DNA of 64,000 nucleotides, from positions 186,001 to 250,000 of the forward strand of contig NZ_LYBV02000026.1 of assembly GCF_001660705.2 (NCBI RefSeq). The letters are read 5' to 3'. Numbering within the stretch: position 1 is the first letter of the stretch; each line of letters opens with the position of its first letter. The notes under the pieces are model-generated. The model saw only the letters and a program-made list of their open reading frames with translations. It ran no database searches and was not told the origin of the DNA. Shown here piece by piece: positions 1 to 64,000 of this stretch. This stretch comes from Saccharicrinis aurantiacus (GTDB lineage: Bacteria > Bacteroidota > Bacteroidia > Bacteroidales > Marinilabiliaceae). The translations under genes and the position numbers were made by a program.

Positions 1-1475
1 TATACGCTGTTGGTTATATTTGAGTTATTCATTGTGGCACCTGTAATAGGAGGTGATATGTAAAGCCCTTCAAGTTCTCTAGCAATTAGCTGTTGTATAT
101 CTACATTAGCATCAGTAGTTGTTAGCGTTCCGTTTAACAATAAGTTAGCATTTCCGATATTTTCATCGATTGATGAACCAAGTGTTAATTCTTTTGCTAC
201 AGTAATGCTAGCTCCGCTTGTTACTGTAAGTGCCGCACCTGCATCTATTTTTAAGTTTCTAACATAATGGCTACCGCTACTAACTTCGGGATTGTTCGTA
301 GTAAGCGGAATATGTACACTAATCCCCTCTGCAAATGTTCCTGTCCAATTATCGTCATCTGAAATATCGCTTGAAACCGATCCATTCCATGTAACAAGGC
401 CATCTGTGGTAAAATAAGAACTAAGCCAAGCTGTTTCACCACCACCTGTAATACCCTTTAAGGGAGCAATTGTGGTTGTTATTTTTTCATATTGAGGTAA
501 TGTGCTGGTTGGAGTTATTGTAATAGTTGTTTTGTCGTTACTGACTACAGCTGTATATGGAATATCGATACCTTCGTTCTGTAAAGTGATTAGTGAACCT
601 AAATCAGCATCAGTTAAATCAGTACCATCGGTTTTTTGCACTCCTTCACTGTAAATTATGCTTACAATGCTATATACGCTAATCCCATCCGATTTATCTT
701 CAGGACTGAATGTGGCTGTAGGCATTAAAGTCTCCGTAGTAAAATTCCAATCACTTGGATCGGAAATACCACCAAAAGCTACATCATTTGTATTTAGTAT
801 ATATCCGTTTTCTATCACCACATAGTAATCGGTATTGTATTCGAAGTTGGGCGGGTTTATAGTTACCGTATTTCCAGAAACCTGTACAGCATTATTACTA
901 GTTGTAAAAGTAGTAAAATCACTATCGTCGCTAGTATATCTAATGTGGATTGATCCTGAAGTCCCTTTTTTGATTTCTTCATTGAATTCAATTTCAAGAC
1001 TTTGGTTTATTAGAACTCCAGTTGTATTTGGTATTGGGTTATATGAGATGATTGAAGGTGGTGGTAGTGAAGCTTCGGTTGTAAATATCCAATAATTATC
1101 GTCCCAAATTTCATCAAAATCAACATCATTTATTAATATATATCCAGTGCTGTGATAAACTGAGTATAATTTATTGTTTTTAAGACTGAATGTTGATAAG
1201 TCAATTGTTAGTAGGTTATCTTCAAATTGCATTTCGGGATCATCTAAACTAATGACATGAAAATCTTCGTCAGATTCTATGGTGAATTCAAAATTTCCTC
1301 TTCGGTCTCTCTCTAATACAATATCATCAACATCATTAAAAGATATTGTTAAGATGGGGTTTATAGTTACATCAGTAGCTCCTATGGCAGGATTGTATAC
1401 TTGCCCCCCAGCACTTTCACTAATAAATAATATTAATAAGGCAACTAGAATCTTTAAATACGTCTTAGTCTTCAT
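1..1475 (-). CDS. Secreted Ig-like repeat protein (C-terminus outside the window)
   Basis: An open frame of about 491 codons runs leftward from the ATG at 1475 and leaves the window without a stop. The N-terminus is a signal peptide (charged MKTKTYLK, hydrophobic LVALLILF). Then come about three repeated beta-rich blocks, each starting with an 'SYNPIPNTTGV'- or 'TFSPEDKSDGI'-like edge and ending in 'WNFTTE' or 'YWIFTTE'. This is the pattern of Big_5/SbsA-type bacterial Ig-like domains. After the last block the sequence changes to 'WNGSVSSDISDDDNWTG', typical of large T9SS-exported Bacteroidota surface proteins. Substrate and role are not visible. A T9SS tail would lie beyond the window. Confidence 0.75.
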   Translation of the reverse strand, partial: MKTKTYLKILVALLILFISESAGGQVYNPAIGATDVTINPILTISFNDVDDIVLERDRRGNFEFTIESDEDFHVISLDDPEMQFEDNLLTIDLSTFSLKNNKLYSVYHSTGYILINDVDFDEIWDDNYWIFTTEASLPPPSIISYNPIPNTTGVLINQSLEIEFNEEIKKGTSGSIHIRYTSDDSDFTTFTTSNNAVQVSGNTVTINPPNFEYNTDYYVVIENGYILNTNDVAFGGISDPSDWNFTTETLMPTATFSPEDKSDGISVYSIVSIIYSEGVQKTDGTDLTDADLGSLITLQNEGIDIPYTAVVSNDKTTITITPTSTLPQYEKITTTIAPLKGITGGGETAWLSSYFTTDGLVTWNGSVSSDISDDDNWTGTFAEGISVHIPLTTNNPEVSSGSHYVRNLKIDAGAALTVTSGASITVAKELTLGSSIDENIGNANLLLNGTLTTTDANVDIQQLIARELEGLYISPPITGATMNNSNITNSV

Positions 1476-1524
1476 ATAACCAATGGTTGAATTTGTGTTT
1501 TTATTAGTAGGTTTAGTTTTTATA

Positions 1525-2241
1525 TTATAATAAGGTGAGTTTGGCTAGATAATCGTAATGAGGGCCGTCTGCAATCTTCTCAATTGCAAACCCATTCTGC
1601 TTTGCATGAAATTTTAATGATTCATCATCAATAAAAAGCCACTTAAAAGATTCACCTTCAGTATTCTTATATTTCATCTTGTACGCAACTTCTCCATAAT
1701 AGTTATCATTAAGATTGATAAGCATACTCCCATCATCATCTTCAAATAGATAACGTAGGTCGCTACTGTCTATTATTACTGATCCTATGGGAGATAGTAG
1801 CTCTTTGCATTTGTCAAAAAATATTTTTAAGCCATCAATATCTCCTGCTATACCAATTCCATTCATTAGCATTAGTATGGTATCGTATTTAGTATCTGTT
1901 GGTAGCTGAAAAAAATCGTTATGAATAATATTTTTAATACCTCGTTGTTGCATTACTCTGCATGCATTCTCACTTATTTCATTGGCAGTAACGTCTTTGT
2001 TTATTTGCTGTAAATATAGTGCATGGCTTCCTGCTCCAGCTCCAACATCAAGAATCTTCCCCTTGCTAATAGTCAGTGCTTTCTTTTCAATATCAGGCAT
2101 TTGGTTGAATGGTCGAAATAAATATTCAACAGGTAAAATATCGTCCTCAGTAATATTTGATTGTACAATTATTTCTGCATTTTTTGTTCCTGAAATGTAA
2201 TCAAGGCAAGCGGTTCCCAAGGGATCTTTTTGAACACCCAT
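1525..2241 (-). CDS. Class I SAM-dependent methyltransferase
   Basis: The 238-residue protein has the Rossmann methyltransferase motif I 'ILDVGAGAGSHALYL' (D65-G67-G69-G71), an acidic residue after strand 2 (NEIS), and motif II/III regions 'YDTILMLMNGIG' and 'LLSPIGSVIIDSSD'. This matches the Methyltransf_25/Methyltransf_11 type, which transfers a methyl group from S-adenosylmethionine to a small molecule or macromolecule. No substrate domain is recognisable. There is no signal peptide, so it is cytoplasmic. It is divergent from the Dus-like gene and only about 50 bp separate the two starts. The general fold is secure; the substrate is unknown. Confidence 0.8.
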   Translation of the reverse strand: MGVQKDPLGTACLDYISGTKNAEIIVQSNITEDDILPVEYLFRPFNQMPDIEKKALTISKGKILDVGAGAGSHALYLQQINKDVTANEISENACRVMQQRGIKNIIHNDFFQLPTDTKYDTILMLMNGIGIAGDIDGLKIFFDKCKELLSPIGSVIIDSSDLRYLFEDDDGSMLINLNDNYYGEVAYKMKYKNTEGESFKWLFIDDESLKFHAKQNGFAIEKIADGPHYDYLAKLTLL

Positions 2242-2294
2242 ATTTTAACTATAATTTAATGCTAATTTTGAAGTGTCAAAAATAAAAAAATACT

Positions 2295-3212
2295 ATGATT
2301 TATCTAGCTCCTTTACAGTCTTATACCAATTTATTTTACATAAAAGCTTTTAGTAGTCATATTGGAGGTGTGGATAAATATTTCACACCGTTTTATCGTG
2401 TTGCCAAGGATGGGACTTATAGTGTTGAAAAAGAGTTGTTAGCAGAGGAAGGTGTGCGCATTGTTCCTCAAGTGTTATGTAATACAGCCAAAGATTTGAA
2501 TAGTTTTGCCAAGTGTATGATTACCAGAAATTTTGACGAAGTTAATTTAAATATGGGTTGTCCATTTCCGATGGTGGTGAATAAGTGCCTAGGAAGTGGT
2601 ATTTTACCTCATCCTGATTTGGTTGATGAAATGCTTTCTGGCTACTTTAAAGAAGGTTTTGATATTAAACTATCTGTTAAATTACGCTTGGGAAAAATAG
2701 ATGCATCTGAGTTTAATAAAATATTAGAAACGCTTAATAAATATCCAATAAGTGAGCTTATTATCCATCCTCGTTTGGGGTTTCAAAAGTATTCGGGCAC
2801 GCCTGATTGGGATACATTTGAGGAGTTCAAAGATCAATTTAATTTTCCCGTTATCGGAAATGGTGACCTATTATCAAACACCGATGTTGAGAATAAATCA
2901 TCAGAACATGCTTGGGTAAATGGTTGGATGATAGGAAGAGGACTTTTAAGAAATCCTTTCTTATTGCAAGGAGTAGAATATGGAACGTTGGATTTTTATT
3001 TGAAGATGATGGAGTTTCATAAAAGTTTTAGCGATGTCATTAAAAGTTTAGATGATGTGAAAAAACTAAACTTACTGAAAGTGTTTTGGGAATATCCTTT
3101 AGCGGATACAGTTGAGGGAAAGCGTCTGTATCGTAAGCTTCGCAAGTTAGGGTCTTACTCAGATTATTCAGAGTGGCTCACCAAGTTTAAAAGTCAATTT
3201 ATTTTAGGGTAA
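2295..3212 (+). CDS. tRNA-dihydrouridine synthase-like flavoprotein, catalytic Cys position is Gly
   Basis: A 305-residue TIM-barrel protein of the Dus family (FMN-dependent reduction of uridine in tRNA). It starts 'MIYLAPLQSYTN' and carries the family motif 'NLNMGCP' (C89-P90) and the FMN-binding 'VIGNGD' and 'GRGLLRNPF' segments. Aligned without gaps to E. coli DusA from NLNxGCP onward, the catalytic cysteine of 'GACL' falls on Gly102 in 'GSGIL'. The nearest cysteine is C98. Similar Gly-containing homologues are, as I recall, common in Bacteroidota, so this may be a functional variant. A TAATTTTG -7-like box lies at 2263-2270. The 3' end overlaps the convergent PfkB gene by 14 bp. Confidence 0.85.
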   Translation: MIYLAPLQSYTNLFYIKAFSSHIGGVDKYFTPFYRVAKDGTYSVEKELLAEEGVRIVPQVLCNTAKDLNSFAKCMITRNFDEVNLNMGCPFPMVVNKCLGSGILPHPDLVDEMLSGYFKEGFDIKLSVKLRLGKIDASEFNKILETLNKYPISELIIHPRLGFQKYSGTPDWDTFEEFKDQFNFPVIGNGDLLSNTDVENKSSEHAWVNGWMIGRGLLRNPFLLQGVEYGTLDFYLKMMEFHKSFSDVIKSLDDVKKLNLLKVFWEYPLADTVEGKRLYRKLRKLGSYSDYSEWLTKFKSQFILG

Positions 3213-4107
3213 ATCCTATCGGAATATAATTGTCCATACTCATGCAAACCGCAGAAGAAAATTGTTTGGCATTGCTGATGATGTAATCTACTTGCTTATC
3301 GTTTATAGTTGATATATTGTTCTTTAGGAGTCCAAGTTGAATGATGCTATAAATAATACCTGCATTAAAGTTATCGCCAGCACCAATTGTACTTATTGGG
3401 GTTATTTTATCGCTTAAGTAGCTTTTGCTATTGTCATTGAAAATAGCATCAATACCTAAAGCATTTTTAGTATAAATAAATAAGTGGCAATTAGGATTGG
3501 TATTTTGGTGAGACTCTATAATATCTCTGGCATTGAGGATATTTAGAAAGTCTTCGTTGCTTCCCCTAATTATATCTGCCGATAATAAGTTTTCTTTTAC
3601 AAACAGAATTCTTTCTGAGTCATTGGCACCATCTTTTTGTCGGTAGTTGGGATCGTACATAATAGTTGCCCCTGCACTTTTGGCCCTGTTTATAATACTT
3701 TTAACTTGTTTTCGTATGTTTTTATCTATGGCATATGAAGACCCATAAAGTAAAATATCACCCTCTCTGAAGTCAGGCAATTCAATATCTAATCTAGTTT
3801 TAGGATAATTTTTGTAAAACTCATAGCTAGCATCATTATTCTCATTTAAAAATGCCATGGCTACTGCAGATTGGCCATTGTTATGCTGTTGAATATATTG
3901 AGTAGAAACGCCATTTTTATTTAAAAAGGAAATGATAATTTCTGAGATATTATCATTTCCTAATTCTGATATAAAATATGTTTCTACGCCCATGCGAGCT
4001 AAGGAGATCATACTATTTAAAACAGAGCCTCCAGGCTTTGCAGCTTGTGGAGTTCCGTCTTTAAAAATAATATCATAAACTGTTTCGCCTAGCCCAAATA
4101 CACGCAT
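3199..4107 (-). CDS. PfkB-family sugar kinase (fructokinase/ribokinase-like)
   Basis: A 302-residue ribokinase-fold protein. The N-terminal 'PGGSVLNSMISLARMG' is the substrate-side glycine motif, and 'IGAGDNFNAG' near residue 241-250 is PfkB signature 2, with D245 as the catalytic base and the anion hole around it. It should phosphorylate a sugar or nucleoside with ATP in the cytoplasm. The architecture is closest to bacterial fructokinases, but specificity cannot be read from sequence alone. It sits 5 bp downstream of the isochorismatase-like gene and probably shares its transcript, along with the MBL gene further upstream. Confidence 0.85.
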   Translation of the reverse strand: MRVFGLGETVYDIIFKDGTPQAAKPGGSVLNSMISLARMGVETYFISELGNDNISEIIISFLNKNGVSTQYIQQHNNGQSAVAMAFLNENNDASYEFYKNYPKTRLDIELPDFREGDILLYGSSYAIDKNIRKQVKSIINRAKSAGATIMYDPNYRQKDGANDSERILFVKENLLSADIIRGSNEDFLNILNARDIIESHQNTNPNCHLFIYTKNALGIDAIFNDNSKSYLSDKITPISTIGAGDNFNAGIIYSIIQLGLLKNNISTINDKQVDYIISNAKQFSSAVCMSMDNYIPIGFTLK

Positions 4108-4112
4108 GGTTT

Positions 4113-4652
4113 TTATTTAATTAGTTTTGATATTGTTTTGAAAGTATCACTTCCGGCAGCACGGCACAATTCAAAAAGAATCGATTCGGTGCTTGATACA
4201 ATAATACCTTCTTGAAGCATTCTGTTAATTGCAATTCTTTTATTGTCGGGATTACGCGAGCCTATGCAGTCTTCTATAATAATTGGCTGAAAGCCATTTT
4301 CTTTTAGGTCAATCGCAGTTTGTAGGAGGCAAATATGCGCTTCAATTCCGAATAGAATTACAAAAGGAGCTTCTTTATTAAAGTCAGCTTTAAAAGGAGC
4401 GTCATCATAACAACTAAAAGCTGTTTTTTCATAACTATCACAATTGGCTAGGCGTGTTGCTAACGATTCAATGGTATTGCCTAAGCCTTTTTTATATTGT
4501 TCGGTAACTTTAATGGGTACACCAAGTGCTATGAGCCCATCAATTAATATTTCAGTATTTTTCTGAAGTACATTGTTTTCATGTATATGAGGGAACAATC
4601 TTTCTTGAATATCAACAGCGATAGCTTGTGTTTTGTCTTTTAAAATTCTCAT
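4113..4652 (-). CDS. Isochorismatase-family cysteine hydrolase (YcaC-like)
   Basis: A 179-residue single-domain hydrolase of the isochorismatase/nicotinamidase superfamily. The triad can be placed: D14 in 'IAVDIQERLF', K76 in 'YEKTAFS', and C108 in 'GIEAHICLLQTA', the hallmark 'GxEaHvCv' loop. The short N-terminus and lack of metal-binding histidines fit the YcaC-like hydrolase group rather than nicotinamidases. The substrate is unknown, probably an amide or ester. It lies between a PfkB kinase (5 bp downstream) and the MBL gene (45 bp upstream) in a leftward cluster. Confidence 0.85.
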   Translation of the reverse strand: MRILKDKTQAIAVDIQERLFPHIHENNVLQKNTEILIDGLIALGVPIKVTEQYKKGLGNTIESLATRLANCDSYEKTAFSCYDDAPFKADFNKEAPFVILFGIEAHICLLQTAIDLKENGFQPIIIEDCIGSRNPDNKRIAINRMLQEGIIVSSTESILFELCRAAGSDTFKTISKLIK

Positions 4653-4697
4653 TAGTATGCTTGTTTATTTGTGCTAATATATAAGTGCTTAGTGTGT

Positions 4698-5456
4698 TTA
4701 TAATTCGATAATCTCGCTGGCATCGTACCTTGAGGTAAGTTTAACGTTGTGCTTACTTGAAAATCGGTCGAAAGCCTTTAATGCGATATCTCCTCTATTA
4801 TTATCTTCTGAAATATGAGATAGTAGAATATATTTGAGTTTATCAGAAGCATGCTGGTCGATCAAATCAGCAGCTTGGTCATTTGATAAGTGCCCGTTTG
4901 ATCCAGAAACACGACTTTTTAAATGAGGAGGATATTTGCCTTTTATAAGCATTTGTTCATCGTAGTTAGATTCTAAGAAAATGCAATCGCATAAGGCAGT
5001 ATGTTGTTTTACATTGTTGCAAGCTTCTCCTATATCTGTAAAAACGCCAATGTTTTTATTGGCAACTTCTACTCTAAAGCTGCAAGGCTCAATAGCATCG
5101 TGTTGTTTTAGAAAACTATGTATTTTAAATGATCCTATCTCTACGGTTTTTCCAGCTTCAAATATTTCTACTGTATTAGGGCGCATCGTAAAAAAGCCGC
5201 GCTCAACAGTTTTACGCGTGAGGTATACTGGAATGTTTAATTTTGAATGTACCATTTTAGCACCTCTGTAATGATCAGAATGCTCGTGAGAAATAAATAA
5301 GGCTTTAAGCTTTGTTGGGCTGAGTCCTTTTTTTTTCATTCGCTCAACTATTTGTCTCCTGCTAATCCCGGCATCAATTATTATGGCTTCATCGCCAGAT
5401 TCTATATAATAACAATTTCCGTTACTACCCGAAGCTAAGGCACATACTTTAATCAT
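4698..5456 (-). CDS. MBL-fold metallohydrolase, WalJ/YycJ-like
   Basis: A 252-residue beta-lactamase-fold protein with the dinuclear metal motif 'SHEHSDHYRGA' (H57-x-H59-x-D61-H62) and the strand 'EAIIIDAGIS' (D28). Its start 'MIKVCALASGSNGNCYYIE' is characteristic of the YycJ/WalJ group, thought to be a DNA 5'-exonuclease-type nuclease. 'FTDIGEACNNV' and 'YILLSHISEDNNRG' supply the remaining metal ligands. It is the first gene of the leftward cluster. A candidate promoter lies just upstream at 5488-5516. Confidence 0.87.
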   Translation of the reverse strand: MIKVCALASGSNGNCYYIESGDEAIIIDAGISRRQIVERMKKKGLSPTKLKALFISHEHSDHYRGAKMVHSKLNIPVYLTRKTVERGFFTMRPNTVEIFEAGKTVEIGSFKIHSFLKQHDAIEPCSFRVEVANKNIGVFTDIGEACNNVKQHTALCDCIFLESNYDEQMLIKGKYPPHLKSRVSGSNGHLSNDQAADLIDQHASDKLKYILLSHISEDNNRGDIALKAFDRFSSKHNVKLTSRYDASEIIEL

Positions 5457-5487
5457 ACAAATGGTAATGTTGTTTTAATATTGCCAA

Positions 5488-5516
5488 CAAAACTAATAAA
5501 TATTACTTCGGATCAA
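5488..5516 (-). promoter_or_regulatory. Candidate Bacteroidota promoter for the WalJ-like gene
   Basis: Read on the minus strand, TTG (5514-5516) is followed after 18 bp by TAGTTTTG (5488-5495), a full match to TAnnTTTG. The predicted start site is about 20-25 bp before the ATG at 5456. Confidence 0.45.
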
Positions 5517-5597
5517 CTATATCTCTAATGGGATTTTGAGCTAGGATGCTTTATGTTTTATTGTTAATGGTATTTGTTATGCGAGTGTAAGTGAAAA

Positions 5598-5629
5598 CGG
5601 AGGTCGGGCATGAAATGCCGAGACCTCCG
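5598..5629. other. G+C-rich hairpin of unknown role
   Basis: Arms CGGAGGTC (5598-5605) and GACCTCCG (5622-5629) pair perfectly. After a small asymmetric bulge, GGCAT (5607-5611) pairs with ATGCC (5615-5619) around a 3-nt loop. No T-run follows on the plus strand, so it does not look like a standard terminator. It stands out in AT-rich surroundings, about 330 bp upstream of hsp20. Confidence 0.6.
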
Positions 5630-5960
5630 ATACACACAGGAATTGTTGGGAGGAAAAAAATTATTGATATCGTATATAGTTTTTTAACTAATGAGTCTTT
5701 TTTCTTCGCAAGCAAAGATGTAGTATTAATACTGCCTCAACGTTACCCCTCTGTTACGAATATCTTAAATAATAAATTCGTGTAATTTGTTTGGATGTGA
5801 CATAATGACTTGCGAAATGGATTTTACAGGTCATTGTGTCATATGTATTGTGTCTAGATATGTCAATTTTACATAAATATGATGTTGGTACGGCAATTGA
5901 AATAAATGAAGCAACAACATATTCAAATAAGTAAAAATTAAATAATAGGAGATTTTAGAG

Positions 5961-6395
5961 ATGACACTAATTACAAGAAAACAAAGAGGACTAGATTCAA
6001 AGTTAAATGAATTTATGGGTGGAGATTTTTTTATGACTCCACAAGGTATGTATTCAGGAAATAAAAGCGTACCAGCTGCTAATATTTATGAGGATGAAAA
6101 TTCTTATAGTATTGAGTTAGCCGCTCCTGGTCTTAAAAAGGAAGATTTCAGTATTGAGTTTAATAATGGATTGCTTAGTATTTCGGCTTCTGTTGAAGAG
6201 AATACTCAAGAAGGAAGAAAGCAGACCTTAAGAGAATTTAATTATTCTAGCTTTAAAAAGAGCTTTAAAGTTGCCAAACAAAAGGTAGATGATTCAAGCA
6301 TTGAGGCAGAATATTTAAATGGAGTTTTATCAGTTTTACTTCCAAAAAAAGAAGAAGCAAAAATGAAACCTAAAAGAGTTATTGAGATTAAATAA
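5961..6395 (+). CDS. Small heat-shock protein, Hsp20/alpha-crystallin family
   Basis: A 144-residue ATP-independent chaperone that holds unfolding proteins in the cytoplasm. The alpha-crystallin domain spans about residues 35-140 and includes 'SIELAAPGLKKEDFSIEF', 'NNGLLSIS', 'YSSFKKSFKV' and the diagnostic 'AEYLNGVLSVLLPK' (A-x-x-x-n-G-v-L). It ends with a basic tail containing the IxI-like 'VIEIK'. A purine-rich ribosome-binding site (AGGAGA) precedes the ATG, and a strong terminator follows, so it is monocistronic. Heat or stress induction is likely but the operator is not visible. Confidence 0.95.
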   Translation: MTLITRKQRGLDSKLNEFMGGDFFMTPQGMYSGNKSVPAANIYEDENSYSIELAAPGLKKEDFSIEFNNGLLSISASVEENTQEGRKQTLREFNYSSFKKSFKVAKQKVDDSSIEAEYLNGVLSVLLPKKEEAKMKPKRVIEIK

Positions 6396-6424
6396 GGTTT
6401 GTTTGTATTAGTTTGAGAAAAGTT

Positions 6425-6456
6425 AGCCAACCGATTTAGTTCGGTTGGCTTTTTTT
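6425..6456 (+). terminator. Intrinsic terminator after hsp20
   Basis: The 10-bp stem AGCCAACCGA / TCGGTTGGCT has a 6-nt loop and runs directly into a T-run. Confidence 0.9.
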
Positions 6457-6486
6457 ATGATTCAAAAATAAAAATCGTAAACTTAA

Positions 6487-7290
6487 CTAGTTCAGAATAT
6501 ATTGCTCAACAACCTCAGCAACACCATCATCGTTGTTCGAAGATACAATCGCATCCCCTTTATCTCTTAATTCGGGTGTTACATTATCTACCCAAACACC
6601 TAAGCCAGCATATTCAACCATAGTTAAATCATTACCAGCATTTCCTACTGCAATAATTTCCTCTTGTTTAATATTTAGGCGTTCGCCTAAGCGTTGAATA
6701 CTTGCTGCTTTATCAATGCCTTTGGGCATTACTTCTAAAAAGAAAGGTTTTGAAATAGCCACACTCAAATCTGTTTTATCAGCTTTTAAAAGAGGTTCTA
6801 TATTCTTTAGTTTAATAGGGTCTTCTAATAAAATACACTTTACAGCGGGTTCTTGCACTTCAGCTTTAAAACTTGGCACCTTATTAATAGGCATCCCTGT
6901 TAAATTTTTCTCAACATCAATATATTCCGATTCTGTTTCGGTTAATATTTCGTTGTTCTTATATGTTAGTATATGTAAGTTATTGTTCTTGCTATAATCG
7001 TACAGGTCGTGTATTTCTTGCTTGTTAAGGGTTTGTTCAAAAATAGATTGCCCATTTTTTATATCAGTAATAATAGCACCATTGTATGAGATGATGTATG
7101 AACTGTATTTAGCCAACTCTAATTCTTCGGCATATTGCATCATAGCCTGAGTCGGACGTCCTGAAGCCAATACAACAAATACACCTTGCTCTTGGGCTTT
7201 CATTAAACATTGCTTATTGCGCTCTGAAATACTATAATCGTCTCTTAATAAGGTGTCATCTAAATCTAACACCAACATTTTATATTGCAT
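6487..7290 (-). CDS. Cof-type HAD-superfamily phosphatase
   Basis: A 267-residue HAD-IIB (Cof) hydrolase that dephosphorylates sugar phosphates or similar metabolites. Motif I is 'LVLDLDDTLL' (nucleophile D9, D11), motif II 'VLASGRP', motif III a lysine around 'PKGIDKAASI', and motif IV 'VGNAGNDLTM'. A large cap lies between motifs II and III, as in YidA/Cof. I chose the ATG at 7290. An upstream TTG at 7314 would add eight residues without family support. It is divergent from the SpoU gene. Confidence 0.88.
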   Translation of the reverse strand: MQYKMLVLDLDDTLLRDDYSISERNKQCLMKAQEQGVFVVLASGRPTQAMMQYAEELELAKYSSYIISYNGAIITDIKNGQSIFEQTLNKQEIHDLYDYSKNNNLHILTYKNNEILTETESEYIDVEKNLTGMPINKVPSFKAEVQEPAVKCILLEDPIKLKNIEPLLKADKTDLSVAISKPFFLEVMPKGIDKAASIQRLGERLNIKQEEIIAVGNAGNDLTMVEYAGLGVWVDNVTPELRDKGDAIVSSNNDDGVAEVVEQYILN

Positions 7291-7429
7291 ATCATCAAAA
7301 TTTTGGAGCGACAAAAATATAAAACTTTGAGCAATGCTATTATAATTAGAAGGTTATGTTTTGTTAAAAGAGGCTATAATAAACCCTGTTTCTTTTTTTA
7401 CCTTTGCGAAATCTAAAAATAAAGTATTG

Positions 7430-7894
7430 ATGATTGATAATTTAGAACAAGGGTATTTTGGCATTGGAATTCAGAACGGGAAAACACCTGAAAATTTAGG
7501 CGTTTTATGGCGTTCGGCTCAGAATATGGGGGCAAGTTTTATTTTTACCATTGGTAATAGGTATGCGAAACAGGCGTGCGATACACATAAAGCGGTTGGA
7601 GCCATGCCTTATTTTCATTACGATACTTTTGATGAGTTTTATAAACATCTGCCTAAAAGTGCCATGTTAGTTGGGGTAGAGCTTGATGAAGCTTCGGTTG
7701 AGTTAGAAACTTTTGTGCATCCGCGCAGATGTGTTTATTTGTTAGGAGCTGAAGATCACGGTTTATCTAAATTAGCCATTGAAAAATCGCATCATTTAGT
7801 AAAATTTGATACGCCCTTGAGTTTAAATGTATCTGTAGCAGGAAGTATTGTAATGTACGATAGAAGAGCCAAATTGAAATTACAAGTCAAGTAG
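7430..7894 (+). CDS. SpoU/TrmH-family RNA 2'-O-methyltransferase
   Basis: A 154-residue SPOUT methyltransferase that methylates a ribose 2'-OH in tRNA or rRNA using SAM. All three SpoU motifs are visible: motif 1 'KTPENLGVLWRSAQNMGA' (N and R conserved), motif 2 'VYLLGAEDHGLS', and motif 3 'LSLNVSVAGSIVMYD', which form the knotted SAM site. The start at ATG 7430 gives 'MIDNLEQGYFGIGIQ', matching the usual beginning of short TrmH-like proteins. The frame is open upstream to a TTG at 7361, which is less likely. The target nucleotide is unknown. Confidence 0.85.
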   Translation: MIDNLEQGYFGIGIQNGKTPENLGVLWRSAQNMGASFIFTIGNRYAKQACDTHKAVGAMPYFHYDTFDEFYKHLPKSAMLVGVELDEASVELETFVHPRRCVYLLGAEDHGLSKLAIEKSHHLVKFDTPLSLNVSVAGSIVMYDRRAKLKLQVK

Positions 7895-7907
7895 CGATTA
7901 TTGGATT

Positions 7908-8447
7908 TTAATCTTTACTTAATTCTAATAGTTGTAAGCAAGTTTGCCAGTTACGCGTTGTAGTACTTGTTTTTAATTGCTTTTCGAAGAAATTATTGCC
8001 CATTTTAGATTTGTGGTAAGCGGTATGACAAAATAGATAAATGGCTTTTGGAGCTACGTGAAATTGATCGGGATTAAAATTGAAAGTATCTAGTTTTTCT
8101 TTTGTTGCGGAGTCTATTTTACCTTTCGAGAAGGTGATTAAATGCTTTTTAAGATCTTCATGAATCAAATAGGGGTATTGATCAATTGTTTCTTTTAATT
8201 CCGAATGGCGCATTACTATTGTAGGAACTTCAAAATCATAGTGGTTTTTAATTACAGTCTCTATTTTTAATTCAAGTTCAGAATTCGTAAGATCTTCTAG
8301 AATACTAAAAATAACATTACCACTTTGTATATAGCTTGTAACATTAATGAGATCGTTGCTACTTAGCAGCGTTTTAAGGTCGGCCATTAGTATCTTTTTA
8401 TGACCTCCTACATTAATACCTCTTAACAGAGCTATGTATTTTTCCAT
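7908..8447 (-). CDS. DUF1697 family protein
   Basis: A 179-residue protein starting 'MEKYIALLRGINVGGHKKI', the signature of DUF1697, followed by 'MADLKTLL', 'VTSYIQSGNVIF' and a C-terminal 'ATTRNWQT'-like block (here 'TSTTTRNWQTC'). The family is widespread and structurally characterised, but its biochemical function is unknown. I chose the ATG at 8447, with AGG a few bases upstream. An alternative ATG at 8465 adds six residues. It converges on the SpoU gene with a 13-bp gap. Confidence 0.88.
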   Translation of the reverse strand: MEKYIALLRGINVGGHKKILMADLKTLLSSNDLINVTSYIQSGNVIFSILEDLTNSELELKIETVIKNHYDFEVPTIVMRHSELKETIDQYPYLIHEDLKKHLITFSKGKIDSATKEKLDTFNFNPDQFHVAPKAIYLFCHTAYHKSKMGNNFFEKQLKTSTTTRNWQTCLQLLELSKD

Positions 8448-8630
8448 TTTATACCTGTTATCCATTTGTATATAAAGGTAGGTTTTTATAGAATATTAAA
8501 TGCACATCTTTTTATTGGTAGATAATTAAAGCCTTTTTGTAGATGAATTTTCTTGATTGGTCGTGTTTTATTATTCATCCTAGCTATTATCTGTATTATT
8601 GTATTTCAGAGCTATAATCTAAACGAAAAA

Positions 8631-9689
8631 ATGGGCTTAAGAAAAGTAAATATCTATATAATTATAATACACTGTTTATTCTGGGCCTTGTTTATTTCAA
8701 GCCCATTACTTTTTTTCTTTAAGGTAAATTTTAATCTGTTTCTAAAACCTCAATTCTATATTTTACATTCCTTTATAATTGGGGTTTTTTATACCAATTA
8801 CTACTTATTAATACCCCATCTTTTTTTTAGGAAGAAGTTTGTATTATACTTTATTTCAATAATCGCATTACTAGCGATAAATGTTTATTTCGTAAATCAA
8901 ATTGAAGGTGATTTTTTTGGGCACCCGCCTTATATTGGTGAAGAAGCATTGGAAAAGCTGGGGTTGATAAATGATTTTAAGCCACATGGTAAGCCTCAGT
9001 TCTCCACGGTGTTTTCTATTATTTTAATAGCTGTAGGTTCATGCGTTAGAATTACAAGCCAATGGCTGCACGAGGAGAAGGAAAAAACGGCAATAAAAAA
9101 AGAGAAAATAAGTGCAGAACTGTCCTTTTTAAAATCACAGATCGATCCTCATTTCTTTTTTAATACCCTCAATAATATCTATTCGTTAGCACAACTTAAG
9201 TCTGATAAAGCACCGCAAACCATTCTTAAATTATCAGAGCTTATGCGTTATAATATTTATGATGCAGATAAGGAAACTGTTTTGTTAAAAGATGAGATAA
9301 ATTACATTCAAAATTTTATTGATCTGCAGCGAATTAGGCTGGCTAAATCTGTTGATATTGATTTTTATGTAATGGGAGAAATAGGTGAAAAAGAAATAGA
9401 GCCCTTATTATTTCTTCCTTTTATAGAAAATGCATTTAAGCATGGAATTGATTATGCTAACAATTGTTCTATCGATATTGAAATTGTGGTTGAAGAAACA
9501 GAAATAAGTTTGTTGGTTATCAATAGTGTTTTAAAGGGAGAGAGACGCAGTTCTTCGCACTCAGGTGTTGGGTTAAGTAATATTCATAAGCGTTTGGAGT
9601 TATTATATAAGAACCGACATACATTGACTATTGCCGAAAATGAAAAACGTTTTATGGTAAAATTAAAACTAGATATTGATGAGAATTAA
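8631..9689 (+). CDS. LytS/YehU-type sensor histidine kinase
   Basis: A 352-residue membrane kinase. Several hydrophobic segments cover about residues 1-150. A His_kinase domain (PF06580) follows, with the phosphoacceptor in 'LKSQIDPHFFFNTLNNI' (H174), and an ATPase domain with N-box 'FLPFIENAFKHG' and G-box 'GVGLSNIHKRLELLY'. It autophosphorylates and passes the phosphate to the adjacent LytTR regulator. The ATG at 8631 gives the usual length and start for the family. The frame is open back to a TTG at 8553, which would add one more hydrophobic segment. The signal sensed is unknown. Confidence 0.9.
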   Translation: MGLRKVNIYIIIIHCLFWALFISSPLLFFFKVNFNLFLKPQFYILHSFIIGVFYTNYYLLIPHLFFRKKFVLYFISIIALLAINVYFVNQIEGDFFGHPPYIGEEALEKLGLINDFKPHGKPQFSTVFSIILIAVGSCVRITSQWLHEEKEKTAIKKEKISAELSFLKSQIDPHFFFNTLNNIYSLAQLKSDKAPQTILKLSELMRYNIYDADKETVLLKDEINYIQNFIDLQRIRLAKSVDIDFYVMGEIGEKEIEPLLFLPFIENAFKHGIDYANNCSIDIEIVVEETEISLLVINSVLKGERRSSSHSGVGLSNIHKRLELLYKNRHTLTIAENEKRFMVKLKLDIDEN

Positions 9690-10401
9690 TTGCTTAATAA
9701 TTGATGATGAGCCCTTGGCTCAGGATTTATTAGAATCGTATATAAACAAAATACCGTTTATTAATTTGCTTGCAAAATGCTCATCTGCTCTTGAGGCTTT
9801 AGATTTATTACGAAATCATTCTATCGATTTAATCTTTTTAGATATTCATATGCCTAATATATCAGGTATCGAATTTATTAAAAGTATAGAAACAAGACCG
9901 TTGTTTATTTTTACAACTGCATACTCAGAATATGCCATTGAAGCCTTTGATTTAAATGCTGTTGATTATTTAGTGAAGCCAATTCCGTTTGATCGTTTTT
10001 TAAAGGCAACCAATAAGGTGGTTGATTATCACAATATCAAAAATAAAACTGCGCTTTCAGAGCAGCCTGCCCCTAAGCCAGCAATAAAGCCCGATTATTT
10101 GTTTGTAAAAGCTGATTACAAAGAGAAGAAGGTGAACTATAAGGATATTTTATACATTGAAGGATTAAAAGATTATATCAAAATACATTTAAAAAATAAG
10201 CAGCCTTTGGTAACGCACAAGTCATTAAAGAGTATGTTGGAGACATTGGATGGAATGGGTTTTGTTCGAATTCATAGGTCGTTTATTATATCTATTCAGC
10301 ATATAAAATCTATTACTAAAAATAGGGTTGTTATTAATGAAGATTGGATACCAATAGGAGATAACTATAAAGAAGCTTTTTTGAGGCAGATTAAGGAGTA
10401 G
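9679..10401 (+). CDS. LytTR-family response regulator
   Basis: A 240-residue regulator. The receiver domain (residues 1-120) has acidic pocket D9/D10, phosphoacceptor D55 in 'LIFLDIHMPN', the switch region 'FTTAYSEYAIEAF' and the conserved lysine in 'YLVKPI'. The C-terminal LytTR DNA-binding domain (about 140-240) includes 'ILYIEGLKDYIKIHL' and 'FVRIHRSFIISIQHI'. The ATG at 9679 overlaps the kinase stop by 11 bp, so the two are translationally coupled. This is the typical Bacteroidota LytS/LytR pair; target genes cannot be deduced. Confidence 0.93.
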   Translation: MRINCLIIDDEPLAQDLLESYINKIPFINLLAKCSSALEALDLLRNHSIDLIFLDIHMPNISGIEFIKSIETRPLFIFTTAYSEYAIEAFDLNAVDYLVKPIPFDRFLKATNKVVDYHNIKNKTALSEQPAPKPAIKPDYLFVKADYKEKKVNYKDILYIEGLKDYIKIHLKNKQPLVTHKSLKSMLETLDGMGFVRIHRSFIISIQHIKSITKNRVVINEDWIPIGDNYKEAFLRQIKE

Positions 10402-10470
10402 GAATGTTGTTTGTAATTATAATTTGCGTAATCATTTTATGTGCAAAATTCTATTGTCGTTATCAATTTT

Positions 10471-10502
10471 CTACGCTGTAATTCTAATCAATTACAGCAT
10501 AG
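10471..10502. terminator. Hairpin between convergent transcription units
   Basis: CTACGCTGTAATT pairs with AATTACAGCATAG with one mismatch and a 6-nt loop. It lies between the converging regulator and membrane-protein genes. There is no long T-run, so termination is inferred from position. Confidence 0.5.
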
Positions 10503-10512
10503 AAGATTGTTG

Positions 10513-11754
10513 TTAATTTAATTTCTGCTTTTTAAACCATTGTTCCATAATTGATAAACTGAGGTTCATACCATAATAATCTTCGGTAATTAAGGTATTA
10601 TCATTTGTGCCTCTTTTTCCATAATTAAAATTTAGGTTGAGGTAGGAGTCCTTATTTCTAAGAGGCACAGCCACACCTAGGTTTATTCCTCTATCAACAA
10701 TGGATTTACCTTTTACTTTTAAATAAGTATCTTCATAATATCCCCCAAGTTGCCAAATATATGGTGCTGCCCTTTTGCTTTTCGTATTTGTGTACTCTAG
10801 TCCAGCGGCAAATTTATGACTGTCTTTATAGCTTACTTTTACACTGGTATATTCAATATTACTCCATTTCTGTAACCTATAATCTATAGCTAATTTAATT
10901 CCGCTTTTATTTACCCAAGCTACACCACCAGCCATCATACTTGGCAGTTCATAGTTATCTCCATCAATATCTTCAATTATGCCTGCACCACTTGTGCTAG
11001 ATGTGGTAACGCTTCGCGAGGAATTAAAATTGACTTCGGGGCTGTATATTCCTCCAATACTAAAAGTATTTTTAGTAGTATTAATGTGATATTGAAATCC
11101 GGGTTCAAAATAGATTTGTTTTAAGTTATCGGCATAATTTAATTCAAGTTCACCACCGATTTCACTATCGTTATAGTATTCTGTTTTTTTAATTTGTCCG
11201 AATAAGTATGAGAACTTCAGACCTAGCGAGAAGTTTTTGAATATAGATATTGAGTTTGATATAAACACTTCATCAATTCCTCCGCTACCCTCGTAAGATT
11301 TGTTTATCTCGCTATTTCCACCATCAATATAAGTGCTAGAAGTAACATTGTAGCCTATTGATGAAAATTGAGATATCCCTATGCTTGTATTAATAATAGG
11401 AGAAAGTTTAAATGCCAAAGCTATGTTGTTTAAGCCTCCCGAAACGGCACTTGCATCTCCTGAAGAAGAGGAGTAAGTGGTTGAGTTTATTCCGAGGCCT
11501 ATATCAAATAACATTTCTAAGCTATCTACACCTGATAATGAAGCAGCATTGAGAGCGTTTATTCGGTTGGTAGTAGGTAGGGCTATTCCTGCTCCTCCCA
11601 TACCTTGATTATTGCCGAAACCTGAATTTTCTATTCTACCTACTCCAAATGATGAATATGGTGATAGTGAGTTGGTTTGAGCTATTGTTATTTGTACCCA
11701 AAGAATTGAAAAATATGCAATGTTTTTAAGTACCCTTATTGTCCTGTTATTCAT
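10513..11754 (-). CDS. Outer-membrane beta-barrel-like protein next to DUF4270
   Basis: A 413-residue protein with a signal peptide ending 'ITIAQ' and then 'SLSPYSSFGVGRIENSGFG', a start common to Bacteroidota OmpP1/FadL-like barrels ('GMGGAGIA'). The rest is alternating hydrophobic/polar strands with aromatic girdles, ending in a strand-like C-terminus. It is likely a transporter or structural barrel in the outer membrane. It starts 9 bp after the DUF4270 lipoprotein gene and must share its transcript, which suggests the two proteins act together at the cell surface. The exact function is unknown. Confidence 0.75.
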   Translation of the reverse strand: MNNRTIRVLKNIAYFSILWVQITIAQTNSLSPYSSFGVGRIENSGFGNNQGMGGAGIALPTTNRINALNAASLSGVDSLEMLFDIGLGINSTTYSSSSGDASAVSGGLNNIALAFKLSPIINTSIGISQFSSIGYNVTSSTYIDGGNSEINKSYEGSGGIDEVFISNSISIFKNFSLGLKFSYLFGQIKKTEYYNDSEIGGELELNYADNLKQIYFEPGFQYHINTTKNTFSIGGIYSPEVNFNSSRSVTTSSTSGAGIIEDIDGDNYELPSMMAGGVAWVNKSGIKLAIDYRLQKWSNIEYTSVKVSYKDSHKFAAGLEYTNTKSKRAAPYIWQLGGYYEDTYLKVKGKSIVDRGINLGVAVPLRNKDSYLNLNFNYGKRGTNDNTLITEDYYGMNLSLSIMEQWFKKQKLN

Positions 11755-11763
11755 AAATACTAT

Positions 11764-13083
11764 TTAGTAGTAATAGGTGTATAGTTTAAATTTTGGTGTA
11801 AAATCGGTATTTTCGTCACCACCAATTGCTAAGTTTTTAACGGTTGATGCTTGGTCGCTTCCATTTAAACTCACCAATAAAGCAAAGTCAGGGTCGAAAT
11901 ATCCGTTTAATAATTCGTTGATAATATATTGAGTAATGTCTATTGAGTAGTAGTATGATTCTTCATAATCATGGGGAGTTTTTACTAACGAGAACGATAA
12001 TTCTGTGATACCATCACTTCCTACTAAAAAACCGGTTGCTGCATTGGTGTTATTGGTAGTATAAGCTGATAAGGATAAGGGTAAATTGTAATCATTAGCT
12101 TCAATGCTTTGTTTTGTAGGTTCCAGAATGAGCTCAGCTTTTATAATCTGATTTAATAAAACAAGCTGAAATACGTGAGACAATCCAGGAAACATTACTT
12201 TGGTCATTACTCCTGTTCCGCCTTCCAGAAATACGGTGTTATTGGTCTGTAGACTGCCAATGTCCTCTCTCTGTGTGTTTAGGTCTTTTAATAAACTAGT
12301 GCTCCTATCTGATTGGATATGATTGAACTGATTGTTTGAAACTTCAATAGGGAAGGTAGCCGTAAATTCAAGTTTCTCGTGTTCTACTCTGTGGTAATAC
12401 ATTTTTAGTTTAAGATTCTCCTCATTTGCCAAAAATCCCACAATAGCATCGTTTTCATCACTTTTAAATACGATGCCTTTTAAATATTCAACAAAGGATG
12501 TTGCGTCCCCAATTTCGTCAGCATCCTCTAAAAATAAATTAAACAAACGTGTACTAAACTCATTTTTAAGTTTAAATTCATACTCATCGCCACTATTGGG
12601 CGAAGGATAATAACTGACCTCTCCAATAGCTTCATCAACAACAGAAAAAGTAGTGGTGTTATAAAAGATACTTTCGTCTAGATCATCCAAATCAGTTTCT
12701 AATTCGTGTATCTTAAAAGATAAAATTTGACTGGTATCACCTCTGTAATATTGGTTATGTTTAACGCATATTGTTATAGAATCTAACACATCCTCATCAG
12801 TAATGATTTCTGAGCAGAGACCTAACCTAAAAATGGCGTCAGCTTGGATTTTACCTGTTTCGTCGGAGTTGTAAGCTCCAACTAATGCTACACCTGTATT
12901 AGAGGTTTGTATAGAATCGATGTGTACGTTGCTTAATTTAATTGAAAGTGTATCTATTAAAACGATACCGGATTCTGAGTCGACGAAATCTTCGCCCAAT
13001 CGAAGCATGCTCACATCATCATCGCCGCAGGCAAAACATAATTGTGCAATAATAATGCAATATAAAGTCAGTTTAATATTCAT
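11764..13083 (-). CDS. DUF4270 lipoprotein
   Basis: A 439-residue SPII lipoprotein (lipobox 'CFAC', C19, followed by acidic GDDD, the usual surface-export-like context in Bacteroidota). The family pattern of DUF4270 is visible: 'LRLGEDFVDSESGIVLIDT', 'SNVHIDSIQTSNTGVALVGAYN' and 'GKIQADAIFRLGL'. DUF4270 proteins are conserved in Bacteroidota but uncharacterised. It is the first gene of a two-gene operon with the downstream barrel protein. Confidence 0.85.
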   Translation of the reverse strand: MNIKLTLYCIIIAQLCFACGDDDVSMLRLGEDFVDSESGIVLIDTLSIKLSNVHIDSIQTSNTGVALVGAYNSDETGKIQADAIFRLGLCSEIITDEDVLDSITICVKHNQYYRGDTSQILSFKIHELETDLDDLDESIFYNTTTFSVVDEAIGEVSYYPSPNSGDEYEFKLKNEFSTRLFNLFLEDADEIGDATSFVEYLKGIVFKSDENDAIVGFLANEENLKLKMYYHRVEHEKLEFTATFPIEVSNNQFNHIQSDRSTSLLKDLNTQREDIGSLQTNNTVFLEGGTGVMTKVMFPGLSHVFQLVLLNQIIKAELILEPTKQSIEANDYNLPLSLSAYTTNNTNAATGFLVGSDGITELSFSLVKTPHDYEESYYYSIDITQYIINELLNGYFDPDFALLVSLNGSDQASTVKNLAIGGDENTDFTPKFKLYTYYY

Positions 13084-13431
13084 ATTCTTAAGTTTTATGG
13101 AGGCAAAGGAAATTACTTTTGAGCTTAGGCTTCTTAAAAAGTAGCTTATGACCTGTTAAAATTCGACTAATAGCCTGTTTTGGTCGCTAACCACTTGTTT
13201 AAAAATCGAGGTTAAAAGGGTGTGAATTTTAGTTCGGTGATAATCAGTGATATGTATTTTCGGTAGACTGTTTTTGTCATTTCAGAGAGAAATTTAAATC
13301 AGATAGAACGAATAAAATTCCCTATTAGTCGATGTTTCTCGGCTTTATATCTATGTTATAGTTAGCCACAGTAAAGGGGGCTATATTTTTGTCATCAGTA
13401 AAACATAAACTAACTATTTAAAGAACAAAAG
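13084..13431. other. Divergent intergenic region, 348 bp
   Basis: This separates the leftward DUF4270 operon from the rightward kelch gene. A TATTTTTG box (13384-13391) matches the Bacteroidota -7 element and lies 41 bp before the kelch start. No clear -33 TTTG was found. No gene or repeat was seen. Confidence 0.4.
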
Positions 13432-14445
13432 ATGATGAGATACTCCTTAATTATAACTGCCGTTTTGGTAACATTCGGATTTGTTTTTGTGAGTTGTAGC
13501 GATGATGATGAAGATTACCTGGGTAACTGGATAGAGTTATCAACATTTGAAGGAACTCCGAGAACAGAAGCAGTCTGTTTTACCATTAATGATGATGCTT
13601 ATATAGGCACCGGATACGATATTGAGAATAAGGATCGGTTAAATGATTTTTTTGTATATGATGCGAATAAAGATTCGTGGACTCAGATAGCTGACTTCCC
13701 CGGTGTGGCGCGTAATGGGGCAATTGCTTTTGCCTCTGATAAAAAAGGATATTGTGGTACTGGTTATGATGGAAGTGATAAGTTACAAGATTTTTACGAA
13801 TATGACCCAGAGGCTAATGTTTGGACTCAGAAAGCCGATTTTGCTGGGACAGCACGCTATGGTGCCATTGCTTTTTATGCCAATGGTAAAGGTTACGTAG
13901 GTACTGGTTACGACTCGGGAAACGTTGCTGTTCGTGATTTTTATCAGTATGATAGTGAATCGGACGTGTGGGAGAAGAAAGCAAGTGTGAAAGGAACATC
14001 GCGTAGGGATGCAATGTGCTTTGTAATCAACAACGAAGGTTACGTTTTAAGTGGTCTTAGTAATGGGGGTTATTTAGACGACTTTTATAAGTACGATGCA
14101 GATAGTGATGAGTGGACTGCCTTAAATAGGTTATCAGATTATACTGATGATTCTTTTGACGATGATTATACTATGGCTAGATATAAGGGCAGTACCTTTG
14201 TTATGGGCGGACTGGCATATTTAACAGCAGGTATTCAAAGTAGCAATAGTGTTGAAACCTGGGAGTATAATCCTTCTTCAGACAGGTGGACTCAAAAAAC
14301 GGACTTTGAAGGAGCTGGTAGAAATGGAGCTGTTGGCTTTACGGTTAATGGACAGGGATATATAGCCACAGGGGGTAATGGAAGTTATTCGTTTAATGAT
14401 TTATACATTTTTAAGCCATATGATGAGTATGATAGCGCAGACTAG
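13432..14445 (+). CDS. Kelch-repeat lipoprotein
   Basis: A 337-residue lipoprotein (lipobox ending 'FVSC', C22, then SDDDED). It has about five kelch blades built on 'AxAFxxxGKGYVGTGYD ... DFYxYDxxxxxWTQKADFxGxxR', which should close into a beta-propeller, as in galactose-oxidase-type and N-acetylneuraminate-epimerase-type proteins. No catalytic residues are evident, so a binding or scaffold role at the cell surface is more likely than an enzyme. The DUF4907 gene overlaps its 3' end by 17 bp and is probably co-expressed. Confidence 0.88.
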   Translation: MMRYSLIITAVLVTFGFVFVSCSDDDEDYLGNWIELSTFEGTPRTEAVCFTINDDAYIGTGYDIENKDRLNDFFVYDANKDSWTQIADFPGVARNGAIAFASDKKGYCGTGYDGSDKLQDFYEYDPEANVWTQKADFAGTARYGAIAFYANGKGYVGTGYDSGNVAVRDFYQYDSESDVWEKKASVKGTSRRDAMCFVINNEGYVLSGLSNGGYLDDFYKYDADSDEWTALNRLSDYTDDSFDDDYTMARYKGSTFVMGGLAYLTAGIQSSNSVETWEYNPSSDRWTQKTDFEGAGRNGAVGFTVNGQGYIATGGNGSYSFNDLYIFKPYDEYDSAD

Positions 14446-14755
14446 ATATATTATTACAGTTATTGTTTTAACTCTTGTACTAGCGTGCTCGCCCCAAACA
14501 CCAAAAGCTGCCGCAGATAATGTGAATTTAGAAGTTTTTGGCGAAGGTGAGAAATGGGGATATGAAGTATATGTGAATAACAAAGTATTTATCTGCCAGA
14601 ATATTATACCTGCAATACCGGGCAAAATTGCTTTTAAAAGCAGAAAGGATGCTGAGTTAGTAGGTAATTTAGTAGCGGATAAAATAAGAAATAACGAAAT
14701 ACCAAAAGTAGAAGTAAGAGAGCTCACTTTATTAGGTATAAATGAATCACTATAG
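14429..14755 (+). CDS. DUF4907 lipoprotein
   Basis: A 108-residue protein with a lipobox-like 'VLAC' after a hydrophobic segment. The body matches DUF4907: 'WGYEVYVNNKVFICQ', 'IPAIPGKIAFKSRKDAE', 'VADKIRNNEIPKVEVREL'. Its function is unknown; in Bacteroidota it often sits beside kelch proteins, as here. The start at ATG 14429 places the signal peptide at the N-terminus. In-frame ATGs at 14420 and 14423 are possible. It overlaps the kelch gene end by 17 bp in another frame. Confidence 0.82.
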   Translation: MIAQTRYIITVIVLTLVLACSPQTPKAAADNVNLEVFGEGEKWGYEVYVNNKVFICQNIIPAIPGKIAFKSRKDAELVGNLVADKIRNNEIPKVEVRELTLLGINESL

Positions 14756-14773
14756 TTAGGTTTGGTTTTGGTT

Positions 14774-14810
14774 AAGCTGTTCTGATATGCTAGGTATCAG
14801 AGCAGCTTTT
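14774..14810. terminator. Hairpin between convergent genes
   Basis: AAGCTG-TCTGATA pairs with TATCAGA-CAGCTT around a 7-nt loop, followed by TTTT. It lies between DUF4907 and the leftward DJ-1 gene. Confidence 0.7.
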
Positions 14811-14812
14811 AA

Positions 14813-15370
14813 CTAATAGGTTCCTGCCAATACCATTTCTTTAGCTAATTGAATTGCTTTTTGTTCTCCGCAAAGTTTTGTAACAATAGCTAACGAAAAA
14901 TACATTGCAGCTCCAGGGCCTTTTGCCGTAATAATATTCTTATCAACTTCAACAGCCTCTCCTGTAATATTTGCACCTTCAAGTTCAGCTTCAAAACCAG
15001 GGTAACAAGTTGCGTTTTTACGTTTTAAAATTCCTAAACTACCTAATACTATTGGAGCAGCACAGATAGCAGCAATTGTTTTTCCTCTTTTGTTAAAACT
15101 AGCAACAAGTTCTTTTAATTCAGTATGTTCGTTTAGGTTTTTTGCTCCTGGCATTCCTCCTGGCAAAAGTAAGAGTTCCGCATCTGAGTATTTACTATCA
15201 CTAAATAGTGCATCAGTTAAAAATGTAACATTATGAGCACCTGTTACTTCCTTTTTTTCGCTAATAGAAACAGTAACAACATCCAATTCAGCCCTTCTTA
15301 AAACGTCAAGCGGAGTAATAAGCTCTATCTCCTCAAAGCCATCAGCAACGAATATATAAACCTTTTTCAT
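14813..15370 (-). CDS. DJ-1/PfpI (YajL-like) family protein
   Basis: A 185-residue flavodoxin-like protein. The start 'VYIFVADGFEEIELITPLDVLRRA' and the nucleophile elbow 'AAICAAPIVLG' (C103, with E16 as the conserved acidic partner) are diagnostic of the DJ-1/YajL branch. 'ITAKGPGAAMYFSLAI' is the third family block. Members are linked to protection from glyoxal and oxidative stress, as glyoxalase/chaperone-type proteins. It appears monocistronic. Confidence 0.92.
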   Translation of the reverse strand: MKKVYIFVADGFEEIELITPLDVLRRAELDVVTVSISEKKEVTGAHNVTFLTDALFSDSKYSDAELLLLPGGMPGAKNLNEHTELKELVASFNKRGKTIAAICAAPIVLGSLGILKRKNATCYPGFEAELEGANITGEAVEVDKNIITAKGPGAAMYFSLAIVTKLCGEQKAIQLAKEMVLAGTY

Positions 15371-15555
15371 CTTAGATAATATTTTATGTTATGAGTAATA
15401 TTTCCGAATATATAATATTTTATCCTTAATAAAGAGGTTTATAACCTTCTCCATTAAGAATAAGTGCAATTCTAATAAAAATAATACAATATCTTCAAGA
15501 TTTAATCTCATAACAAATTGGCATTCTATGGTGTTATTAGGTATATGGCTTGGTA

Positions 15556-15589
15556 TTTGATGTCAACTGAGTAATTATTGATATATTTG
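15556..15589 (+). promoter_or_regulatory. Candidate promoter for the acyl-CoA synthetase fusion gene
   Basis: TTTG (15556-15559), 22 bp, then TATATTTG (15582-15589). This fits the Bacteroidota consensus and lies 21 bp before the ATG. Confidence 0.5.
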
Positions 15590-15610
15590 CCCAATTAATA
15601 CGGAGAAATA

Positions 15611-18085
15611 ATGTTTTTATATAGAGGTGATAGAACTGCTATTGTTGGTAAAGAGGGGAAGATTTCATATAACCTTTTAGGGAAAAAAATAAATGCTTTT
15701 AGTAATTTATTTAATGCAGATTCCACAAATAAGATTGCCATATACTCTGAAAATAGGGTAGGATGGATATATAGCTTTTACGCAGGTTGGATTAATAATG
15801 CAGTGGTAGTACCAGTTGATTTTATGAGCACCTCAAGTGAAGTGGCTTATATATTAAATGATTGTACTCCTGAAGTTATTTTTACTTCTGAAGAGATGAA
15901 AGCTGATCTTCAAGAAGCTTTGAAAGAAGTGAAGTATAAACCGACTATAATTATTATTGATGATTATGAAGCGGTGGTTGAAAATTCAGATACAGACTAT
16001 CCGGTTATTGATCCTAGCTTGGATGCTACATCAGTAATTATATATACATCGGGTACAACAGGTAGTCCTAAGGGTGTTATGTTGTCATATCAGAATATTT
16101 TGGCAAATATTCATGCTGTTTCTGAGGATGTTAAAATATTTCGACCTCAAGATCGAATTTTAATGTTGCTACCATTGCATCACATTTTTCCTCTTTTAGG
16201 TACTATGGTTATGCCTTTATATTCAGGAGGTACAATAGCGATGTCTCCTAGTATGGCTTCTGAGGATATTATCAAAACTTTAAAAGAAAATAAGGTTACA
16301 CTTTTAATAGGTGTACCACGATTATTTAGCGCTATACGTAAAGGTGTAAAGGATAAAATTAATCAAAGTAAGGTTGCAAAGCTGTTATTTTCTATTGCAG
16401 AAAAAGTGAATTCTCCTTCGTTTTCAAGATTTATATTTAAATCAGTCCATGATAAATTTGGAGGAAGCATTCGCTATATGGTTTGCGGAGGTGCAGCATT
16501 AGATTCCGAAGTTGGAAATGACTATAAGGCGCTCGGTTTCGAGGTTTTAGAAGGGTATGGTATGACTGAAGCAGCTCCAATGATTACCTTTACCCGACCA
16601 GGTTTTGTTAAAGTAGGCTCTCCTGGCTTTCCATTACCATCGTGTGAAATTGATATTAAAGATGGTGAGGTTACAGCTCGTGGTAAAAATATAATGCAAG
16701 GGTATTATAACCGACCAGAAGAAACGGCTGAAGTTATGAAAAATGGTTGGCTACATACTGGCGACCTTGGGCATTTTGATAAAGAGGGTTATTTACACAT
16801 TACTGGTAGAAAGAAGGAAATAATTGTATTAAGTAACGGTAAAAATATCAATCCTGTTGAGATAGAAATTAAGTTAGAGCGATACGCAGCTTTTGTTAAG
16901 GAAGTAGGGGTTTATCAAAATGGTGATCAAATACGAGCTATTTTGGTTCCTTCGGATGAATTATTATTTAAAAATAATAATGTTGAGGAGCTTCAAAAAC
17001 AATTAAAATGGGAGGTTATTGATAATTATAACCAGCAATGTGCACCGTATAAAAAGATAATGGACTTTACGGTTTTTGAAGGTGAGCTTCCGCGTACTAG
17101 GTTAGGTAAAGTGCGTAGGTTTAAACTAAATGAGTTAGAATCAGAGCTTGTAGCAGAGCCTATTGTAACAGAACAAGTTGATCTTAAAGAGTACAAAATA
17201 TTATCAAACTATTTAGAGCAGGAGAAAAACAAAAAAGTATTTCCACACTATCATCTAGAAATGGATTTAGGAATGGATTCGCTTGATAAAGTAAGTCTTC
17301 AAGTTTTTATTCAATCCACTTTTGGTGTAAATATAGAGCCGGTAGATCTTGTTAGCTTTAAGGATCTTAAAGAGTTGTCATTTTACATAAATGAGCATAG
17401 AAGTAAAATGAGTGTTGAGAAAATTGACTGGACTAAGATTCTTAAGGAGAAAGTAAATCTCTCGCTACCAAAAACATGGTTTACAGGTCGTGCTTTGGTA
17501 AAAATGTCAAAAGTATTTTTTAAAGGATATTTCAGATTAAAGGGAAAGGGTTTAAATAATATACCTAATGAACCTTGTATTATAGCGCCAAATCATCAAA
17601 GTTACTTTGATGGCTTGTTTGTTGCCTCTTTCTTGAAAAGTAATATTATTAAAAACACTTACTTCTATGCAAAAGAAAAGCATGTGAGTAGTAGGTGGCT
17701 TAAATTTCTAGCAAATAGAAATAATATTATTGTAATGGATTTGAATAAGGATTTAAAAGAGTCCATCCAAAAAATGGGTGAGGCACTTAAAAAGAAGAAA
17801 AATCTCATTATTTTTCCTGAAGGAACCCGAACGAAAGATGGTGACTTAGGCGATTTTAAAAAGACCTTTGCGATATTGAGTAGAGAACTTAATGTACCCA
17901 TTGTGCCTGTTTCAATAAAAGGTGCTTTTGATGCTTTACCAAGGGGAACTTATTTTCCGAAACCTTTTAAAAAGGTAATGGTAGAGTTTTTAGAACCGGT
18001 TTTACCAAGTGATAATACTTATGATAAAATTAGTCAGTTGGTATATAATAAAATTAGTTTTAAGCAGAAGCGTATTAAGGCTTAG
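15611..18085 (+). CDS. AMP-dependent acyl-CoA synthetase / ACP / PlsC acyltransferase fusion
   Basis: An 824-residue three-domain protein. The adenylate-forming domain (about 1-510) has 'IYTSGTTGSPKGVML', 'GYGMTEAAP' and 'TGDLGHFDKEGYLHITGRKKE'. An acyl-carrier domain follows (about 530-595), with the phosphopantetheine serine S557 in 'DLGMDSLDKV'. A PlsC-type acyltransferase (about 620-824) has 'NHQSYFDG' (H662-x4-D667) and 'FPEGTRTKDG' (736-740). It likely activates fatty acids, loads them on its own carrier domain, and transfers them to a lysophospholipid or similar acceptor, like Aas (which lacks the internal ACP). The last domain order is seen directly; the acceptor is inferred. Confidence 0.9.
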   Translation: MFLYRGDRTAIVGKEGKISYNLLGKKINAFSNLFNADSTNKIAIYSENRVGWIYSFYAGWINNAVVVPVDFMSTSSEVAYILNDCTPEVIFTSEEMKADLQEALKEVKYKPTIIIIDDYEAVVENSDTDYPVIDPSLDATSVIIYTSGTTGSPKGVMLSYQNILANIHAVSEDVKIFRPQDRILMLLPLHHIFPLLGTMVMPLYSGGTIAMSPSMASEDIIKTLKENKVTLLIGVPRLFSAIRKGVKDKINQSKVAKLLFSIAEKVNSPSFSRFIFKSVHDKFGGSIRYMVCGGAALDSEVGNDYKALGFEVLEGYGMTEAAPMITFTRPGFVKVGSPGFPLPSCEIDIKDGEVTARGKNIMQGYYNRPEETAEVMKNGWLHTGDLGHFDKEGYLHITGRKKEIIVLSNGKNINPVEIEIKLERYAAFVKEVGVYQNGDQIRAILVPSDELLFKNNNVEELQKQLKWEVIDNYNQQCAPYKKIMDFTVFEGELPRTRLGKVRRFKLNELESELVAEPIVTEQVDLKEYKILSNYLEQEKNKKVFPHYHLEMDLGMDSLDKVSLQVFIQSTFGVNIEPVDLVSFKDLKELSFYINEHRSKMSVEKIDWTKILKEKVNLSLPKTWFTGRALVKMSKVFFKGYFRLKGKGLNNIPNEPCIIAPNHQSYFDGLFVASFLKSNIIKNTYFYAKEKHVSSRWLKFLANRNNIIVMDLNKDLKESIQKMGEALKKKKNLIIFPEGTRTKDGDLGDFKKTFAILSRELNVPIVPVSIKGAFDALPRGTYFPKPFKKVMVEFLEPVLPSDNTYDKISQLVYNKISFKQKRIKA

Positions 18086-18102
18086 CATAAAGATATTATA
18101 AT

Positions 18103-18143
18103 AAAAAAGCGTTATAAGAGATTAGTTCTATAACGCTTTTTTT
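18103..18143 (+). terminator. Strong intrinsic terminator
   Basis: AAAAAAGCGTTATA pairs with TATAACGCTTTTTT. It is placed after the fusion gene and can also serve the converging leftward cluster. Confidence 0.88.
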
Positions 18144-18164
18144 ATGCTTTGAAGTTTGTATGAT

Positions 18165-18437
18165 TTAACTTTCTTTTTCTGGTTGTTCTTTGTCCTCGTT
18201 AGATTTCTTATTGCGGCTAAAGAGGTTTTTAATAAGCTCTCCAAATTGCCTTAGCAAAGGTTTAGATATTTCAGTAAAAATGGTGGTAAGAATATTTGCA
18301 GGACTAAGGGCCTCTGAAATTTCCATCTTTTTAATGAGTAATTTCTTCTCTGTTAATTTAAGTTCATAGTACAAACGAACCTTTTCGTTTTCAAAATCCT
18401 CAAACGACTCAATATTTCTAAAATTATTAGGCTTCAT
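18165..18437 (-). CDS. Small hypothetical protein of the YtxH/Holin-X cluster
   Basis: A 90-residue protein starting 'MKPNNFRNIESFEDFENEK', with a helical, charge-rich middle and a very acidic/basic tail 'NKKSNEDKEQPEKES'. I do not recognise a family. The ATG at 18437 overlaps the end of the Holin-X gene by 11 bp, which implies translational coupling. A longer frame to 18497 would overlap far more and is unlikely. It is probably an accessory of the membrane-stress module. Confidence 0.7.
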   Translation of the reverse strand: MKPNNFRNIESFEDFENEKVRLYYELKLTEKKLLIKKMEISEALSPANILTTIFTEISKPLLRQFGELIKNLFSRNKKSNEDKEQPEKES

Positions 18438-18798
18438 AATCATCGTGTTTTTGGAAGAACATTCTAGTAATAGACTTGATAATTGGCTTCTGAACAACTT
18501 TTTTTCTCATTAAAAAGAATACCAAAGCAAGTAAAGCATAGATAGCTGCGATTATTAAAAAACCTAACTCAGTACTGCCCAATAAGCTGCTTAAAAAGTG
18601 ACCTCCTGCCAATGATAACATCAATAAAGTGAAGAAGCTGAAGTAGGATAGTACTACAATTATTGCTGTAGAAGAGAATAATCTACTAATATCTTCCGCT
18701 ATTTGAAGTTTAGTGAGGTTTATTTTATTTTGAACATATGATTCCACCTCTTCAGATATTTCACTGGCCTCATTACGTATCGTTTTTTTTAGATCCAT
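18427..18798 (-). CDS. Holin-X / phage-holin-family membrane protein
   Basis: A 123-residue protein. The N-terminal amphipathic helix (about 1-40, 'EASEISEEVESYVQNKINLTK') is followed by two transmembrane segments ('STAIIVVLSYFSFFTLLML' and 'LGFLIIAAIYALLALVFFLM') and a basic tail. This is the Holin_X (PF07332) layout. Despite the name, chromosomal members are not phage genes, and no phage genes surround it. They accompany YtxH-type proteins in stress clusters. The neighbours here are a YtxH gene upstream and a small unknown gene overlapping its end. Confidence 0.82.
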   Translation of the reverse strand: MDLKKTIRNEASEISEEVESYVQNKINLTKLQIAEDISRLFSSTAIIVVLSYFSFFTLLMLSLAGGHFLSSLLGSTELGFLIIAAIYALLALVFFLMRKKVVQKPIIKSITRMFFQKHDDYEA

Positions 18799-18919
18799 CT
18801 AAATAAGATTTGTTTTAGCTTATGTATTGGTTTGGTATTTTTAAATAAGCCTAAATTGAATAATTCATGAAAAATAGAAAAATCAATTTAGGCTGCAAAA
18901 AATATTCATACGATATTAA

Positions 18920-19210
18920 TTAGTTTGCACTCGTTTCAGAAGCTTCGGGGGCTTTTTTTGCTTGTGAGATAAGTTGTTCAATTTTAGATTCTAAATTGCC
19001 CATCTTTTCCTTTAATTCATCTTTTAATTCGCCGCCTTTACTTTTAATTTTTCCTTTAGTTACTTCTAATTCTTTCTCAAGGTCGTCTAATTTGTCCTTA
19101 ATGTCTTTACGAGTTTCAGTTCCTGTTTGTGGAGCATAAAGTAATGCTGCAGCAGCGCCTAAAACAGCACCTGCAATAATTCCACCTAAAAATAAGCCAG
19201 TATTTTTCAT
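18920..19210 (-). CDS. YtxH domain protein
   Basis: A 96-residue protein with one N-terminal transmembrane segment ('LFLGGIIAGAVLGAAAALLYAPQTG', the YtxH/GvpP signature with the APxxG motif) and a long charged coiled-coil tail (about 33-80). It is probably a membrane-anchored general-stress protein. It is the first gene of a leftward cluster with the Holin-X protein, separated by about 120 bp. Confidence 0.88.
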   Translation of the reverse strand: MKNTGLFLGGIIAGAVLGAAAALLYAPQTGTETRKDIKDKLDDLEKELEVTKGKIKSKGGELKDELKEKMGNLESKIEQLISQAKKAPEASETSAN

Positions 19211-19331
19211 GATTTAAACTATTTAATTGTTATAAAAATATAAAGTAATATTACGTATAATGTAATATGTTTAATATCGTAATTATTGCTTGTAATATCA
19301 AATAAAACATAAAAGCTTTTGACACATTTGT

Positions 19332-19362
19332 TTTGATTAAAGACGAATGAAGGTTATTTTTG
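19332..19362 (+). promoter_or_regulatory. Candidate promoter for the rel gene
   Basis: TTTG (19332-19335), 19 bp, then TATTTTTG (19355-19362). Both boxes and the spacing match the Bacteroidota consensus. The predicted leader is about 70 nt. Confidence 0.6.
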
Positions 19363-19439
19363 AACGATGTACTAATATTAGCATTTAATATATTGGTCTT
19401 ATAAATACCTGAAATCATAAATAAACGATATATATCCTA

Positions 19440-21659
19440 ATGGAGACTCAAAATGAGCTAAGCGCTATAGAACGTAAAGAAGTTATAAATAAATATAGAA
19501 GTCTTCTTAAATCGAGTAAAAATATTTTCAATAAAGAAGATCTAAAAGAGGTTCGTACTGCAATGTTAATGGCCTTGTCTCGAAAAAAAGAAATTCGAAG
19601 AAAAACCGGTATTCTTTCGGCAGTACACTCTCTTGATGTAGCCCAAATAGTTGGTTCTGAAATAGGTTTAGGAAGAACATCAGTTACATGTGCTTTACTT
19701 TATGATTTGTTGCGAAACGACGATATGGAGAAGCACGAAATATCTGAGATATTTGGTGAAAACGTTGAGGCAATAGTTAGTGGTTTGCTTAAGGTTAGGG
19801 AGTTGTATGATAAGGATACATCCATTGAAACAGATAATTTCAGAAAATTATTACTCACATTTGCGCAAGATGTACGTGTTATTCTTATAATTATAGCCGA
19901 CCGATTACAGGTTATGCGAACTTTGCATTTACTTGATGAGGAACGCCAGCATAAAATTGCTGCTGAGGTTGGTTATTTGTATGCCCCAATGGCACATCGT
20001 TTAGGTTTATACGCCATAAAATCAGAAATGGAAGATTTGGTAATGAAGTTTACCAATAGAGAAATGTATTCTTTCATTGCCAAAAAACTGAATGAAACTA
20101 AGCGCGCTAGAGATAAATATATTGGTGATTTTATTGCTCCCTTGAAAAAGGAGCTTACTGATATGGGATTGAAATTTGATATAAAAGGTAGAACTAAGTC
20201 CATACATTCCATTCATAATAAAATGAAGAAACAAAATACGCCTTTTGAGAAGGTGTACGATTTGTTTGCCATTAGAGTTATATTGGATAGTGAAGGAAAT
20301 ACTGAAAAGCCCGATTGTTGGAAAGTGTATTCTGTTGTAACAGATAAGTATCAACCCAATCCATCTCGTTTGAGAGATTGGCTTTCAATACCAAAATCAA
20401 ATGGTTATGAATCTTTACATACCACGGTGTTAGGGCCAGAAAAAAAATGGGTTGAAGTTCAAATTCGTACCAATAGAATGAACGAGGTTGCTGAAAAGGG
20501 ACTGGCTGCACATTGGAAATATAAAGGAGGCTCAGGTGAGAAGGGAATGGACGAATGGTTAAGTAATATTCGCGAAGTCCTTGAAAATCCTGAAAGAAAC
20601 GCCGTAGATTTTATTGATGATTTTAAATTGAATCTTTACGATGAGGAGGTATTTGTTTTTACTCCTAAAGGAGATTTGCGTCGTTTACCCAAAGGAGCTA
20701 CAATATTAGATTTTGCCTTTGATATTCATTCAGAAGTAGGAAAGAAATGTACTGGAGCTAAAATTAATGGTAAACATGTATCCATTAAGCATGAGGTTTC
20801 TAACGGAGATCATATTGAGATTATTACGGCTAATAATCAAGTGCCACGACCTGAATGGGTAAATATTGTTGCTACTAGTCGAGCAAAAACAAAGTTGAAG
20901 CAAACACTTCGAGAAATTGAATATAAGGAAGCAGAATTTGGTAAAGAAACACTGGTACGACGCTTGAAAAACTGGAAAATGGAGTTAACTGATCAGTTAA
21001 CTCATCAGTTGGTAAAGCATTTTAAAACAAAAAGTATCAACGATTTCTTTAGAGATGTTTCAACCGGAGCCATTGATGTAATGTCTGTGAAGGAATTTAT
21101 CCTTCATAAAGACGATAAGGAAAGTGAAAAGCCAATTGAAGAAATAGCTTCTTTGAAAAGTGCGACTAATTTTGTTGTTCAAGAGGATGAAGAGAGTCAA
21201 TCTTCAGATGTTTTAATGATTGATAAGAATCTGAAAAATGTTGATTACTCATTAGCAAAATGTTGTAATCCGATATTTGGTGATGATATTTTTGGCTTTG
21301 TAGTAGCAATTGGTGGTATTAAAATTCACAGGAAGTCGTGCCCGAATGCTCCTGAGATGCGCACTAAATTTGGTTATAGAATTGTAAATGCACAATGGAC
21401 CGATGGGGCTTCGGCTAGTTTTCAGGCCACATTAAAAGTTACCGGAACTGATGATATTGGTATAGTAAGCAACATTAGTCAGGTTATTACAAAAGATATG
21501 AGTATGAAGATGCGTTCTATTTCAATTGATTCCAATGAAGGAAGTTTTGAAGGGTCTGTTACCGTATTTGTAAACGATACCAATGTGCTTAATACTTTAA
21601 TTAGGAAGATTAAAAATGTTAAAGGAGTATACGCTGTATCAAGGATTGATAGGGCATAG
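19440..21659 (+). CDS. RelA/SpoT-type (p)ppGpp synthetase with degenerate hydrolase domain
   Basis: A 739-residue stringent-response enzyme. The HD domain (about 50-190) keeps H63 and 'IIADRL' but has 'LLYDLLRND' where active hydrolases have 'LLHDVVED': the metal histidine is Tyr88 and the Glu-Asp pair is Arg92-Asn93. The synthetase domain (about 225-380) is intact, with 'KSIHSIHNKMKK', 'YDLFAIRVI', 'SRLRDWLSIPKSNGYESLHT' and 'EVQIRT'. TGS ('VFVFTPKGDLRRLPKGAT'), the Cys-containing zinc-finger-like block ('AKCCNPIFGDDIFGFV') and a C-terminal ACT domain follow. It likely makes (p)ppGpp on ribosomes but cannot degrade it. Confidence 0.93.
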   Translation: METQNELSAIERKEVINKYRSLLKSSKNIFNKEDLKEVRTAMLMALSRKKEIRRKTGILSAVHSLDVAQIVGSEIGLGRTSVTCALLYDLLRNDDMEKHEISEIFGENVEAIVSGLLKVRELYDKDTSIETDNFRKLLLTFAQDVRVILIIIADRLQVMRTLHLLDEERQHKIAAEVGYLYAPMAHRLGLYAIKSEMEDLVMKFTNREMYSFIAKKLNETKRARDKYIGDFIAPLKKELTDMGLKFDIKGRTKSIHSIHNKMKKQNTPFEKVYDLFAIRVILDSEGNTEKPDCWKVYSVVTDKYQPNPSRLRDWLSIPKSNGYESLHTTVLGPEKKWVEVQIRTNRMNEVAEKGLAAHWKYKGGSGEKGMDEWLSNIREVLENPERNAVDFIDDFKLNLYDEEVFVFTPKGDLRRLPKGATILDFAFDIHSEVGKKCTGAKINGKHVSIKHEVSNGDHIEIITANNQVPRPEWVNIVATSRAKTKLKQTLREIEYKEAEFGKETLVRRLKNWKMELTDQLTHQLVKHFKTKSINDFFRDVSTGAIDVMSVKEFILHKDDKESEKPIEEIASLKSATNFVVQEDEESQSSDVLMIDKNLKNVDYSLAKCCNPIFGDDIFGFVVAIGGIKIHRKSCPNAPEMRTKFGYRIVNAQWTDGASASFQATLKVTGTDDIGIVSNISQVITKDMSMKMRSISIDSNEGSFEGSVTVFVNDTNVLNTLIRKIKNVKGVYAVSRIDRA

Positions 21660-21681
21660 TTAATTGCTATTGTTGAAGATA

Positions 21682-21712
21682 AAAAAAGCGGCTATGCCGC
21701 TTTTTTATTATG
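21682..21712. terminator. Bidirectional terminator
   Basis: AAAAAAGCGGC-tat-GCCGCTTTTTT: a 5-bp G+C core flanked by A and T runs. It lies between the converging rel gene and the GH16-fold gene. Confidence 0.88.
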
Positions 21713-21714
21713 TG

Positions 21715-22950
21715 TTAATTTAATTTATAAGTTTTAACCCAATCGATATCAAAAGAAAGTGGTAACCCATTTTTTGGCTCCTCTAAAAAGTGAGTGCTAA
21801 AGCTGAGGTACATTGGATCTGTTGGAATGTTATTGGTTTCTGTGTGAATTGTTGAACCATTAATTTTCCACTCTAGCTTATTTTTGCTCCATTCAAGCGA
21901 GTAAATTAAATACTTACTAGTTGAGGTTGGTGCGTTTAGTGTTTTCTCGTTAGCTTGAACTTCATTATTTTGTTGCCAAAAGTTTCCTACAATTGATTTG
22001 TTGCTTGATTTTCCAGACTTACAGATGTTAATTTGAGGTGTTACAGTTTCTGAGTGTAAACTAAAAATATGCTGAGCATCTTTATTATGGGTAAATTTAA
22101 TTTTAGCTTCAAATTTACCATACTGTTGACGAAAACTTTGGCCAGTATTAATAATACCTGAAGTAAGGTTAAATTCTTGGGGTCTAAATCCAATAGCAGT
22201 ATCCCATACTTTACCTGTACATTTCTCAGTTTTGGTAGTGATTTGCGCACAGTTATTTGAAGTGCTTACATTTTTATCGGTAAAGAACTGTTTTTCATTG
22301 GCCTGTACATAGTTATCATTCAGTAGAGTTTTACCCCAAAAGTAACCTGTAAGCCATTTGTTTTTATCTAATGTGTTAGTGCTAAATTGCTCTTCAAAAG
22401 TCAACGACCATTTGTTAAGCTCCTCAAATGAATTATTATTCTGAGTTTTAAAAAACCAGTTTAAATCATCGTTCTTTTCTAGGCTCGTAAACTCTTCTAT
22501 AAGTTTATGTTCTTCAGAGTTTTTATAACGGTTTTTATCCGTCATATGAGCTTTTATTTCAGTGAACTCTTGTGATACAGTATATTCTTTTAGTTCATAA
22601 TACTTAATAACTTCTGCAGTTGATTTTAATTCTTCTGCTTTTTCGTTATTGCCTTTACTTAAAAACTTATTATATCGCTTAACTATTCTAGATCGCTTTA
22701 AAGCTTTAAATTCTTTCTCCTTTGCAAAAGCTAGAGTGTCTTTGAAACGCTCTTTTTTTAACTTTTTCACTTTCGAGTTAAATTCTGGGCTGTTAACAAT
22801 ATCTTTTAATTCATTATACCTTAAAAGTAAGTCCGATTTTTCTATTTCTGTAAAGCGTTCAAAGTCTAGTTCTAATTGTTTAATTGAAGCTTCAAATTTA
22901 TCGGTTGAAGGAATTTTGTTTCCAAAATTAATTCCAAATATACTGGCCAT
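21715..22950 (-). CDS. Cytoplasmic coiled-coil protein with a catalytically dead GH16-like fold
   Basis: A 411-residue protein with no signal peptide. Residues 1-170 are charged, helical and coiled-coil-like. Residues 180-411 follow a GH16/concanavalin fold: 'TSGIINTGQSFRQQYGKFEAKIKF' corresponds to the family's 'SGrinT...YGrfEaRiK', and 'LSFSTHF...FDIDWVKTYKL' to its C-terminal strand. The catalytic motif E-I-D-I-x-E reads Q306-I-N308-I-C-K311, so nucleophile, assisting Asp and acid/base are all lost. It is probably a binding protein. It sits alone between rel and the tRNA genes. Confidence 0.78.
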   Translation of the reverse strand: MASIFGINFGNKIPSTDKFEASIKQLELDFERFTEIEKSDLLLRYNELKDIVNSPEFNSKVKKLKKERFKDTLAFAKEKEFKALKRSRIVKRYNKFLSKGNNEKAEELKSTAEVIKYYELKEYTVSQEFTEIKAHMTDKNRYKNSEEHKLIEEFTSLEKNDDLNWFFKTQNNNSFEELNKWSLTFEEQFSTNTLDKNKWLTGYFWGKTLLNDNYVQANEKQFFTDKNVSTSNNCAQITTKTEKCTGKVWDTAIGFRPQEFNLTSGIINTGQSFRQQYGKFEAKIKFTHNKDAQHIFSLHSETVTPQINICKSGKSSNKSIVGNFWQQNNEVQANEKTLNAPTSTSKYLIYSLEWSKNKLEWKINGSTIHTETNNIPTDPMYLSFSTHFLEEPKNGLPLSFDIDWVKTYKLN

Positions 22951-23166
22951 GAAGATTGATTTTGATTTAAATTATTAAAAGTTGTACGCTAAAAATGAAA
23001 AATGGTTTTAATAAAATGGATGAATAATTATTATTAGTTCTATAAGAAGCTGCTTTGTTATACTAAGTGTTTTATTATAAAATAGTTTAAGTAATGTATT
23101 GGTACCTACTCCGAGAAAAAAGTATTGAGATGTCTTATGACCCTCGTAATTATTCAGAATATAGTA

Positions 23167-23196
23167 TTGCACCATTCATTATATTTTATACTTTTG
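23167..23196 (+). promoter_or_regulatory. Candidate promoter for the tRNA pair
   Basis: TTG (23167-23169), 19 bp, TACTTTTG (23189-23196). The -7 box ends 11 bp before the mature tRNA-Gly, as expected for a short tRNA leader. Confidence 0.6.
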
Positions 23197-23207
23197 TGAC
23201 CGCTAAT

Positions 23208-23283
<76 letters not shown>

Positions 23284-23320
23284 TTAATTTATTGAAAACA
23301 ATTTCATGTTTTTAATTAAT

Positions 23321-23404
23321 GCCCAAGTGGTGAAATTGGTAGACACGCAGCCTTGAGGGGGCTGTGCTCGCAAGGGCGTGAAAGTTCGAGTCTTTTCTTG
23401 GGCA
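23321..23404 (+). tRNA. tRNA-Leu (GAG)
   Basis: Class II tRNA with a long variable arm. Acceptor GCCCAAG / CTTGGGC, anticodon stem CAGCC / GGCTG with loop TTGAGGG (anticodon GAG), and T-loop TTCGAGT. The CCA is not encoded. It lies 37 bp after tRNA-Gly and is probably co-transcribed. Confidence 0.96.
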
Positions 23405-23408
23405 CTGA

Positions 23409-23446
23409 AAACTCCCGATTGATTTAGTTCAGTCGGGAGTTTTTTA
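23409..23446 (+). terminator. Terminator of the tRNA operon
   Basis: AACTCCCGA pairs with TCGGGAGTT around a 14-nt loop, followed by a T-run. Confidence 0.9.
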
Positions 23447-24046
23447 TTCAACTCAAATTTCTATATCCTGCATGGCTAATCCTAGTCTTTCTAATCCTAG
23501 TCTTTTTTCTTAATCATTTTACTAAAGTACTCGGATTATTAAAGTTAAAATTGTAAGCATATTTAATATGCTGAATCATTTGAAACTAAGAGTTTATACT
23601 TAGCTATTCAATAATATGATATTGAATGTAGCTTGTATTATTTTTGCAAGTGGTGTACACGTTTAATTACCTATTGGTAATTTTTGGGATTATATATTGT
23701 TGTGTTTTATAACAATAGCGATGCAGTAGTCCAATCAGTACAACGAAATAACTTTATTTAATAAAATGTGCTGAAACTGACATAAGTAGTGCATAAAACT
23801 AGATTAGTATATGCAAATCAATAATTCAAAAAAGAAATGTTAAATTTTTGGTAGGGTAGAATGTTTTTCGTGCGGATAGTATTAGGAACATTGAAAAAGG
23901 AAATGATGACATTTTATTAAAGGTATTGAAAAAAGAACTGGTTTAAAGGTATTTAAAATCTAATTTCTGTTTTTAGAAAAAAAACGTATAGTTATTGTAC
24001 ATGAATTCCGTTTGAATTCATATCAAATTTTCAAATATATTCAATT
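23447..24046. other. Gene-free stretch of 600 bp
   Basis: AT-rich sequence between the tRNA terminator and the DUF6515 gene. I saw no convincing frame, RNA or repeat beyond a short duplicated 'TAATCCTAGTCTTT' near 23480-23510. Confidence 0.5.
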
Positions 24047-24655
24047 ATGAAAAAGATTATAATCATAATGGTGTCTCTAGTTTTGTTATTGACACAATAT
24101 TCAAATGCTCAAAACAGAAGGAATGCAAAGTATAATGCTAGAAAGAAGAAAACAATAGTTGTTCATAATAAAAGGCATGCTCATGCTCACCGAAAAAGAG
24201 TTAAAAGAACCAAGGTTGCGCATTATCATTACCGCCATTTGCCAAAAAGAGGAGCGATTGTGAAATCAATGCATGCCGATGCTCGGATAATAAAACATAA
24301 CGGAATAAAATATCGATTTTATTCGGGAGTTTGGTATATGCCCAAAGGCAATAATTGGGTAGTTGTAGGTTGTAAAAAAGGTGTTAAAATACGTACACTG
24401 CCTGTGGGTTATCAAAAAATTGTAGTGGGTCCAAAAACATATTATTACTATTATGGTACGTATTATGTGATGCGAAGTAAAAAATATGAAGTAGTTGAAG
24501 CTCCGATAGGTGCGGAAATATACTCCTTACCTGAAGGAAACAAAACTGTAAAGCTTGAAGGAAGTGAACACTATGAGTTAGATGGTGTCTATTATATGCC
24601 AAGCATAAACGACCAAGGGGAAGAAATATTGATAGCTGTTAAAAATAAAGATTAA
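24047..24655 (+). CDS. Secreted DUF6515-like protein with His/Arg-rich N-terminal segment
   Basis: A 202-residue protein. A signal peptide (ending 'YSNAQ') precedes a very basic, histidine-rich region (residues 22-70: 'KRHAHAHRKRVKR', 'HYHYRHLPKR'). Three repeated Tyr-rich units follow ('GIKYRFYSGVWYMP', 'KTYYYYYGTYYVM', 'EHYELDGVYYMP'), separated by 'VGxxIxxLPxG' links, the pattern of DUF6515. It is probably periplasmic or surface located. The histidine-rich part could bind metal or polyanions, which is inference. Function is unknown. Confidence 0.8.
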   Translation: MKKIIIIMVSLVLLLTQYSNAQNRRNAKYNARKKKTIVVHNKRHAHAHRKRVKRTKVAHYHYRHLPKRGAIVKSMHADARIIKHNGIKYRFYSGVWYMPKGNNWVVVGCKKGVKIRTLPVGYQKIVVGPKTYYYYYGTYYVMRSKKYEVVEAPIGAEIYSLPEGNKTVKLEGSEHYELDGVYYMPSINDQGEEILIAVKNKD

Positions 24656-24955
24656 CCAGAAAGACAATCAAAATATTACCCTAAATCTTCTTGATTTGGC
24701 TGTTTTTAAAAGATAAAACCCACATTAAAAAACGTTTTGAAATAACTGGTACAGATTCTGTGAAGACCTTATGGAGATTTTATCCATACTCACATAATGC
24801 TAAAAATATCAATGTAGCTATGGCTATACCTCGGTTTTATTCATTACAGAATCTATAAATAATTCATTTTCTTATCAATCATTCAATAATGGGTTCTAAC
24901 AAAAAAAGGTATAAAACAATTAAGCTTTATACCTTTTAATTTTTTATAAAAAATA
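24656..24955. other. Gene-free stretch of 300 bp
   Basis: Between convergent genes. It contains a perfect 9-bp inverted repeat, AGATTCTGT (24753-24761) and ACAGAATCT (24845-24853), and the terminator at 24904-24937. No coding frame is convincing. Confidence 0.45.
24904..24937. terminator. Bidirectional terminator
   Basis: AAAAGGTATAAA pairs exactly with TTTATACCTTTT around a 10-nt loop. It serves the DUF6515 gene and the leftward susCD operon. Confidence 0.82.
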
Positions 24956-25531
24956 TTAGTTATAAACTTGTGTTACATGCATTTTACCAGAAATAGTTTC
25001 AGTATACGTTTCTTCTTCTGAAAAATCGTAATCAAGATTAGTTCGAACAGCTTTAATATTAATTATGGCCGTTCCTTTTTCGGATTTTACTTCACCGTTT
25101 ACATTATAGGTATAGTTATAACTTGCCTCTACTGTAATCTCAGTTTCCACCAATACAGGCTCTCCATCATCGCCAATCACGGGTTCTCCTTCTTCGTCTA
25201 TTAAGGGCCACATAATTACTTCAGGTTCAGTTATGACTTCGATAGCATCAAAACTCATATTGTAACTTTCTTCATCCGTAAGATCCTCCCGTCCAGTTAT
25301 ATCTGCTGATCGAGTGCTAATACCTTTGGTGGTAATTACTAAATCTTTTGTTTTATAAATATTTAGTGTAGCAGTTAATTCAACAGGTGAGTTTTCGTCG
25401 TCAGGATCAGTTTTTTCGTATTGTTGAATCTGGTAAACGTCAACCAGTACGGCATCAGGAATGCTATTTTCATTACTTTCGCAGGCTATAAAAATCAATG
25501 CAATTGCTATTGTTGCTAAAATATTTTTCAT
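24956..25531 (-). CDS. Lipoprotein of unknown function, last gene of the susCD operon
   Basis: A 191-residue lipoprotein (lipobox 'FIAC', C17, then ESNEN). The body is an acidic beta-sandwich-like sequence with no recognised family, and includes the short repeat 'GEPVIGDDGEPV'. It lies 63 bp downstream of the glycan-binding lipoprotein gene in the same direction, with a terminator just after it, so it closes the operon. It is probably an auxiliary surface glycan-binding or assembly protein. Confidence 0.75.
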   Translation of the reverse strand: MKNILATIAIALIFIACESNENSIPDAVLVDVYQIQQYEKTDPDDENSPVELTATLNIYKTKDLVITTKGISTRSADITGREDLTDEESYNMSFDAIEVITEPEVIMWPLIDEEGEPVIGDDGEPVLVETEITVEASYNYTYNVNGEVKSEKGTAIINIKAVRTNLDYDFSEEETYTETISGKMHVTQVYN

Positions 25532-25594
25532 GTTTTTAATTTAACTTTCTACAATATACTGAGGGACCTACAGATCCCTCAATAATAGAATTAT

Positions 25595-27280
25595 TTATTC
25601 GGTAGGACGTACTTCGTATTCTTTAATACTAAAGTCATCAAAATACATTGTGGCCTTACCTGGATTTGTATCGTGGTTCGCCATACGCCAATCTAACCGA
25701 CGGATTGAATTTGCTGAATCCCAATAATATGGTTCTCCATTGCCTTTGTCCTTTATCCAACTAAATTTAGCCCATTCATCGAGTACTTTATTAGAATCGT
25801 GCCAAGTACCTCCAGGTCCATTAGGGTTAAACCAAAACATATTATGATGAAAGTTGTTTGATTCGCTCTCGCGGTAGTACATGTAGGTTATTTCATAGTA
25901 TTTACCTTCTTCAAATGCTAAATCTGATGGACTACTAAAAAGAGCCCACGTTTTAGCTTCGGAACCTGATTGTACTTTTAATGAGTAGTTACCACTTGCT
26001 TTTCGTTCGCTGGATATTTCTATTGATCCTTCATTAGCACTGCCTAGTACCCAATTGTCGCCAAGCGTTCCACTTTCAAAGCCATATATATCTTTGTCGG
26101 CAGTTAAATCAACAATATGCATTCGTACATTTTGGTCGGTAAAATCACCTAAAGTACGTTCATCTATCGATTTTATAGTTCTGCCTGACCATGATACTGT
26201 TATTTCATCAGTGTTGTAAATAGGTTCCGTAAGTGTTAGATCTATATAGAATTTAACATCCTCATTAACTTTAGCAGAAGCAACGTCAATTACTTTGTTA
26301 ATTACACCAGCATCCTCATTGTTTATGGTAACAGTAAAGTTCTCTTCTTCATTTTCGAAGGGTGCAACTTCGCCATTTAGCGTAATCTGTATGGTTTCAT
26401 CTTCCAATTCTTTAGGAGTACCTGAAATCATAAAGGGTGCAGTAGATGGTTTTACATGAACAATTAATGGCAGGTAGGTTAATTTACTAGCAGAGGGTAT
26501 TTGTTGTCCTTGTGAATTATTCCCATTGCGGTTCACATTTATTGTTGTTTTATAATCGCCAAGTTGAAAGTAGCTAGCATTAATAGTTTGTCCGCTTGAA
26601 GATTCTGGAGTTCCCCCTTCAAAATTCCAGTAACGTCCAGTAGGTTCACCTAAAACGGTATTATCTACAAACTGAATGGATTCACCAGCTTCTATTTCTT
26701 GCACAGGCCAAGAGGCACTATCATTAATATCAATAGTTGCATCAGCAGTTAAATCTACAATAAGTTGATCGTTATAATAAACTTTTACTGCTGGCTGAAT
26801 ACTATCATATACCTTAATCATAAATGTAGTATCAATAATCCATAGTTTTTTTTCTTCATTAAAAATAGCTGGGAATGTGTCTGTTCCTTGATACTCAACA
26901 TACTTTGTAAATTCGTTGTATAAACGTATACCTTGATTGCCTGGTTTGGTGAAAAGTAAATGAACGGTTTTGTCTTCACTTACAGTATCTTGCTCACTTT
27001 TTGCAAATTTGAAGTAGTCTTCTTCATGACGATCAATCTCTCCTTCTAATTGTATTATACCTGAAGAATCAGCATAGGACCATTGATGGGTTATATACCC
27101 TTGTGATAAATCGGCAAATGACATATAATCATTTATGCTTTTCATCTTAATGTATTGGTTGTTTGCATCCTTTGGTAAGAGCCAAACTGCGTCAGCAAAA
27201 TCTGATAAAATGTCGGTCTCTTTATTGCAGCCTATTATTAAGGTGAATAGGGCGATAACTATTATATTGATATTTTTCAT
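25595..27280 (-). CDS. Surface glycan-binding lipoprotein (SusE/F position; PKD and CBM-like domains)
   Basis: A 561-residue lipoprotein (lipobox 'IIGC', C18). The middle has a PKD-type domain with 'GRYWNFEGGTPESSSGQTI' and 'GDYKTTINV'. A further Ig-like domain follows (about 270-375). A C-terminal jelly-roll (about 395-555) has 'YGFESGTLGDNWVLG', 'ASGNYSLKVQSG' and 'ATMYFDDFSIKEYE', as in CBM4/9-type modules. No catalytic motif is visible. Its place directly after susD indicates a surface glycan-binding protein that hands oligosaccharide to SusCD. Confidence 0.8.
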   Translation of the reverse strand: MKNINIIVIALFTLIIGCNKETDILSDFADAVWLLPKDANNQYIKMKSINDYMSFADLSQGYITHQWSYADSSGIIQLEGEIDRHEEDYFKFAKSEQDTVSEDKTVHLLFTKPGNQGIRLYNEFTKYVEYQGTDTFPAIFNEEKKLWIIDTTFMIKVYDSIQPAVKVYYNDQLIVDLTADATIDINDSASWPVQEIEAGESIQFVDNTVLGEPTGRYWNFEGGTPESSSGQTINASYFQLGDYKTTINVNRNGNNSQGQQIPSASKLTYLPLIVHVKPSTAPFMISGTPKELEDETIQITLNGEVAPFENEEENFTVTINNEDAGVINKVIDVASAKVNEDVKFYIDLTLTEPIYNTDEITVSWSGRTIKSIDERTLGDFTDQNVRMHIVDLTADKDIYGFESGTLGDNWVLGSANEGSIEISSERKASGNYSLKVQSGSEAKTWALFSSPSDLAFEEGKYYEITYMYYRESESNNFHHNMFWFNPNGPGGTWHDSNKVLDEWAKFSWIKDKGNGEPYYWDSANSIRRLDWRMANHDTNPGKATMYFDDFSIKEYEVRPTE

Positions 27281-27305
27281 TAGTCTAAATATTAATATTT
27301 ATAAT

Positions 27306-29075
27306 CTAATCTACGTTAGGGTTGGTTTGAGACTCATCAACAGATATTGGCCAGTAAGCATGTATCTCTTTAATGTAGTTTTGAGCAGCTTGCTCAAAAT
27401 CGATTAAGGTAGATCCATCGCCTGGGTTAGCGCCACGTTCGAGAGCTGCATATTTAGTTTTACCACCATAGGTATATGCTGCAGTATGATATCTTTCGCG
27501 AGATAAAAATTGGAATCTTTCTTTGGCAATACCCCAACGAGTTAAATCGCGTTGACGAATGGCATGTCCTTCTAAGCATAACTCTAGGGGACGTTCAATA
27601 TACATAAGATGGTCCATTAGCATTGTAGCATCATATGATATCTCATCAAAGGCAGTGTAAGTGGGGTAGTTGTTGGATCGTAGGCCGATTAACTCTAAAG
27701 CAGAACGATCGCGAACTAAATTAATATAATCGATTGCTTCACTTGTACCACCATCATTATTTCCTCCTTCAATTAAACACTCAGCATACATTAAGTACAC
27801 ATCAGCTAATCGCATTAAGCGAAAGTTAACACCAGAGCGACGTAATAAATCATTTTCGTTTTCAACAATATCCCAATTTGAGTTTTTACGAAAATAGCCA
27901 AACTCCAAATTATTGAATGCTGATGTTTCAATAGGTTTATCACCATAGTAATTTAGATATAAATCATCAACGAAAGCGATTGAATGTGAGGCACGCAAAG
28001 AGTAGTTGCGGGTAACTTCAAATCCATCGTCGTTAATTACTTTATTTCGAGGATCTTCTTCACTAATTTTTTCTTCTTTAAAAGCCATTGCTAACCAACA
28101 GCTTGGTAGTATAGTTCTGAAGCCTCCGGTGCTTCCTCCTGAGAAACCTTGACCGTATTGGTTATACATCCTCTTATCTGCATTGGTTTCTTCTGTTTTT
28201 AAATCAGTATCGTATGATATTTCAAAAATAGACTCTTGATTAAATTCGCCATTCGTTGTCATATTCATACTTACATCAACTAAGTCATAAGGGCCATTTT
28301 CTATAATATCTTTAAGATATACTGCTGCCATTTCGTAATCAGCACCATTAGGAATATAAAGATAGCTTTGAGCTAAAGCCATTGCAGCTGCTCCTTTTGA
28401 AGCTCGGGCTGCAGCTTGTGGGTCATCTGCTAAACCATCGGAATAATCTGTTCTAACAAAGGGAAGGTTTTCGTATGCATATACTAAATCCTCAGTGAAG
28501 AATGCTCTAACGACTTCTTCTTTTTGTAGATTTTGGTAAAAATCTTCTTGTGTTTCGGGCACAAAATCGTACATAATTACTTCTCCTTTGTTAAAAGAGT
28601 TGTGAACCCAGAAGTGGAATAGGCCTCTGAAAAATCGAGCTTCACCCATTAGTAGGGTCCATTTTTCTATGTCTTCTTCTGTTTCCATATCTTCTCTAAT
28701 TCCATTAAGGCCAGCAATTACTTGATTTGAACGGAAAATACCTTTGTAAAGGTTATCCCATTTGTTGCGTAAAGAAGGCATTGTATTGGTGAAATTTTGA
28801 GCATATACCATACCGTTGTCACCATTTAAATTTGGGCGTCCAAAGCCGGGCCATCCTAAATCAGACCGAAGTGTTTCTGTGTATACCTCTAAGGTATTTT
28901 GGTGACGTAATGAGGCGTACACAGATATCAATCCGCTTTCGCAGTCTTTAAGGTTTTTCCAATACTGGTCAGTAGTATTCTCATTTGGGTTTCCTTGGGT
29001 TAAGAAGTCATCGCAGCTTTGTAGTGTAAAAAGAGCGAGTATTGCTACAGCTATGTATTTTATTTTATGCGTCAT
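27306..29075 (-). CDS. SusD/RagB family starch-binding-like lipoprotein
   Basis: A 589-residue lipoprotein (lipobox 'LQSC', then DDFLTQGNPN). The SusD pattern is clear: N-terminal 'YWKNLKDCESGLISVYASLR', TPR-like helices with 'LMGEARFFRGLFHFWVHNSF' and the late 'LRLADVYLMYAECLIEGG' block ('LMRLADVYLMYAE' here). SusD caps the SusC pore on the outer surface and captures the glycan. It starts 25 bp after susC, in the same operon. Confidence 0.95.
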   Translation of the reverse strand: MTHKIKYIAVAILALFTLQSCDDFLTQGNPNENTTDQYWKNLKDCESGLISVYASLRHQNTLEVYTETLRSDLGWPGFGRPNLNGDNGMVYAQNFTNTMPSLRNKWDNLYKGIFRSNQVIAGLNGIREDMETEEDIEKWTLLMGEARFFRGLFHFWVHNSFNKGEVIMYDFVPETQEDFYQNLQKEEVVRAFFTEDLVYAYENLPFVRTDYSDGLADDPQAAARASKGAAAMALAQSYLYIPNGADYEMAAVYLKDIIENGPYDLVDVSMNMTTNGEFNQESIFEISYDTDLKTEETNADKRMYNQYGQGFSGGSTGGFRTILPSCWLAMAFKEEKISEEDPRNKVINDDGFEVTRNYSLRASHSIAFVDDLYLNYYGDKPIETSAFNNLEFGYFRKNSNWDIVENENDLLRRSGVNFRLMRLADVYLMYAECLIEGGNNDGGTSEAIDYINLVRDRSALELIGLRSNNYPTYTAFDEISYDATMLMDHLMYIERPLELCLEGHAIRQRDLTRWGIAKERFQFLSRERYHTAAYTYGGKTKYAALERGANPGDGSTLIDFEQAAQNYIKEIHAYWPISVDESQTNPNVD

Positions 29076-29100
29076 ATCTCTTCTAGTTAAAATTGGGTTG

Positions 29101-32100
29101 TTAAAAATCTAACTGAACACCGCAGCGGTATTGTGAGGCAATAGGGTAATTACCTTTATCAAGTCCTCTTGTAGCTAATCCATTACCACCAACCTCAGGG
29201 TCGTAACCTGAGTAGTTTGTGATTGTTAAAGGATTGTCAGTTGCTATATACACACGAAATTTTCGAATGCCAATATTGTTTAAAGTACTTTTAGGAAGTG
29301 TGTATCCTAAAGTAACATTACGCAAACGAACAAATGAACCATCCTCAACCCATATATCTGCCCAATCAGCAGAGTTTTGGTGTGAAGATCCACGGTGAGC
29401 AGGTATAGTTGTGTTTGTATTACTTGGTGTCCATTGGTATATCATATCTTGGTGGGTTCGTTCTTGCATGGCATATAAACGAGAACCATTTATGATATCG
29501 TTACCTACAGATGCATACCACTGCATAGAAATATCAAAATTTTTATAGGATGCATTCATATTTAGGCCTAATTCAAAATCGGGCATCCCGCTACCACCAT
29601 ATACTTTATCAGCTTCGGTTAGTTTGCCATCACCATCAGTATCAACATACATTAAGTCGCCTAGTTTCGCTGTAGGATCGAGTTGTTGATATTTTGCCAG
29701 TTTCTCTTCGGTATTGGCTATGCCATTAGTAGGCATTACAAAGAAAGCACCTGCTTCATAGCCTTCTTTTAATCCGGTAATAACATAGTTGTTATTCACT
29801 GCATATCCATTTGAAAATGGATAAATATCAGTGTCGCCACTCATGCGTGTTATGGTATTTTTATTTTTGGTGAATGTACCGTTTACTCCCCAACTAAATT
29901 TACCAGATTGACGCCAACCAGCAGCTAACTCTATACCTTTATTTACCATATCTCCAGCATTTAGTATTACACTTTCACCTCTACCTGCTCCTGTTGATGT
30001 TGGTAACAGTAGGGAGAATAACATATCGTTTTTATTTGATTGGTATATATCGGCAGTAAATGTTAATCGGTTTTTTAACAAACCCATATCGATACCAATA
30101 TTACTCTGAATAGTTGTTTCCCATTTTACATCAGGGTTGGCAAACCCGGTTTGGATATAACCAAGCATCATATCATTGCCCATCGGATAATCATATCCGA
30201 GGCCTACGGTATTTGTATAACTATAATCTGCAAAATTTTGATTTCCGGTTGTACCTATACTAGCACGTAATTTAAATGAGTTTACTGTTTGGGATATTGA
30301 CGACCAGAAATTCTCGTCAGCAATATTCCATGCTGCAGATGCCGAAGGGAACATACCCCATCGGTTTTGTTTAGCAAATCGTGAAGAACCATCTCTACGT
30401 AAACTTGCACTTAGCATATAGCGTCCTTTGTAATCGTATTGAAAGCGGCCAAGCATTCCAACTAGTGTATTTATTTTATCTTGATCGTAAGGACTGGTAC
30501 CCGATCCTGCGTTAGGATCTGCAGTACCACCATTAATCACATACACGCCATCAAAGGCAAGATCCATTTTACTGGCCCAAAAGTGTTCGTTGGTATATTT
30601 TTCGGTTGAGAATACTCCTAATAATTTAAATTTATGATTATTAATTTTTTTGGTGTATGTTAATGAATTTTCCCATGTCATGGTAGTTTTATTGGTACTC
30701 CAATTTTGAATTTTTGAACGAAAATCGGGTCTAATTATTTCATCGCCATTTGCATCAAAAATATTCATTGGCGGATTCACTCGTTTTCTATTGCTATTAT
30801 AAAAGCTAGCGCCAAACCTACTATTAAAATCAAAGCCTTTAGCAATGTTGTATTTAACATTTAGGTTACCATTGAATTGTTGCCCAGTTTCTACATCTGT
30901 TTGCAAAAACTTTTTCATCATGTTACCCATAGTGGTAGCATTTGTTTCGTTAGAACCTTCGCCTACAGTTTGGTCGGGATCAAGGCTTGGTTGAAAGGGT
31001 TTGTATTTATAGGCATCGTATAATAAATTACCTGCTTGTCGTTCGCGCTCATCAACTCGCATCCCTAGGCCTAATGTGAAGTTCCATTTTCCTTTTTTTA
31101 TGTGGGTGTTTGTTCTTAAGTTAAAGCGTTCGTATCCAGAGTTTAATAGAATACCATCCTGATTAAAGTATGACCCAACTAAACTAAAACGTACATCATC
31201 TTTACCCCCTGAAATAGAAACACTATGATTTTGAACAATGGCATTGTCATTCTGTACGGTGTTGATAATATTAGTGTTATTGGTGAAATTTGCAGGGTTT
31301 TGTTGCAGTGCGGTCCAGATATCATCAGAATGTTTTGAATTATTATTCTGTTGAAATTTGTACTCAGAGTACCAATAATCTTCAAATCCCATTAATGGAA
31401 TTCCTGAAGTAATTTTTTGAATACCCATGTAGCTATCTACTGATACTTTTACAGTGCCAGCTTCACCCTGCTTAGTGGTAATTAATATAACACCACCAGC
31501 ACCCCTAGTACCATAAATGGCACATGATGCCGCATCTTTTAATATATCAAGCGTTTCAATTTCGTTATTACTTAGGCGTGGATCTCCTTCTTGTGGAATA
31601 CCATCAACTACAAAAAGAGGAGCATTAGACCCTTCGATAGAACTAATTCCTCTAATTTGTATGTTAGATCCTTCGCCAGGAGCACCTGAAGCAGCTTGTA
31701 CATTAACCCCAGCAACTTGTCCTTGCAAAGCAGTACCTAAATCGGCTGTTGCCATTCGCGTAATATCTTCTGATTTAACTTGGGTAACGGCACCCGATAT
31801 TTCTTTTTTCTTTTGTGTACCATAGCCAATAGCTACTACCTCGTCAAGGCCAATGTATTCAGGTTCGAGAATAATGTCAATGCGCCCGCCCGTTATTACT
31901 TTCTCTGAATTTTTCATTCCAACAAAACTAAATACAAGCGTTTTCCCTCTGTTAGCTTTGATATTAAACTTACCGTCAAGATCTGTTATTGTACCATTTG
32001 TAGTACCCTTTACAACAACACTTGCACCCGGTATTGGCAAGTTATCTTCAGCACTAATAACAATACCTGTTATAAACGATTGCTGTGCAAATATTGATGT

Positions 32101-32175
32101 ACTCAAGGTACTAAGCAAAAATAAGAGTAGCCATTTTTGCCGTGTTTTAAATAATTGTTTTAGATTTTTGTTCAT
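29101..32175 (-). CDS. SusC/RagA TonB-linked outer-membrane transporter
   Basis: A 1024-residue protein. A signal peptide ends 'SIFAQ'. A carboxypeptidase-regulatory-like domain follows ('ITGIVISAEDNLPIPGASV', about 33-110), then a TonB box region ('DEVVAIGYGTQKKKEISG'), the plug ('LGTALQGQVAGVNV', 'IQIRGISSIEGSNAPLFVV', 'LKDAASCAIYGTRGAGGVI') and the barrel to the C-terminal 'YRCGVQLDF'. There is no STN domain, so it should not signal to an anti-sigma factor. It imports a glycan oligomer with SusD and TonB energy. First gene of the operon. Confidence 0.96.
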   Translation of the reverse strand: MNKNLKQLFKTRQKWLLLFLLSTLSTSIFAQQSFITGIVISAEDNLPIPGASVVVKGTTNGTITDLDGKFNIKANRGKTLVFSFVGMKNSEKVITGGRIDIILEPEYIGLDEVVAIGYGTQKKKEISGAVTQVKSEDITRMATADLGTALQGQVAGVNVQAASGAPGEGSNIQIRGISSIEGSNAPLFVVDGIPQEGDPRLSNNEIETLDILKDAASCAIYGTRGAGGVILITTKQGEAGTVKVSVDSYMGIQKITSGIPLMGFEDYWYSEYKFQQNNNSKHSDDIWTALQQNPANFTNNTNIINTVQNDNAIVQNHSVSISGGKDDVRFSLVGSYFNQDGILLNSGYERFNLRTNTHIKKGKWNFTLGLGMRVDERERQAGNLLYDAYKYKPFQPSLDPDQTVGEGSNETNATTMGNMMKKFLQTDVETGQQFNGNLNVKYNIAKGFDFNSRFGASFYNSNRKRVNPPMNIFDANGDEIIRPDFRSKIQNWSTNKTTMTWENSLTYTKKINNHKFKLLGVFSTEKYTNEHFWASKMDLAFDGVYVINGGTADPNAGSGTSPYDQDKINTLVGMLGRFQYDYKGRYMLSASLRRDGSSRFAKQNRWGMFPSASAAWNIADENFWSSISQTVNSFKLRASIGTTGNQNFADYSYTNTVGLGYDYPMGNDMMLGYIQTGFANPDVKWETTIQSNIGIDMGLLKNRLTFTADIYQSNKNDMLFSLLLPTSTGAGRGESVILNAGDMVNKGIELAAGWRQSGKFSWGVNGTFTKNKNTITRMSGDTDIYPFSNGYAVNNNYVITGLKEGYEAGAFFVMPTNGIANTEEKLAKYQQLDPTAKLGDLMYVDTDGDGKLTEADKVYGGSGMPDFELGLNMNASYKNFDISMQWYASVGNDIINGSRLYAMQERTHQDMIYQWTPSNTNTTIPAHRGSSHQNSADWADIWVEDGSFVRLRNVTLGYTLPKSTLNNIGIRKFRVYIATDNPLTITNYSGYDPEVGGNGLATRGLDKGNYPIASQYRCGVQLDF

Positions 32176-32971
32176 GTCTTAAAATTGTAATGTTTTACAT
32201 CTGAATTTTAAGAGCTACGAGAGTTTTGCTTTGTTGAGGTTAATTACAAAGCTTTTTATTGAATTATTAGGTTGAAGGTTGCTTAGTTTGTTAGTCGGCC
32301 ATTTGTAGTAATTTTGTTTATTATTTATAGTTAGTGTTATAATATATAATTACAGTAGTTACATGTTTTACTATTGACTGGATAATTAATCAGGGTGTTT
32401 TTTTTCAATGGAATAACATGCGGATGATTTTTTGGTTTTATTTTTACAATGTTAAACATTTTTTCACATGTCAAATATATAATAACGGATCAGGATATTA
32501 AGGTGATAATGAATTAAAATTACGGGTATTTTTATATTAGTTGTATAATATAAGCGGGAAGTAAATATGTATTATAAGAGAGGTGGAGTTTTTATACTTC
32601 TGAATTTAAGTGAATTGTGTTTGTTTTGAGGTGAATTTTACACTTTGTGTAATATCCGTTATGGGTAATTTAAATATTGATTAAGCAAGCATATTAATCT
32701 TTAAGTTTTATCCTTAAGTAAGTATAAATAAAGCTATGCTTTTAGCCTTGTAATAAAGACTAAAAGAAGTTAATTGAATAAAGTGTATCTAGTAGGTTAT
32801 CGATGTAAAATCTGCAATTTAATTTGAGTGTTACTTTTATATATATCTATAAAGGAGTATTTTAATGCTGTTAAAGATGATCAATCAAGTTTATAAGTCA
32901 TGTTAAATTAAGAATATGACTATTGGGATTGTGTAATTTTGCATTTGCGGTATTAATAATAGTTTGACAGT
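32176..32971. other. Long gene-free divergent region, 796 bp
   Basis: Very AT-rich DNA between the leftward susC operon and the rightward sulfotransferase. No frame of note. A minus-strand TATATTTG box (32472-32479) without a clear -33 element would give susC a leader of about 285 nt. A plus-strand TAATTTTG (32934-32941) lies 31 bp before the sulfotransferase ATG. The region is large enough to hold an operator for an unlinked susCD regulator. Confidence 0.45.
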
Positions 32972-33712
32972 ATGATAAAGAAATTGATAAAATCACTATT
33001 AAATCATCACTTGTATGATACTATATTAGGTAAAAAGGAGTATGGGAAGTTTGTTGTAATTTCTCGCTCACGTACGGGGTCAAATTTGTTAGTATCTTTT
33101 TTAAACAATCATCGCAAAATTCGAGCTTTCGGAGAAAAGTTTGTATATCTGCATAATAGAGATACTAACTCTATCTATAATGAAATTTTCAGAAAGAAAT
33201 CTACCAAGATAACCGGGTTTAAACTCTTTTACTATCACCCTTTAGATTCAGATGATAGATCTATATGGGAGTTATTAAAGAATGATCAGAGTATTAAAAT
33301 TATTCACTTGCGCAGGCGAAATGCATTAAGAGCATATCTATCTCAGAAAATTGCTCAGAATACAAAAGTATGGGTAAACTCTGGGGATAATAATGTGGCA
33401 ACAGATACTAAAAAAGTGCATTTAGATATTGATGAGATGTTTAATGATTTTGAAGATACCAATAATGATATCAATCAAACCAAAAGTACTTTTGATAAGC
33501 ACCAAATGATTGAAGTGTTTTACGAGGATCTTATTCAGGATAGAATTGAAACAATGAACCGTATTTTTGATTTCTTAAATGTTTCGAGGATTCAAGTTAA
33601 AACAACAATGAAGAAACAAAATCCTGAAAAAATTAAGGATCTTGTTATTAATTATGATGCGTTAAAAGAGAGGTTAATTAACTCTGAATATTCATTTATG
33701 TTAGAAGAATAA
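32972..33712 (+). CDS. Sulfotransferase family protein
   Basis: A 246-residue protein with the PAPS 5'-phosphosulfate-binding loop 'VVISRSRTGSNLLVSFLNNH' (residues 28-47) and a later 'IKIIHLRRRNALRAYLSQK' segment, the 3'-phosphate-binding region. This matches the Stf0/LPS-sulfotransferase-like group. It should transfer sulfate from PAPS to a carbohydrate or lipid acceptor in the cytoplasm. No signal peptide. No PAPS-synthesis genes are nearby. It appears monocistronic, so the acceptor cannot be guessed from context. Confidence 0.82.
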   Translation: MIKKLIKSLLNHHLYDTILGKKEYGKFVVISRSRTGSNLLVSFLNNHRKIRAFGEKFVYLHNRDTNSIYNEIFRKKSTKITGFKLFYYHPLDSDDRSIWELLKNDQSIKIIHLRRRNALRAYLSQKIAQNTKVWVNSGDNNVATDTKKVHLDIDEMFNDFEDTNNDINQTKSTFDKHQMIEVFYEDLIQDRIETMNRIFDFLNVSRIQVKTTMKKQNPEKIKDLVINYDALKERLINSEYSFMLEE

Positions 33713-33884
33713 TTGACTGCGTATACTAATCATTCGTTTTTTGCTATATCCATATTAAAGTAAAAAACGCACATTTGTAAATAACAATATCTTATTCCGT
33801 TATCTCTAGTATTTCAGTATTAATTACTACTTTAATTAAGCTAATATTAGCGTATCGTAACTATCCTACTAAATTTATGCACAC

Positions 33885-33980
33885 CCGGCTTAGCGATTGA
33901 AGCGGCATCCTTTGTGAGCCTTCGTTTTGGCGAGCAAAGATATAGTGAAAAGCGCGCCCCTTGGGGAAGCCCCGCTAATA
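33885..33980. repeat. Dispersed intergenic repeat, copy 1
   Basis: It shares the exact 17-mer GGCATCCTTTGTGAGCC (33904-33920) with 47368-47384. Matching flanks are AGCGAT before it, and TGGCGA, GCAAAGATA and AGCGCG after it, in the same order. G+C-rich relative to surroundings and non-coding. The rest of the 345-bp gap (33713-34057) holds no gene. Confidence 0.75.
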
Positions 33981-34057
33981 ATAACTTTTAATAAAGTTGT
34001 GTGTTTATAACTAAACAAGTCTCTTAAAGCTTAATTTTGGAGTCAGATATAAAAAGT

Positions 34058-34837
34058 ATGAGCAATATAGAAATACGTACCATCGATGTGGTGCAATATA
34101 TACAGCCTTTGCGAGAAGGAGGTTCGATGCCAGCCATTGTTATGGCCGATGATGGTTTTCAGTATGTGCTGAAATTTAGAGGGGCAGGACATGGAAAAAA
34201 GATGTTAGTATCGGAGTTGATTGGTGGAGAGTTGGCACGTGCTATGGGACTTAAAGTACCTGAATTAGTGTTTATGAATTTAGTGGATACCTTTAGTAAA
34301 ACGGAACCTGATGAGGAGATTCAGGATTTATTAAAGTTTAGTGAGGGCCTTAATTTAGGTTTGCACTTTTTATCGGGTGCTATCACTTATGATCCCTTGG
34401 TTTCTATAGCTGATTCGATGAGTGCCTCGAAGGTGGTGTTGCTAGATAGTATGATTAGTAATATTGACCGAACGGCAAAAAATACCAACCTGCTGAACTG
34501 GCATAAAGAATTGTGGCTGATTGATCAGGGGGCAAGCTTTTATTTTCATCATAATTGGGAAACATGGAAGAGTCATCTCGATCGTACTTTTCCTTTGGTG
34601 AAGGATCATGTGCTTTTAGAGCGTGCTGAGCATTTAGAAGAGGCTGTTAAAGAGATTAAGCAAGTGGTTACAATTGATAAGATTACTGAAATAGTGAATA
34701 CAATACCAGAGGAGTGGCTTACCGATGAGTCGGAACCGCTTAATGCCAGCGAAATGCGTGCGGCTTATATTCAATTTTTAACTACCCGATTATCAAAAAT
34801 AGATATATTGGCAAAAGAGGCTGAAGATGCAAAATAG
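34058..34837 (+). CDS. HipA-like kinase family protein (HipA_2)
   Basis: A 259-residue protein with a PI3/4-kinase-like HipA core: ATP-site lysine K39 in 'QYVLKFRGAG', 'LVSELIGGELARAMGL', catalytic loop 'SNIDRTAKNTNLL' (D137, N142) and metal-binding D156 in 'LWLIDQGAS'. It is a short HipA relative without the usual N-terminal HipA_1 domain. The ATG at 34058 is preferred to an upstream TTG at 34037. The last 11 bp overlap the DUF3037 gene. HipA proteins phosphorylate proteins such as GltX; the target here is unknown. Confidence 0.83.
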   Translation: MSNIEIRTIDVVQYIQPLREGGSMPAIVMADDGFQYVLKFRGAGHGKKMLVSELIGGELARAMGLKVPELVFMNLVDTFSKTEPDEEIQDLLKFSEGLNLGLHFLSGAITYDPLVSIADSMSASKVVLLDSMISNIDRTAKNTNLLNWHKELWLIDQGASFYFHHNWETWKSHLDRTFPLVKDHVLLERAEHLEEAVKEIKQVVTIDKITEIVNTIPEEWLTDESEPLNASEMRAAYIQFLTTRLSKIDILAKEAEDAK

Positions 34838-35210
34838 AGTGACTTTTGAATATGCCATTATTAGGGTGGTACCCAAGGTGGAGCGCGAAGAGTTTTTTAA
34901 CGTTGGTGTGTTGGTATTCTCGAAACGTAAAAAGTTTTTGGGGATTAAATATTTAGTGAATGAGCAAAAGCTCAATTGCTTTGCTTGCGATTTAGATTTA
35001 GATACCATTAACAGCTACCTGCAAGCATGGGAGAAGGTTTGTAAGGGCGAAGCTAATACGGGCCGTATTTGCGATATGGAATTATCAGATAGGTTCCGTT
35101 GGTTGGCAGCAACACGAAGCACGGTTTTGCAGACCTCAAAAACACATCCGGGTTTAAGCGATAATCCGGCAGAGGATTTAGAGCGCTTGTTTACCGAGTT
35201 TGTTTTATAA
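34827..35210 (+). CDS. DUF3037 family protein
   Basis: A 127-residue protein with the DUF3037 features 'FEYAIIRVVPKVEREEFFNVGVLVFS' at the start (split here by its key residues R-V-E-R-E-E-F-x-N-G-V) and 'FRWLAATRSTVLQTSKTHPGLS' near the end. Its function is unknown. It overlaps the HipA-like kinase by 11 bp, so the pair is co-translated. It is probably a partner, substrate or regulator of the kinase. It carries no helix-turn-helix, so it is not a classic HipB. Confidence 0.83.
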   Translation: MQNRVTFEYAIIRVVPKVEREEFFNVGVLVFSKRKKFLGIKYLVNEQKLNCFACDLDLDTINSYLQAWEKVCKGEANTGRICDMELSDRFRWLAATRSTVLQTSKTHPGLSDNPAEDLERLFTEFVL

Positions 35211-35235
35211 ATAACATTAATCCAATTATACAATC

Positions 35236-37290
35236 ATGAATTTAAAGTTTCCCCTATTAGTGGCATTGATGATGTTTTGCATTGAAGCAATACATGCCCA
35301 AAACGTATTAAGTCCGGCAGATTTATTGAGCCTAAAGGCCAGTAGAACTGTGCAAATGCATCCTGATGGTAATCAGCTGATTTATGCGGTTTATACACCA
35401 CGTACAGCCAATGAAAAACCAGGCGGTTCGCACGGAAAATATATGTTGGCCAATTTAAAAACAAGAGAATCTAAAGCCTTGTTTGCCGATTCGCTTAAAG
35501 CCTATTCTCCTTTATGGAATGCAGCAGGTGATGCCTTGGCATTTAAAATGGTGGTTGAAGGTAAGGTTCAGGTATTTGTTTCTGTTGGCGATGATTTTAA
35601 TCCAATTCAGGTTACCAATGCTATTAATGGCGTTAATACTTACGCTTGGAATCCTGATGGAAAAAGCTTTGTGTACACTTCAACTTCCCTCACTACGGAT
35701 AAAGAGAAAGAATTGAGAAAACGCGGTTATGGTTTTATATTTTATGAGGAAAATCTTAAAAACGATAATCTGTTTAAGGCTGATTTTGACGCAGATTACA
35801 AACTAATTAAAGAAACGCAGCTAAGTAAAGATGTAAATGTATGGGATTTTTCTTTTGATAAAGCAGGTAAGCAGTTGGCTTATACTGCTACGGAATTAAA
35901 GTTAATTGATCAGAAATATATGTTTCGTAAAATTCACATTTACAATTTAGAAACACAAAAACTTACTCAAGTAATTGATAATGTGGGTAAATTGGGTAAT
36001 TACGATTTTAGCCCGAATGGCGAGCAGCTTTGTTATACAGGTGCATTTAATATTAACGACCATGGAGTGAGTACGCTTTATACGGTTAATGTTGATGATG
36101 GAAATATTACCAATGTAACACCAGAAAAATACAAAGGACATATTGCCTGGGCCAATTGGAAATCGGACAAGGAGTTGATTTATTTAGCGCACGAAGGTGT
36201 GTATCCTAAATTATTCTCTTATAAGCCTAAAGGCGATAAGCGCACATTATTATTAGACGCAAAAGAGGCTGGTGCTATTTTTAGTACGCCAGTGTATTCT
36301 TCCGATTTTAAAGCGATGGCATTTACCGGAAATACACCTTCGGATATGTCGAATATTTATACTTGGGATGGGAAGGGAAAGCCAAGCATATTGAGTAACA
36401 TAAATCCAGAGTTGGCATCTAAAACATTGGGCGAACAAGAGATTGTTAGTTTCGAAGCTCGCGATGGTTTAAACATTGAAGGTTTATTAATTAAACCCGT
36501 TAATTATAAAGAGGGAGAAAAATATCCGTTGGTGCTTTATGTACATGGCGGACCAGAATCGCATCATTCTAATGGATGGCTATCACGTTATTCAACACCC
36601 GGTCAGGTAATGGCAGGTAAAGGATACCTAGTAGCCTATATTAATTATAGAGCAAGTACCGGTTATGGTGTTGATTTCGGAATGGAAGGATTTGGAGAGC
36701 CTGCAGGCAAGGAGTTTGATGATTTAGCTGATGCGATTGATTACTTGGTTAAAGAAAAAGGTGCCGATAGAGATAGAGTAGGTATGGCAGGTGGTTCATA
36801 CGGAGGTTATGCCTCGGCTTGGTTTGCCACGTATTATACTGAGTATGTAAAGGCAGTAGCCATGTTTGTGGGTATTTCAAACATTATTAGTAAAAAGGGA
36901 ACTACCGATATTGCCTACGAAGAATTATATGTTCACAGCGGAAAACAGCTTGAGGAGCAATGGGAAATGAACTTGAAGCGAAGCCCAATATATCATGCCC
37001 ATAAAAGTAAAACGGCTACTTTAATTTACGGAGGTGCTGTTGACCCTCGTATTGATCCAGGCCAAAGTAAAGAGTTGTACCGCCGTATGAAAATGAATGG
37101 GCATCCTGCTGTGCGCTTGGTGCAATACCCCGGCGAAGGGCACGGTAATAGAAAACAAGTGGGACAAATTGATGTATTATACCGCCAGATTGATTGGTTA
37201 GATTGGTACGTGAAAGATTTGAAACCATTGGATGGCCCAATGCCAAACCTAGATATTAGCGATAAGTATGGCTTAGATTGGGCGTTTTAA
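35236..37290 (+). CDS. S9 family peptidase (prolyl oligopeptidase-like)
   Basis: A 684-residue exported serine peptidase. The signal peptide ends 'EAIHAQ'. An N-terminal beta-propeller (about 25-400) shows WD40-like blades such as 'SPLWNAAGDALAFK' and 'AYTATELKLI'. The C-terminal alpha/beta-hydrolase has triad S521 in 'GGSYGGYAS', D603 in 'VDPRIDP' and H636 in 'EGHGNR'. It is a dipeptidyl-peptidase or acylaminoacyl-peptidase type that cleaves small peptides in the periplasm. It starts 25 bp after DUF3037 but has no functional link to it. Confidence 0.93.
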   Translation: MNLKFPLLVALMMFCIEAIHAQNVLSPADLLSLKASRTVQMHPDGNQLIYAVYTPRTANEKPGGSHGKYMLANLKTRESKALFADSLKAYSPLWNAAGDALAFKMVVEGKVQVFVSVGDDFNPIQVTNAINGVNTYAWNPDGKSFVYTSTSLTTDKEKELRKRGYGFIFYEENLKNDNLFKADFDADYKLIKETQLSKDVNVWDFSFDKAGKQLAYTATELKLIDQKYMFRKIHIYNLETQKLTQVIDNVGKLGNYDFSPNGEQLCYTGAFNINDHGVSTLYTVNVDDGNITNVTPEKYKGHIAWANWKSDKELIYLAHEGVYPKLFSYKPKGDKRTLLLDAKEAGAIFSTPVYSSDFKAMAFTGNTPSDMSNIYTWDGKGKPSILSNINPELASKTLGEQEIVSFEARDGLNIEGLLIKPVNYKEGEKYPLVLYVHGGPESHHSNGWLSRYSTPGQVMAGKGYLVAYINYRASTGYGVDFGMEGFGEPAGKEFDDLADAIDYLVKEKGADRDRVGMAGGSYGGYASAWFATYYTEYVKAVAMFVGISNIISKKGTTDIAYEELYVHSGKQLEEQWEMNLKRSPIYHAHKSKTATLIYGGAVDPRIDPGQSKELYRRMKMNGHPAVRLVQYPGEGHGNRKQVGQIDVLYRQIDWLDWYVKDLKPLDGPMPNLDISDKYGLDWAF

Positions 37291-37370
37291 TGTTGAATGG
37301 AAAGTGCAGTAGGTGAAATAATTACGCCTACTATTTAAATAGTATTCTTAATCTCTAGATATAATAATTG

Positions 37371-38438
37371 ATGAAAGAAATAGATAAATCAAAACCAGTT
37401 TTAGTAACAGGAGCCAATGGTTACGTGGCCAGTTGGTTGGTGAAAATGTTACTTAATGAAGGAATTACTGTTCATGCGGCTGTGCGTAACCCAAATAACG
37501 AAAGTAAAATTGCTCATTTAAAAGAAGCCGCTAGAGGTGCTGCAGGGAAATTACACTTTTTTAGAGCCGATTTATTACAAGATGGCTCATACCAAGAAGC
37601 TATGGAGGGTTGCGAGTTGGTTTATCATACGGCTTCGCCTTTTACAATGGATATTAAAGATCCTGTAAAGGAATTAATTGAACCCGCAGAAAAAGGAACG
37701 GCTAATGTGCTTTATTCTGCATCAAAGATTAATACTGTAAAAAGGGTAGTTGTTACCAGTAGTGTTGCCGCCATATATACCGATGCAATCGACTCGGTAA
37801 ATGCACCTAATGGTACGCTTACCGAGGAGATATGGAATAAAACGGCATCGGTAGATTACCAACCTTACTCTTATTCAAAAACATTGGCTGAGCAGAAGGC
37901 ATGGGAAATAGCTGGTGCACAAACGCAGTGGGATTTGGTTACTTTAAATCCATCTTTAGTATTAGGTCCGGCTCTAAACCCTAAAAATACTACATCAGAA
38001 AGTATGAATATATTAAAAATGCTTGGTGGTGGCGAAATGAAAATGGGCGCTCCACGCATGGGTATTGGTGTGGTAGATGTTCGCGATGTTGCCGAGGCAC
38101 ATTTTAAAGCAGGTTATACACCCGAAGCGAAAGGACGTTATATAACCTCAGCTCATAATACTGATTTCCTTGAAATGGGAAAAGTGCTTTTGCCTAAGTA
38201 TGGCAATGCTTATCCACTGCCTAAGCGAGCAATGCCAAAATGGTTATTGTTGTTAATAGGGCCATTAGCAAATAAACTATTTACACGTAAGTGGATACGA
38301 AATAATGTTGATGTTCCTTTTAATGCAGATAACTCTAAAATAAAGAAAGAGTTGGGAATTGTTTTTCGTCCGTTTAAAGAAATGATGGAAGAATCGTTTC
38401 AGGTAGCTATCGATGAGGGGATACTTAAGTCGAAATAG
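37371..38438 (+). CDS. Extended SDR, aldehyde/dihydroflavonol-reductase-like
   Basis: A 355-residue NAD(P)-dependent oxidoreductase. The nucleotide-binding motif 'VLVTGANGYVASWLV' (G14-x2-G17-x2-A20), 'YHTASPF' and the catalytic Y166-x3-K170 in 'PYSYSKTLAEQ' place it in the extended short-chain dehydrogenases close to DFR/cinnamoyl-CoA-reductase/methylglyoxal-reductase types. The start at ATG 37371 follows directly after a TTG. It reduces an aldehyde or ketone; the substrate is unknown. It is about 80 bp after the peptidase gene. Confidence 0.88.
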   Translation: MKEIDKSKPVLVTGANGYVASWLVKMLLNEGITVHAAVRNPNNESKIAHLKEAARGAAGKLHFFRADLLQDGSYQEAMEGCELVYHTASPFTMDIKDPVKELIEPAEKGTANVLYSASKINTVKRVVVTSSVAAIYTDAIDSVNAPNGTLTEEIWNKTASVDYQPYSYSKTLAEQKAWEIAGAQTQWDLVTLNPSLVLGPALNPKNTTSESMNILKMLGGGEMKMGAPRMGIGVVDVRDVAEAHFKAGYTPEAKGRYITSAHNTDFLEMGKVLLPKYGNAYPLPKRAMPKWLLLLIGPLANKLFTRKWIRNNVDVPFNADNSKIKKELGIVFRPFKEMMEESFQVAIDEGILKSK

Positions 38439-38462
38439 TTTATTCTATATGCATATAAAACA

Positions 38463-38499
38463 AAAGGATGCTTCTTAATCATGAAGCATCCTTTGTTAT
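38463..38499 (+). terminator. Intrinsic terminator
   Basis: AAAGGATGCTTC pairs perfectly with GAAGCATCCTTT around an 8-nt loop. It lies between the SDR gene and the leftward GH gene. Confidence 0.85.
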
Positions 38500-38539
38500 T
38501 TATAATAGCTAGCTATATTCAGCTTAGAATATAAAACTC

Positions 38540-40063
38540 CTAAAAGTCTAAACTAGTGTAAAGCACAAAACTATTGGCTGGTATTTGAATAGTAATTTGT
38601 TTGTTGGCTTTAATATTGGTTTCAATTGCTTTTGGGAAACCATCTTCATCAAGGCTTCTTTCTCCATCGATATATAAAAAGCGTTGGAAAGTTGTATTGT
38701 TTGGAATAGCTATACTAAAAGTTTGTTCTGTTTCAGACGTGTTTACAAGCGCTATTGAAAGATCATCGCCAGAAATACCAGCAGTTAATCGTACGCCATC
38801 AATATCTAACTCTTCTGTTTTTAATATTGAACTACCTACAGGAAAATAACGACACATTAAAGACCAAGTATAAAACCAAGGGCGCATTTCCTCTTCTTGT
38901 GGATTGTTGCAAAGTTCAGTTCCTAAGCTATTCCACATTCCCCAGCGCTTTAATTTATTTTTGTCGCCAAGGTCGCCATCGGTATGCATTGCATCATCAA
39001 GTGCCCAAGCAGCCGTTCCAGAGTAACCTATGTTCATGGCTTGTATAGCAGCATCTGCCATATCAATACCGTAGCTATAGTCAAATATGTCCATCTGGCT
39101 GTCGATACCTGCATGTGGATCTTGTTCAATGCGTGCTTTGTTTTCTGGTTTTCCTGTGTGGCAACCTAATTCACCAAATATGATTTGCTTTCCTTTTTCG
39201 AGTGGATATTTCGCAGCGCGACTATTAAATTTAGCGAATTCTCCATTCTGTAACGATTCAGTACTGGTGTAATCATGTACCTCATAAATACCCATGTCAG
39301 CATCTAACTGTTTGGCACATTCATCAACCCACTCAATACCGGTGTACTCAGAGTCAGGATTGTCGTGAAGTGTAACAGCATCTGGGCCAGCTACAGATAC
39401 ATACTCAGCTAATCCGGTCTCTCGAATTTTGCTCGCCAACAATTGAGCACCCTCGCTCCACTCTTTAAAATTACCATTGGTGCTGGCCCACGTTCCATTG
39501 GGCTCGTTTACCAAGTTGTAATATTTAATACAGGTATAGCCTTTGTCAATAATAAAGTATTGTAATGATTCAATAATAATATCAATCCATTTAGGATCGT
39601 TAGCACCACTGAACTTATCCCCTAAATTTTCTGCAACATCATGCACATGAAAAGGCGTTCCCCATTCACCTAATAATACCGTCATGTTGTTTTTCTGAGC
39701 ATAGCTTAAAATCTTTTCTAGAGCTTCAACTTCTGGGGTGTCAAAATTTACAATAGGATTGTTTGCTTTATCAAAGCCAACTAAATAACGCCAGTTTGCC
39801 TGATAAACAACCCTTAGTAATTTAGGCTGCATATAATCTAAGCGCTCGTAATTCATTTGCCACTTATCTTCAGTCATTAGCTTGCCCCAATCCGAGTTTT
39901 CGGTAGAGGCATGTGGGTAGGCATCCCATTGTACGCCATTGCCTATAAAGTTGTTTGATATTTCGTTATTAGGGTTAATGGTTATAATAGCTTCGTTTTT
40001 AGGTGAACAAGCATATTGCGAGAGTAAACAGGTGAGAAGGCTTAGTAATTGTATGATTCTCAT
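38540..40063 (-). CDS. Clan GH-A glycoside hydrolase lipoprotein
   Basis: A 507-residue lipoprotein (C19 in 'SQYACS'). The TIM barrel shows the clan GH-A pair: acid/base E187 in 'YYNLVNEPNG' and nucleophile E298 in 'IIFGELGCH'. A beta-sandwich C-terminus follows ('LSIALVNTSETEQTFSIAI'). It is a retaining glycosidase on the outside face of a membrane. The exact family (GH39, GH30 or GH5-like) is not certain. I use the ATG at 40063. The frame extends to 40207, but that part is not signal-like and lies upstream of a good -7 box (40102-40109). Confidence 0.82.
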   Translation of the reverse strand: MRIIQLLSLLTCLLSQYACSPKNEAIITINPNNEISNNFIGNGVQWDAYPHASTENSDWGKLMTEDKWQMNYERLDYMQPKLLRVVYQANWRYLVGFDKANNPIVNFDTPEVEALEKILSYAQKNNMTVLLGEWGTPFHVHDVAENLGDKFSGANDPKWIDIIIESLQYFIIDKGYTCIKYYNLVNEPNGTWASTNGNFKEWSEGAQLLASKIRETGLAEYVSVAGPDAVTLHDNPDSEYTGIEWVDECAKQLDADMGIYEVHDYTSTESLQNGEFAKFNSRAAKYPLEKGKQIIFGELGCHTGKPENKARIEQDPHAGIDSQMDIFDYSYGIDMADAAIQAMNIGYSGTAAWALDDAMHTDGDLGDKNKLKRWGMWNSLGTELCNNPQEEEMRPWFYTWSLMCRYFPVGSSILKTEELDIDGVRLTAGISGDDLSIALVNTSETEQTFSIAIPNNTTFQRFLYIDGERSLDEDGFPKAIETNIKANKQITIQIPANSFVLYTSLDF

Positions 40064-40101
40064 AACACTGAAATTTATTTGTTTGTAGTAATTTATTCCT
40101 A

Positions 40102-40109
40102 CAAAAATA
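40102..40109 (-). promoter_or_regulatory. Candidate -7 box of the GH-A gene
   Basis: Minus-strand TATTTTTG matches TAnnTTTG and lies 39 bp before the ATG at 40063. No clear -33 element. Confidence 0.4.
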
Positions 40110-40181
40110 GATAGCCTGTAAGATTGTTCTAGTGATATGGAGTTCAATATTGGTGATAAGATGAAAGTACTATAAGGTATA

Positions 40182-40219
40182 AAATAGAAAAGAGGGAGCC
40201 TATGCAAGACTCCCTCTTT
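40182..40219 (-). terminator. Terminator of the secreted-protein gene
   Basis: On the minus strand AAGAGGGAG pairs with CTCCCTCTT (40190-40198 with 40210-40218) and is followed by a T-rich tract. Confidence 0.83.
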
Positions 40220-40241
40220 CTGTCAGCGTTTAAAGCTGAAC

Positions 40242-40844
40242 TTATTTTGTAAACTGATACAAGTAAACGGTATCTCCTTCTTTTAAAGCTAAGGTATAAT
40301 CATTACCTTCTTTTAATTCAGAAATATCTACCTTATTAGTATAAGTCTTTTTGTCTCCTATATATTCTTCTTCAACGGCTTTCTTAGTATTTCCGTCATA
40401 TATTCTAAGTTCCAAAGTTTCCTTTTTAGGATTAAAATGACTTACTACTAAGTTGTCATTATTCTCTTCCATAAAAACTTTAGAATTTTCAGGCTGATCT
40501 TTCTCAATATTTATAATGTTGTGCATGTGTTGCCCATCAATAAAAACCAATGTTTCTTCGTAAGCTTCACCATCAGAATCTAATTCAACTTTGTATACAC
40601 TAGCACCCCATGGGTCGATGCTTACTTGTTCTTGAACAAAGTCTTTACCTTCCATCGATTCTGATAATATAACACCGCCAGTATAGGAGTCTTTAATTTC
40701 TAAAGACTGATATTTAGCGTCGTCATTCCATACAGATACCACATATTTATCATCAACTTGATTATGATACACCATAACTTTATTACCTGCTTGTGAACTA
40801 AATCCGAACACTACCATTGCTGCAATTGCTAAAAAATTTTTCAT
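40242..40844 (-). CDS. Secreted protein of unknown function
   Basis: A 200-residue protein starting 'MKNFLAIAAMVVFGFSSQAG' with a clear SPI signal peptide. The mature part is an acidic, beta-rich sequence with two similar halves ('VMVYHNQVDDKYVVSVWN...' and 'NLVVSHFNPKKETLELRIYD'), each followed by Gly/Lys-rich turns. This suggests two tandem Ig-like domains. I do not recognise a family. The ATG at 40844 is preferred to 40877, which would put 11 residues before the signal peptide. It has its own terminator, so it is monocistronic. Confidence 0.72.
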   Translation of the reverse strand: MKNFLAIAAMVVFGFSSQAGNKVMVYHNQVDDKYVVSVWNDDAKYQSLEIKDSYTGGVILSESMEGKDFVQEQVSIDPWGASVYKVELDSDGEAYEETLVFIDGQHMHNIINIEKDQPENSKVFMEENNDNLVVSHFNPKKETLELRIYDGNTKKAVEEEYIGDKKTYTNKVDISELKEGNDYTLALKEGDTVYLYQFTK

Positions 40845-41469
40845 CGTATATAATTTTAAATTGATTATTAACTTCATAACAAGTAGTATAAATACTATGC
40901 CATGCTAGCAGTGGTAAAATGTTTATTAACAAGGCTTAAGGTATGTTAAGAGTATTGGGGTGTTTTTCTATTTTGTTAACAATATAAATGTCATTTATTA
41001 ACAAACGGTATTAATTATTAGTGATTTAGGCATTCGAGTTGCCTAAAGTAGCGGAGGGTTACGAGAGTGAAGGAATCATTATTAGTGGAAAAGCTCAATG
41101 CCTGATTGCATAGCTGTAGTTAGGTAAAAAAAGATGAAGTCAATTAAATCATATCGGTAGCCGCAGAGTTTTAATACAGCTTCATTTGTAATATAGTTGG
41201 TTATCTTTAGTGTTGCTAAATTTTAACAGTGGACTTAATAAAGTGTGTTTCTTGTTCGTACATATCTATTAATTATCCTCAGCAACAGATGGGGTTGTTT
41301 AGCTAATTAGTATAGGTGTTTGGTACATAAGGGGATTTTATTTCTTTTGAAGGTTCTTTAATAAGCCAGCATTGTTTTTAATACCCGATTTTTTTAATCA
41401 TTAGTACCCTTTTAGTGATAAGCGTTATTAATATTTTGGCACTATAATAATTCTTAAAAATTACTCGCT
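40845..41469. other. Gene-free divergent region, 625 bp
   Basis: AT-rich, between the leftward secreted-protein gene and the small Spy-like gene. I found no coding frame, RNA or repeat. Confidence 0.45.
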
Positions 41470-41817
41470 ATGAAAAGCATGCTGAAACAAACTATTTATG
41501 TCATCCTATTTCTATTAATAGGAATGAATACATTGGCTCAAAAGACAATGCCGAAACATATTCAGAAAATACATGATAGAACCGAGGAGATGGCGATTAT
41601 TATGGATCTTACTGAAGATCAGAAAGCTAAGATTTTAGAAATAAAAATGGCTACAGAGGCCGAAAGAATCACGAAAATTTTAAAGAAGTACGAAATAGGT
41701 ACCGAAGAGTATATTAAAGCCATTAAGGAGTTGTATCGTAATAACTCATTAAAGATGAAGGCTGAAGTAAGTGTTGAACAGTGGAAGAAGTGGCAGCAGC
41801 GACCAAATAAAGGTTAA
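41470..41817 (+). CDS. Small secreted helical protein, Spy/CpxP-like, paralogue 1
   Basis: A 115-residue protein: signal peptide (ending 'MNTLAQ'), then an all-helical charged domain with 'IMDLTEDQKAKILEIKMATEAERI', an LTxxQ-like motif, and a Lys/Trp-rich end ('WKKWQQRP'). It is a paralogue of the next gene: both share a 'xxMxLxxDQKAKxLxxKxxxExxRI' helix, a 'KYE' turn and a 'QxKKWxxRP' terminus. Location should be periplasmic. A chaperone-like role is inferred only from the motif. Confidence 0.72.
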   Translation: MKSMLKQTIYVILFLLIGMNTLAQKTMPKHIQKIHDRTEEMAIIMDLTEDQKAKILEIKMATEAERITKILKKYEIGTEEYIKAIKELYRNNSLKMKAEVSVEQWKKWQQRPNKG

Positions 41818-41962
41818 GATTTTTATGGAATTCTTTAACAAAACCTAATGCTGAATTGGATAGTGTAATTTTAAGTAAGGTGTGTTTTCACAAATTTGCG
41901 TTATCAATTCAATAGTATTAAAATAAGATTCTAAATAAACATTTTTAATTCGAAAGAACATT

Positions 41963-42298
41963 ATGAAACATTTAATTAAAGGGATTGTGGTAGCCTTCGT
42001 GCTTATGGTATCAATTAATACATACGCGGAAGAGTTAAAACCGAAGCAAAAGCAAAAAGTAGAAGCTTCAGTTAATGAAATGACCGAGATTATGGGTTTA
42101 GATGCTGATCAAAAGGCAAAAATGCTTGTGCTTAAAACAGAACAAGAGAAAGCGCGTATTGCCATTGTTGCCAAATATGAAAAAGGTGAGGAGCGTACTG
42201 CTGCAATAAAAGAAATGTATGCACAATATGGCAAAAAGCAACGTGCTATAGTTACTCCTGAACAACAGAAAAAATGGAAGAACAGACCAAGAAACTAA
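41963..42298 (+). CDS. Small secreted helical protein, Spy/CpxP-like, paralogue 2
   Basis: A 111-residue protein with a signal peptide (ending 'NTYAE') and the helix 'MGLDADQKAKMLVLKTEQEKARI', 'KYEKGEERTAAIKEMY' and the end 'QQKKWKNRPRN'. It matches the upstream paralogue over its full mature length. The 145-bp gap between the two suggests separate or read-through transcription. A terminator follows. Confidence 0.72.
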   Translation: MKHLIKGIVVAFVLMVSINTYAEELKPKQKQKVEASVNEMTEIMGLDADQKAKMLVLKTEQEKARIAIVAKYEKGEERTAAIKEMYAQYGKKQRAIVTPEQQKKWKNRPRN

Positions 42299-42325
42299 TT
42301 GTTACTATTATGTAATAATATTACG

Positions 42326-42357
42326 AAAAGGCCTAGTTGATAGGTCTTTTCTCTTTT
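42326..42357 (+). terminator. Intrinsic terminator
   Basis: AAAAGGCCTA pairs with TAGGTCTTTT (one G-T pair), followed by a T-rich tract. Confidence 0.75.
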
Positions 42358-42390
42358 AGTCTAGTTTTTGTTAGGGTTTGTTTTTGCCAA

Positions 42391-42450
42391 ATGCCCCCCA
42401 TTTATACTAACGTTATTAACCATTGTTTACATTGATGAATTCTATTTTTG
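42391..42450 (+). promoter_or_regulatory. Promoter with C-rich direct repeat, T9SS gene 1
   Basis: TATTTTTG (42443-42450) matches the -7 consensus, with TTG at 42423-42425, 17 bp before it. Directly upstream are half-sites ending in CCAT at 42398-42401 and 42420-42423, spaced 22 bp. The first is ATGCCCCCCAT. Transcription should start near 42457, which supports the ATG at 42486 rather than 42423. Confidence 0.5.
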
Positions 42451-42485
42451 GAATATTCATTAAACTATTAAAAAAAGTATATTTT

Positions 42486-44207
42486 ATGAAACGAAAATTA
42501 CACACTTTGCTTGCTGTATTATTTGCATTAAACTTGGGGTTAAGTGCCCAAAATATATTAAGCGATGAATTAGCAAATACTGATGGAACGATTGGAACTG
42601 ATCAGAGTGATGCTAGCCTTTTGTGGATAGATGCTCCTAAGAAAACAGGAGGGGCAGCTGCTATTGTTGATAACCCTACTGGAGGAACCGATAAAGTATT
42701 GCACCTAACTTCAGATTCAGATGGACAAGCCAACGCCGTTAGTTATAATGAGTACGGAAGCTTTGATTTAATTGTGGGAAAAACCTATACAATGAAATTT
42801 GATAGATATTATGTTCCTACAGAAGAATCTAGCAATAGTACAGGGGAAAAATTTATTATGCATCCTAGTACATTTAGCGGTATTACAAATGGAGGTACTC
42901 AAGTAACGCCAAATGTGCTTTTTGAAAATGTTACACCAAATGTATGGTCTGCTAGTGAATATGAGTTCGTGTATACCGATGATACTAAAGCTGAAGGTGA
43001 TGTTGTTACTCATTACATTAGAATGCAAATAAACCCAGGGGCTTGTGATTTATATTATGATAATTTTTATATCGAGGAAAAATTACCAACTTATGAAGTT
43101 ACTTTTAATGTGAACCGTACTATTGATGCAGAAGATGCAGGAGACAATGTTTGGCTTACTTTTGATGAGACATCAATTATATCAAAAATGGATACAGATA
43201 CTGAAAATTCAGTAACATATACTTCTGTTTTGCCAGGGACTTATAAATGTGTTGCACTCGGAAAAGGTTATTTACCACTATTTGATGAAGAAGTAGTTGT
43301 TGTTGATCAAAATATAACAATAGACCTAACTATTGAGCGTGATGTAGATAATGTAGATGGCCAATTGGTATTTTATCCTAATTATACTTCTGATGAAAGT
43401 ATTGTTGATAAGGAAAATTCAGAAAAGAAAGATGAAAGAGCAGGTTCTACAATTGTTCTTAAAAAAGGTGATGATGTAATTTATTCTAATACAGGAACAG
43501 GATATTGGATTGGTAATTTGAATACTGTAGGGGCAACTGCTGGTCAAATTTACACTTATCGTATGGAGTACACAGGTACGCTTTTTTCAAGTCATCCTGA
43601 GGTGGATACTCCTCCTGCAGTTGGAAGCCTAAAACCACGCGAAGGTTTTATACCAGCAACAACTGATTTATCAGCCAACAATCTTAATTTTTATAAGTAT
43701 TATGGGTGGTTTGATGCACATTTTATAGTAACAGATGTAGATGGAAATGCAATTAATGCAAAAATATCTATTACTGAAGTAGGCCTTACTGATGAAGCAA
43801 CAGGAGCTAATGGTATTTATATGGCAGAATTAGAAGATGATGGTACTACTTATAATTATACGGTTACAGCTGATGGTTATCAAACTAAATCAGGTACTAT
43901 ATCACAAGATGTAGATGTAACTAGTGACAAATTAATTGAAATTACATTAGATACGGCTACAGGTCTTGATAATGATATCAAATCAGGCATTCAGGTATAT
44001 CCAAATCCTGCCTCAACATTATTAAATGTTGCTGCGCCAGAAGGAAGTCAAATTAGTGTTATCTCAATTGCAGGTTCTAAAGTACGCTCTTTATCTGCCA
44101 ATGCTACAGTAACTCAAATTGAAGTATCTGATTTGGCAAAAGGAATCTACTTAATTGAAGTAGTTAGCAACGGAACTAAGCTTGTTGAGAAAGTTCAAAT
44201 AAACTAA
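42486..44207 (+). CDS. T9SS-exported protein with CBM-like and carboxypeptidase-regulatory-like domains, paralogue 1
   Basis: A 573-residue protein. Signal peptide 'MKRKLHTLLAVLFALNLGLSAQ'. A CBM4/9-like jelly-roll covers about 25-200 and ends 'YYDNFYIEEK'. Two Ig-like/CarboxypepD_reg-like domains follow ('VTFNVNR...YTSVLPGTYKCVALGKGYLP' and 'HFIVTDVDGNAINAKISITE'). The C-terminal T9SS type A sorting domain starts 'QVYPNPASTLLNV' and ends 'KGIYLIEVVSNGTKLVEKVQIN'. It should be exported and anchored or released at the cell surface. No catalytic residues are evident, so it is probably a glycan-binding protein. Confidence 0.85.
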   Translation: MKRKLHTLLAVLFALNLGLSAQNILSDELANTDGTIGTDQSDASLLWIDAPKKTGGAAAIVDNPTGGTDKVLHLTSDSDGQANAVSYNEYGSFDLIVGKTYTMKFDRYYVPTEESSNSTGEKFIMHPSTFSGITNGGTQVTPNVLFENVTPNVWSASEYEFVYTDDTKAEGDVVTHYIRMQINPGACDLYYDNFYIEEKLPTYEVTFNVNRTIDAEDAGDNVWLTFDETSIISKMDTDTENSVTYTSVLPGTYKCVALGKGYLPLFDEEVVVVDQNITIDLTIERDVDNVDGQLVFYPNYTSDESIVDKENSEKKDERAGSTIVLKKGDDVIYSNTGTGYWIGNLNTVGATAGQIYTYRMEYTGTLFSSHPEVDTPPAVGSLKPREGFIPATTDLSANNLNFYKYYGWFDAHFIVTDVDGNAINAKISITEVGLTDEATGANGIYMAELEDDGTTYNYTVTADGYQTKSGTISQDVDVTSDKLIEITLDTATGLDNDIKSGIQVYPNPASTLLNVAAPEGSQISVISIAGSKVRSLSANATVTQIEVSDLAKGIYLIEVVSNGTKLVEKVQIN

Positions 44208-44267
44208 TGAAGGTTAATCTTTACTTTAAATTCATCGTTTAAAGTATCGTTATTTTGTATTACTTTA

Positions 44268-44302
44268 GGAAGGGCCTCGGAAACGAAGCCCTTCTTTTTT
44301 TT
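44268..44302 (+). terminator. Intrinsic terminator
   Basis: GAAGGGC pairs with GCCCTTC around a 12-nt loop that can itself pair partly, followed by a long T-run. Confidence 0.88.
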
Positions 44303-44341
44303 GCCTCTATATTGTGCATGTTTTCGGCGCTTAACTAATTA

Positions 44342-44372
44342 TTACCCCATTTTCTCCGTTGTTTTTACCCAT
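44342..44372 (+). promoter_or_regulatory. C-rich direct repeat upstream of T9SS gene 2
   Basis: TTACCCCAT (44342-44350) and TTACCCAT (44365-44372), with the CCAT ends exactly 22 bp apart. It resembles the element upstream of T9SS gene 1 and of the fucosidase and sulfatase genes. Confidence 0.45.
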
Positions 44373-44433
44373 GTAAGTTTATTGTATATACATAATTTAA
44401 CACTTGAAAAAAATAATTAAAAAGTATTAAATT

Positions 44434-46125
44434 ATGAAAAGAAAATTACACTTATTATTAGGGTTAATTTTAATGTTAAGTGCAAGTATAAATGCACAAA
44501 CTGTATTATTTGATCAAGGTTTTGAGGATGCAGCTGATATAGCTAGTAGTTCAATATGGGAGAATACTTCTAAAGGTAGCGGAACTGCTGATTACTCTTC
44601 AGAAGAATCTGCAACAGGCAGTAAAAGTATAAAAGGTATAAACCCTGATTCTAGTAATGGTAATCAAATGAGGTTTGCAAGTAAGGGTAGTTCAAATTTA
44701 TCTTTTACAGCCGGAGTTACATACTTGTTCAAATACAAGAGGTTTTTGGCAGTAGGCACTGATTTAGCAGGAGGCGATAAGTTTTATTTGGGAGCTAATG
44801 TTACACAAGTAAATAATGCGACAAACTTACTTGACCCAAGTCGAAAATGTAATTCTTTTTCCGGAAATCCTACAGGAGAGTGGTATGAGATGGAGTTTGA
44901 GTGGACTGCCGATACTGATTACACTAATACATATATTCAGTTACAGGTAAACCCTAAAGAAGGAACATTTTATTACGATGACTTTTATATAGAGGAAAAA
45001 GCGTTTGAGCCATCTGTAACTTTTAATATTACACGTCCTGCCAGTGAAGCCCAAAATGTATGGATTTCAATAGATGGAAGAACACAATTAGTTAGCTCAA
45101 AAACAGACCCTGTTGAAACACAAACTGTATTTACAGGTATGGCGGCAGGTACCTACACGTACTATACTTTAGGGAAAGGTTATGTAATGAACTCAGGTTC
45201 TGTCACTATAGAAGCAGATGCTGATAAAACTGTTGATATTACAATAGAAGATGATGCCGACAATGTTGAAGGTCAATTGGTTTTTTATCCTAACTATAGT
45301 TCAACAGGGCCAGTTGGTAAACCTAATAGCGAAAAAGCAACAGAAAGAGCAGCATCTACATTTGTTCTACTAAAAGGCGACGATATTATTTATAATTATG
45401 CAGGTACAGGATATTGGGTTGGTAATTTAAATACATTAGGTGCAACAGCCGGTGAAATATATGCATACCGTATGGAATACACAGGAACGCTTTATTCAAG
45501 TCATCCAGATGTAGATAACCCTCCAGCAGAAGGTAGTTTAAAACCTCGCGAAGGTTTTCTACCTGCCTTAACTACGTTAAGTGCTAATTCTACCGGATTG
45601 TATAAATATTTCGGATGGTACGATACCTATTTTTTAGTTAAAAATGAGAATGGTGCAGTTGTTTCTGCAACTGTAACTATTTCAAATGGTGGTATCACCG
45701 ATGAATCTACCGATTCTAACGGAATTTATAAGGCTGAGCTAGAAGACAACGGAACAGTTTATAACTATTCTGTATCAGCAAGTGGTTATGTCACTAAAAC
45801 GGGTACATTAGAGCAGCTTGATGCAAGCGTAACTAAAGATATTCTTGAAGAAGTAATTTTAGAAGAAGACGGTTCCACAGCCCTTGATCCACAAAGCAAG
45901 TTACTCACTAATGTATATCCAAACCCTGTATCTAACCTTCTGAATATTCAAGCCCTTGAAGGCAGCCAAATTAACCTTATTTCGGTAGCCGGCTCAAAAG
46001 TACGCTCTGTAATTGCAACAAGTGCAGTGAGTACTATCTCGGTTTCTGATTTAGCAAAAGGCATTTATTTGGTTGAAGTAATTAACGGAACAAACAAAGA
46101 AGTACAAAAAATACAAGTCAAGTAA
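44434..46125 (+). CDS. T9SS-exported protein with CBM-like and carboxypeptidase-regulatory-like domains, paralogue 2
   Basis: A 563-residue paralogue of the preceding gene, matching over its full length. Signal peptide 'MKRKLHLLLGLILMLSASINAQ', jelly-roll ending 'FYYDDFYIEEK', then the same 'GQLVFYPNYSS', 'YRMEYTGTLYSSHPDV' and 'SLKPREGFLPA' blocks, and a T9SS tail 'NVYPNPVSNLLNIQ...'. The N-terminal jelly-roll is the least conserved part, which fits divergence of the ligand. It has its own upstream element and its own terminator. Confidence 0.85.
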   Translation: MKRKLHLLLGLILMLSASINAQTVLFDQGFEDAADIASSSIWENTSKGSGTADYSSEESATGSKSIKGINPDSSNGNQMRFASKGSSNLSFTAGVTYLFKYKRFLAVGTDLAGGDKFYLGANVTQVNNATNLLDPSRKCNSFSGNPTGEWYEMEFEWTADTDYTNTYIQLQVNPKEGTFYYDDFYIEEKAFEPSVTFNITRPASEAQNVWISIDGRTQLVSSKTDPVETQTVFTGMAAGTYTYYTLGKGYVMNSGSVTIEADADKTVDITIEDDADNVEGQLVFYPNYSSTGPVGKPNSEKATERAASTFVLLKGDDIIYNYAGTGYWVGNLNTLGATAGEIYAYRMEYTGTLYSSHPDVDNPPAEGSLKPREGFLPALTTLSANSTGLYKYFGWYDTYFLVKNENGAVVSATVTISNGGITDESTDSNGIYKAELEDNGTVYNYSVSASGYVTKTGTLEQLDASVTKDILEEVILEEDGSTALDPQSKLLTNVYPNPVSNLLNIQALEGSQINLISVAGSKVRSVIATSAVSTISVSDLAKGIYLVEVINGTNKEVQKIQVK

Positions 46126-46147
46126 TCACTCATTTACAAACATAAAA

Positions 46148-46186
46148 AATAGGCCATCGAATTTAAACGATGGCCTATTCTTTTTT
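46148..46186 (+). terminator. Intrinsic terminator
   Basis: ATAGGCCATCG pairs perfectly with CGATGGCCTAT around an 8-nt loop, followed by a T-run. Confidence 0.92.
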
Positions 46187-46214
46187 GCAGCAAATTCCAG
46201 CTATTCACTATAGC

Positions 46215-46455
46215 CTTGTGCTTTTGTTTTAAGTATTGCTAAGCAGTGCGTGTGCTTCCTGCGGTCGCATCCGCCAGCCAAGCACCACTAAAAACAAAAG
46301 CCCAAGGGCCGCCGTTACTATCTGGGCTGCTCAGTACTAACAATGCGGCAGTAATGCTTATTAGAATATGTTTTTTTAGGCTTATTATTTATGCGCCTCG
46401 TTAGTTTGGAAAAATTTCTTTGCCCTGCCTTTGCCGGCAGGCAGGTTTGGGCAAA
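46215..46455. repeat. G+C-rich palindromic repeat island
   Basis: A long imperfect inverted repeat pairs GCTTTTGTTTT (about 46221-46231) with AAAACAAAAGC (about 46292-46302) and continues into the flanks. Inside is GCGG-tcgcat-CCGC. A second palindromic unit around 46421-46445 contains GCCGGCAGGCAGG. Non-coding, much richer in G+C than its surroundings, and typical of REP-like Bacteroidota intergenic repeats. Confidence 0.6.
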
Positions 46456-46471
46456 CAGCCCAATGTTATAA

Positions 46472-46825
46472 CTAACTATCCTTTATGCTCTCCTTAATTA
46501 GCTTTTCTATCTCTTCAAGCTTGCCCAGCGGAATAGAATTAATGGTTTTAACCAAGTTTACTTCTTCCGAAGGCAGTTTCATTTGATACAGCGGATGGTT
46601 ATTATCCACGTTACTATCGTTATTAGGTATCCATTGAATAAAATCGTTGGGCGTGCATTTTAATAATAAGCACAAGTGCTCAATGTGGTGTAAGTCGATA
46701 CGCAACACCTTATTGTTTTTAATACGGGTGGCCAAGTTGCCTGAAAATCCATGCTTAAGTAAAAAACTATAAGGTCTGGCTATTCCACGTGCCTTAAAAA
46801 TGCGGTCAAAGTTATATTGTAACAT
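46472..46825 (-). CDS. XRE-type helix-turn-helix regulator
   Basis: A 117-residue protein. The N-terminal Cro/C1-type HTH (about 1-65) shows 'FDRIFKARGIARPYSFLLKHGFS' and 'NLATRIKNN', 'RIDLHHIEHLCLLLKCTPNDFIQW', the last being a strong XRE/HTH_26 block. The C-terminal half ('LPSEEVNLVKTINSIPLGKLEEI') is a helical tail of unknown use. It is flanked by repeats on both sides: a palindromic island at its 3' end and a 21-bp tandem array upstream of its start. The target is unknown; autoregulation through the array is possible but unproven. Confidence 0.82.
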   Translation of the reverse strand: MLQYNFDRIFKARGIARPYSFLLKHGFSGNLATRIKNNKVLRIDLHHIEHLCLLLKCTPNDFIQWIPNNDSNVDNNHPLYQMKLPSEEVNLVKTINSIPLGKLEEIEKLIKESIKDS

Positions 46826-46858
46826 AGTATATGGTTTTATGAAACCTTAATTTACTAT

Positions 46859-47107
46859 AATTATTTAAACTATTATACTTCCTCTCTATATTTAGTTTGC
46901 TCTACTCTAATTAAATATACTTCTACTCTAGTAATAACACACCATATTCGGCTCTAATATACTTAGTCTCCATGATCATATACCTAAGACCTAGAATTGT
47001 ATCCTTACGACATAGAGATTATCACTTAAGACCTAATATTATAAACTTCAGACTTAAGTTTACCGCCTTATACCTTAGTATTATACCCTTATGACTGAAA
47101 ATTTATT
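46859..47107. repeat. Degenerate 21-bp tandem repeat array
   Basis: From about 46859 the DNA can be cut into consecutive 21-bp units in fixed register: 46901, 46922, 46943, 46964, 46985, 47006, 47027, 47048, 47069, 47090. The best-conserved units (46985, 47027) both begin TAAGACCTA. 46901 and 46922 share TCTACTCTA. Position 1 is nearly always T and position 20 nearly always C. The plus strand is open for about 58 codons as degenerate heptads but has no start signal. Confidence 0.65.
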
Positions 47108-47354
47108 TTAATTGCAAGGTTATTATTTCGCATTGAAAGTGAATTAGTAATGATTATAATGGATTTATATAAGTTAGACAATAATTAATAGAAGGTTAAC
47201 AAGTTTATGGAGATAGTAATAGTGATTAAATAATAAAAGAAAGTGGATTTGTTTTAAGTATAGGTGGTTTTTATGTTTTTGTTAAAGGTATGCCATTTAC
47301 TTACGAGCTTGCAGTGGACTAAACCTATAGTGTTTATGCAGGCGGTGTTTGCGT

Positions 47355-47445
47355 GAGCGATAGGACTGGCATCCTTTGTGAGCCCATTATGGCGAAGCAA
47401 AGATAGAAGGGATAGCGCGGCCCAGAGGGACACGCCCTAGGGAAA
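47355..47445. repeat. Dispersed intergenic repeat, copy 2
   Basis: It shares GGCATCCTTTGTGAGCC (47368-47384) and the ordered flanking blocks AGCGAT, TGGCGA, GCAAAGATA and AGCGCG with the copy at 33.9 kb, 13.5 kb away in the same orientation. Confidence 0.75.
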
Positions 47446-47477
47446 AAAAGAAAGGTTCAGCCTTAACTGAACCTTTG
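47442..47477 (-). terminator. Terminator of the sulfatase gene
   Basis: On the minus strand AAAGGTTCAG pairs with CTGAACCTTT (47451-47460 with 47467-47476) and is followed by a T-run. Confidence 0.88.
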
Positions 47478-47555
47478 GTGATGTTTATTGGATGTGTGTA
47501 TTGTGTTGTGCATTAAAATATGCATTTGTTTTTGCCTAAAGCGGACTTATATGAG

Positions 47556-48989
47556 CTACTTCAATAGTAGTTCTTCCCAATAAATTAATAAATCTTTATC
47601 GCTAATGTTAGGATCTAAGCCGCGTTTTTTAAGGCTAGTTTTTAAGTAGGCATCTGACGATTTTTTAGCTTTCAGAGTAGTTTCTGGGGCCTCAGCAATT
47701 CTGTTTTCTTCAAACTTTGGCATTTGGCTTTCTAGCTTTTTAAATAGTTTGTTTTTAATGTTGGCGTAGTCCTTTTTGTTGGCCAAGTTATTCAACTCGT
47801 TGGGGTCTTGGTTTAAATCGTATAGTTCAATTTCAGGACGAGTTGAGGCCATAAATTGGCTGTACGGAGCTTTTAATTTTCCGCTTTTGTAGTACTCGTG
47901 ATACAATGTGTAGGCCGGATATTGTAATCTTTTGTAACTGCTCAGTTGCATGTAGGGCTGATTTGGCATTCTATTCCAAATTAATTTGTATTGTCCATCG
48001 CAAATACTTCTGATGTTATCTGGGGCATCGCCAGCTCTATCTCTGAAGGCATAAATGTATTTGCGCTTGTTGGGTTTTTTGCCCAAAAGATCGATGCCTT
48101 GCATGTGTTTGGGCTGTTTGATATTGGCCATGGCGAGGGTAGAGGCCGCAACATCAATCAGGCTAATTAATTGCTCATCAACAGTGCCTGCATTTTTGCC
48201 ATCGGGGTAACGCACAATAAGCGGAATGTGTATACCACCTTCGTACAAAAATTGCTTGTCGCGTAGGTGCGGACGACCATGATCGCCAAATAATATGACA
48301 ATGGTGTTGTTGGCCAATCCTTCTTCTTCGAGGCGTTTTAATATTTGCCCCACATAATTATCGGCATGCTGCACGCTCTCTAAATACCAAGCCCAATCGG
48401 CTTTCAGAAGTGGGTAATCAGGGTAGCACTTGGGCATTGAAACAGTTTTGTAATCTATTGGGTGCTCCTTGTCGTGATGAAAGGTACGGTGTGGATCGTT
48501 AATTTGAATTTGTGCAAAGAAAGGCTGCCCTTCAGCACGTGTGTTCCAATTAATATCGTCGTACTCTATTTTATTGGTAAAGTTGTAATCGCCCTTGCCC
48601 TTCACTTTAGGATTGCGGGCATTTCCGTTGATGCAATAATAACCAGCCTCCTGAAAGTAGGTAACAATGGGTTCAATGCCTTGGGGTAATGGGGTTTTGT
48701 CGATGGTGCGGTGATCGTGACTGTTAACGCTTGGCGGATACATACCCGTTATCATTGACGATCGACTCGCCGAGCACACTGCGGCATTTGAGTAGGCCTT
48801 GGTAAACCTAATGCCTTCACTGGCTAATTTATCCATGTGCGGCGTGTATACATCGGGGTTGCCATAGCAGCTCAGTTCGGCACCTAGGTCGTCGCCATTA
48901 ATCCATAAAATATTCGGTCGGTTTTGTGCTTGTATTTGTATGCTAAGTAGCACGAGGAGTGCTACTGCTATTGAATTAAGTAATTTCAT
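47556..48989 (-). CDS. S1-family sulfatase (formylglycine type)
   Basis: A 477-residue sulfatase with an SPI signal peptide (ending 'IQAQ'). Metal ligands are in 'WINGDDLGAE' (D33, D34). The formylglycine motif is 'CSASR' (C72-R76), with Ala in place of the usual Pro, a known variant. 'FGDHGRPHLRDKQFLYEGG' supplies the second metal site. It removes sulfate esters from oligosaccharides in the periplasm and needs a maturation enzyme (anSME or FGE), not present in this window. It lies 72 bp downstream of the GH43/GH117-like gene on the same strand, so the two are likely one operon. Confidence 0.92.
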   Translation of the reverse strand: MKLLNSIAVALLVLLSIQIQAQNRPNILWINGDDLGAELSCYGNPDVYTPHMDKLASEGIRFTKAYSNAAVCSASRSSMITGMYPPSVNSHDHRTIDKTPLPQGIEPIVTYFQEAGYYCINGNARNPKVKGKGDYNFTNKIEYDDINWNTRAEGQPFFAQIQINDPHRTFHHDKEHPIDYKTVSMPKCYPDYPLLKADWAWYLESVQHADNYVGQILKRLEEEGLANNTIVILFGDHGRPHLRDKQFLYEGGIHIPLIVRYPDGKNAGTVDEQLISLIDVAASTLAMANIKQPKHMQGIDLLGKKPNKRKYIYAFRDRAGDAPDNIRSICDGQYKLIWNRMPNQPYMQLSSYKRLQYPAYTLYHEYYKSGKLKAPYSQFMASTRPEIELYDLNQDPNELNNLANKKDYANIKNKLFKKLESQMPKFEENRIAEAPETTLKAKKSSDAYLKTSLKKRGLDPNISDKDLLIYWEELLLK

Positions 48990-49061
48990 TGCTTTGTTAA
49001 TTTAGTTTTGTTGTATGTTTTAATGGGCAGCCTATATTCTATTAGACTGCGCTATCTAGAC

Positions 49062-50165
49062 TTACTTTTGTGGATATTCCTTAGTAATAATAAGTGGTAT
49101 TTGAACATTAAATGAATGTCGTACTTTATTGGCATCTAAGGTATCGGCAGCGCAGAGTAGGGCTACGGGTTCACCATTTTCGATAAATACCTGAGGGCGT
49201 TCGAGGTGCGTGAATTGTTGCGTGCGCCCATCTTCCCAAGTGAAAATACGTTCTGATATTTCAAAATTCTTGGCTTTATTCCAGTGTATGCCATCTTCCG
49301 AATCGTAGTGAACCAATGAGAATAAACGCTTTTTGCCTTCGTGGCGGATGCGTTTCACAACGGCTCTAAAGCGGCCTTCTTGATACCAAATGTATGGATC
49401 TTCGGCAGGGAAGTGTTCTCCCGGAAAAGTAAATACCGGATCAGGAAACTTCTTAAATGGTCCGGTTGGTGTATCGCCAATGGCCACGCAATGTACAACG
49501 GGTCCGTAGTTCGGAGCGGGGCGTTTTTTGCTTACACCTTTATATACCATAAGAATTTTTCCATCGGGCATCTGACAAACCGAAGGGTTTGAAGTTACAG
49601 CTGCATCGTAGGCTAAGCTATCGTGTGTAATATCCAATACCGGTTCATCAAAGCGTTTCCATGGCCCGTTAGGACTATCGGCAACAGCCACTCCAATACG
49701 TTGATTGTTGCGGTGTAGCCAATTTATACGGTGCTTCCCTGGGACTCCAACAATTTTACCATCGCCGGTATTTCCCATGTGGTATAAGTAATATTTGCCA
49801 TTAAATTTATGTACGGTTGGGTTGTGCGTGCACATGCCATCCCAATATTCAACGCCTCTTATAGGCAATGCTACATCTTTAAATTTAAAAGGGCCAAACG
49901 GAGAATCGGAAACGGCATGGGCAATTTCAGAATGTGAAACCCAAACCCAACCCGGCGCTTTTGGCCAGCGCGAATAAAACATGTGGTACAAACCATCTTC
50001 GCCTTTTACCAAGGAACCACCCCAATGGCTTAAACTGTCACCTCCGCTAAAAACGGAACGTTTCTCTACTTTGCCAAATTCAATTTTATAATCGGGATTT
50101 CCTTTTTTAGGTTGAGAGCAAGCAAAACATGCTATGGCGAGAAGAGCTACAATTGTTTTTTTCAT
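49062..50165 (-). CDS. Five-bladed-propeller glycoside hydrolase-like lipoprotein (GH43/GH117 type)
   Basis: A 367-residue lipoprotein (lipobox 'CFAC', C16). It has blade repeats of the GH-F/GH-J-like propellers: 'SLVKGEDGLYHMFYSRWP', 'THNPTVHKFNGKYYLYHM', 'SNPSVCQMPDGKILMVYKG', 'AEDPYIWYQEGRFRAVV', each ending with 'SDSPxGPWKxF'-like exosite strands. This fold is shared by GH43, GH117 and relatives, and exo-acting removal of a terminal sugar is likely. The catalytic acids cannot be fixed with confidence. Its partner in the operon is the downstream sulfatase. Confidence 0.75.
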   Translation of the reverse strand: MKKTIVALLAIACFACSQPKKGNPDYKIEFGKVEKRSVFSGGDSLSHWGGSLVKGEDGLYHMFYSRWPKAPGWVWVSHSEIAHAVSDSPFGPFKFKDVALPIRGVEYWDGMCTHNPTVHKFNGKYYLYHMGNTGDGKIVGVPGKHRINWLHRNNQRIGVAVADSPNGPWKRFDEPVLDITHDSLAYDAAVTSNPSVCQMPDGKILMVYKGVSKKRPAPNYGPVVHCVAIGDTPTGPFKKFPDPVFTFPGEHFPAEDPYIWYQEGRFRAVVKRIRHEGKKRLFSLVHYDSEDGIHWNKAKNFEISERIFTWEDGRTQQFTHLERPQVFIENGEPVALLCAADTLDANKVRHSFNVQIPLIITKEYPQK

Positions 50166-50351
50166 ATATCTTAATTTAAGTTCTGTTATTAATATAAAGC
50201 ATAGTGATTTCTTCTACTGTAATACTGTTACTACATTTAAAAGTATGGTTAAATGATTTTTTATTAGCATCTTCACCTGTTCAATTGCAAAACAAAAGAA
50301 TGAATAACTTATTGCGTTGATAAGTAGGTTTTTATAAGTTGGTAAAAAAGG

Positions 50352-51578
50352 GTGTTCATAGTGTTAAAACAGAATAAAATTCAAAATAAATTAATGGTTT
50401 TGGTTGAACGAAAGTTTAACCATGGCAAAAGAAAACTTTGGAAGAATAAAGACTTTGAAAGTTTGAGTTTTGAGATTCATCGTGATACTAAAATTCTGAT
50501 TAGTGTTGCTACTTTAAAACGTTTTTTTGGTAAGGTTAAAACTGCCGACGATTATAAACCGCAGCAAACGACCCTAGATGCTTTAAGCCTTTATGTTGGG
50601 TATATGCCTACTGATGATACTCCATTTACACGAAGAAACAGATGGTTAGGAGCTGCAGCTGTGGTAGTTATTGTTATGGTAGCAGTATTTGTAATCAGTA
50701 ACTTAACTAAAAATAGTACTACTCTTGCTCCTTCAGGAACCATAAGTTTACTTAAAACAGAGGGTAAATGCCCTACTACCGCCTACTTTAGCTATACTGT
50801 ACCGGAAACAAAGGAGCCATTGTTTATCGATTTTGGAGATAAATCGCGCAAGTATAATATCACTGCCGATGGAAAATGTTCGCATTTTTATGCCTATCCA
50901 GGATATTTTAACGTGACTTTAAAAGGTGATAAACGCAACAGCTCGGATACCCTTAAAGTGTTGGCTGGCACTGAAGAGTGGAATGCTTTGGCTTATTATT
51001 TTAAATTGGAGAATAGGGAGCGTTATTATACCATACCAATGGAAAACTGCATCAAGGATGGTATTTTTTATGCTTCAAAAACTGATCTTCAAAATATTGG
51101 GGTCAATACCAATGAGGTTGTGGTTGTTAAGCTCGATAATTACAAGGATACCGGTAAAAGTGGGGATCAGTTTATATGTACATCCACTTTTAAAAATGTT
51201 TCCGATTGGGCTGCCGTGCAATGCTATGCAACGGTTATATCAATTGTGGGAGAAAACGGAAAAATAGAACTTAAGTTTGTAGGAGAGGGCTGTAGTCGTT
51301 TTTGTGAAATGACCTTAGGTGAGCAATCATATGATAATATCAATAACGATTTAAATGGCTTTGTGGTAAATCCAGATAATTGGATTGATATGATGCTTGT
51401 TAATAAAGAAAAAGTAATTGATGTTTTCGTTAATAAAGAGCTCGTTTTCACAGGGAGTTATACCGAGTCAATCGGAAATATAATGGGCGCTTCAATTTCT
51501 TTTAACGGAAGTGGATCGGTCAATAACTTTATGCTTAAAACCTTAGATAATAAAAGTATAATTACTACTGACTTTTAG
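50352..51578 (+). CDS. One-pass membrane protein: DNA-binding-like N-terminus, PKD and lectin-like sensor
   Basis: A 408-residue protein. Residues 1-90 are cytoplasmic and basic, with 'DFESLSFEIHRDTKILISVATLKRFFGKVK' (residues 34-63, HTH-like spacing) and 'TTLDALSLYVGY', a block seen in other Bacteroidota proteins. One TM helix spans about 98-117. Outside is a PKD-like domain ('LFIDFGDKSRKY', 'HFYAYPGYFNVTL', about 140-195) and a concanavalin/LamG-like C-terminus. It looks like a one-component transmembrane regulator that senses glycan, but no such function is established. The start is GTG at 50352 or 50361. Confidence 0.7.
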   Translation: MFIVLKQNKIQNKLMVLVERKFNHGKRKLWKNKDFESLSFEIHRDTKILISVATLKRFFGKVKTADDYKPQQTTLDALSLYVGYMPTDDTPFTRRNRWLGAAAVVVIVMVAVFVISNLTKNSTTLAPSGTISLLKTEGKCPTTAYFSYTVPETKEPLFIDFGDKSRKYNITADGKCSHFYAYPGYFNVTLKGDKRNSSDTLKVLAGTEEWNALAYYFKLENRERYYTIPMENCIKDGIFYASKTDLQNIGVNTNEVVVVKLDNYKDTGKSGDQFICTSTFKNVSDWAAVQCYATVISIVGENGKIELKFVGEGCSRFCEMTLGEQSYDNINNDLNGFVVNPDNWIDMMLVNKEKVIDVFVNKELVFTGSYTESIGNIMGASISFNGSGSVNNFMLKTLDNKSIITTDF

Positions 51579-51602
51579 AGGTCTTCAGTTTTAATAGAAA
51601 CA

Positions 51603-51630
51603 AAAAAAGCTCCCCGAAGGAAGCTTTTAA
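51603..51630. terminator. Bidirectional terminator
   Basis: AAAGCT pairs with AGCTTT with an inner CC/GG, flanked by A and T runs. It lies between the sensor gene and the leftward fucosidase. Confidence 0.7.
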
Positions 51631-51649
51631 TATCTTATGTAATTTGTTA

Positions 51650-53254
51650 TTATAATGCTTGTTCAAGGTCTCCACCTATGTCAGCTTCTCTATAACCTTC
51701 AAAAGTAATTTTGAATGAGTGAGCGTGCTGAGTTGGTAAGTTTTTAGGCGCTTTAATAACAAGTCCTTTAGAGTTTCTTTCCCACTCTAGTTTCTCATCG
51801 CTACCTAATAAGCTCACGTTTTGGATAGGGTTGTTAACCACACCTAAATCAGTACTGAAAGTTTTAATTACAATATCATTTTTAGGTGAATCCATAATGA
51901 TAGCATACATTTCAGTATCAGACTTTTTAGTAAAGCGAATATCTGTATCTTGGTATACGATCTTTTTGCGCTCAATTTTATGACCACCTGCAGGTAAACG
52001 TGTTGGGCCTTCACCAAAGATTGTCCAAGGACGAGTTTTGTAAATAGCATCTCCATTTACCTTTAACCAATCTCCCATGCCAATTAAAAGGTCTTTCATT
52101 TCCTGAGGAATAGTACCGTCTGGGTTTGGTGGCACGTTAAGTAGCATGCTACCGTTTTTAGATACAATATCAACTAAGATATCAACCAACTCATTAGTGC
52201 TTACAAATTTAGCATTTGAACGATAAAACCAAGCACCTGGCGAAGTATCAGTAATCCATGCCTGCTCTTTCATTTGATTCGGACGACCACGTTCGTAATC
52301 TCTAATGGCAGTTTCTTCTGTAAAAGTAGTTTCTTTAAATAATACAGCTACATCTTTATTCCACTCAATACCTTTGTTATAATAGTATGCTAAGAATTCC
52401 TTTCTGCATTCTTCAGTCATATTTTCTAACCACCAGTCAAACCATAGTACATCTGGTTGGTATACATCAATATACTCTTTCAACTTAGCCCACCATTGCT
52501 CATGAAATTCAGCATCAGGCATCTTGTCGTCCATTGTATGTTTGTTGGTATAAAGATCGTAATCTTTAGGGTCAACTTTTCCATACATGTGCGCCGGAGC
52601 GTAATACATCCATGTAAACGCGTGGTGAAATGAAGCTAAAAATTTCATGTCGCGTTTTTCAATCTCTGTTTTTAACTCTTTAGAAACGTCAATACCACCG
52701 TAGTTTACAGAGTTCCAACGTGTAGCTTTACTATCCCACATGGCAAAGTTATCATGGTGCATAGCAACAGGACCAGAAAATTTAGCTCCTGATTTTTCAA
52801 ATAACTCAGCCCATTCAACCGCATCAAAGCCACTAGGATCGAAGTTTTCGATTAAATATTTGTAGCCATACTTTTCTTCCTCAGTAGGGTCTCCAAATAA
52901 TTCAGTATGATGAAGGTAATTAGATGTTGGTTTGCCATTGTTTTTACCTGTGCTCCAGTTTGGGATTCCATCTTTTCCATACATGATCATACCATGCCAA
53001 CCACCTAAATATTGGTGAGGCTTCATGTCAACAAATGCTTGAGAAACAGGTCCCCAGTGTGCATAAATACCAAATTTAGCATCTTCGAACCATTCTGGAA
53101 CTTGGTTAACAGTATTTAGTGACTCCCAGTCAGGAGTAAATTTTGTTTCGGCCTCGGCCTTTTTATCACAGGTGCTCTGACCACAGCTAGCTAATAGTAA
53201 TGTACCAGCTACTCCAACCATATAAACCTTTTTAAGTGATTTTCTTAGTATCAT
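51650..53254 (-). CDS. GH29 alpha-L-fucosidase lipoprotein (1)
   Basis: A 534-residue lipoprotein (C24 in 'LLLASC'). GH29 features: 'PEWFEDAKFGIYAHWGPVSQA', 'KSGAKFSGPVAMHHDNFAMWDS' and the nucleophile D273 in 'QPDVLWFDWWLENM'. 'NGSMLLNVPPNPDGTIP' is the conserved C-terminal barrel block, followed by a beta-sandwich. It removes terminal alpha-linked L-fucose with retention. It is leftward, divergent from the sulfatase gene, and its 215-bp upstream region has a TACCCC element. Confidence 0.94.
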   Translation of the reverse strand: MILRKSLKKVYMVGVAGTLLLASCGQSTCDKKAEAETKFTPDWESLNTVNQVPEWFEDAKFGIYAHWGPVSQAFVDMKPHQYLGGWHGMIMYGKDGIPNWSTGKNNGKPTSNYLHHTELFGDPTEEEKYGYKYLIENFDPSGFDAVEWAELFEKSGAKFSGPVAMHHDNFAMWDSKATRWNSVNYGGIDVSKELKTEIEKRDMKFLASFHHAFTWMYYAPAHMYGKVDPKDYDLYTNKHTMDDKMPDAEFHEQWWAKLKEYIDVYQPDVLWFDWWLENMTEECRKEFLAYYYNKGIEWNKDVAVLFKETTFTEETAIRDYERGRPNQMKEQAWITDTSPGAWFYRSNAKFVSTNELVDILVDIVSKNGSMLLNVPPNPDGTIPQEMKDLLIGMGDWLKVNGDAIYKTRPWTIFGEGPTRLPAGGHKIERKKIVYQDTDIRFTKKSDTEMYAIIMDSPKNDIVIKTFSTDLGVVNNPIQNVSLLGSDEKLEWERNSKGLVIKAPKNLPTQHAHSFKITFEGYREADIGGDLEQAL

Positions 53255-53302
53255 AAATAGTTATATTAAATATTCGTTATTTCAACACAATGTAAAAGTA
53301 TT

Positions 53303-53327
53303 GTAAAACCTCAAGAACTAAGGGGTA
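53303..53327 (-). promoter_or_regulatory. TACCCC direct repeat upstream of the GH29 (1) gene
   Basis: Minus-strand TACCCC (53322-53327) and TAC (53303-53305) are exactly 22 bp apart. This resembles the elements before the T9SS genes and the sulfatase. No clear consensus -7 box. Confidence 0.35.
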
Positions 53328-53389
53328 GAAAAAAACAGTAAAACGGAGGAATTTTAGAAAAACGAATGTAATAGTGTACTACTGCGTAA

Positions 53390-53424
53390 TTACCCCCGCA
53401 TATATAGAGTGTTTTACACGCCAT
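53390..53424 (+). promoter_or_regulatory. C-rich direct repeat upstream of the sulfatase gene
   Basis: ACCCCCGC (53392-53399) and TTACACGC (53414-53421) are 22 bp apart. A near-consensus TACTTTTA lies downstream. The ATG at 53470 follows. Confidence 0.4.
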
Positions 53425-53469
53425 CGATCTATACTTTTATAATAATTTTAGCTAAAAATATTTCTTATT

Positions 53470-55101
53470 ATGAATTTACTCAGAAGACCTATTAAAATTT
53501 TAGCACTGTTTGCAATGTGTGGCACAGTATTTAGTTGCACGCAGAAAGTAGAAAAGAAGAAGAAACCGAATATAATTTATATCATGTCTGACGATCATAC
53601 CACTCAAGGAGTAGGTGTATATGGAAGTCGTTTGGCAGCCTTAAATCCAACTCCGGTTTTAGATAAGTTTGCCAACGAAGGAATGATATTTGAAAATTGT
53701 TATGTGACGAATGCTATTTGTACGCCAAGTAGAGCTGCAATAATTTCGGGACAATATAATCATACCAATGGTGTAATCGACTTAGAAGGACACATTGACG
53801 ATAAACAATATTTGCCCGAAGAGTTAAAAAAGTTGGGTTATGAAACTGCAATAATTGGTAAGTGGCATTTACACACTGAGCCATCTGCTTTTGATTATTA
53901 TAAAGTACTAGTTGGACATGGTGGCCAGGGTGAATATTTCGATCCTGTTTTTATAGAAAAAGGAATGGAGTATGAATTTCCGGTAACTAAAAAAACTAAA
54001 ACTATTAAAACAAAAGGCCATAGTACCGATGTGATTACTGACATCACAATTGATTGGTTAAAAAATCGTGATGATTCAAAACCATATTTCTTGATGCATC
54101 ACTATAAGGCCCCTCACGATATGTTTGAGTTTGCCCCAAGATATGCCGATTATCTTGAGAATGCGCATATGCCTGAGCCGGCTAGTTTATATGATAACGA
54201 AAATAATGGTTCGGTTGGTACTAAGGGATACAATGATGAATTGATTCATGTAATCGGATCATCAGTTTCGCACCGTAATACCATTCGTAATATGGGTATG
54301 CATATGGACATTGATCAGGATATTGCAGACCCTGAGTACACCAAATTAACTTATCAAGAATATATCAAACGCTATTTGCGATGTGTAAAAGGTGTGGATG
54401 ATAATTTAGCACGTTTATTCGCTTATCTTGAAGAAAGCGGCGAATTAGATAATACCATTATAATTTACACAGGCGATCAGGGTTTTATGTTAGGAGAGCA
54501 TGATTATATTGACAAACGCTGGATGTATGAAGAGTCTATGCGTATGCCTTTCATCGTTCGTTATCCTGAGGGTATAGAGGCTGGTATGCGAACAGATGCC
54601 ATTATCAATAATACAGATTTTGCGCCTACTATTATTGAGATGGCAGGTGGTGAAACACCTGATTATATGCAAGGAAAAAGTTTCAAATCTATTTTAGAAA
54701 CAGGCGAAGAACCTGCTGATTGGCGCGATGCTACTTATTACCGTTATTGGATGCATATGGCACACCGTCATGCTAACCCAGCACATTTCGGAATTAGAAC
54801 AAAAGATTATAAACTGATTTTCTTCTACGGAAGATATTGGGTTGATACCGATGATCCGAATGCTACATGGAATAAGAAATCATGGGGTAACGATTTTACA
54901 AGACATACACCTCCAGCTTGGGAATTATATGATTTAAAGAATGATCCTAACGAAATGAATAATGTATACGGTAATCCTGAATACAAAGAGATTCAAGATC
55001 AGTTGAAAATCAAACTTAAAGCTTTACGCGAAGAGGTGGGTGATACAGATGAAAACTATCCTCATATTAAGAAAGTGGTTGATGCCAATTGGGATAAATA
55101 A
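53470..55101 (+). CDS. S1-family sulfatase lipoprotein
   Basis: A 543-residue lipoprotein (C23 in 'TVFSC'). Metal ligands are in 'YIMSDDHTTQGVG' (D41, D42). The formylglycine motif is canonical 'CTPSR' (C84-R88). 'YTGDQGFMLGEHDYIDKRW' gives the second half of the metal site, and 'HYKAPHDMFEFAPRY' lies near the substrate. It cleaves a sulfate ester, probably on fucose or galactose units given its neighbours. It is a paralogue only in fold of the sulfatase at 47.6 kb; the specificities likely differ. The GH29 (2) gene follows after about 150 bp. Confidence 0.94.
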   Translation: MNLLRRPIKILALFAMCGTVFSCTQKVEKKKKPNIIYIMSDDHTTQGVGVYGSRLAALNPTPVLDKFANEGMIFENCYVTNAICTPSRAAIISGQYNHTNGVIDLEGHIDDKQYLPEELKKLGYETAIIGKWHLHTEPSAFDYYKVLVGHGGQGEYFDPVFIEKGMEYEFPVTKKTKTIKTKGHSTDVITDITIDWLKNRDDSKPYFLMHHYKAPHDMFEFAPRYADYLENAHMPEPASLYDNENNGSVGTKGYNDELIHVIGSSVSHRNTIRNMGMHMDIDQDIADPEYTKLTYQEYIKRYLRCVKGVDDNLARLFAYLEESGELDNTIIIYTGDQGFMLGEHDYIDKRWMYEESMRMPFIVRYPEGIEAGMRTDAIINNTDFAPTIIEMAGGETPDYMQGKSFKSILETGEEPADWRDATYYRYWMHMAHRHANPAHFGIRTKDYKLIFFYGRYWVDTDDPNATWNKKSWGNDFTRHTPPAWELYDLKNDPNEMNNVYGNPEYKEIQDQLKIKLKALREEVGDTDENYPHIKKVVDANWDK

Positions 55102-55249
55102 GCGGATACGTGCAAATAGTTAGCGCATAAGTTTAAACGATTGGTACGTATATAATTTACTTTTACACATTAATTAGGGATAATCCTTAATTCAATTAAC
55201 TAAATAATGCAAAAACGCTATTAATCGTTTAAACTTAAAAAAGTTATAC

Positions 55250-56740
55250 ATGAGAAATCTATTGTTAGTAATGTGTGCCATCATTTTAATGTCATGCAGT
55301 GTTAAGCCTAAGGAGAAAGCCAAGGAGAAAATAAAGTATGAAGCCGACTGGGAGTCACTTAAGCAATATGAAGTTCCAGAATGGTGGTTGAATACCAAAT
55401 TTGGTATTTATTTTCACTGGGGGCCATATTCTGTGCCTGCACATGAAACGGAGTGGTATGCCATTCATATGTACACAGAAGGCCATCCGATTAGAGAGTA
55501 TCATGAAAAAACTTATGGGAATCTAAAGGATTTTGGTTACAAAGATTTCATCCCAATGTTTACTGCTGATAAATTCGATGCCGACAAGTGGGCGGAATTG
55601 TTTAAAAAGTCAGGTGCGCAATTTGCAGGGCCAGTTGCAGAACATGCCGATGGATTTGCCATGTGGGATAGTGAGTTAACCGAATGGGATGCCATGGATA
55701 TGGGGCCAAAGCGCGATGTTGTTGGCGAAATGGCCAAGGCAGTTCGTAAGCAGGGCATGAAGTTTATTGCCACTTACCACCGCCATTGGTTATATGCTTG
55801 GTTTCCAACATGGGATAAAACAACAGATGCCAGTGATCCGGCTTACGAGGGATTATATGGACCATATGTGCCTGAAGGATCGTTTGTAATGGCCACAGGA
55901 GATTATCCAAATCCTCCAAAAAAAGAATTTCATGAGGAATGGTTGGCTCGTTTAGATGAGTTAATGGACAAGTATCAGCCAGATATTATTTGGTTCGATA
56001 ATAAAATGGATATTATCGAAGAGGATTATAGAAAGCAGTTTTTGGCTAACTATTATAACAAAGCTCAAGATTGGGGACGCGATGTAGTTTGTACTTACAA
56101 GTTTGAAGATATGGCTGTAGGTACTGCTGTATTGGATTTAGAGCGTTCACGAATGAGTGAGAAGAAGGATTTTCCTTGGTTAACCGATGATTCTATTGAT
56201 TGGAAAGCATGGTGTGATATTTCTGATCCAAAATACAAATCTACAAATCGTTTAATCGATTTCTTAGTAGATGTGGTTAGTAAAAATGGAGCTGTACTTT
56301 TAAATATTACGCCACGTGCTGATGGAACAATTCCAGAAGGTGTTGAAACTCGTTTGTTAGAAATGGGAGAGTGGTTTAAAGTAAATGGAGAAGCTATTTT
56401 TGATACGCGACCATGGAAAATTTACGGTGAAGGCCCACAAGAAATTGTAGAAGGTCACTTAAGCGAGGATAAAAACCCTGAGGCTGTAGCAGAGGATATT
56501 CGATTTACAACTAAAGGTGACGATTTATATGCCATTACAATGGCATGGCCAACAGAAACTATGAACATTAGAAGTTTGGCTAAAAAAGAAGGTTTGTTAA
56601 CTAAAAATATTAAATCCGTTAACCTTTTAGGTTATGAGGGTAAAATTAAATGGGAGTTAACAGAGAATGGTTTACAGGTTGAAATGCCAGATACCAAACC
56701 TTGTGAGCATGCTTTTGCTTTAAAAATTCAATTACAATAG
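55250..56740 (+). CDS. GH29 alpha-L-fucosidase lipoprotein (2)
   Basis: A 496-residue lipoprotein (C16 in 'ILMSC'). GH29 signature: 'PEWWLNTKFGIYFHWGPYSVPA', 'SGAQFAGPVAEHADGFAMWDS' and the nucleophile D250 in 'QPDIIWFDNKMD'. 'NGAVLLNITPRADGTIP' is the conserved late block. It is clearly a second, divergent fucosidase and not a copy of the one at 51.7 kb, which suggests a second linkage. It lies between the sulfatase and GH2 genes on the same strand. Confidence 0.94.
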   Translation: MRNLLLVMCAIILMSCSVKPKEKAKEKIKYEADWESLKQYEVPEWWLNTKFGIYFHWGPYSVPAHETEWYAIHMYTEGHPIREYHEKTYGNLKDFGYKDFIPMFTADKFDADKWAELFKKSGAQFAGPVAEHADGFAMWDSELTEWDAMDMGPKRDVVGEMAKAVRKQGMKFIATYHRHWLYAWFPTWDKTTDASDPAYEGLYGPYVPEGSFVMATGDYPNPPKKEFHEEWLARLDELMDKYQPDIIWFDNKMDIIEEDYRKQFLANYYNKAQDWGRDVVCTYKFEDMAVGTAVLDLERSRMSEKKDFPWLTDDSIDWKAWCDISDPKYKSTNRLIDFLVDVVSKNGAVLLNITPRADGTIPEGVETRLLEMGEWFKVNGEAIFDTRPWKIYGEGPQEIVEGHLSEDKNPEAVAEDIRFTTKGDDLYAITMAWPTETMNIRSLAKKEGLLTKNIKSVNLLGYEGKIKWELTENGLQVEMPDTKPCEHAFALKIQLQ

Positions 56741-56754
56741 TATAATTATATAAG

Positions 56755-56795
56755 AAGGCTTGCGTCATTAATTTGTCGCAAGCCTTTTTGTTTTT
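56755..56795 (+). terminator. Intrinsic terminator between GH29 (2) and GH2
   Basis: AAGGCTTGCG pairs with CGCAAGCCTT around a 12-nt loop, followed by a T-run. It splits the enzyme cluster, or tunes GH2 expression through read-through. Confidence 0.88.
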
Positions 56796-56809
56796 ATAAA
56801 TACGTATTT

Positions 56810-59320
56810 ATGAAAAAATATATTGCCTTTATATTAATGAGTTTAACGCTCATTTCTTGTCAGTCTCCTGAGAAGCAAACTCGAGTAGTGGAAGATTTTA
56901 ATTTTGGTTGGAAGTTTCATTATGGAGCTATAAAAGAAGCTGAGCTAGCAGGTTTTGATGATGCCGATTGGCGAGATGTAAAGTTACCGCACGATTGGAG
57001 TGTTGAACATTCTTTTACCCAAGAAAATACAGGTGGTGCAACCGCGTGGCTTCCTGGAGGCATTGGCTGGTATCGTAAATCGTTTAAAGTAAGTAAGTCA
57101 TCAGAAAATAAACTCACATGGATTGAATTTGATGGTGTTTATACCAATTCTGAAGTGTGGATTAACGGACATTATTTAGGCAAACGACCATTTGGCTATG
57201 CACCTTTCAGTTACGATTTAAGTGAGTACCTAAAATATGGCGAGGTAAATGTAGTGGCTGTGAAAGCCGATAGAACTGCCTTTTTGGATAGTAGGTGGTA
57301 TCCAGGTTCAGGCATTTATCGAAATGTTAAATTAGTTAGCGCAAATAAAACGCATATTCCACAATGGGGAACTTTTGTAACCACTCCCCAAGTATCAGCT
57401 AAGCAAGCATTAGTAAATATTCAGGTTACAATCAAAAATGCGGCAGAAAATACTATTGTTCGATCTAAACTAATGCACAATGGCTTGGATAAAGCTGTTA
57501 CCGAGACTGTACTTAAACTAACAGTGCAGTCAGATAGTGTAATTGATCAGCGTATTAAACTAGATTCACCATTGTTGTGGGATACCGAAAATCCAAATAT
57601 GTATTCTCTAGTGTCAGAAGTATATGTTAATGAAGAATTAGTTGATGAGTACTCTACTCTCTTCGGAATTAGAGAATTTAAATTTGATGCGGAAGAAGGT
57701 TTTTTCTTGAACGGAAAAAACATGCTTATAAAAGGTGTTTGTATACATCACGATGGTGGTTTAGTTGGAGCTGCTGTTCCTAAAGGAGTTTGGAAACGCA
57801 GGTTGCAAAAGTTAAAAGACGCAGGTTGTAATGCCATCAGAACCGCACACAATCCTCCATCCGAAGAGTTTTTAGATTTATGCGATGAAATGGGATTCTT
57901 AGTTCAAGATGAAGCTTTCGACGAATTTCAGAATCCAAAGGATAAGCGTAAGAACTATAATCAACAGTCAGAAGATGCCGAAACCAAAGGGTATACTGCC
58001 CATTTTGATGAATGGAGTAAACGCGATATACAGGCAATGGTACTGCGTGATAGAAACCATCCTTCTATTATTATGTGGAGTATTGGTAACGAAATTGAAT
58101 GGACTTTCCCTCAGTATGGTAATGCAACTGGTTATTGGGGAAGCAATAAAGTGGGTGATGTAAACTATTATTGGGATGAACCTCCTTTTTCTATCGAAAA
58201 AATTAAGAAAACCTTTTTGGCTAAAAATGAGAAGGACGCTTGTGCACAAACAGCTCAAAACTTATCAAGTTGGGTGAAGGAACTTGATTCTTCGCGACCA
58301 GTTACGGCCAATCTAGTAATTCCATCGGTTAGTTTAATAAGTGGATATGGAGATGCTTTAGATATCATCGGTTTATCTTATCGCCAAGCAGTTTATGATT
58401 ATTGCCGAAGAAACTATCCTGATAAAGTAATTTTAGGTACCGAAAATTGGGCTCGATATCATGAATGGAAGCCTGTTGTAGACAATGCTTATATGTCGGG
58501 AATATTTATGTGGACTGGGATTGACTATATGGGAGAATCGAGAAGCTGGCCAGTTAGAGGAAGTGGTAGTGGCTTGCTTAATTTTGCGGGCTTTGATAAA
58601 CCTTCATACCATATGTTTAAATCTTTATGGAATACAGAACCGCACATATATATAACTACGCAAATAGAAAAAGAATCTCCATATAAATGGGATGCTCTTA
58701 AAAAGCAGGTTGTAGAAAAAGAAGAAGGATGGGCAGCTCATCAAAAATGGAGTTGGCAAAATGTAAATACTCATTGGAATTATAAGGCTGGAGAATCTAT
58801 AATGGTTGAAGTTTATACCAACCAAGCGGCGGTAGAGTTATTTGTGAATAACAAATCCTACGGTATACATAAACTTGAAGATGTTACGGATCATATTTTA
58901 AAGTGGAATGTACCATATAGCGATGGGCAAATAAAAGCAGTAGTCATAGATAATAAAACAGAACAAATAATTAGTACTTCCTCAAAGGCCGTAAAAATGT
59001 CTGTTGTTTCAGATAGAAAAACTTTATTGGCAGATGCTTATGATGTAGCTCATATTGAGGTACAATTGTTAGATGAGAATGGCTCTCCGGTTAAACACCT
59101 TGAGAGTGAAGTTGAATTTGAAATTACAGGTCCTATTAAATTATTGGGGGTTGATAATGGTTCACCTCGGAGTGTGCAAAAATATCAGAATAATAAAGTG
59201 ATAACTTCTGAAGGTAGATGCTTACTGATTGTACAATCGACTAATGAAACAGGTGTATCTCAAATAACGGTAAAAGGTGAAGAATTAAGAGAAACAAAAA
59301 TTTCAATAGAATGTAAATAA
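56810..59320 (+). CDS. GH2-family beta-galactosidase-like glycoside hydrolase lipoprotein
   Basis: An 836-residue lipoprotein (C17 in 'LISCQS'). The GH2 layout is a jelly-roll sugar-binding domain (about 25-190, 'WLPGGIGWYRKSFKV', 'YLGKRPFGYAPFSYDLS'), an Ig-like domain, a TIM barrel with acid/base E428 in 'IIMWSIGNEIEW' and nucleophile E545 in 'VILGTENWARYHEW', and C-terminal DUF4982-like and Ig-like domains. It releases a terminal beta-linked sugar, most likely galactose. It follows a terminator by 15 bp, so it probably has its own or a read-through transcript. Closely related GH2 enzymes include carrageenan- and agar-oligosaccharide hydrolases. Confidence 0.93.
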   Translation: MKKYIAFILMSLTLISCQSPEKQTRVVEDFNFGWKFHYGAIKEAELAGFDDADWRDVKLPHDWSVEHSFTQENTGGATAWLPGGIGWYRKSFKVSKSSENKLTWIEFDGVYTNSEVWINGHYLGKRPFGYAPFSYDLSEYLKYGEVNVVAVKADRTAFLDSRWYPGSGIYRNVKLVSANKTHIPQWGTFVTTPQVSAKQALVNIQVTIKNAAENTIVRSKLMHNGLDKAVTETVLKLTVQSDSVIDQRIKLDSPLLWDTENPNMYSLVSEVYVNEELVDEYSTLFGIREFKFDAEEGFFLNGKNMLIKGVCIHHDGGLVGAAVPKGVWKRRLQKLKDAGCNAIRTAHNPPSEEFLDLCDEMGFLVQDEAFDEFQNPKDKRKNYNQQSEDAETKGYTAHFDEWSKRDIQAMVLRDRNHPSIIMWSIGNEIEWTFPQYGNATGYWGSNKVGDVNYYWDEPPFSIEKIKKTFLAKNEKDACAQTAQNLSSWVKELDSSRPVTANLVIPSVSLISGYGDALDIIGLSYRQAVYDYCRRNYPDKVILGTENWARYHEWKPVVDNAYMSGIFMWTGIDYMGESRSWPVRGSGSGLLNFAGFDKPSYHMFKSLWNTEPHIYITTQIEKESPYKWDALKKQVVEKEEGWAAHQKWSWQNVNTHWNYKAGESIMVEVYTNQAAVELFVNNKSYGIHKLEDVTDHILKWNVPYSDGQIKAVVIDNKTEQIISTSSKAVKMSVVSDRKTLLADAYDVAHIEVQLLDENGSPVKHLESEVEFEITGPIKLLGVDNGSPRSVQKYQNNKVITSEGRCLLIVQSTNETGVSQITVKGEELRETKISIECK

Positions 59321-59331
59321 ATCATTATATT

Positions 59332-59362
59332 GCCCAGCACCTAAAATTGGTGTTGGGTTTTT
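59332..59362 (+). terminator. Intrinsic terminator after GH2
   Basis: CCCAGCACC pairs with GGTGTTGGG (one G-T pair) around a 7-nt loop, followed by a T-run. Confidence 0.88.
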
Positions 59363-59388
59363 CCTAACACTACCTATGCCATATTGCT

Positions 59389-59970
59389 ATGAAAGAATCT
59401 ACACTCGAATGCGAATATGTTTTAGACTCTGATATTTCCTTGCTCAAAAAGCTTGAAAAAGGCGATAGAGCTGTATACGAGAGTGTTTTTAATTATTATT
59501 ATCCAATCCTAATTAAATTTGCCGAGGGGTACGTATTTAATAGGGCAATTTGTGAAGATATTGTACAAGATTTTTTTGTGTGGTTATGGGAAAACAGAAA
59601 GCAACTAAAAGTAAGAACTAATTTAAGGTCTTATTTCTATCAGGCTATCAAAAATCGTAGTCTCGATTATTTGAAACATCTACAGGTTACAGATAAATAT
59701 AGGGTTCTATTTATACAGGCAAGTATGAATGCTCAATTAGAAGAAGAGGAGCCTGAGAACGAAGTTCTTTTTAATAAACTCTCCTTAATAATTAATCAAA
59801 TGCCACCTCAAATGGCAGAAATAGTGAAGGCAAAATATTTTAGTTCCAAAAAGATTGAAGAGATTGCCTCGCAACTCGACATATCCGTTAATACTGTAAA
59901 GACCCAGCTTTCAAGGGGTAGGAAGAAGATTAAGGAGTTTATATCAACCATTCTATTATTGTTTACTTAA
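59389..59970 (+). CDS. ECF sigma-70 factor, FecI-like
   Basis: A 193-residue sigma factor. Region 2 is 'VYESVFNYYYPILIKFAEGYV' with 'CEDIVQDFFVWLWENRKQLK'. Region 4 is 'MPPQMAEIVKAKYFSSKKIEEIASQLDISVNTVKTQLSRGRKKI', a clear HTH. It should direct RNA polymerase to the susC-type gene downstream and perhaps the enzyme genes. The FecR gene follows, and the STN-containing SusC comes after. This is the standard trans-envelope signalling trio of Bacteroidota. Confidence 0.93.
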   Translation: MKESTLECEYVLDSDISLLKKLEKGDRAVYESVFNYYYPILIKFAEGYVFNRAICEDIVQDFFVWLWENRKQLKVRTNLRSYFYQAIKNRSLDYLKHLQVTDKYRVLFIQASMNAQLEEEEPENEVLFNKLSLIINQMPPQMAEIVKAKYFSSKKIEEIASQLDISVNTVKTQLSRGRKKIKEFISTILLLFT

Positions 59971-60069
59971 TCCAATTTGTGTTGATTGTTAAAAAGTATA
60001 AATAAAAAATAAAATTTGTGTCATCCTTTTTTAGGTGCTTGTCGTCTTATATACAAAGACACCTAATAA

Positions 60070-61221
60070 ATGGATAAAAATAACATAGACTATCATATAC
60101 TTTGGAAAAAATTTAACGCTAGTGTTTCAAAACAAGAGCAACAGTTAATTGACGATTGGCGCAGGGTTTCACCCAAACAAGAACAATTATACAAAGATGT
60201 TGAAGCCTTTTATTCTGAAGACTCAATTAATCTTACACCTAATTTAAATCAGCAAGAAGCCTTTAAAAACATATCAAATCGGATTAATAAGCGAAGGTGG
60301 TATAGTATTTCGGCTGCAGCAAGTGTTATTTTAATTCTCGGACTATCTGTTCTTTATTTACAAAGTAAAATATTTTCAATTAATGAGCCTACTATAATAG
60401 CTCAGAATAGTTCGACACAAATTACTCACGGTGAAAAAAAGGCCGTCCTTATTTTAGAAGATGGCACTGAAGCTGTAATAACTCCCGAAACACAGTTAGA
60501 GGTTAATCAAGGAAGTTCTTCCCTTCAACTTTCAGAAAGCGGCTTATCTTATAAAGAGCAAAAAAGTAAAAGCATTAAAGAAAGCTTCAATACCCTTATG
60601 ATTCCGCGTGGAGGTGAGTTTTACCTTGAGCTTTCAGACGGAACAAAAGTTTGGCTAAACTCAGAAACCAAGTTAAAATACCCAGTAGCATTTGTAAATG
60701 ATCAAAGAGTTGTTGAGTTAACTGGTGAGGCATATTTTGAAGTAGCAAAAGATAAGGAACATCCATTTATTGTATTATCAGGCAACCAGAAAGTTAAGGT
60801 TTTAGGAACTCAGTTTAATGTTAATAATTACGATGGCAACCCTTCTATAAAAACAACCTTGGTTGAAGGAGCAGTAGAGGTAGTTACTAATTCAGGTGAG
60901 TCTATAAAATTAAACCCTGGATACCAATCTGTTTACGATATAAATACTAGTGAAATTGCTTCGAGTAAAGTAAATGTATCGGAATGTATTGCATGGAAGA
61001 ATGGAATATTTCAATTTTCAGACGAAACATTAGTACAGATGCTAGGAACGCTTGAGCGATGGTACGATGTTTCTTTTAATTATAAAAATGATGTTTTAAA
61101 AAATATACGTTTCACAGGAAAAATGAAAAGATATGAGTCCTTAGAAGAAGTACTTGCAATTATTGCAAAAACAAACGAAGTGAGCTTTACAGTTGAAGGG
61201 TCACAGGTGTTTGTTAATTAA
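60070..61221 (+). CDS. FecR-family anti-sigma factor
   Basis: A 383-residue protein. The N-terminal cytoplasmic part (about 1-80, 'LIDDWRRVSPKQEQLYKDVEAF') binds the sigma factor. One TM helix spans about 80-105. The periplasmic FecR domain (about 165-270) has 'PRGGEFYLELSDGTKVWLNSET', 'YFEVAKDKEHPFIV' and 'KVLGTQFNVNNY', followed by a C-terminal 'LEEVLAIIAKTNEVSF', a DUF4974-type segment. It receives a signal from the STN domain of the SusC protein and releases or activates the sigma factor. It lies about 100 bp after the sigma gene. Confidence 0.93.
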   Translation: MDKNNIDYHILWKKFNASVSKQEQQLIDDWRRVSPKQEQLYKDVEAFYSEDSINLTPNLNQQEAFKNISNRINKRRWYSISAAASVILILGLSVLYLQSKIFSINEPTIIAQNSSTQITHGEKKAVLILEDGTEAVITPETQLEVNQGSSSLQLSESGLSYKEQKSKSIKESFNTLMIPRGGEFYLELSDGTKVWLNSETKLKYPVAFVNDQRVVELTGEAYFEVAKDKEHPFIVLSGNQKVKVLGTQFNVNNYDGNPSIKTTLVEGAVEVVTNSGESIKLNPGYQSVYDINTSEIASSKVNVSECIAWKNGIFQFSDETLVQMLGTLERWYDVSFNYKNDVLKNIRFTGKMKRYESLEEVLAIIAKTNEVSFTVEGSQVFVN

Positions 61222-61232
61222 AACAAAAAGAA

Positions 61233-61262
61233 GAAGGTGTAATGCGGCAACATCACACCTTC
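61233..61262 (+). terminator. Hairpin between fecR-like and susC-like genes
   Basis: GAAGGTGT pairs perfectly with ACACCTTC around a 14-nt loop. No T-run, so this may be a weak attenuator or mRNA processing site. Confidence 0.4.
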
Positions 61263-61308
61263 GGAGTGTTTATAATCCAATGTATTAAATTAAAAACAGC
61301 GCAAAGCT

Positions 61309-64000
61309 ATGAAAAAAACATCAAAGTATTTGCCTCCAAATGGAGGTACCCTAAATCTGCGTATGAAATTTATTCTTTTTTTTATTCTAGCCGCCTACAT
61401 AAATGTGGATGCGAGCACCTATGCTCAGGATACACGCTTGTCGGTAAATTTAAATAACGCTAGTGTTAACGAAGTGTTAGAAGCCCTTGAGCAACAAAGT
61501 GAATTTACATTTATGTATCGTTCAAATTTGTTTGCTACAATAGATAAACAAAATGTAGATATTGAGAACGTAACAGTATATCAATATTTAGATGATTATT
61601 TGGTACCGGAAGGTTTTGAGTATGAGGTTGAGGATAAAACAGTGATTATTAGAAATGCAACAAATGCAAGTTTAGCGCAACAAGAAAATAATGTTACTGT
61701 TACCGGTATTGTTAAAGACGATACTGGTGCAACATTGCCTGGAGTAGCTATTCAAATTAAGGGTACAACAACCGGTACCATTACTGATATAGATGGAAAA
61801 TACACCATATCTAATTTATCAGGTAATGAAGTTCTAGTGATTTCGTTTGTTGGTATGCAAACTCAAGAAATCCCAATTAGCGGGAAAACAATAATTGATG
61901 TTATTCTGTCGCCGGATGCAGTAGGTTTGGAAGAGGTAATCGCAGTAGGATATGGAGTTAAAAAGAAGAGTGTGGTAACAGGCTCTATCAGTAGTGTGAG
62001 CTCTGAAGATTTAGTACAAAGTAAACCCTCCAATATTAATTCCGCTCTTAATGGTAGAGCAGCAGGTGTAATTGTTTCACCAGTATCTGGTCAACCAGGA
62101 GCTTCACCTCAAGTTAATATTCGTGGAGTAGGTACCAACGGTAATTCAAATCCACTCTATATTATTGATGGATTGCCAATGAGCGATATGAATGCGGTTA
62201 ATCCTAACGATATAGAGAGCATGGAGGTTCTTAAAGATGCGACTTCAGCAGCAATATATGGAGCTCGTGCCGCCAATGGAGTTATTTTAATTACAACAAA
62301 AAAAGGTAAGGCAGGCCAATCTACTTTAACTTATGATGGTTTTTATGGAGTACAGAATGCCTACCATGTGCCTGATATGATGAACTCAGATCAGTATATC
62401 AATATGGTAAAACAATTTCACGATAATGATAATCCTGATCAAATTGGAGCCTATCCTGATTGGATTCAATCACTTGATCCATCTATAAATACCAATTGGT
62501 TTGATGAAGTTACAGAGCCAGCAAAGGTTACGGAGCATAATATAACAGCAACCTTTGGAAGCGATAAGGGTAGTACCTTATTATCTATTGGTTATAGAGA
62601 TCAAGATGGAATTATTGGTGGTGATAATTCTTACTTTAAAAGATATAGTGCAAGAGTTAATACAACTCATAATGTAAAAGAGTGGTTAACCGTAGGAGCA
62701 AATATGAATGTGCAGCACATTGATAAAGCTAGTATTTCAATGGGTGTGAATGGATACAATACTGCAGGCTACGCTTTTATGATGGATCCAACCACTCCTC
62801 CACATGCAGGCCCTGGAACTGCGTTTCCTGATTATCCAAATTATGATGATAGAGGATATGGGGTTACTGCTAGTAATGCAACACGTATGTGGAATCCACT
62901 TCATTTTATGGAAGTTCAAGATGGTAACCGAGAAAATAAAACGGATCGTCTTTATGGTAACACCTATCTACAAATAGAGCCCATTAAAAATTTGATTATA
63001 AAAACTGATTTTGCAGCAAATATTAGTAACAATAATAATAAGAAATATACTCCAGCTTATAATCACAGACCATCACAGGTAAATAATTTTAATGAAATTT
63101 CTCAAAACAGTAGTAGAAATACATTCTGGCAATGGGAAAATACAATTACTTATTCTCACTCTTTTGGAGATCATAACCTGAGCGGATTATTAGGAACTAC
63201 AGCCTCAGAAAATACCTATGCTCAAATGGGCGGTAGTAGGCAGAAACTACCTGGTTTCGAGGCTGAGAATAATCCAAATTGGTGGTACCTTGATGCTGGA
63301 GATGTTGCAACGGCAACAAACACGGGTAAGGCTAATGCAATGCATGCTTTGGCATCTATTTTTGGTCGTGTAAGTTACGATTATAAAAATAAATATATGG
63401 CTGAAGTTGTTGTTCGTCGTGATGGTTCAACCAATTTTGGGCCTAATAACAGATATGCTGTATTTCCAGGTGTAAGTGCCGGTTGGAATATTAGTAATGA
63501 GGATTTTTGGGATTTGGCAAACTTTGATGTACTTAAAGTTCGTGCAAGTTGGGGTCAAAATGGTAATGAGGCCATCGATCCATTTTCATATACATCTATT
63601 ATCAGCAATGATTATTTTTATATGTTAGGAACCAATACAACCATATTGCCAGGTTCTGCTCCTCAAAACTTGATTAATGAAAATGTTCGTTGGGAAACTA
63701 GTGAGCAATTCAATGTTGGGGTAGATATGGTTTTTTACGGCGGTAAGCTACGAGGTAATATTGATTATTACACCAAGAATACAAAAGATCTACTACTTAC
63801 ACCAATTATGGAAGATATTAGAGGTAATGATATTCCATATTATAATATTGGCGAGGTTAGCAATAAAGGACTTGAATTTCAGGTGACGTACAGAACTAAA
63901 ATAGGAGAAGTAGACTTTGGTGTTTCTGCCAATGCATCTTATTTAAAGAATGAAGTAGTGGCAGTAGGTAATGAAAATGGTTTTATTGATGGAGGTCAAT
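61309..64000 (+). CDS. SusC/RagA TonB-linked transporter with STN domain (3' end outside the window)
   Basis: An open frame of 897 codons from the ATG at 61309 to the window edge. A signal anchor (residues about 19-40, ending 'STYAQ') is followed by an STN domain ('RLSVNLNNASVNEVLEALEQ', 'YRSNLF'), a carboxypeptidase-regulatory-like domain ('VTGIVKDDTGATLPGV'), a TonB-box region, the plug ('NSALNGRAAGVIV', 'LYIIDGLPMSD', 'LKDATSAAIYGARAANGVIL') and barrel strands. The STN domain marks it as a signalling transporter paired with the FecR/FecI genes. A SusD gene is expected just outside. Confidence 0.95.
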   Translation, partial: MKKTSKYLPPNGGTLNLRMKFILFFILAAYINVDASTYAQDTRLSVNLNNASVNEVLEALEQQSEFTFMYRSNLFATIDKQNVDIENVTVYQYLDDYLVPEGFEYEVEDKTVIIRNATNASLAQQENNVTVTGIVKDDTGATLPGVAIQIKGTTTGTITDIDGKYTISNLSGNEVLVISFVGMQTQEIPISGKTIIDVILSPDAVGLEEVIAVGYGVKKKSVVTGSISSVSSEDLVQSKPSNINSALNGRAAGVIVSPVSGQPGASPQVNIRGVGTNGNSNPLYIIDGLPMSDMNAVNPNDIESMEVLKDATSAAIYGARAANGVILITTKKGKAGQSTLTYDGFYGVQNAYHVPDMMNSDQYINMVKQFHDNDNPDQIGAYPDWIQSLDPSINTNWFDEVTEPAKVTEHNITATFGSDKGSTLLSIGYRDQDGIIGGDNSYFKRYSARVNTTHNVKEWLTVGANMNVQHIDKASISMGVNGYNTAGYAFMMDPTTPPHAGPGTAFPDYPNYDDRGYGVTASNATRMWNPLHFMEVQDGNRENKTDRLYGNTYLQIEPIKNLIIKTDFAANISNNNNKKYTPAYNHRPSQVNNFNEISQNSSRNTFWQWENTITYSHSFGDHNLSGLLGTTASENTYAQMGGSRQKLPGFEAENNPNWWYLDAGDVATATNTGKANAMHALASIFGRVSYDYKNKYMAEVVVRRDGSTNFGPNNRYAVFPGVSAGWNISNEDFWDLANFDVLKVRASWGQNGNEAIDPFSYTSIISNDYFYMLGTNTTILPGSAPQNLINENVRWETSEQFNVGVDMVFYGGKLRGNIDYYTKNTKDLLLTPIMEDIRGNDIPYYNIGEVSNKGLEFQVTYRTKIGEVDFGVSANASYLKNEVVAVGNENGFIDGGQ

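Follow-up and report, generated by a model that had tools for sequence, protein, structure and literature searches.

A gene for a protein of 411 residues is located on the minus strand of the window (the whole stretch of 64,000 nucleotides that was analysed), which belongs to a 5.88-Mb Bacteroidales genome. The protein consists of an N-terminal peptide, two helical repeat units and a domain which, according to the comparisons below, adopts the jelly-roll fold of glycosyl hydrolase family 16 (GH16) with a degenerate catalytic motif; we refer to it as the pseudo-GH16 protein. Its named relatives are found in Saccharicrinis, Labilibacter and Plebeiobacterium. The features of the locus are listed in Table 1.

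Table 1. Features of the pseudo-GH16 gene and its surroundings; positions are counted from the first nucleotide of the window.
Feature	Position	Strand	Basis or remark
YtxH-like small protein	18920-19210	-	near the pseudo-GH16 gene
Bifunctional RelA/SpoT gene	19440-21659	+	adjoins the pseudo-GH16 gene
Hairpin AAAAAAAGCGGC-TAT-GCCGCTTTTTT	21681..21706		direct sequence reading; lies where rel and the pseudo-GH16 gene converge
411-aa pseudo-GH16 protein	21715..22950	-	ORF; conserved family
Pseudo-GH16 beta jelly-roll (residues 181-409), predicted	21724..22410	-	Pfam PF00722; PDB profile search; Foldseek; VIA-align
Degenerate catalytic motif Q306-I-N308-I-C-K311 replacing E-I-D-I-x-E	22018..22035	-	direct reading; homologue alignment
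Family signature W-x4-G-F (W249 to F255), loop preceding core strand	22186..22206	-	homologue alignment
Helical repeat unit 2 (residues 93-160)	22471..22674	-	repeat HMM E 5.9e-14; model
Helical repeat unit 1 (residues 29-87)	22690..22866	-	repeat HMM E 5.7e-20; model helices pLDDT 89-97
Hydrophobic N-terminal peptide and P-x-T-x-K-[FY]-E motif (residues 1-20, MASIFGINFGNKIPSTDKFE)	22891..22950	-	homologue comparison
tRNA-Gly	23208-23283		pair with tRNA-Leu, divergent from the pseudo-GH16 gene
tRNA-Leu	23321-23405		pair with tRNA-Gly, divergent from the pseudo-GH16 gene
DUF6515 protein	24047-24655	+	past the tRNAs
PKD-domain protein	25595-27280	-	past the tRNAs

The neighbouring RelA/SpoT gene (domains HD, RelA_SpoT, TGS and ACT) is convergent with the pseudo-GH16 gene. 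The two genes share a hairpin accompanied by a T-run, which is probably a terminator serving both strands. The DUF6515 and PKD-domain proteins each have an N-terminus resembling an export signal. A reading made from the sequence alone had placed the gene by itself between rel and a tRNA operon. This is an accurate description of the window, but it does not extend to the family, as rel adjoins the gene in only 4 of 41 compared loci. The flanks of these loci are almost wholly different. The largest neighbour cluster covers at most 11 of the 41 and, being built by single linkage, may at such a size merge unrelated genes; no cluster occupies a fixed position. A block composed of the YtxH-like gene, RelA/SpoT and two further small genes is common to three other compared loci. 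The search for a function via the gene neighbourhood was dropped, as none of the 41 loci revealed an operon partner pointing to a pathway.

The assignment of residues 181-409 to the GH16 jelly-roll is based on sequence profiles and on a model of moderate confidence, which agree. The window protein matches PF00722 with 39.6 bits (E 4.9e-10; curated cut-off 22); all nine family members tested match this Pfam family. A profile of 12 members, searched against the PDB, found laminarinase structures with an E of 7e-19 over nearly the whole domain, the catalytic columns EIDIME being aligned opposite eIDIfK. Structure predictions were built on alignments of nine and fourteen sequences. The full-length AlphaFold2 model, from the nine-sequence alignment, has a mean pLDDT of 70 with lower values in the jelly-roll (blocks of about 30-84). 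When this model was compared with known structures, Foldseek gave an E of 9.4e-13 to GH16 and VIA-align a Z of 14.2 over 224 residues (rmsd 3.8), and GH16 chains fill nearly all of the top ranks. Structure prediction with superposition on GH16 had been named beforehand as a test able to refute the proposed fold; the fold predicted is a GH16 jelly-roll.

The motif reading Q306-I-N308-I-C-K311 proved correct. A homologue with an intact E-x-D-x-x-E, the second finding named as able to refute the proposal, did not occur among 113 homologous domains, and no member has both catalytic glutamates together. Position 306 is occupied by Q in 48 domains, H in 39 and E in 18, position 308 by D in 75 and N in 27. 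At the acid/base position 311, K (60) or R (27) is found in 87 domains, the others having S, C, N, E and further residues. Three canonical GH16s from the same searches served as controls and read PEIDILE, GEIDIFE and CEIDVFE; most other GH16 loci of the host also retain the motif. Since intact motifs were detected in the controls, their absence is a property of the pseudo-GH16 family. The claim that all three catalytic residues are lost thus holds for the window copy but not for the family, where the glutamate pair is missing throughout and the middle Asp is frequently kept. In four divergent members (L096, L099, L104 and L111) the acid/base residue is still Glu, but the nucleophile is missing; three of these come from one taxonomic family and sit on a long branch of the tree. 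Judged from these residues, the pseudo-GH16 protein very likely cuts no glycan. With the catalytic machinery lost, it probably binds or holds something instead of cutting sugar.

For the N-terminal part, a coiled coil of about 170 residues had been proposed. This was not borne out: the region is made of tandem units of about 72 residues with short helices, and long continuous helices are absent. Residues 1-182, modelled separately, gave a pLDDT of 88 (mostly 89-97 in the repeats) and revealed ten helices of 8-22 residues and one of five at the end, with breaks between them. An iterated HMM detected 374 repeat units across 114 homologues at a median spacing of 72 residues. Three units are found in 54 homologues, one in 13, two in 14 and four in 9; higher counts are five (15 homologues), six (5), seven (3) and nine (1). 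Protein length climbs stepwise with copy number from about 340 to 839 residues. Members from the window's own genus have two or three units. The nine units, at residues ~100-585, belong to a protein of 839 residues that is cut at the locus edge (L055, genome G259). Some of them are 80-88% identical to one another, which points to recent unit duplication in some lineages.

Lys and Glu abound in the repeats, which did not match any Pfam family. Their best match among PDB sequences has an E of 0.48, and comparison of the array with known folds gave a best Foldseek E of 3.9 and a best VIA Z of 7.0, both at the background for helical models. The same applies to SMC and PI3K p85 coiled coils, which VIA-align listed at Z values of 5-7. 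When the repeat was searched beyond the Bacteroidales in 395 genomes of the phylum, few of them from that order, the sole match at E 1e-5 was the window's own genome. On these comparisons the helical repeat appears to represent an unclassified protein family. Its fusion to the dead GH16 domain is conserved among homologues, as had been asked of the N-terminal region in the sequence-only reading.

In front of the repeats lies a short peptide that is unstructured in the model. It is free of acidic residues in 97 of 106 homologues, with a mean length of 15 and a mean net charge of +1.6, and a motif of the P-x-T-x-K-x-E type follows the first ~15 hydrophobic residues. An amphipathic membrane helix was ruled out by a shuffle test: the hydrophobic moment does not exceed that of shuffled sequences (mean z -0.28), and we therefore limit the claim to a conserved hydrophobic peptide.

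The jelly-roll has acquired features of its own. The W-x4-G-F signature is almost without exception (W249 and G254 in 113 of 113 homologues, F255 in 110) and was not found in the canonical GH16 controls tested. Several polar residues have stayed near-invariant, such as N227 and K283 (112 of 113 each) and R274 (101 of 113). In the laminarinase SCLam, glucan is bound by Y52, N53, W139 and W240 (PMC7961093). Judged by motif position in the PDB-profile alignments rather than by a direct alignment with SCLam, these contacts are apparently lost or deleted in the family. Most laminarinase subsite residues appear to be missing, which favours as ligand a protein or some glycan different from beta-1,3-glucan. 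Together, the W-x4-G-F loop and the apparently eroded glucan contacts make it more plausible that the domain has taken on a new role than that it still binds glucan.

These observations bear on whether the protein could be a cytoplasmic lectin. Its head would then bind a carbohydrate made or stored in the cell, for instance an inner-leaflet lipid-linked glycan or a storage glucan; the N-terminus would sit at the membrane, and the repeats would form a stalk. Catalytically dead glucan binders with a GH16 fold are known in insects (PMC6403176), and a lectin would agree with the FW-motif Trp in the cleft (W297 column), which is kept in 95 of 113 domains, with the retention of the middle Asp, and with the hydrophobic, acid-poor N-terminus. 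However, at the cleft Trp position the window copy carries Ser, and the SCLam contacts are among the residues apparently lost. Moreover, the N-terminus is no more amphipathic than expected by chance, and a glycan-synthesis gene was not seen as a conserved neighbour across the 41 loci. We consider the lectin unlikely.

An enzyme of altered chemistry, which would use other cleft residues on a cytoplasmic glycan or a different substrate, could explain the predominance of K or R at the acid/base position, the frequent middle Asp and the persistence of N227, K283 and R274. The motif varies among members (Q, H or E at 306; D or N at 308; K, R, S, C, N or E at 311), which would be unusual for an active site, and we regard such an enzyme as very improbable.

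Bacterial GH16 proteins usually work outside the cell. The statement that the window protein has no signal peptide was confirmed at the level of sequence features. A lipobox was sought in all homologues and not found in any. The window protein has no hydrophobic segment of signal length, its best 19-residue hydropathy being 0.19. The open frame, retrieved by a whole-genome search, has 418 codons and is thus only about seven longer than the protein, which leaves no room for a missed signal peptide. At the other end, no C-terminal secretion domain was found in the window protein (NCBIfam), which stops directly past the jelly-roll without space for a T9SS C-terminal domain. A cytoplasmic location is probably the simplest reading of these features. 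Non-classical export of a glycan-binding protein would agree with the extracellular habit of bacterial GH16s and with the other GH16 genes of the host, which number roughly a dozen or more. Against it stand, besides the missing signals, the Lys/Glu-rich repeats, which are typical of soluble cytoplasmic helices, and the persistence of the gene in genomes lacking any other GH16, so that we regard export as highly improbable.

The latter point became evident from the distribution of the gene. A copy free of internal stops is present in 69 of 71 genomes of the host's own taxonomic family (51 of the 52 good ones). Strong matches (E below 1e-18, tallied from the table of matches) are carried by approximately 76 of 295 genomes sampled in the order. 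Twelve genomes of the family have a single PF00722 match, and in ten of these (G015, G026, G027, G035, G052, G058, G059, G061, G062 and G070, several of them incomplete drafts) this match is the pseudo-GH16 gene itself. As the sole GH16-type gene of these ten genomes, it should have a role independent of polysaccharide digestion by GH16 enzymes.

When 38 family members were placed in a tree with 15 canonical GH16s, the family fell on one side of a branch with support 100/98; by this analysis, the pseudo-GH16 proteins are one monophyletic Bacteroidales family. Members from the same taxonomic family mostly cluster, which suggests vertical descent. A mobile or phage gene was ruled out, as there was no match to phages or in PADLOC, no meaningful PHROG match and no viral contig; plasmid matches are confined to ordinary GH16 domains at about 25% identity. 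For close pairs, dN/dS is mostly 0.03-0.13 (highest value 0.38) in the helical part as well as in the jelly-roll, which speaks against decay or a pseudogene in either half. A former glycanase in decay, to which the missing catalytic residues might point, is refuted by the frame kept intact family-wide, the strong purifying selection and the new conserved features.

We consider it rather likely that the pseudo-GH16 protein is a non-catalytic cytoplasmic adaptor or scaffold specific to the Bacteroidales; the evidence is compatible with a new protein that has a binding or structural function inside the cell. No later than the base of the family, the two catalytic glutamates of the jelly-roll were lost as a working pair. 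The domain gained a basic residue, mostly conserved, at the acid/base position as well as the invariant W-x4-G-F loop, and it was joined to an array of one to nine short-helix repeats. In the adaptor or scaffold that we propose, the helical repeats would provide a spacer, or a surface for interactions, whose length can be adjusted. The hydrophobic N-terminal peptide may serve to dock it to a partner or to the membrane's inner face, and binding would fall to the remodelled jelly-roll as the head. A more specific form of this proposal is tentative: an order-specific intracellular scaffold in which the undescribed ~72-residue repeat is the adjustable spacer and the GH16 jelly-roll head binds an internal structure, possibly a nascent inner-leaflet glycan or a protein assembly.

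If the scaffold reading is true, the family would provide a pseudo-glycanase that plays a structural part in the bacterial cytoplasm. The loss of the glutamate pair, usually with a basic replacement, makes it a clear bacterial case in which to study the conversion of an enzyme fold to a binding or structural module. That a conserved gene persists in some genomes where all other GH16s are gone speaks for a basic function in these bacteria. Annotation pipelines probably label it as glycosyl hydrolase family 16, and it may in this way enter CAZyme inventories of Bacteroidales. A published account of the family was not found in the literature searched, mostly without subscription papers.

Among known systems, GH16 laminarinases (Thermotoga petrophila 4dfs, T. 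maritima 3azx, Zobellia galactanivorans ZgLamA and ZgLamC) share the jelly-roll, give the best profile match and align in the catalytic columns. In contrast to them, the pseudo-GH16 family lacks the glutamate pair and an export signal, has a shorter cleft loop before the nucleophile position, and adds the helical repeats and the W-x4-G-F loop. The top Foldseek matches of the model are kappa-carrageenases (5ocq; SfGH16 of Saccharicrinis fermentans, 9xlc), the latter from a genus that belongs to the host's taxonomic family; these are active enzymes with the catalytic motif, which the pseudo-GH16 family does not have. A precedent for a jelly-roll lectin inside the cytoplasm is the carbohydrate-binding domain of the O-antigen transporter Wzt, which belongs to a different jelly-roll family and is fused to an ABC ATPase. 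In the beta-1,3-glucan recognition proteins (beta-GRPs)/GNBPs of insects, the catalytic glutamates are gone and an N-terminal region has been added (PMC6403176). Like the pseudo-GH16 family they are GH16-fold pseudoenzymes, a likeness that does not imply kinship beyond GH16. They serve in animal immunity and carry a glucan-binding domain at the N-terminus, whereas this domain is absent from the bacterial, apparently cytoplasmic family, which has in its place a repeat array without Pfam match. GH16 pseudoenzymes as such are thus already known; the version described here differs in being bacterial, apparently cytoplasmic and repeat-bearing.
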